Source of the DNA: a virus
DNA: 22,462 nt
IMG/VR virus record: IMGVR_UViG_3300037635_000773
Coordinates: 1-22,462 of that record
Reading direction: 5' to 3' (one strand)
Shown: one piece after another, positions 1 through 22,462 of the stretch
Layout: every line of letters begins with the position of its first letter
Numbering within the stretch: the stretch's first letter is position 1
The notes under the pieces: model-generated
Told to the model about the DNA's origin: nothing
Seen by the model: the letters and a program-made list of their open reading frames with translations, nothing else
Databases searched by the model: none
Position numbers and translations under genes: made by a program

Positions 1-2
1 AC

Positions 3-458
3 ACGTTTGATGATCGTTATTTAGGAGCAAAGGCTACACAGCCAGCAACAGATAATGATGGTGATGCACTTATTACTGGTGCAATGTACTTTAACAGTAC
101 ATCTAATCAACCATTTATCTATGGCAGCGGTGGTTGGGTTGCAGCAGGTAGTACAGTAAACGGTACAGCACAACGTTCTGTTTATACAGCAACAGGAGGA
201 CAGACCTCTTTTGCTGCTACGTATGATGTCGGTTATGTAGACGTTTATTTAAATGGTATTAAGCTAATACTAGGAACTGACTTTACTGCAACTTCAGGCA
301 CAGCTATTGTGCTAACATCAGGAGCTACTGCAGGGGATATTGTAGACATTGTTGCCTACGGAATCTTTGAAGTAGCTAACCACTACAACAAAACAGAAAG
401 CGATGCACGTTATGCTCTAGCAGATGATGCACTTGCTTTAGCTATTGCGTTAGGATAA
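3..458 (+). CDS. Tail fibre protein, C-terminal part (5' end outside window)
   Basis: The frame is open from the window edge, so the first ATG at 84 is probably internal and the gene starts upstream. The residues before that ATG read TFDDRYLGAKATQPATDNDG and then ALITGAMYFN. This is a spacer module I recognise from tail fibres of marine podo- and myophages, which mediate host attachment outside the cell. A beta-rich segment with YVDVYLNGIKL follows, and then KTESDARYALAD, a common end of trimeric fibre shafts. The last residues (ALALAIALG) resemble the end of the short fibre encoded at 4924-5382 (SIAMAIVFG), which suggests a shared C-terminal module. The next gene follows after 10 bases. The fibre assignment is firm; the receptor and full length are unknown. 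Confidence 0.85.
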   Translation, partial: TFDDRYLGAKATQPATDNDGDALITGAMYFNSTSNQPFIYGSGGWVAAGSTVNGTAQRSVYTATGGQTSFAATYDVGYVDVYLNGIKLILGTDFTATSGTAIVLTSGATAGDIVDIVAYGIFEVANHYNKTESDARYALADDALALAIALG

Positions 459-468
459 GGATTTAAAA

Positions 469-801
469 ATGGCTAACACTTTTAAAAACGCAGTTGGTTC
501 AGCAATAGGCACATCTCAAACAAGTGTTTATACTGTTCCTTCTGGGGCTACAACAACAGTTATTGGAATGACTATCTCAAATATTACAGGTGCATCTACT
601 ACTTGTGATGTTGTCGTTACAGACACATCAGCAGGTACAAGTGTGTACATTGTAAAAGGAGCTACTGTTCCATCAGGCGGTGCACTAGTACCCATTGGTG
701 GCGAACAGAAAATCGTACTTGAATCAACAGACGTAATCAAAGTAACTAGCAGCGTGGCTTCTGGTCTTGATGTTATCGTATCTGTACTAGAGCAATCTTA
801 A
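469..801 (+). CDS. Small beta-rich tail-associated protein (copy 1)
   Basis: This 110-residue protein has no signal peptide or membrane helix. It is almost all Thr/Val/Ser/Gly-rich beta strands, as in a small beta-sandwich. AAGGA lies about 8 bases before the ATG, which supports this start. The core pattern, an ISNI strand, a DVVV strand, a VPSGG turn, then VLESTDVIKV and a final VIVSVLE strand, matches the protein at 5398-5757 (VSNI, DVSVFI, VPGDST, YLEEDDDLKAYA, IIVSYEI). The two look like diverged paralogues. Both sit directly behind a fibre gene. I infer a virion role, either a fibre cap or connector or a decoration protein; the sequence does not show which. Confidence 0.75.
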   Translation: MANTFKNAVGSAIGTSQTSVYTVPSGATTTVIGMTISNITGASTTCDVVVTDTSAGTSVYIVKGATVPSGGALVPIGGEQKIVLESTDVIKVTSSVASGLDVIVSVLEQS

Positions 802-815
802 GGGGTTAAATAGAA

Positions 816-3800
816 ATGGCATATATTGGTAACCAACCAGCACCGTCAAACGTAAACAGTGATAGCATCACAGACGGTAGCATTAAAAACGCAGACATTG
901 CACCAGACGCAGCTATTGATGTCAGTAAGCTTGATGGTGTCACAGCAACTAATACTGAGCTTAATACGCTAGATGGCGTTACTGCTACAACTGCAGACCT
1001 AAACATCACTACAGGTGCAGATGCTGCAGGTGTGACAACCAGTGACATTCAGAAGACTCAATACCTTTCTAGTGTCACTTCAGATGTTCAAACACAGTTA
1101 AACAACGCAGCAGGTGCATCCGTTAAGGGTACGCTTACTAAGTCTTTTACTGAAAATGAAACAGCTACCGTTTCTTTAAGTGCAGCTTCTACACCTACTC
1201 CTATAGTTTCTGTAACTAAAGAAGTACCTCAATTAGGTGTGTTCTCAAAAGGTAACTGGGATGTAAATTCATCAGGATCAAACTACGATATTGAAGACAC
1301 TGCAACAGCTACTACACTTACCCCTTCTGTAGCTGATGATGACGGTGTGTTTACTCTTGGTTCAGGTTCTTTTGCTTCTACAGATGTAGGTAAACGTATT
1401 GTTGGTAATGGCGGTGAAGCAGTTCTAAAAACTACTGCGGGTGCTTATGAACTTGTTACAGCGTTTGCGGATACCTCTACAATCGCTTCGGGTGATTGGG
1501 AAATGTATGCTGTTAAGTTTGATGGCACTAAAGCTAAACTAAGCGGTTTCTTTGAAAGGGCCAACACAACAGGTAACGTAACTAACTCAAAAGTAGTTAA
1601 AACTATTACTTTTCCAAGAGCTACTTTTAATATGACATCTTTTGAGTTTAACCAAGATAAAAAGAAGATGTACATATCTTCTGTTGGTAATAGCTATTCT
1701 TATCAACAGTTCTGGTCTATTGGTTTAAACGATGCCTTTGATCTTAGTGAAGTGTGGTTTAACAATGACGAGATAGAAGATGCTCAAGCAGTTGCGGGTG
1801 AGATATATAACTTAACTGCAAGCAATGATGGGCATAAAGTATTTTTCATTGATAACAGAGATAACTATAACCCAACATACTACAATAAACAAGCACCTGC
1901 TCAGGCAGTAATATATGAACGTAATGCTGAAAAACGTTATCATTACACATACACAGAACCAAGTGGAGCCATTCACTGGGACGGTGAGGATGTAGACAAC
2001 AACTTTAACCGTATTCGTTTTTATAATAATGGCAATGACATCTTTATTCTATGTAGTGGTGTTACTCCACGTATGCTAAAGTATGCTGCTGTTACTGCAA
2101 ATAGTATTCAAGGTTTACCTACTGGTGCTACTGATTACGCACAGTCTTTAGATATTTCAGGTAATGTTGGTACTACAAACCCTCAGATTGCGAGGAGCTT
2201 TGACTTTTCTGCTGATGGTTTTAACCTGTACATATCTGACGATAATACAGATACAATGTTTCATTATCAACTTACAACAGCGTTTGATTTAACAACTGCT
2301 AGTTATGTAGGTTCTCAAACATTTAGTAACATCAAAGACTTTAGAATTAATGATGATGGTACTAAAATTATGTGGATAAAAAATACTTCTATTAATGTAA
2401 CTACGTTATCTACAGCCTATTCTATTGCAACTCTTGGGTCTACAGAAACTGTTAATATTAACAGCAATAATACAAATACAAACGGCTACGCTAGAGATAT
2501 TGTCTGGGCTAACTCTGGACAAGAACTGTTTTTTAATGTAGGTGACAGCTATATCAGAAAAATGATCTGTACAGAGGCATACAACTTAGACACAGCTAAA
2601 CAGTATATCCAAAGTACTGACTCTTCAAAGACAAACTTTGCTAATGTAGGTAGTAACTGGGGTGTGGCTCTTTCTGATGATGGTACTAAGATTGTTTGGA
2701 TAGGTAACACAAACGATAATGCTGACACAATTAAAAGTGATACTATGAGTACTGCTTTTGATTTAGGTACTTTAAGTGGTTCTCCGTCTTCCTATACACA
2801 GACTAATAACAACTACCACCCTATGTACTTCCCTAGAATACAGTACAGTTCTAATGGAAATACGCAGTATGTTTACACTATGGCTTCCGATAATACAAAC
2901 TTTATGCGTCAACAGTTTGGTACTCATTGGAGTGCAGGAACACTTGGAGGAGTAAACGTCCAAAATATGTCTGAAAGTAGTGCAAATAGAGGAGATGCTT
3001 CACAAGGTCTAGCCTTTAACGACAGCGGTACTTCATTCGTCACATCAGCTAGGAATTCATCGTACTTTAAACATAGGGACAATGGTAATACAAATACAGC
3101 CAGATATTCGTATCCTACTTTAAGTTTCTCATTCTCTAAAGGTGCCTCCCCAACTAGTTGTAGCCATAATGCTGGTTTAGCATTAGATACACTAGACATT
3201 GGACGTAAGAACCAGCATCAGTTCAGGTGTCCTACTGCATTTAACAATGATGGTACAGGTCTTTTGGTTACGCACTGGACTAATGACAACCCTGTTGTAT
3301 CAGAGATTAAATTAGATGCAGCCTACTCTATTAGTACTACCTTTAATAGAGATAACTCTTCTTCTACTTCATACCAGTCTATAAGTCTAAGTGGCTTTAC
3401 AGGTAGTACTCAAGGTATTTATATTAGTGAGGATGGTACTAAGTTATTTTACCTTTCTCAAACTACAGGTACAAATAACCCTGTTATTCATAGTCGTACC
3501 TTTGGTACTCCTTGGGACTTGACTACACTTGGCGCTACTGTAACATCTAAAAACCTAAGCTTTAGTGGCATAGGTTCAAGTGAGCGAGTCAGAAACCTTC
3601 AGTTTACTCACGGAGGTAAGTACTTCTGGACTTGGAATGGTGATGACGGTCAGTTCTATGGTGCACCTCTTGCAACAGCTTATGATATTACAACAACTGG
3701 AGCCGCTATTGTGGAATCTTGGAATGGTACTATTGGCTCATATGGTGGTACATCAATAAGTAATACCCCTGGTACTGGTACAGGTCCAGGTAACTGTTGG

Positions 3801-4886
3801 CACTTTACACCAGATGGTCAAGCAGTATGGGTGTTCTACAGAACAGGTACTTCAGCAACAAACCACATTCACGCACTCTTTTCTCTAAGAAAGCCTTTTA
3901 GGCCAGACCAAGGATATACAAGTTCTTATACCTATAGTACTAGCGGAAATCTTGTTAGAGGTACGAGTACTTCTAGTGACTACCCTCAAATGGCTTTCTA
4001 TGAAGGTAGGGGTAATGAAGTTTATGTTGGTGCTTATCGGGGAGACTTTTTTAACCAAGACTCACAAGACCCTGTAACAAACAGACATGATCCTGTAATC
4101 TTTAGAACATATGAATCAACAAGTAATACTTATGGTCACCTTATTGGTCAAAACACTATTAACGACTTTTTAGGTATTACACGTCTATCGACATTTATGT
4201 CTAATGCATCAGATGCTCACTTAACACCTGATGGTAAGTATTTGTTCGTTCTAAGAGAATCTGGTACTATCTACAGAATAGAAACACAAAGTGAGTACTT
4301 AAAAGATGTCACTCCACACGATCAATACATCCCATTGATTACAAACAATACAGGTCAGATTAATACTGCTGACTGGACGGATATTAACTCAATGGATGCT
4401 GATGATGGTGGAGATGGTACTAAGTACTATGCATTCTCTACAGATGGACGTACAACGTTTGAGATTTTAGATAACTCAAACGGTACTCGTAATATCATTC
4501 GTGATAACTCAGGTACGTGGCAGTATAATAGTAACACCACCTATGATTCTGAAACTTGGACAAACGCTACGTCAAACACTATCTACTCTGCATTGAGAGA
4601 TGCATTAGCTGTTACTCAAAACCAAATGGTTACATCACAGCTAGAGGCTGTTTCAGATGCTCAGTTCTTTGCAGCAGGTAATACTTTTGACTTAGCTATC
4701 ATCTTACGTTCTTCTGAGGGTATTGATGCAGCACCTTATTCTGATGGTGTCTCAGTAAACTATGATGCTGCTGCATTGAACAAAGGTGCTATCCTTGGCA
4801 CAGACTACGATTATGACGTACCTTCTAGTACTTCTGTTCGTATCACATCTCTAGCATCACAAAACTTGAAGGTTAAGGTACTGTAA
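816..4886 (+). CDS. Giant tail fibre/adhesin with beta-propeller-like repeats
   Basis: This 1356-residue protein starts with a fibre module (ITDGSIKNADIAPDAAIDVSKLDGV) and two 13-residue LDGVTAT units at residues 39-64. Residues about 107-245 form a second module seen in marine phage fibres. Residues about 278-1165 contain about 15 divergent units of 50-75 residues, each with a DG or NG turn before a hydrophobic strand (NDDGTKIMWI, SDDGTKIVWI, SEDGTKLFYL, TPDGKYLFVL). Several also carry a TAFDLTTA-like strand. The pattern is that of TolB/YVTN-type beta propellers. The tail contains FSTDGRTTFEIL and ends in a DYDYDVPSS...VRITSL module. A ribosome site (AAGGGG) lies before the ATG. I infer a receptor-contacting fibre carrying one or more propellers. 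It is much longer than its neighbours. Confidence 0.85.
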   Translation: MAYIGNQPAPSNVNSDSITDGSIKNADIAPDAAIDVSKLDGVTATNTELNTLDGVTATTADLNITTGADAAGVTTSDIQKTQYLSSVTSDVQTQLNNAAGASVKGTLTKSFTENETATVSLSAASTPTPIVSVTKEVPQLGVFSKGNWDVNSSGSNYDIEDTATATTLTPSVADDDGVFTLGSGSFASTDVGKRIVGNGGEAVLKTTAGAYELVTAFADTSTIASGDWEMYAVKFDGTKAKLSGFFERANTTGNVTNSKVVKTITFPRATFNMTSFEFNQDKKKMYISSVGNSYSYQQFWSIGLNDAFDLSEVWFNNDEIEDAQAVAGEIYNLTASNDGHKVFFIDNRDNYNPTYYNKQAPAQAVIYERNAEKRYHYTYTEPSGAIHWDGEDVDNNFNRIRFYNNGNDIFILCSGVTPRMLKYAAVTANSIQGLPTGATDYAQSLDISGNVGTTNPQIARSFDFSADGFNLYISDDNTDTMFHYQLTTAFDLTTASYVGSQTFSNIKDFRINDDGTKIMWIKNTSINVTTLSTAYSIATLGSTETVNINSNNTNTNGYARDIVWANSGQELFFNVGDSYIRKMICTEAYNLDTAKQYIQSTDSSKTNFANVGSNWGVALSDDGTKIVWIGNTNDNADTIKSDTMSTAFDLGTLSGSPSSYTQTNNNYHPMYFPRIQYSSNGNTQYVYTMASDNTNFMRQQFGTHWSAGTLGGVNVQNMSESSANRGDASQGLAFNDSGTSFVTSARNSSYFKHRDNGNTNTARYSYPTLSFSFSKGASPTSCSHNAGLALDTLDIGRKNQHQFRCPTAFNNDGTGLLVTHWTNDNPVVSEIKLDAAYSISTTFNRDNSSSTSYQSISLSGFTGSTQGIYISEDGTKLFYLSQTTGTNNPVIHSRTFGTPWDLTTLGATVTSKNLSFSGIGSSERVRNLQFTHGGKYFWTWNGDDGQFYGAPLATAYDITTTGAAIVESWNGTIGSYGGTSISNTPGTGTGPGNCWHFTPDGQAVWVFYRTGTSATNHIHALFSLRKPFRPDQGYTSSYTYSTSGNLVRGTSTSSDYPQMAFYEGRGNEVYVGAYRGDFFNQDSQDPVTNRHDPVIFRTYESTSNTYGHLIGQNTINDFLGITRLSTFMSNASDAHLTPDGKYLFVLRESGTIYRIETQSEYLKDVTPHDQYIPLITNNTGQINTADWTDINSMDADDGGDGTKYYAFSTDGRTTFEILDNSNGTRNIIRDNSGTWQYNSNTTYDSETWTNATSNTIYSALRDALAVTQNQMVTSQLEAVSDAQFFAAGNTFDLAIILRSSEGIDAAPYSDGVSVNYDAAALNKGAILGTDYDYDVPSSTSVRITSLASQNLKVKVL
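930..1007 (+). repeat. Two 13-residue LDGVTAT fibre repeats
   Basis: Two tandem units encode LDGVTATNTELNT and LDGVTATTADLNI. Related units occur in the short fibre gene at 5008-5085. Codon choice differs between units, so the repetition is old at the DNA level but kept in the protein, as expected of a fibre shaft. Confidence 0.7.
1647..4310 (+). repeat. About 15 propeller-blade-like repeats in the giant fibre
   Basis: Repeat turns start near protein residues 278, 336, 402, 463, 511, 566, 620, 678, 735, 810, 871, 931, 999, 1059 and 1138. Spacing is 48-79 residues, mostly 54-68, close to the length of one propeller blade. Two units, at about 2346 and 2673, are nearly identical in DNA over the GATGATGGTACTAA core. 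The number of blades per propeller cannot be decided by eye; two propellers of seven or eight blades would fit. Confidence 0.6.
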
Positions 4887-4902
4887 AGTACCTTTTCCTC
4901 TT
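4875..4902 (+). terminator. Hairpin with T-rich tail at the end of the giant fibre gene
   Basis: The arms AAGGTACT and AGTACCTT (8 bp, perfect) flank a four-base loop GTAA and are followed by TTCCTCTT. The TAA stop codon of the fibre gene lies in the loop. The stem has only three G-C pairs and the tail is broken by C, so this is at best a weak intrinsic terminator or an RNA processing site that tunes expression of downstream fibre genes. Confidence 0.4.
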
Positions 4903-4923
4903 TCATCTATAAAGGTAATGTAA

Positions 4924-5382
4924 ATGGCAAAAAGTAAGGCAAGAAAAGTAGCTGACCTTATATCTACAGGTAGCCCTTTAGATGACGGTGAGATCACTGC
5001 TTCTGACATAGCTGATGTTACTGCTAGTAGTACAGAGTTAAACATCCTTGACGGTGTTACAGTTCATACATCTGACATCAACAACGTTACAGGTATTAAC
5101 TCTGCTGTACAGTCTGCACTAGACTTAAAAGGTACAGTGTCTACTTTGTCTGACCTCAGTGTTACAGCTACTGCTGCAGAGCTAAACCTTTTAGATGGAG
5201 TTCCTGCAGGTCTTACTACGACAGAGATAGGTTATCTAGACGGTGTTACAGGTAATATACAAACACAGCTAGATGCTAAAGCAGGTAGTCTTACAGACTT
5301 AGGCGTTACTGCAAGTACATCAACTTTAAACGGTGCTGTTACTACGGGTAAGTCGATAGCTATGGCTATTGTTTTTGGATGA
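4924..5382 (+). CDS. Short tail fibre protein with LDGV repeats
   Basis: This 152-residue protein consists mostly of shaft repeats of the ELN-LDGV type. Units occur at residues 29-41 (IADVTASSTELNI), 42-54 (LDGVTVHTSDINN) and again around 85-118, separated by short helical stretches such as AVQSALDLKG and IQTQLDAKAG. Such repeats form trimeric fibre shafts in marine phages. The C-terminus GKSIAMAIVFG parallels the end of the fibre at 3-458. The start is supported by AAAGGTAA nine bases upstream. A small beta protein follows, repeating the order seen at 3-801. It probably forms part of the tail fibre complex; its partner and position in the tail are unknown. Confidence 0.8.
   Translation: MAKSKARKVADLISTGSPLDDGEITASDIADVTASSTELNILDGVTVHTSDINNVTGINSAVQSALDLKGTVSTLSDLSVTATAAELNLLDGVPAGLTTTEIGYLDGVTGNIQTQLDAKAGSLTDLGVTASTSTLNGAVTTGKSIAMAIVFG
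5008..5085 (+). repeat. Two 13-residue fibre shaft repeats
   Basis: Adjacent 13-residue units (IADVTASSTELNI and LDGVTVHTSDINN) match the units at 930-1007 of the giant fibre. They link the two genes as carriers of the same shaft module. Confidence 0.65.
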
Positions 5383-5397
5383 TAAAAGGTAAATAAA

Positions 5398-5757
5398 ATG
5401 ACCGCACCAAATATTGTAAATGTCAGTACCATTACAGGTAAAACTGATATGGCTACTTTAAGTACTAGTACGGCTAGTATTGTCGCAAATGCTGCAGCAA
5501 GCAATAAAGTTTATAAGCTTAACTCTATTATAGTTTCTAATATAGACACCGCAAACGCTGCAGATGTATCTGTATTCATAACTAGAGGTGTTACAAATTA
5601 TTTTCTTGCACGTAGTATTTCTGTACCTGGTGATAGTACTTTAATTGTTTTAGGTAAAGACACTGGAGTGTACTTGGAAGAAGACGATGACTTAAAAGCA
5701 TATGCAAGTGGTGTTAACGATCTTCAAATTATTGTGTCTTACGAAATCATAGAGTAA
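5398..5757 (+). CDS. Small beta-rich tail-associated protein (copy 2)
   Basis: This 119-residue protein begins MTAPNIVNVSTITGKT and continues as alternating strands: YKLNSIIVSNI, ADVSVFITRG, YFLARSISVPGDSTLIVL, GVYLEEDDDLKAYA, LQIIVSYEIIE. It aligns by pattern with the protein at 469-801, but it has an extra N-terminal segment and a more acidic loop. An AAAGGTAA site precedes the ATG. Similar short proteins occur in marine phage tail clusters, as far as I recall, where they are annotated only as structural or hypothetical. The function is not known. Its place between a fibre and a presumed tip adhesin suggests a connector. Confidence 0.75.
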   Translation: MTAPNIVNVSTITGKTDMATLSTSTASIVANAAASNKVYKLNSIIVSNIDTANAADVSVFITRGVTNYFLARSISVPGDSTLIVLGKDTGVYLEEDDDLKAYASGVNDLQIIVSYEIIE

Positions 5758-5761
5758 TATT

Positions 5762-6757
5762 ATGTCTAGATGGAGAATAAACGGTGGTATAATAGGTAAG
5801 GAAATCAGTTATGCAGACGGTGACTCAGGCGTTTGGTCTTTAGAATCTCCTTATTTAAACCTAAACAAAACCCCTCCTGGTGAGGCTCTTTTTGTAAGTA
5901 CAAACATTAACCAACTATGGACTGTTCCATCTGGTGTAACAAGTATTGGATGTATCTGCATAGGTGGTGGAGGTGGAGGTTCAGCCTCTACACTATCTTC
6001 CAACGGTGTTTCTGGTGGAGGCGGTGGAGGAGGTGGCCTCCATTGGAGAAACTTAACAGTAACACCTGGTCAGCAATTTAGAGTTCTTGCTGGCGTTGGA
6101 GGATCAGGGGGTTCTAGTTCTGGTTCTAATAGTGCAGGTAGTGGGCAGCTCAGTCGCATAATGAGTTCAAACTACTCAGCGTATTATCTCCTTGCAAATG
6201 GCGGTACTAGAGGCTCTTATAATGTAAACAATAGTGGTTCTGTATCTGGTGGCTTTTCATACTTCGCAACATACGGAGGCGGTGGTGGCTCTGGAGGTGG
6301 AGGCCGCAATGGTGCAAACGGTAACGGAGGAGGCGGTGGCGGTGGTGCTGGTGGCTACTCTGGTAATGGCGGTCTTGGCGGTTATTACAATCAGTTTGGT
6401 ACGGCTGGCTCTGGTGGTGGCGGTGGCGGTGGTGGCGCTTGCAATGGCTACACATCCGCTGTAACAGCAGGTGGTGGTGGTACATCCCCTTATGGAGAAG
6501 GTGCTAGTGGTGCACAAGCTACCTCTAATAACACAGGCTCCCAAAGTGCTATACAAGGTTTTCAAGGCTCTCCTGAAAGTGGTTCCCTAGCTACCAAAGC
6601 CTATGGTGGTGGCGGTACAGGCGCAGAAGATGACTCTGGATCAAGCGGTGCTTCTGGTTCGAATGGAGTAGTTAGAATAATTTGGGGTGCAGGTAGAGAG
6701 TACCCAAGCACTAATACTGCCGAATCTTTTAGTGAAGGTAATATAACTACTTATTAA
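5762..6757 (+). CDS. Glycine-rich tail fibre tip adhesin
   Basis: The first ~95 residues hold a small N-terminal domain and a strand block starting at WTVPSGVTSI, a common entry to glycine-rich phage tip domains. Runs of glycine follow at residues 68-73, 85-92, 172-176, 178-181, 189-195, 218-225 and 237-240, separated by variable Ser/Asn/Tyr/Ala segments. The end, GVVRIIWGAGREYP, is a recurrent closing motif of this family. Multiple polyglycine runs recall the polyglycine-II sandwich of the T-even type gp38 adhesin of phage S16, whose exposed loops bind receptors. By analogy this is the receptor-binding tip; homology is not proven. Only a weak ribosome site (GAG) precedes the ATG, four bases after the previous stop. 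Confidence 0.75.
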   Translation: MSRWRINGGIIGKEISYADGDSGVWSLESPYLNLNKTPPGEALFVSTNINQLWTVPSGVTSIGCICIGGGGGGSASTLSSNGVSGGGGGGGGLHWRNLTVTPGQQFRVLAGVGGSGGSSSGSNSAGSGQLSRIMSSNYSAYYLLANGGTRGSYNVNNSGSVSGGFSYFATYGGGGGSGGGGRNGANGNGGGGGGGAGGYSGNGGLGGYYNQFGTAGSGGGGGGGGACNGYTSAVTAGGGGTSPYGEGASGAQATSNNTGSQSAIQGFQGSPESGSLATKAYGGGGTGAEDDSGSSGASGSNGVVRIIWGAGREYPSTNTAESFSEGNITTY

Positions 6758-6762
6758 GTAGT
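6746..6762 (+). repeat. Short hairpin over the stop codon of the adhesin gene
   Basis: Arms ACTACTT and AAGTAGT (7 bp, perfect) surround the three-base loop ATT. The stop codon TAA (6755-6757) spans the loop edge. No T-run follows, so it is unlikely to be an efficient intrinsic terminator. It sits at the boundary between the fibre cluster and the next block. Confidence 0.4.
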
Positions 6763-6768
6763 AAAATC

Positions 6769-6797
6769 TTGACATTTCAGCATTTATGAGTTAAACT
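6769..6797 (+). promoter_or_regulatory. Possible sigma-70-type promoter
   Basis: A perfect TTGACA (6769-6774) is followed after 17 bases by TAAACT (6792-6797), four of six matches to TATAAT. Transcription would start just inside the ATG at 6798. It could therefore serve a later start in that gene or the downstream genes rather than the first codon. A chance match is possible in AT-rich DNA. Confidence 0.3.
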
Positions 6798-7052
6798 ATG
6801 AGTGACATCAAACTTTCTCCAGAAGAAATAGAAGATATGCTAGATCGTGCAGCTAGGCGTGGGGCTAAGGAAGCTTTACGTTCTATTGGCTTACTAGACG
6901 ATGATGCACATAAAGACATTACAGAGATGCGTAGCTTGTTGGAAGCATGGCGTGATACTCGTAAGTCTATCTGGTCTACACTAGTAAAATTAGTTACCGT
7001 TGGAGTCCTGACATTTATTGCAGGTGCGGTATGGATGACAATGGGTAAATAA
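6798..7052 (+). CDS. Small protein with one membrane helix, possible holin or spanin-like partner
   Basis: This 84-residue protein has a charged helical N-terminal half (EEIEDMLDRAARRGAKEALRS), a conserved-looking stretch MRSLLEAWRDTRKSIW at about residues 45-60, and one hydrophobic segment (LVKLVTVGVLTFIAGAVWM) near the C-terminus. I recall similar short proteins from alphaproteobacterial phages and gene transfer agents, perhaps the DUF6127 group, but this is unverified. The topology suggests a cytoplasmic N-terminus anchored in the inner membrane. A lysis role is a guess based on size and topology; a membrane anchor for virion assembly is as likely. No good Shine-Dalgarno precedes the ATG. 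Confidence 0.65.
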   Translation: MSDIKLSPEEIEDMLDRAARRGAKEALRSIGLLDDDAHKDITEMRSLLEAWRDTRKSIWSTLVKLVTVGVLTFIAGAVWMTMGK

Positions 7053-7064
7053 AGGTAAAGTATA

Positions 7065-10000
7065 ATGGTAGAAATTATCGAAAAAACAATGACAGAGTCT
7101 GAATACAAGGCTATGTTAGACACCTCTGATTACCGTTATACGGCAGGTGATGATAAAGCATTTACTAAAATCACTATTGTTAATGATACATCTGGACGGG
7201 TCTTTACTGAGAGACTTATAACACCTAGATTAAAAGAAGACGGTACACGATACGAAAGTTGGGGTAGAAGCACTAGTTTTGGTTCAACTAGTTATGGCTC
7301 TACTGCTGAAGAATCAGCGGCAACATGGGCTAAAATGAACAGTGGTAACCCTGATCTTGCTGCAGAGGGATACCAACAAAAAGCTAATCACATAATAAAT
7401 ACATTTACTTCTCGTGGTCAGAGTGTTGAACAAGCAACTAAACTAGCTAATAGTCTGACTTATAACAACACCAAAGCTATAACAGATATAACAGGGTTAG
7501 ATTTTCAAAAAGCAGTTAGGCTAAAGGGTGGATATAATTTACAAAGAAGTCGAAATTTAGACGCTATTATTGCTGCCTCTAAAGTAGAAGGCAAGTTAAG
7601 TGGTTCTTCTTTCTTAGATAATATGAGGAAAGCCAATAACCAAGTCTTACGTAGAGGTCTTCAGTTAGACCCTATCTCTAAAGAGAAGGACGAATACGGT
7701 AGACCTGTAGACCCTAACGGCACACTAGACGCTAATGGAAATGTAGTTGATGGTAGATTTGCTCAAAACAGACCTAATTTAGTTAAAATATCAGATAACA
7801 TATACCTAAACACTCAGACTGGTTACTCTGTAGCTGCAGCAAGCAATGGTGCTCTTCTAACTCAAATAACAGGTAACACACTAGATCAAATGTGGGCCTA
7901 TGGTATTGGTAGAGATCAGTTCCAAAAAGTTAGAGACTATGCTAATAACTCTAATATTAAACTAGTTGGCCTAGAGCAGCAAACTGTTGATAAAGTAGAT
8001 TGGGATTCTGTACAAACTACTGCAGGAGATACTAGCTTCTTAGTAGATTACCAAGCTAGCATTGAAAGTGAACAAACATTACGTTCGCCTGAAGCAGCTA
8101 AACCTGAAGACGTAGTGCCTGGAACTACAACAGTAGCTACACCAGAACCTACTTACGATGAAACACCTACTGCTATTCCTGTAGATACAACAACAACTGA
8201 AGAAGCACAACAACCAACAACACCTTACGCTCCCATAACACCTTATACTCCTACACCTACTACACCGTACACTCCTACCCCGACTACAGTAACAGGACAG
8301 CCTGTAGGAGTAGGTGTTACACCAACAGGTGTGTACCCACAAGCTCCAGTGACAGGTACTATGGGTACACCTTTGCAGACTGCAGGGCTAAGTGCTGTAC
8401 CTCAAACAGTACAGGTACGTCCTGACTACACAGGTACAACTATGTCTAACCTTACATCACAGTCACAGCGTGGCTTTGGTGGACAACGTACTTATGAGAA
8501 TCAGTTTGGTCAAAGAATTACTGTAACTGTAGATGGCTCAGGAAAACCTATTACATACTTACCTCCAGGTTATGATAAGCTAGTTACAGGAATGGCTGAG
8601 GGTGGTCTAGTAGAAGCTGAGAAGAGCATGGCATCTAAGTTCCTTGGCTTCAAGGGTGGAGACTTAGAGAAGTTCTTAGAAGCTAACCCTGCTGCTGCAG
8701 CTAAGATGGGTAAATACCGTACAGCACTACGTAATAAGATGACACAGAAAGGTACTGTGTTTGCTCAAGAGGGTACTACTGTTATTCCTGCTGTTAGTTC
8801 AGCAGCAGCAGACCTGTCTAATGTAACAACACTTGGCGCTGGGGCTGCTGAAGGTGCTGATCCTTATCAAGAACAACTAGCTGCAATGCAACGGGGTGCT
8901 ATTCAGCAAACCATGCAGCCTACACAAGCTGCAGTAGATATGCTACAACCACAAGATGCTGATTTTATTGCGTCTACTGCAGGTCAAACAACTGCTGTGG
9001 CTCCTATGGCTGAAGCTGCACAAGTAGGTACTGTAACACAAGCGCAGATGCCTATGACCACTGCTGCTGGTACTATAACACCTACTACAGTTGCTTCTGA
9101 TGTACAGGCTGAAACAGAAGCTATGCAACCTGTTACAGGTACAGTATCTGAACAAGCACAAGTAGATGCTGCTCAACAAGTAGGTACATCTTTGTCAGGC
9201 ATTGATGCTGCACAGGGTAACGCTATCTTGATGGACAACCCAGTACAACGTCAGATTGAAGACGGTGAGCTTATATCGGGTGTAGCTAATGCTGAAACTG
9301 CTGCTGCGTTCACTGAACAAGTACAAGCTGCTACTGCTACACCTTCTAATAAGGCTACTGTAGCTGGACAACTAGAAGGTCTTATGCAGCAGTTTGAGGG
9401 TGGGGAGACACCTGCTTGGGCTGCTGGGTCTATGCGTACAGCGATGCAGACACTAGCTGCTCGTGGTTTAGGTGCGTCTAGCCTAGCAGGTCAGGCTGTA
9501 GTACAGGCTGCTATGGAAGCTGCGCTACCTATCGCTCAGATGGATGCACAGACTACAGCGCAGTTTGAAGCACAGAACTTATCTAACCGTCAACAACGTG
9601 CAATGCTAGCTGCACAACAACGTGCTACATTCTTAGGTCAAGAGTTTGATCAAGCTTTCCAAGCTCGTGTACAAAACTCAGCACGTATTGGTGACATTGC
9701 CAATATGAACTTTACTGCTGAACAGAACATTGCCTTAGAGAACTCTCGTGCAGCTAACACAATGAACCTAACTAACCTGTCTAACCGTCAAGCTATGGTT
9801 ATGGCAGAGGCTGCTGCATTGTCACAACTAGACATGGCTAACCTAAACAATAGACAACAGGCTGCTGTGCAGAATGCTCAAAACTTCTTGCAGATGGATA
9901 TGGCTAATTTGTCTAACGAGCAACAGACTGCTATGTTCAAAACTCAGCAAAACATTCAAGCTATGTTCACTGATCAAGCTGCAGAGAATGCTGCTTCACA

Positions 10001-10502
10001 GTTCAACGCACAGAGTGAGAATCAGACTAACCAGTTCTTTGCTAACCTATCTGCACAAACATCACAGTTCAATGCAGCACAACAGAATGCTATGGATCAG
10101 TTTAACGTGAATAGTGTTAATGCTCTACGTGAATTTAATGCAGAGATACAGCAACAGCGTGACTTGTTCAATGCACAGAACGGTCTTGTAGTTGCGCAGT
10201 CTAATGCACAGTGGAGACAGAATATTGCTACATTAAACACTGCCGCACTGAATGAAAGTAATGCTGAGTTTGCTCGTACTATAAATGGTCTTACAGAATT
10301 AAACATGAGTCAGATATGGCAGCGTGAGCGTGACATCATGAGCTTCGCATTCCAGACAGCTAACAATAACGCTGACCGTGCTACAAGCATTGCTGTACAA
10401 AACATGATTAGCAATGCAGCTAAAGATACAGCAGCAGCTACTAAAAGCGCTGGGTTTGCTAAAGCTGCGGGTACTATCATTGGCGCTATCGTAACAGGAT
10501 AA
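7065..10502 (+). CDS. Large internal/DNA-ejection-type virion protein with hendecad coiled coil
   Basis: The protein has 1145 residues. Residues 1-340 are a mixed fold I do not recognise. Residues about 340-460 are Pro/Thr-rich, with TPYTPTPT repeats near 385-407, which suggests a flexible linker. The short motif MAEGGLV near residue 510 is common in marine phage virion proteins. Residues about 830-1076 are rich in Gln, Asn and Ala and fall into 11-residue units, indicating a long right-handed coiled coil. The C-terminus (AGFAKAAGTIIGAIVTG) is small-residue hydrophobic and could insert in a membrane. There is no signal peptide. Size, composition and position among other large proteins fit the T7 gp14-gp16 type of ejected internal proteins, but I see no direct homology. 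AAAGGTAAAG precedes the start. Confidence 0.75.
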   Translation: MVEIIEKTMTESEYKAMLDTSDYRYTAGDDKAFTKITIVNDTSGRVFTERLITPRLKEDGTRYESWGRSTSFGSTSYGSTAEESAATWAKMNSGNPDLAAEGYQQKANHIINTFTSRGQSVEQATKLANSLTYNNTKAITDITGLDFQKAVRLKGGYNLQRSRNLDAIIAASKVEGKLSGSSFLDNMRKANNQVLRRGLQLDPISKEKDEYGRPVDPNGTLDANGNVVDGRFAQNRPNLVKISDNIYLNTQTGYSVAAASNGALLTQITGNTLDQMWAYGIGRDQFQKVRDYANNSNIKLVGLEQQTVDKVDWDSVQTTAGDTSFLVDYQASIESEQTLRSPEAAKPEDVVPGTTTVATPEPTYDETPTAIPVDTTTTEEAQQPTTPYAPITPYTPTPTTPYTPTPTTVTGQPVGVGVTPTGVYPQAPVTGTMGTPLQTAGLSAVPQTVQVRPDYTGTTMSNLTSQSQRGFGGQRTYENQFGQRITVTVDGSGKPITYLPPGYDKLVTGMAEGGLVEAEKSMASKFLGFKGGDLEKFLEANPAAAAKMGKYRTALRNKMTQKGTVFAQEGTTVIPAVSSAAADLSNVTTLGAGAAEGADPYQEQLAAMQRGAIQQTMQPTQAAVDMLQPQDADFIASTAGQTTAVAPMAEAAQVGTVTQAQMPMTTAAGTITPTTVASDVQAETEAMQPVTGTVSEQAQVDAAQQVGTSLSGIDAAQGNAILMDNPVQRQIEDGELISGVANAETAAAFTEQVQAATATPSNKATVAGQLEGLMQQFEGGETPAWAAGSMRTAMQTLAARGLGASSLAGQAVVQAAMEAALPIAQMDAQTTAQFEAQNLSNRQQRAMLAAQQRATFLGQEFDQAFQARVQNSARIGDIANMNFTAEQNIALENSRAANTMNLTNLSNRQAMVMAEAAALSQLDMANLNNRQQAAVQNAQNFLQMDMANLSNEQQTAMFKTQQNIQAMFTDQAAENAASQFNAQSENQTNQFFANLSAQTSQFNAAQQNAMDQFNVNSVNALREFNAEIQQQRDLFNAQNGLVVAQSNAQWRQNIATLNTAALNESNAEFARTINGLTELNMSQIWQRERDIMSFAFQTANNNADRATSIAVQNMISNAAKDTAAATKSAGFAKAAGTIIGAIVTG
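9771..10292 (+). repeat. 11-residue (hendecad) coiled-coil repeat array
   Basis: Units start at residues 903, 914, 925, 936, 947 and 958. After a nine-residue skip they resume at 978, 989, 1000, 1011, 1022, 1033, 1044, 1055 and 1066. Examples are ANLNNRQQAAV, ANLSNEQQTAM, SQFNAAQQNAM, DQFNVNSVNAL and REFNAEIQQQR. Early units alternate in pairs with a 22-residue period. An earlier related unit occurs at residue 836. Hendecads are typical of right-handed coiled coils. Confidence 0.7.
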
Positions 10503-10508
10503 TAAAAC

Positions 10509-11801
10509 ATGGCAGAATTTAACTATGATATGTTTAGCTTGGGGACTAGAGCTAAAGATAAACTAAGAGAAGTATCCCAAGAAGGTGCTGTACCTGCAGG
10601 TATTGGTGCTAAACCTGCTGATGAACAAGAGCCTATGGATAAAGGCTTCTACGAAAGTATGTATGATGCTATCGTGACTTACTTCGATAACGCAGAAGAG
10701 GGTGATCGTGTTCTTACAGCTAAAGAGATTGACAAGGATCGTACTAAAGAGGATGTCCTACGTGAGTTTGATGCGCTAGATAGTTTATTATCTGAGGATA
10801 CAGAGACACCTTCGTTAGACTACTTTGATGAAATAGATGTAGACACACGTGAAGAGATGACAGATGCACAAGCTAAGAACTTACGTGAAGTAGCTACAAC
10901 AGAGTTTGGTCAGCCTTTAGAAGGAGAGCTTAAAGATGTCACAGATACGGAAGAAGGTAAATTAACTAATGTTGGACCTCTTGAAGAACTGGCAGAAGAT
11001 ATTGATCCTGGTACTATTGACACTGAGCCTCTTGATGCTGATGGGGTGCAGCCTACCGATGGGAAAGGCTTAATGAGTCCTCGCCTTGATATTAAGGGAG
11101 AGACACCAGAGAAACCTCGTATAGGAGATGTTAACTTCAACCCTATAGAAGAGTCTATTAAAGAAAAGACTTCTCAGTTTTATCTCGACATAGGACAAAA
11201 AGCAGAAACAGATCACGGCTCTGTACCAAAACCAACAAATGATACGGCTGAGAAAGATATACCTGAAGCACAACGTAGTAAAGATGTAGGGTTTGGTCAC
11301 AAAGTAAAATCTTCAGAAGAAGCATCTGGTGAAATACATGGTATCAAGTTTAAGAATGAAGATGGTACATACATAAAACTAACAGAAGCACAAAAAGTAG
11401 AAATACTTAACAAAGACATGGCTGCAGAACTAGCCTTAGCACGTAATGGTTACGATGGAAAAGAGGGATGGGATGCAAAGCTTAAAAAGCTAGGTATTAC
11501 ATGGGATGAACTAGACTATAAATATCAAAACGCTTTAACATCTTTAGCCTATAATGTAGGTGGTGCAAAAGCAGGTACAGGTTGGACTAAAGTATTACAA
11601 GCTGCAAAAGATGGTAACGCAAAAGAGTTTGCGAAGCAAATGCGTAGAAAAGACTCAGGTAAAAACACAGCAGGTATGGATAACCGTGTTGCTAAAGAAC
11701 TATACTATGCTGGTATTATATCAGGGTTAGATGATGTTTCGTCTGTGCTGCCTTTAGCAGATGCTACAGTCTCTGGTGTACCACAAAGTGGTGACACATA
11801 A
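10509..11801 (+). CDS. Virion-associated lysozyme with GH24-like C-terminal domain
   Basis: This 430-residue protein has an acidic, low-complexity N-terminal half (about residues 1-210) and a C-terminal muramidase-like domain. Domain signs are DVGFGHKV at 259-266 (compare the IGYGH of T4-type lysozymes), LTEAQKVEIL at 291-300, YQNALTSLAYNVG at 339-351 and MDNRVAKELYYAGI at about 390. These match the order of motifs in glycoside hydrolase 24, which cuts the glycan strands of peptidoglycan. The catalytic glutamate is not certain; E233 is one candidate, but it is further from the GFGH motif than usual. There is no signal peptide. The long acidic extension and neighbouring internal proteins favour a virion-borne enzyme used during DNA entry, although a role in final lysis is possible. 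The stop codon overlaps the next start (TAATG). Confidence 0.75.
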   Translation: MAEFNYDMFSLGTRAKDKLREVSQEGAVPAGIGAKPADEQEPMDKGFYESMYDAIVTYFDNAEEGDRVLTAKEIDKDRTKEDVLREFDALDSLLSEDTETPSLDYFDEIDVDTREEMTDAQAKNLREVATTEFGQPLEGELKDVTDTEEGKLTNVGPLEELAEDIDPGTIDTEPLDADGVQPTDGKGLMSPRLDIKGETPEKPRIGDVNFNPIEESIKEKTSQFYLDIGQKAETDHGSVPKPTNDTAEKDIPEAQRSKDVGFGHKVKSSEEASGEIHGIKFKNEDGTYIKLTEAQKVEILNKDMAAELALARNGYDGKEGWDAKLKKLGITWDELDYKYQNALTSLAYNVGGAKAGTGWTKVLQAAKDGNAKEFAKQMRRKDSGKNTAGMDNRVAKELYYAGIISGLDDVSSVLPLADATVSGVPQSGDT

Positions 11802-12244
11802 TGTTCGGTTTACCCCTAGAGTTAATTACAATGTTGTTCTCCACCGTGCTAGGTGGGGTTATGTCTATCTGGGGGCAGTCCATGAAAGCCCGTCAGATGC
11901 AGAACGAGATGCTCATGCAACGTGCAGAGTTTAACCGTAGTGCTGTAGCTGATGCACGTGACGCAGGTAAGAATGATAAACACTTTGCTTGGACACGTAG
12001 GCTCATAGCTTTATCTGCTGTATTCTCTATTATTGTCTTGCCAAAGCTAGTCGCTGTATGGTATCCTGATGTTAGCGTATATGTAGGGTACACTGAAGCT
12101 ACTGGTGGTCCGTTAGCTTGGTTGTTTGGACCTGATGAAGCAATACAGTGGAAGATGGCTAAAGGCTTTGTAATAACTCCACTAGACACACATATCGTAT
12201 CAGCCATTGTAGGACTTTACTTTGGCGCTGGATTCACTAAATAA
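11801..12244 (+). CDS. Three-helix membrane protein, holin-like
   Basis: The 147 residues contain three hydrophobic segments: residues 3-25 (LPLELITMLFSTVLGGVMSIWG), about 67-88 (LIALSAVFSIIVLPKLVAVW) and about 120-145 (ending in IVSAIVGLYFGAG). A charged helical linker rich in Arg, Gln and Asp lies between the first two. The topology resembles three-helix phage holins, including those of gene transfer agents. The start overlaps the lysozyme stop by one base (TAATG) and has no strong ribosome site, so translation is probably coupled to the lysozyme gene. This coupling supports a lysis role, but a membrane-embedded virion or ejection component cannot be excluded. Confidence 0.7.
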   Translation: MFGLPLELITMLFSTVLGGVMSIWGQSMKARQMQNEMLMQRAEFNRSAVADARDAGKNDKHFAWTRRLIALSAVFSIIVLPKLVAVWYPDVSVYVGYTEATGGPLAWLFGPDEAIQWKMAKGFVITPLDTHIVSAIVGLYFGAGFTK

Positions 12245-12256
12245 GGTATAATTAAA

Positions 12257-12820
12257 ATGGCATCATTTCTTGAAGCACCTGTACCAGGTCAGTCCCTTAC
12301 GGATCAACCTAAGAACTGGCCTTGGGAGAACCCACCAGAGATGGCAGAACCAGAAGAGGCTACACGTTATTACATTAACAAGTTAGCTGATGAAGACGTA
12401 ATGGATGACTTGTCTGTTGTGCTTGGTGGCGGTATGCCTGTTGCACCATTCGTTAAGACATTGCTAACTACAGGTGTTATGAATGGTTTGCATTCTGTAG
12501 ATGTAAGCATTATCATTGCACCAGTTATCCACGCATTCATTAAAGCTGCTATGACAAGCTACGGCATTGAAGTACGTGATGATATTACTAGCCCTGAAGA
12601 AGCTCTCAAAGAGCGTGAGAAGCAACGCTTGCAGACTGCACTAGAGCTAGCCTTAGCTGATGCAGGTACAAAGCAAGACGATCCTGGTACAGCTATGCTA
12701 CAAGAGATACAGACTACGCTTAACGAAGAAGATGTAGAAGCAACAACAGAAGATGCAGAGATGGACATGGAAGTAAGCGAGTCTGCTGAACCTATGGGCC
12801 TGATGGCTAAGGAGGCTTAA
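12257..12820 (+). CDS. Conserved marine-phage virion structural protein
   Basis: This 187-residue protein begins MASFLEAPVPGQSLTDQPKN and has a WPWENPPE motif, an N-terminal signature I recognise from conserved hypothetical proteins in virion clusters of marine phages. A helical centre carries a hydrophobic stretch (SVDVSIIIAPVIHAFIKAA, about residues 80-98), too interrupted to be a clear membrane helix. An acidic tail follows and ends EPMGLMAKEA. The related GLM/GIM motifs also appear in the lysozyme (187-191) and in the next protein (547-551). The function is unknown. Location and conservation suggest a minor virion or assembly protein. AAGGT precedes the ATG. Confidence 0.7.
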   Translation: MASFLEAPVPGQSLTDQPKNWPWENPPEMAEPEEATRYYINKLADEDVMDDLSVVLGGGMPVAPFVKTLLTTGVMNGLHSVDVSIIIAPVIHAFIKAAMTSYGIEVRDDITSPEEALKEREKQRLQTALELALADAGTKQDDPGTAMLQEIQTTLNEEDVEATTEDAEMDMEVSESAEPMGLMAKEA

Positions 12821-12822
12821 TT

Positions 12823-14781
12823 ATGAGTTTTGACTGGATGGCCTTTGCTGAAGGGTTTATGGAAACTGCAGCAACTAACATTAAAGAGAAGAAGAGAGAA
12901 GCTCGTGAGTATGAGACTGAGCAAGAAGACTTAGCTAAGCGTAACGTTCTTAAAATCTCTCAGCGTAATGCTACAGTAAATAAGATCATGGGTGTAGCTA
13001 CTATGCTCAAAGACAACGGTGTTAGTAATGAGCAGATACAAGCTGCTATTGCCTCTGGTCCTAACGCTATTGTAGAACTGTCTACTAAAGTACAAGAAGC
13101 TGTTGCAGCAGGTGGAGGTAAACCTCTTACAAGTGCAGATGTAGACAGTATTATCCGTATGCCTAAAGACTTCTCTCCTGTAGACATGGAGCTAGACGAG
13201 TACGTAAAGCGTTCTTATGGTTTGTACTCTCCTAACGTAGGCGTAGGCGAAGAAGCTGAAGTAGGTTTCTGGGATCGTGTAAGCGGTGACGCTGCAATGA
13301 AACGCACTAAAGCTAAACTAGACAGTAGCGCTATGTATGAAGGTATGACTGCTGCTGATATTAATGAGCTAGCTGCATTGAGTGACTACCAAGCTGTTAT
13401 CCCTTCTACGTTTGCTACATTCACAGACTTTAAACGCTTTGACAACAATGCACGTATGGGTGTTCAAGCTGATATTCTTACACAGATCGAAGCACTAGAA
13501 GAGATGGACTCTGAGTATGCTGCAGCACGTCAGGTGTTGAAAGAAATATCACCTACTACAGACCTTGCTGAAGAGCAGACTGCACGTAAAAATGCACTAG
13601 AAGTTATTCAACGTAAGAACCGTGAGACATTCGGTCCTATCTTTGATCAGGCTATCACAAAGTTTGGCACACAAGCTCTAACAGGCTTGGATGACTTGAT
13701 GACTACGTACATGGGTGAAGAGTATGTCACTGACCTACGTGATACACTAAGCCCTGCTATCAAAGAAGAGGTTGATCAAACTTCAGCAGCTAAGATTGAA
13801 GAGACAGGTGGTACTGTAACTAAAACTGAGAACACTGTCACTATGTCTCACCCAGACATTCTTAATGATGAAGGGGGTAATACTGTAGAGGTAACCTTTG
13901 ATCTAGGTGAGAACGGTGTGGTACAGAGTGCTACAGCAGGTGATATGACATTCAGTCAAGAAGAGGCACAGCTTATCCATAACGAGTTTACTAACTATGT
14001 AAGTACTGGTGTTATAAGCCGTGACTTGAATACACCTCTACCTGAAGACGCAGTAAACGTAGACCCTACATCTGTTACACGTGAAGAGTGGGAAGATATG
14101 ACTCCTAATGAACGTGAAGCTGCAGGACTACCTCGTAGTAATATTGGTGGTATGCGTACCATGTTTGCATCAGAGGAAGGTTTTGCACAAGTAGAACTTA
14201 AGCGTAACGCTAACCCAGACGCAATGTACAAGATAAACATTTCTGGTTTAGGTACGTTCAAAGTAAAAGGTGAAGACCTTAAGTATATCTCTGATCAACG
14301 ACTAGCTGCTGAGCAAGGTGGTGTCTCTGTATCTGAGTTTGGTGTAGATGAAGACATGCCAAGCAAAACTATGACAGCTAAACGCCTACAAAAGATGTAC
14401 GGTGAAGAGGCTAAAGAAGCTGTTACAGTAGAAGGACCAGAAGATGAACAAGAGTCTGAAGGTATCATGTCACCTATTAAACCCAAGCTTCGCCCTGACA
14501 CTCGTAGCATCCGTGAGAAGACTATGGATCGCTTCGGTATCACACAAGAAGCATTACAAGAAGGTCTTGACTCAGGTCAGATCACAGAGTTAGACTTACA
14601 GGTTCTTACTGAAGAAGGTGATGACATCTTTGAATATATGAAAGATAAAGTAGAAGGTGAGCCTGATGATGCTGAGTTGTTTGGTCTACTAGCTGATTGG
14701 GCAGACGAGAACAACAAGACTCTACCGTTCAATAAAGGCTTTCTAGTGTATCAGTTGAAGAAGGTTCTAAGTAATGGCTAA
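12823..14781 (+). CDS. Internal virion protein candidate, 652 residues
   Basis: The start is well supported by AAGGAGG seven bases before the ATG, within the end of the previous gene. Residues about 1-110 are helical and highly charged (KEKKREAREYETEQEDLAKRN). Residues about 110-310 are mixed helical, 320-390 are strand-rich (TVEVTFDLGENGVVQSA), and about 540-650 is helical after a Pro-rich break (GIMSPIKPKLRPD). No enzyme motif, signal peptide or membrane helix is visible. It lies between a conserved structural protein and the 1175-residue protein and overlaps the latter by eight bases. I infer a virion or ejection-complex component; the exact role is unknown. Confidence 0.7.
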   Translation: MSFDWMAFAEGFMETAATNIKEKKREAREYETEQEDLAKRNVLKISQRNATVNKIMGVATMLKDNGVSNEQIQAAIASGPNAIVELSTKVQEAVAAGGGKPLTSADVDSIIRMPKDFSPVDMELDEYVKRSYGLYSPNVGVGEEAEVGFWDRVSGDAAMKRTKAKLDSSAMYEGMTAADINELAALSDYQAVIPSTFATFTDFKRFDNNARMGVQADILTQIEALEEMDSEYAAARQVLKEISPTTDLAEEQTARKNALEVIQRKNRETFGPIFDQAITKFGTQALTGLDDLMTTYMGEEYVTDLRDTLSPAIKEEVDQTSAAKIEETGGTVTKTENTVTMSHPDILNDEGGNTVEVTFDLGENGVVQSATAGDMTFSQEEAQLIHNEFTNYVSTGVISRDLNTPLPEDAVNVDPTSVTREEWEDMTPNEREAAGLPRSNIGGMRTMFASEEGFAQVELKRNANPDAMYKINISGLGTFKVKGEDLKYISDQRLAAEQGGVSVSEFGVDEDMPSKTMTAKRLQKMYGEEAKEAVTVEGPEDEQESEGIMSPIKPKLRPDTRSIREKTMDRFGITQEALQEGLDSGQITELDLQVLTEEGDDIFEYMKDKVEGEPDDAELFGLLADWADENNKTLPFNKGFLVYQLKKVLSNG

Positions 14782-17700
14782 GACAATACAAGAAATACTT
14801 TCGGCTGGTAAAGCGGCAGAAGAACAAACAAATGAAATACTTGGAGAGACACCTAAAGTAGGTGATGCTAATGACTTCCTTAATAAGTACTCTGTACGTA
14901 GACGTAAGGAAGCAGAGGAGGAAGACACTGTAATAGACATGGGTGCTAAGCTTAAGAAGAAAGACTTCTATAAGCAAGACAACCTGTCTAAGATTCGTAA
15001 CTATATGATCTCACGTAAAGGTGTAGACTACAAAGACAAAGCTGATGAAGATGTAGTTGAAGACTTTGTAGATCATATGCGTAGCTTCAACACAAACCTT
15101 GTAAGTACCAGTGGTGAGGTACGCCATATCAGTAATGCATCAGAGGATGACAAGCGTATAGCTCGTGATGCTTATCAGTTGTATGATCAGCTAGGCAACG
15201 TGTTTGTTAACGATGGTTTCTTTGGTGCAGTAGACGGTGTGTTTGACTACATTGGTGCTGCAGCTACTGACCCATCTAACTACATTGGTTTGCTTACAGG
15301 TGGTGTAGGTAAAGCTGCAGCGCTGGGTATCACACAAGGTGGTAAAGAGCTAGTTAAACGTGCAGCTATTGAAGCAGGACAGAATGCTATCAAGTCTGGT
15401 GCTACCCGTCAGGCTGCACAGAAAGCATCTAAAGAAGCTGCAGAACGTGTAGCCCAGCGCCTAGCAGAGAAAGGCGTTAAGGGTAGTGCAGCTAAGAAGT
15501 TACGTGAACGTGTAGCATTGCGTGAGAAGCAGAACTACATGCTTAACGCTAAGAAGAAAGCACAGAAAGAGTTCCTGGAAGAGCGTGGCAGAGAAGGTGT
15601 ACGCAAGTCTTTGTATGCTACTACAGCATTAGATGCATCTTTCGCTATGCTTAACGACTACCAGATACAAAACGTCATGCTAGACGTAGGTGCACAAGAA
15701 GAGTACAGCGCATTACAGACAGGCTTTAGTTCCTTTCTTGGTGCTGTAGGGGGAGGAGCACAACTCATTGGTGGTAAGTTTAAAGGTGCTAGTGGTCTGT
15801 CAGACACAGAGCTACAGCTACGTAAAGCTAAACGTAATGCTGAGCTAGAGTCAGACATTGAAGCTGCTACCCTTATTGCTTTACCTAAGAAAGAAGTGAA
15901 GCGTGTAACCAAGCACATCAATGAAACACTTGATGGCTGGGAGTCTAAGTGGAAGCGTGGTGATAACCTATTCCAAACATCTATGCTACCTGCTGAACTA
16001 CTGCATGACATTATGTTAGGCACAGATGGTAAGGGTGGTCTAGCTAAAGTGTTCAAAGACAATGGCATGAAGCTAAACAAGAACCTACGTGTCACAGATG
16101 TAATGACTAACGTTCTTAAGCAGATGCCACAAGATGAACTACAAGGTATCTCTAAGCGTATGCAGCCTCTCGTAGGTTATACACTGGGCGATACTACTAC
16201 TGTAGCACAAGAGCTAGGCGATCTTATCGCATCTAAAGTACGTAACGGTATGCAGCTTGGTAACGTGATGTCACAGACACGTAAGACTATTGATGCTGGT
16301 GTTGTACATGGTCAACGTGCAATGGATAACCTAGTGCGTAACCCACAAGCTAATGACGCTATGGAAGAAGAACTTGCGAAAGCTACAGGTAAGAAGTCTA
16401 TGCAGCTAGGTGCTTACACTCAGTCAGTGTGGCGTAGATTGCTTGTATCTTCACCTGCTACTACAGCATTGAACGTTGCTGGTTTCTCTCAGTTCTACAT
16501 GGGTTCTACTATGGCTGATGTATTCACTGGGGGTTCTAACCTAGTGTACGGACTTGCGCTGGGTGGTAACTTCACTAAGCGTGGGCGTGAAGCATTACGT
16601 GTAGCTAATGTGTACAAGAACATTCAAGCGCAAAAGATGCGTAACTTGAGAGACCCTTACACTACACACGATGCATACATGCAGTTCCTATCTCAGTACA
16701 AAGACATTGAGAAGGTGTTGTTTGAATCTGTAACAGGTGGTGTTGAACGTTCAGGTAAACGCTTTGGTATTGATCCTGAAGCACCGTGGTTCAAACAAGT
16801 AGAGACTGTCACTAACGCAGCTAACCGTCTTACTGGTGTGCGTATCCAAGATACATTCACTAAGTCACAGATGTTTATGACTGAGCTAGACAAGTATCTA
16901 CGATTAAAGAAAGATAAAAGTTTAAAGGACGTACTTAACGATGGCGATATTGACCTTATTGATGACAGCGTTCTTGGCAGTGCATTGGACACAACACTCA
17001 AGTCTGTATTCTCGAAAGACTATACGACTGATGATCAACTCCTAAGTCAAGCTGCTAAGTTTACTGAGAGCATCTCTAACATTCCGCTACTTGGTACAGT
17101 CCTACCCTTCGGGCGTTTCTTCAATAACGTTATTGCTACATCATATCAGTGGAGTGTAGGCGGTGCAGTAGAAGTTATGTCTGCTATTGCTAAAGCTGAG
17201 AAGCGTAATATCGAAACAGTAGAAGCTGCATCACGTAGCTTAGTGGGTGTAAGTGCGCTGGGTCTAGCTATGCACTACGATGAAGAGCGTAGGAAGAAGA
17301 ACTTAGGTACGTTTGAGATTGATGCTGGTGGTGGTACTATCATTGATGCTAAGAACACTTATCCATTCTCGTTGTGGCTAGCTGCAGGACGTGTAGGTAA
17401 CCTACGCCGTAGAGGTGAAGAGGTTCCTACTGAGTTAACTAAAGAGCTTACAGAGCAGTTAGCTGTTGGACAGTTAGCTAGTGACGTACAGTTTGGTAAT
17501 GACTTAACACGTATCGTTGACTCATTCCTTAACCAAGACATCACAGCAAGTAAGGCTAGCTTTGATGCAGTATCTAAGATGACAGGTAACTACTTCGCTG
17601 GTTTCACACGTCCGTTAGATGCAGTCAATAAACTTACAGGGTTTATCACTGACACAGATGTAGTTAAAGATGTACGTCAAGCAGAAGGTAGTGGAGAGAT

Positions 17701-18301
17701 ATTCACTCAGGCTGCTACTAAATACTTTGATAACGTCATTGAAGCATTCACTGATAAAGCTGATAGTGTTACTGGTGAAGAGCTACGGGTTGCTACACGT
17801 CAAGGTAAGATACAAGACGCTAACCCAATGGCTCGTATCTTCGGTGTCACAGTCAAGCCTGGACGCACAGCTACAGAGAAGGTGTACTCTATGGCACAGA
17901 TGCAACCTTGGACAGCCAATGAGCGTTCACAGATTGCAGCCTACGATAAAGTGTTTAACGAGACACTAGCTCCTGTACTAGAACGTGCAACAGATAAGCT
18001 ACTACGTGATCCTGATTTTGCTAATGCTGATCTGATTGGTAAACGTGCTATGCTGAAGAGTACATTGTCAGATGTTAAATCTCGTGTACGTAAATCTCTA
18101 CAAAAGTATGCTGCACCAGAGAAGCGTATGCTAGCTATCAAACGTAAGGCTAGCTCACACGGTAACAAAGAGCTACGCAATAAAGCTCTTGATGCAATGC
18201 GTGACAGGTTTAACTTCAGGGGTACGGTAGAGGATATGTCGTACTCAGAGTTACAGTTCTTTATGGACTACGTGGACTACTTAAAAGATGTATACGAATA
18301 A
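14774..18301 (+). CDS. Giant internal virion/DNA-ejection protein candidate, 1175 residues
   Basis: The ATG lies inside the previous gene (8-base overlap) with AGAAGG upstream. The N-terminal third is helical and charged. Residues about 150-190 form a Gly/Ala-rich hydrophobic patch (YIGAAATDPSNYIGLLTGGVG). A very basic Ala/Lys/Arg helix at about 195-280 could form a coiled coil. Further Gly-rich hydrophobic stretches occur at about 310-340, 550-610 and 770-830. There is no recognisable protease or lytic transglycosylase motif. Size, amphipathic segments and last place in the structural arm fit the large ejected core protein of podoviruses (role of T7 gp16), but this is analogy. The end is followed at once by a strong terminator. 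Confidence 0.75.
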   Translation: MAKTIQEILSAGKAAEEQTNEILGETPKVGDANDFLNKYSVRRRKEAEEEDTVIDMGAKLKKKDFYKQDNLSKIRNYMISRKGVDYKDKADEDVVEDFVDHMRSFNTNLVSTSGEVRHISNASEDDKRIARDAYQLYDQLGNVFVNDGFFGAVDGVFDYIGAAATDPSNYIGLLTGGVGKAAALGITQGGKELVKRAAIEAGQNAIKSGATRQAAQKASKEAAERVAQRLAEKGVKGSAAKKLRERVALREKQNYMLNAKKKAQKEFLEERGREGVRKSLYATTALDASFAMLNDYQIQNVMLDVGAQEEYSALQTGFSSFLGAVGGGAQLIGGKFKGASGLSDTELQLRKAKRNAELESDIEAATLIALPKKEVKRVTKHINETLDGWESKWKRGDNLFQTSMLPAELLHDIMLGTDGKGGLAKVFKDNGMKLNKNLRVTDVMTNVLKQMPQDELQGISKRMQPLVGYTLGDTTTVAQELGDLIASKVRNGMQLGNVMSQTRKTIDAGVVHGQRAMDNLVRNPQANDAMEEELAKATGKKSMQLGAYTQSVWRRLLVSSPATTALNVAGFSQFYMGSTMADVFTGGSNLVYGLALGGNFTKRGREALRVANVYKNIQAQKMRNLRDPYTTHDAYMQFLSQYKDIEKVLFESVTGGVERSGKRFGIDPEAPWFKQVETVTNAANRLTGVRIQDTFTKSQMFMTELDKYLRLKKDKSLKDVLNDGDIDLIDDSVLGSALDTTLKSVFSKDYTTDDQLLSQAAKFTESISNIPLLGTVLPFGRFFNNVIATSYQWSVGGAVEVMSAIAKAEKRNIETVEAASRSLVGVSALGLAMHYDEERRKKNLGTFEIDAGGGTIIDAKNTYPFSLWLAAGRVGNLRRRGEEVPTELTKELTEQLAVGQLASDVQFGNDLTRIVDSFLNQDITASKASFDAVSKMTGNYFAGFTRPLDAVNKLTGFITDTDVVKDVRQAEGSGEIFTQAATKYFDNVIEAFTDKADSVTGEELRVATRQGKIQDANPMARIFGVTVKPGRTATEKVYSMAQMQPWTANERSQIAAYDKVFNETLAPVLERATDKLLRDPDFANADLIGKRAMLKSTLSDVKSRVRKSLQKYAAPEKRMLAIKRKASSHGNKELRNKALDAMRDRFNFRGTVEDMSYSELQFFMDYVDYLKDVYE

Positions 18302-18302
18302 G

Positions 18303-18332
18303 AAGAGGGGCCAAGCGGCCCCTTTACTTTTT
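18303..18332. terminator. Bidirectional intrinsic terminator between convergent arms
   Basis: A GGGGCC stem (18307-18312), AAGC loop and GGCCCC stem (18317-18322) are followed on the + strand by TTTACTTTTT. On the other strand the same stem is followed by TCTTCTTATT. A-T and G-T pairs can lengthen the stem. It lies between the stop codons of the two converging transcription units and overlaps the last codon of the leftward gene, so it probably serves both. Confidence 0.85.
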
Positions 18333-18530
18333 AATACCATGTATTGCTGCACTTCGTTCTGCCCACATCTGCACCTCTACTAAGTTCTTAAGTGCTTCGT
18401 GTTTCTCTTCAGTGCTGTGTAAGTTATCTACTATGTATTGCCGTAGATTCTTAACACCTTCTTGTAACCCTGCCCTAAACTGTTTCTGTCTCCCAGAGAT
18501 AAACGCTTCTGCCTCTTTCTCTAGTGTCAT
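18324..18530 (-). CDS. Small conserved phage protein, 68 residues
   Basis: I place the start at 18530 (MTLEKEAEAFISG) rather than at the further ATG at 18560. The 18530 ATG overlaps the phoH stop as ATGA and has GAAGGAAGG three bases upstream. The protein is a charged helix-rich chain without membrane segments or known motifs; it ends with VEVQMWAERSAAIHGIKK. Short proteins of this look follow phoH in some marine phages, as far as I recall. It is probably translationally coupled to phoH and is last in the leftward unit. The function is unknown. Confidence 0.7.
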   Translation of the reverse strand: MTLEKEAEAFISGRQKQFRAGLQEGVKNLRQYIVDNLHSTEEKHEALKNLVEVQMWAERSAAIHGIKK

Positions 18531-19240
18531 ATACCTTCCTTCATAAACACCTTCACCCATTGTGCACAGATGTCACTACGTATAATGTCATCCACACCAA
18601 ACTCCACAACAGGTACAGGTATCATGTGTTTCTTTGCTAGGTGAATAACTTTAGACAGACCATCACCTTCCTTTAAGTCTGACTGTTGTATGTCACCATT
18701 AAGCACAATAGTACTACCTTCACCTACACGAGTCAACAACATCTTAAGCTCATGTGTAGTAATGTTCTGCGTTTCATCTACTATAATGAATGCATTATCA
18801 AAGCTACGCCCACGCATCAAAGCTAGAGGAGCCATCTCTACATTGTTGTTCTTGATGGCTGTCTCTAACATACCCTTACCCCAGTGTTTCTCTAGCACGT
18901 CAAGCACAGGTAATGCCCAAGGGTAAACCTTCTCCTCTAAGCTACCAGGTAGGAACCCAATGTCCTTACCTACAGCTACGTGAGGGCGTGTGATAACGAT
19001 CTTGTCAATCTCTTTGGTAGTGTACAAGTCTGCTGCATAGGTTGCTGTGACGTAGGTCTTACCAGTCCCTGCAGGTCCAAGTACAAACACCTGATTGTAT
19101 GTCTTCAGATGGTCAAGAAACTCACGCTGTCTTTCTGTTCTGGGTATAAGTCCAGAGGTCTTCTTGGATTGGCTGTTCTTGTAGTTTGTCTTTCGGCGTG
19201 TCCGTGTTTGCTTCTTCGGTGGTTCCAAGTCTATGTTCAT
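18527..19240 (-). CDS. phoH: PhoH-like P-loop ATPase
   Basis: This 237-residue protein has a Walker A motif GPAGTGKT (55-62), a Walker B motif FIIVDE (151-156) followed by TQN, and the PhoH-typical blocks ITRPHVAVGKDIGFLPG and LNGDIQQSD. PhoH proteins are cytoplasmic ATPases related to the N-terminal part of superfamily 1 helicases. The gene is very common in marine phages and its role in infection is unsettled; a link to phosphate stress or RNA metabolism has been proposed. The first ~35 residues are basic and variable, normal for phage PhoH. They overlap the C-terminal end of the upstream nuclease gene by 119 bases in another frame. The ATG has only a distant, weak ribosome site, so it may depend on coupling. 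A start further inside would keep the P-loop. Confidence 0.92.
   Translation of the reverse strand: MNIDLEPPKKQTRTRRKTNYKNSQSKKTSGLIPRTERQREFLDHLKTYNQVFVLGPAGTGKTYVTATYAADLYTTKEIDKIVITRPHVAVGKDIGFLPGSLEEKVYPWALPVLDVLEKHWGKGMLETAIKNNNVEMAPLALMRGRSFDNAFIIVDETQNITTHELKMLLTRVGEGSTIVLNGDIQQSDLKEGDGLSKVIHLAKKHMIPVPVVEFGVDDIIRSDICAQWVKVFMKEGI
18534..18542 (-). promoter_or_regulatory. Ribosome binding site deciding the 18530 start
   Basis: GAAGGAAGG on the minus strand ends three bases before the ATG at 18530 and lies inside the end of phoH. It supports the shorter, ATGA-coupled start. The alternative start at 18560 would lie upstream of this site. Confidence 0.65.
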
Positions 19241-19766
19241 CTAAGTTATCTAGTACCTCTATTGCTTGTTTTACAGTTAGTTTAAACCACTCTCCGTTTA
19301 CTTCCTCTGCAATTTTAGCTGCTCTAGTATGTGCTTCTTGCTCTGACTTACGTCTATTGTTAGAGCTTACACTATGTTCTAGTATGTAGTCACGGTGTGG
19401 GCTGCTAGTTTGATAACCGTTACAACGATCTTCTGCATCAATAGCCATACCTATCTTAACCCAATCAGGCCATGCCTTGTTTGTTATAACATAAACGTAC
19501 CCTTCTTTAATATTGCTTATTTCTGATTGCTCAAATATAGCATCGTTTATGTTTTTATAATGGCCTGGTTTAAATATCTTATAACGAGGGTCTTTACGAG
19601 AAACGTATTTACCGTTTATGTAAAGGTTTTGTTTGTTTTGATAAGGGTTTTTCTTGTCATTCATTTTTTTATGACAAGGCTGACATATATAATAATGTTT
19701 ACGCTGACAACTAGGTAACCAGTTATCATCACTTAATATAATATCACACTTTGTACAGTTACTCAT
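19122..19766 (-). CDS. GIY-YIG superfamily nuclease (T5orf172-type) with zinc-finger N-terminus
   Basis: The 214-residue protein has an N-terminal CxxC pair (C4, C7) and a second pair (C28, C31, in YICQPCHKK), which suggests a zinc ribbon. A T5orf172/GIY-YIG-like domain lies at about residues 88-170: GYVYVITN, VKIGMA, an arginine in EDRCNGY, a glutamate in SEQEAH, and the closing NGEWFKL. Such free-standing phage nucleases often act as mobile or homing endonucleases that cut DNA; some serve other DNA-processing roles. GAGGAG six bases before the ATG supports the start. The last ~40 residues are polar, lie beyond the domain, and overlap the 5' end of phoH. The front part is noticeably more AT-rich than its neighbours, which fits recent transfer. 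The target is unknown. Confidence 0.82.
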   Translation of the reverse strand: MSNCTKCDIILSDDNWLPSCQRKHYYICQPCHKKMNDKKNPYQNKQNLYINGKYVSRKDPRYKIFKPGHYKNINDAIFEQSEISNIKEGYVYVITNKAWPDWVKIGMAIDAEDRCNGYQTSSPHRDYILEHSVSSNNRRKSEQEAHTRAAKIAEEVNGEWFKLTVKQAIEVLDNLDEHRLGTTEEANTDTPKDKLQEQPIQEDLWTYTQNRKTA

Positions 19767-19781
19767 AACATTCTCCTCGTT

Positions 19782-19814
19782 AAAGAAAAGCCCAGCGCCT
19801 TAACGCTGAGCCTT
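19782..19814 (-). terminator. Intrinsic terminator after the dNTP-synthesis genes
   Basis: On the minus strand GCTCAGCG, loop TTAAGG and CGCTGGGC form an eight-pair stem (one G-T pair), extendable by flanking A-T pairs. It is followed by TTTTCTTT. It lies seven bases below the stop of the 51-residue ORF and 16 bases above the start of the nuclease gene, so it divides the leftward arm. Confidence 0.85.
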
Positions 19815-19820
19815 ACAACC

Positions 19821-19976
19821 TTAGTCAGCTTCTGTGCCGACGATTAGTTCTTTACCTGCTACGTAAGCATCTGTGCCTTTCTCAATAGCATATTCACCTG
19901 CTGGCATTGCTACATCCTGAATGACACCTACAGTAACCATAAAGGTTACAAACGTTGATACTACTGTTGCGAACAT
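19821..19976 (-). CDS. 51-residue small protein with hydrophobic N-terminus
   Basis: The ATG at 19976 has a near-ideal ribosome site, AAGGAG, six bases upstream, inside the last codons of glutaredoxin, whose stop ends one base before. The peptide starts MFATVVSTFVTFMVTVGVI, a plausible membrane segment or uncleaved signal anchor, followed by a polar, mildly acidic tail ending VGTEAD. I know no family for it. It is the last gene before a strong terminator and is therefore co-transcribed with mazG, nrdJ and glutaredoxin. The strong translation signal argues for a real gene; the role, perhaps at the inner membrane, is unknown. Confidence 0.7.
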   Translation of the reverse strand: MFATVVSTFVTFMVTVGVIQDVAMPAGEYAIEKGTDAYVAGKELIVGTEAD

Positions 19977-19977
19977 A

Positions 19978-20208
19978 TTAATCTCCTTCTATATGTTTCT
20001 CTAGTTCTTGGTAGCCACCAATGTAGTCGCCACCTATTGTCCAAACTTGTGGTACTGTACGTATATCAGCTTTCTTAAATAAGTCAAGTACCCACTTTGA
20101 ATCGTTGAGAGAGTAGTAACTTACCACTCCCCCGTTGTCTCTTATAAGCCCTACAGCTTTGCTGCAGTACATACAGTCGGCTCTACCTACTACAACGTAC
20201 TGGTTCAT
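19978..20208 (-). CDS. Glutaredoxin
   Basis: This 76-residue protein has the glutaredoxin fold signature: CMYC active site (C12, C15) after the first strand, TVP with the cis-proline at residue 53, and GGYQEL (64-69). Glutaredoxins are cytoplasmic thiol-disulphide carriers. The start overlaps the stop of the ribonucleotide reductase gene (ATGA), so translation is coupled. The likely job is to reduce the C-terminal cysteine pair of that enzyme after each catalytic cycle. It lacks the WSGFRP motif typical of NrdH-redoxins, so I keep the general name. Length is at the short end of the family but complete. Confidence 0.92.
   Translation of the reverse strand: MNQYVVVGRADCMYCSKAVGLIRDNGGVVSYYSLNDSKWVLDLFKKADIRTVPQVWTIGGDYIGGYQELEKHIEGD
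19983..19988 (-). promoter_or_regulatory. Ribosome binding site of the 51-residue ORF
   Basis: AAGGAG on the minus strand, six bases before the ATG at 19976, is among the strongest Shine-Dalgarno sites in the window. It is the main evidence that the small ORF is translated. Confidence 0.65.
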
Positions 20209-22103
20209 ACTAGGTCTACTATCTCACAGCTATCGCCAGAGCAAGCCATTGTCTGCATTGCTACAGTGTTATCTTCCTGCTCATACTCGTTAAGCTTAGA
20301 CCAATCAATACGCTTAGGCATTAGCTTCAGTAGCTCTTCATACTCTTGCTTTGTGCAGTCTTGGTATGGTGCTTGCTGATAAGTATGATCACTGTGTGGT
20401 AGGAATGATACGCCTGACATCTCGTCAAAGTGTTCATACACAAACGCACCTACAGCTAGCCATTCAGAATCCCGTACTGAGATAGTCACCGATGGTTTAT
20501 GCTCACACCAGTGTCGCTGATATGTAAGCCATGTCTCTAGTTGTTCAATAGCTGTCATGTCATTACGTGTTACAGCTTTGTTAGGTGACTTCTGAGGGAA
20601 GCTAAACACTGTAGTTGTATCACCCTTAAATACACAAGGCTCAGCAGGGATGCCTTGATCAATCATGAACTGGGTAAGAGGGTCTTTGTTATCTCCCCGT
20701 ACAGTCCGAATGTAATAAGGGTTATGACGAGCATGGATGCCACTAGCAGAGTCCACAAGTTGTGATACCGTCCCAGATGGTTTAACGCAAGTGATAGAAG
20801 CAGATACAGGGATACCAAGACGTTCAGCCCAAAGAGTATTAGTATCAACTGCGACATTTCGTAAGTGTTCAAGGGTCTTCTCTAATCCTTTGTTCTTTGA
20901 AGTCATCAATGGGTTATCCATGATACCTGTTAGCGACACTCCAAGCAATCGTTCTGCCTCAGTATTGTCTCGCCACACCTTTCGCAGATACGGGAACTTA
21001 GTGTAGGTGGACTGGATAGTTCCCAGAATTGTTGCCAACTTGACTTTTCGTTCCAAGTCTTCCACACTATCTGTAGCACGTACCACAACTTCCGTAAGAT
21101 TACAGAACTGATACGGCAATAATATGATCTCAGAACATGGGTTGGTCCCGAAGTCATGGTTAGGATCACGTCTGCCATACTTAGCAGCTTGTTTCTTAGA
21201 TGCTTCACGGTTAAATACTCCTCGCTCTCCTGACTTACTCTCTACTAGAGCTAGCCACTCTCGCATAAATGTTTCGATGTCAGGCTTCTCAGTGTAAGAC
21301 ACAGAGTTATTAGCTAGTGCACGGTGCGCTGCAGTCTCCCACCACTGTCCTGACTTAGCGTGGCGCATACGGTCATCACTCAGGTTAGACAAAGAGATCA
21401 TAGCTGAACGACGAACACCCCCGACTACCACGATCTGCCCAATGAAACACATTAGATCGTGACACTCAATAGAGGATAGCTTACGTCCTTGTGCGTTCTT
21501 GAATGTAGACACAGCAAAGTTAAACAGTTCAACTAAAGGCGCTGGGCCACTGGCTCGTCCACCGAATGTCTTTAGTCGAGCACCTGCAGGACGTACCTTA
21601 GACACATCCCACTTAGGAATCTCACCAGCCCATAGGAGTGCCAACACTTGACGGAAAGCCTTAGCCCACCCTTCCTTACTATCTTTAACGACAACGGTAG
21701 TGTCACTGTCATAGAGGACAGGCACTTCGGGAAGCTTAGATATGTACTGACGTTCAACAGAGAAGCCGACTCCAGTACCGCAGAGGAGGATGTACATCGC
21801 TTCGTCGAAGCTCTTAGGGTCATCTACGGGTAGATATGAACAGTTGTATCCTGCTGTGTTGTCACGATCAAGCGCTGGGCCTGCTGTCATCATAGCTCTC
21901 ATAGATGGCATAATCTCTAAGCCAAGGATAGCTTGCTCAATCTCGAAGCGTGTCTCTGCATCTACCTTATCACTGATTACATTTGTAGCGTAACGAGCTA
22001 CTGTATCGTCCCACGACTCACGTCCGTAACCATCGAAGTACTTAGCGTAGCGTGACTTGTGAATGAATGACTGGTAGTCTGTTGGTAAAAAGTTTGATCC
22101 CAT
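20205..22103 (-). CDS. nrdJ: Adenosylcobalamin-dependent (class II) ribonucleotide reductase
   Basis: This enzyme turns ribonucleotides into deoxyribonucleotides using vitamin B12. The 632-residue sequence contains GYNCSYLPV (C88, N-terminal redox cysteine), NPCSEIIL with the presumed thiyl cysteine C323 and E325, and C334 in QFCNLTEV. The gap of 11 residues between C323 and C334 equals the C408-C419 gap of the Lactobacillus leichmannii enzyme. KPSGTVS follows at 441-447, and a C-terminal C-x4-C pair at C621 and C626 shuttles electrons. These features indicate the monomeric triphosphate reductase type. It is about 100 residues shorter than the Lactobacillus enzyme but keeps all catalytic residues. 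The start overlaps mazG (TAATG), with AGGGGA upstream. B12 would have to come from the host. Confidence 0.93.
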   Translation of the reverse strand: MGSNFLPTDYQSFIHKSRYAKYFDGYGRESWDDTVARYATNVISDKVDAETRFEIEQAILGLEIMPSMRAMMTAGPALDRDNTAGYNCSYLPVDDPKSFDEAMYILLCGTGVGFSVERQYISKLPEVPVLYDSDTTVVVKDSKEGWAKAFRQVLALLWAGEIPKWDVSKVRPAGARLKTFGGRASGPAPLVELFNFAVSTFKNAQGRKLSSIECHDLMCFIGQIVVVGGVRRSAMISLSNLSDDRMRHAKSGQWWETAAHRALANNSVSYTEKPDIETFMREWLALVESKSGERGVFNREASKKQAAKYGRRDPNHDFGTNPCSEIILLPYQFCNLTEVVVRATDSVEDLERKVKLATILGTIQSTYTKFPYLRKVWRDNTEAERLLGVSLTGIMDNPLMTSKNKGLEKTLEHLRNVAVDTNTLWAERLGIPVSASITCVKPSGTVSQLVDSASGIHARHNPYYIRTVRGDNKDPLTQFMIDQGIPAEPCVFKGDTTTVFSFPQKSPNKAVTRNDMTAIEQLETWLTYQRHWCEHKPSVTISVRDSEWLAVGAFVYEHFDEMSGVSFLPHSDHTYQQAPYQDCTKQEYEELLKLMPKRIDWSKLNEYEQEDNTVAMQTMACSGDSCEIVDLV

Positions 22104-22414
22104 TATCTTTTATCCCCTGATCCTTGTAGTGTCCCTCGTGCCTTGCGTCCGTACAGCTTCTCTAAGTTCTTCATAGCAAGGTCGTGCATATCTAAGTTTA
22201 AGTCTCGTGATAGTGCAGCAATGTACCACAACACGTCACCTACTTCTGCTGCAATAGCTTGACGATCAAAGTTACCATCACGCAGCATCTTCTTTACTTT
22301 GTTGGCGACTTCCCCTGCTTCACCTGCCAAGCCCAGCGCAGGATACAGAATAGAATGCTCGGCTTTGTAAATGGCTGTCTTGGCTGCTGCCTTTTGGTAT
22401 GCATTTAATCCCAT
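22103..22414 (-). CDS. mazG: MazG-like nucleotide pyrophosphohydrolase
   Basis: The protein shows the metal-binding pattern of the MazG all-alpha family: E32-x2-E35 in GEAGEVANKVKK and E57-x2-D60 in EVGDVLWYIA. Such enzymes hydrolyse nucleoside triphosphates to monophosphates and pyrophosphate. In phages they are thought to recycle nucleotides or alter the host's ppGpp response, which remains debated. I use the ATG at 22414 because the domain begins right after it (LNAYQKAA). The frame stays open to the window edge (16 more codons, DLEAWEYYSETYSKKE), so the gene may start upstream. It is the first visible gene of a tightly coupled unit with the reductase and glutaredoxin. Confidence 0.88.
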   Translation of the reverse strand: MGLNAYQKAAAKTAIYKAEHSILYPALGLAGEAGEVANKVKKMLRDGNFDRQAIAAEVGDVLWYIAALSRDLNLDMHDLAMKNLEKLYGRKARGTLQGSGDKR

Positions 22415-22462
22415 CTCTTTCTTGCTGTAGGTTTCACTGTAATATTCCCAGGCTTCTAAGTC

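Follow-up and report, generated by a model that had tools for sequence, protein, structure and literature searches.

T5orf172 genes have been described as phage homing endonucleases that lie beside essential genes and whose domains can be swapped, and Zn-finger DNA-binding domains are usual in these enzymes (PMC10448857). The free-standing endonuclease genes segC, segF, mobA, and mobC of phage T4 overlap a neighboring phage gene, in their case the upstream ORF, by 11–24 bp (PMC2988022). Among other DNA-cleaving enzymes of mobile elements, transposases carry C-terminal motifs of the clamp-binding type (Q-L-x-L-F-like), which can arise anew and lie at different positions in homologs (PMC4549789). 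In eukaryotes, the HNH nuclease ZRANB3 is recruited by PCNA to replication sites via short clamp-binding peptides (PMC5481773).

We analyzed a 22,462-nucleotide viral sequence (IMG/VR record IMGVR_UViG_3300037635_000773, hereafter the window) in which a putative GIY-YIG nuclease gene of the T5orf172 type precedes and overlaps phoH. This gene resembles ICP1-type T5orf172 homing endonucleases in its Pfam domain, N-terminal Cys finger, free-standing position next to a conserved gene, and mosaic body, but differs in having a tail that overprints the next gene and carries a conserved docking-like motif; homing is here only putative (PMC10448857). Unlike the T4 endonucleases, it overlaps the downstream gene, by 74–128 nt among related loci and with coding constraint in both frames (PMC2988022). 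It shares with the transposases a clamp-type C-terminal motif that changes position, although it is a nuclease, its motif lies in an overprinted frame, and binding is predicted only (PMC4549789). ZRANB3 is unrelated and offers an analogy only (PMC5481773). A sibling system occurs in related phages, where an endonuclease VII gene (PF02945) occupies the same slot before phoH and has a candidate clamp motif at a terminus; it differs in belonging to an unrelated family, in having the motif at its N terminus (MQLDLF), and in overlapping phoH by 26 nt or less. We found no earlier report in the literature of a homing endonuclease or a phage endonuclease VII combined with clamp binding.

A T5orf172 nuclease gene that reads into phoH

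The nuclease ORF (19766..19122, minus strand, 214 aa) and the phoH ORF (19240..18527, minus strand, 237 aa) share positions 19122..19240 (119 nt, counting the nuclease stop codon), with phoH in the +1 frame relative to the nuclease. The T5orf172 domain abuts the phoH ATG, and the nuclease tail of ~39 residues, encoded by the same DNA as PhoH residues 1–39, consists entirely of overlap. The first-pass annotation had noticed this arrangement from the letters of the window, and it recurs in relatives. In 36 distinct loci, the nuclease gene extends into phoH by 74, 80, 92, 95, 110, 116, 119, or 128 nt without any change of relative frame; one further locus has a 101-nt overlap. We consider it virtually certain that the overlap is real and recurrent. 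The loci include those of Roseobacter phages CRP-2 and CRP-603, to which the window is ~88% identical over the phoH/nuclease region. CRP-2 and its relatives form an HMO-2011-type group (PMC9038755), and the window is very likely of this type also.

The nuclease matches PF10544 (T5orf172) over residues 89–174 (19245..19502, minus strand; 1e-12, 48.9 bits against a cut-off of 20), and the catalytic residues G89, Y92, K104-I105-G106, R114, and E142 are invariant in an alignment of 28–30 homologs. The profile match and the catalytic residues identify the protein as a T5orf172 nuclease, with cleavage predicted only. Four nearly invariant cysteines (C4, C7, C28, and C31) form an N-terminal Cys-x2-Cys ... 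Cys-x2-Cys finger (19674..19757, minus strand) that presumably binds DNA. An AF2 model had a mean pLDDT of 75, and its best PDB match, the GIY-YIG protein Slx1, was not significant (E = 0.29). Residues 181–214 had pLDDT <50, placing the tail in a flexible terminus that is predicted to be disordered. Nuclease bodies are mosaic across loci, while the last helix and tail are common to them; N-terminal and central parts have been exchanged among L161, L170, L171, L184, and other loci with the last helix and tail unchanged. Homologs at genomic sites other than this one terminate around residue 177–190, with little overlap and no such tail, and five GIY-YIG nucleases encoded before phoH stop after 8 nt of phoH.

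The phoH product is identified as a PhoH-like protein by its profile match (PF02562, residues 32–232, 2e-64) and its P-loop (GPAGTGKT). The first-pass annotation had described the 5′ region of phoH as variable and basic. At the protein level, it is instead conserved: nearly all of 176 distinct phoH loci, drawn from IMG/VR and phage records and with or without a nuclease, encode the N-terminal motif R[ST]RRKTxYKxxxxKx[TV]SG, which in the window begins as RTRRKTNYK (19178..19204, minus strand) within the overlap. Because nuclease-free relatives have this N terminus, the phoH start at 19240 is supported, and a start downstream of 19122 is not; aligned PhoH N termini indicate an ancient, pre-existing segment, kept with and without the nuclease, into which the nuclease reads. 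Neither of the two outcomes named in the first-pass annotation as refuting its history was observed.

In the records of CRP-2 and CRP-603, phoH is annotated 150 nt (50 codons) late, at the V51 codon adjoining the P-loop (4323–4886 of locus L160, MK613344.1 19277–19840; 4367–4930 of L161, MZ892991.1 19260–19823). The counterpart in the window is phoH codon 51 (GTG, 19088..19090, minus strand). The DNA of both phages contains the same upstream phoH ATG and N terminus, and conservation of that N terminus rules out V51 as the start. The late annotation, which conceals a 128-nt overlap, probably reflects a gene caller avoiding such an overlap. As the first ~20 PhoH residues were also of low confidence in structure prediction, flexible segments in both proteins would explain how both frames fit.

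Selection on the nuclease frame within phoH

According to the first-pass annotation, the nuclease frame ran on into phoH until a chance stop. Several observations speak against this. In 129 nuclease-free loci, the corresponding frame stops mostly 8–17 nt into phoH. When codon choice was simulated while preserving the PhoH protein, the probability of a frame open as long as that observed was ~0.000–0.011 per sequence, and that of an open frame with the tail motif described below was ~1e-4; no nuclease-free locus contained the motif in an open frame.

We also examined synonymous divergence in phoH. Since PhoH third positions are nuclease first positions, changes that are synonymous in PhoH almost always alter the nuclease. 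In 19 sequences whose nuclease tails end in QGSLF, PhoH-synonymous divergence was 0.041 over the motif codons, compared to 0.469 in 38 nuclease-free relatives, while after the nuclease stop it was 0.359, compared to 0.343; as tailed loci are related, these and the following synonymous contrasts are descriptive rather than independent trials. When 191 five-codon windows were ranked in this group, the five with the greatest reduction were those covering the motif. The third bases that specify Q, L, F, and the stop were invariant, while the base for the middle residue varied (giving S, C, or G). Nuclease bodies in the group are as little as 63% identical at the nucleotide level (median 75%). For the 15 sequences of the long-tail group, to which the window belongs, the strongest reduction among 191 windows likewise fell in the tail (0.035 compared to 0.442), centered on LQE[QR], which in the window corresponds to LQEQP (nuclease residues 195–199; 19170..19184, minus strand). 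In addition, the PhoH Thr/Val codon that sets the L or F of the motif ends in C or T in 15 of 15 long-tail sequences, compared to 50 of 127 scored nuclease-free loci. Coarse synonymous-rate bins showed only a mild dip, and it was the group-specific, codon-level analysis that brought out the freezing.

Constraint is thus detectable in both frames over 19122–19240, with PhoH-synonymous sites frozen in the tail and free past the nuclease stop. Together with the improbable openness of the frame, this freezing leads us to conclude, with high confidence, that the nuclease frame is under selection and the tail is a selected protein segment.

Exchange at the slot before phoH

A tree of the phoH core interleaves tailed and nuclease-free loci. 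Many tailed phoH genes have a core as close to that of nuclease-free as to that of tailed phages, while their codons 6–34 match those of tailed phages only. The clearest case is a pair of near-identical relatives that are polymorphic for the nuclease at a single site: L286 (tailed) and L015 (untailed) share 99.7% identity across the 1,869 bp that end 6 bp short of the nuclease ATG, and their phoH genes are 99.8% identical from codon 40, with differences essentially ending near codon 30. From these alignments, the exchanged unit is the nuclease plus the 5′ end of phoH (the first ~30 codons). Its mosaic boundaries are compatible with co-conversion but also with ordinary recombination. The first-pass idea of a mobile nuclease inserted just before phoH therefore holds insofar as the nuclease can be exchanged at the slot, which L286, L015, and the nuclease-free relatives bear out, but fails as a simple insertion, since the unit takes in part of phoH.

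The slot is flanked upstream by a glutaredoxin gene (PF00462; 19978..20208, minus strand). Just 5′ of the nuclease gene is a terminator-like hairpin with a U run (19787..19814, minus strand; −18.2 kcal/mol, z = −3.7), the sequence of which is common to the L286 and L015 alleles. In tailed alleles, phoH lacks an obvious nearby Shine-Dalgarno sequence.

Other genes also occupy the slot. An endonuclease VII gene is found there in L015 and about 45 other loci. Of 43 distinct slot endonuclease VII proteins, 42 have an N-terminal Q-L-x-L-F followed by freely varying residues, and the 43rd begins V-QMDLF from a GTG; by position, Q is present in 100%, the first L in 95%, the second L in 83%, and F in 93%. 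The motif was absent from endonuclease VII relatives in other contexts. The proteins start MQL[D/E/N][L/F/M]F in L015, L009–L018, L179, L187, L209, L194, and others, where the ORF ends no more than about 26 nt past the phoH ATG. In CRP-207, a copy just downstream of phoH begins MQLSLF. No endonuclease VII match was detected anywhere in the CRP-2 and CRP-603 genomes, as would be expected if the GIY-YIG gene were an alternative to it in the slot.

L194, which has endonuclease VII in place of the GIY-YIG gene, nonetheless contains QGSLF-encoding DNA within phoH (codons about 14–26), preceded by a stop; this DNA is likely a relic of a lost nuclease. In L254 and L253, the slot encodes an unrelated 141-aa protein (ORF −425..+1 relative to the phoH ATG) that ends in IQQELF and has no Pfam match; it is possibly another type of nuclease with a clamp motif. 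In L036, L038, L041, L056, L293, and many other loci, proteins of ~148 aa that end in FFHIPYT.AEL.. and belong to one family fill the slot.

A candidate clamp-binding motif and its alternatives

All 34 distinct tailed proteins contain the motif Q-x-x-[L/F]-hydrophobic, as a pentamer or as a C-terminal hexamer. Versions in relatives include QADLW, QADFW, QTDFW, QGDFGF, and QTSFGF, as well as QGSLF at another position in the tail; the version in the window is QEDLW (nuclease residues 201–205; 19152..19166, minus strand). The motif was found in none of the five untailed GIY-YIG nucleases at the same site. Among 53 non-nuclease slot genes, the loosest pattern occurred in three and the strict pattern in none. 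A search of 16,265 residues in CRP-2 gave two occurrences of the strict motif, one of them in the nuclease tail. We judge it probable that the tail is a docking motif of some kind.

The bacterial clamp-binding motif has been described in the form QL(S/D)LF (PMC9690074) and as Q-phi-x-[L/M]-[F/L] or a hexamer, Q-phi-x-[L/M]-x-[F/L], exemplified by QLVLGL of Pol IV (PMC11139829). QLDLF is the strongest clamp peptide; Gly is tolerated at position 2 but lowers affinity, and Trp at position 5 makes a Pol III alpha peptide bind the clamp more weakly (PMC11139829). Terminal QGSLF fits this consensus except for Gly at position 2, terminal QTSFGF and QGDFGF have Phe at position 4, and QEDLW of the window is off at positions 2 and 5. 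Thus, by comparison of residues, the QGSLF and QTSFGF/QGDFGF tails appear to match reasonably, while QADLW and QEDLW match less well. CRP-2 encodes a family A polymerase, and no DnaN-family match was detected in four complete relatives; therefore, any clamp would be that of the host. We lean toward the beta clamp as the tail's target for the group as a whole, and less so for the window's own QEDLW.

The reading that best accommodates these data, which we hold with moderate confidence, is that an exchangeable nuclease is tethered to the clamp by a docking tail overprinted on phoH. The C-terminal tail, probably disordered and overlying the first 39 phoH codons, would present a short linear motif anchoring the nuclease on the host's beta sliding clamp (DnaN), and the N-terminal MQL[D/E]LF of endonuclease VII probably acts likewise. 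Tethered in this way, the nuclease would be delivered to the replication forks of the host or to other DNA loaded with clamp, which could help it to attack host DNA, compete with other phages, or spread itself. A more ambitious version is possible, though we advance it only tentatively: the slot would accept nucleases of unrelated folds, each with a host-clamp docking peptide that the GIY-YIG enzyme makes by overprinting phoH, and the phages' own family A polymerase would let cutting be aimed at clamp-loaded host or rival DNA while their own is spared. Several points count against the clamp-tethered nuclease reading. The window's own QEDLW departs from the consensus, as noted above. The nuclease and 5′ phoH move as a unit, and part of the codon freezing may reflect shared descent. 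Moreover, 53 distinct slot proteins are not recognized nucleases, and no nuclease is thus obligatory in the slot.

The tail could instead have been selected as protein for another end, such as nuclease stability, binding to another phage or host protein, or DNA recognition, with its likeness to clamp motifs incidental. We consider this rather unlikely, although it is the strongest competitor. The most frozen codons of the long-tail group, LQE[QR]P, lie just upstream of Q-x-D-[L/F]-W, an observation that also counts directly against the clamp as target; Trp is a poor clamp residue at position 5 (PMC11139829), and clamp binding is a prediction from sequence. Against this alternative stand the two different tail positions of the motif (terminal QGSLF and Q-x-x-[L/F]-[W/G]) and the exact clamp consensus at the N terminus of endonuclease VII, an unrelated protein that fills the same slot.

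It is improbable that the overlap is frozen as DNA, with 5′ phoH containing the nuclease's own recognition or immunity site and nuclease-bearing alleles keeping the protected sequence. Such a site would fit the end of the exchanged unit near phoH codon 30 and the habits of homing endonucleases, which often target the neighboring gene. Flanking sequence can be co-converted (PMC2988022). However, the constraint tracks the nuclease reading frame and ends at its stop codon, the base for the variable middle residue is free, the same tail is found on very different nuclease bodies, and the two tail groups have the same type of motif despite their different DNA.

Less probable still is neutral read-through, in which an inserted mobile nuclease ran to a chance stop and was tolerated by a flexible PhoH N terminus. 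The predicted flexibility of both overlapping segments, the ends of homologs at other sites near residue 177–190, and the range of stop positions (74 to 128 nt) are all compatible with it, but the frame-openness and synonymous-site tests, which revealed a frame rarely open by chance and under purifying selection to its stop, led us to reject it, and the tails share a terminal motif. Finally, an RNA element in 5′ phoH (for example, for translation control) is the least probable source of the codon freezing: the weak, invariant stem predicted over the motif codons of the QGSLF group showed no covariation, there was no Rfam match, and the overlap in the window had no structure beyond that of shuffles, so that we rejected such an element; nuclease-free relatives also lack the freezing.

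The clamp-tethered nuclease with an overprinted tail thus remains our preferred reading, and the locus has implications beyond it. Gene callers can conceal an overlap of this kind: in two reference genomes, the annotated PhoH is 50 residues too short. In a group of marine phages, the overlap provides a selected, dual-coded protein segment with natural controls, namely alleles that have the second frame, alleles that lack it, and a constraint that is switched off at a stop codon. It also illustrates that an exchangeable nuclease cassette can take part of its neighbor's gene along. Lastly, recruitment by the host sliding clamp is a testable candidate mechanism for two unrelated families of phage nucleases.
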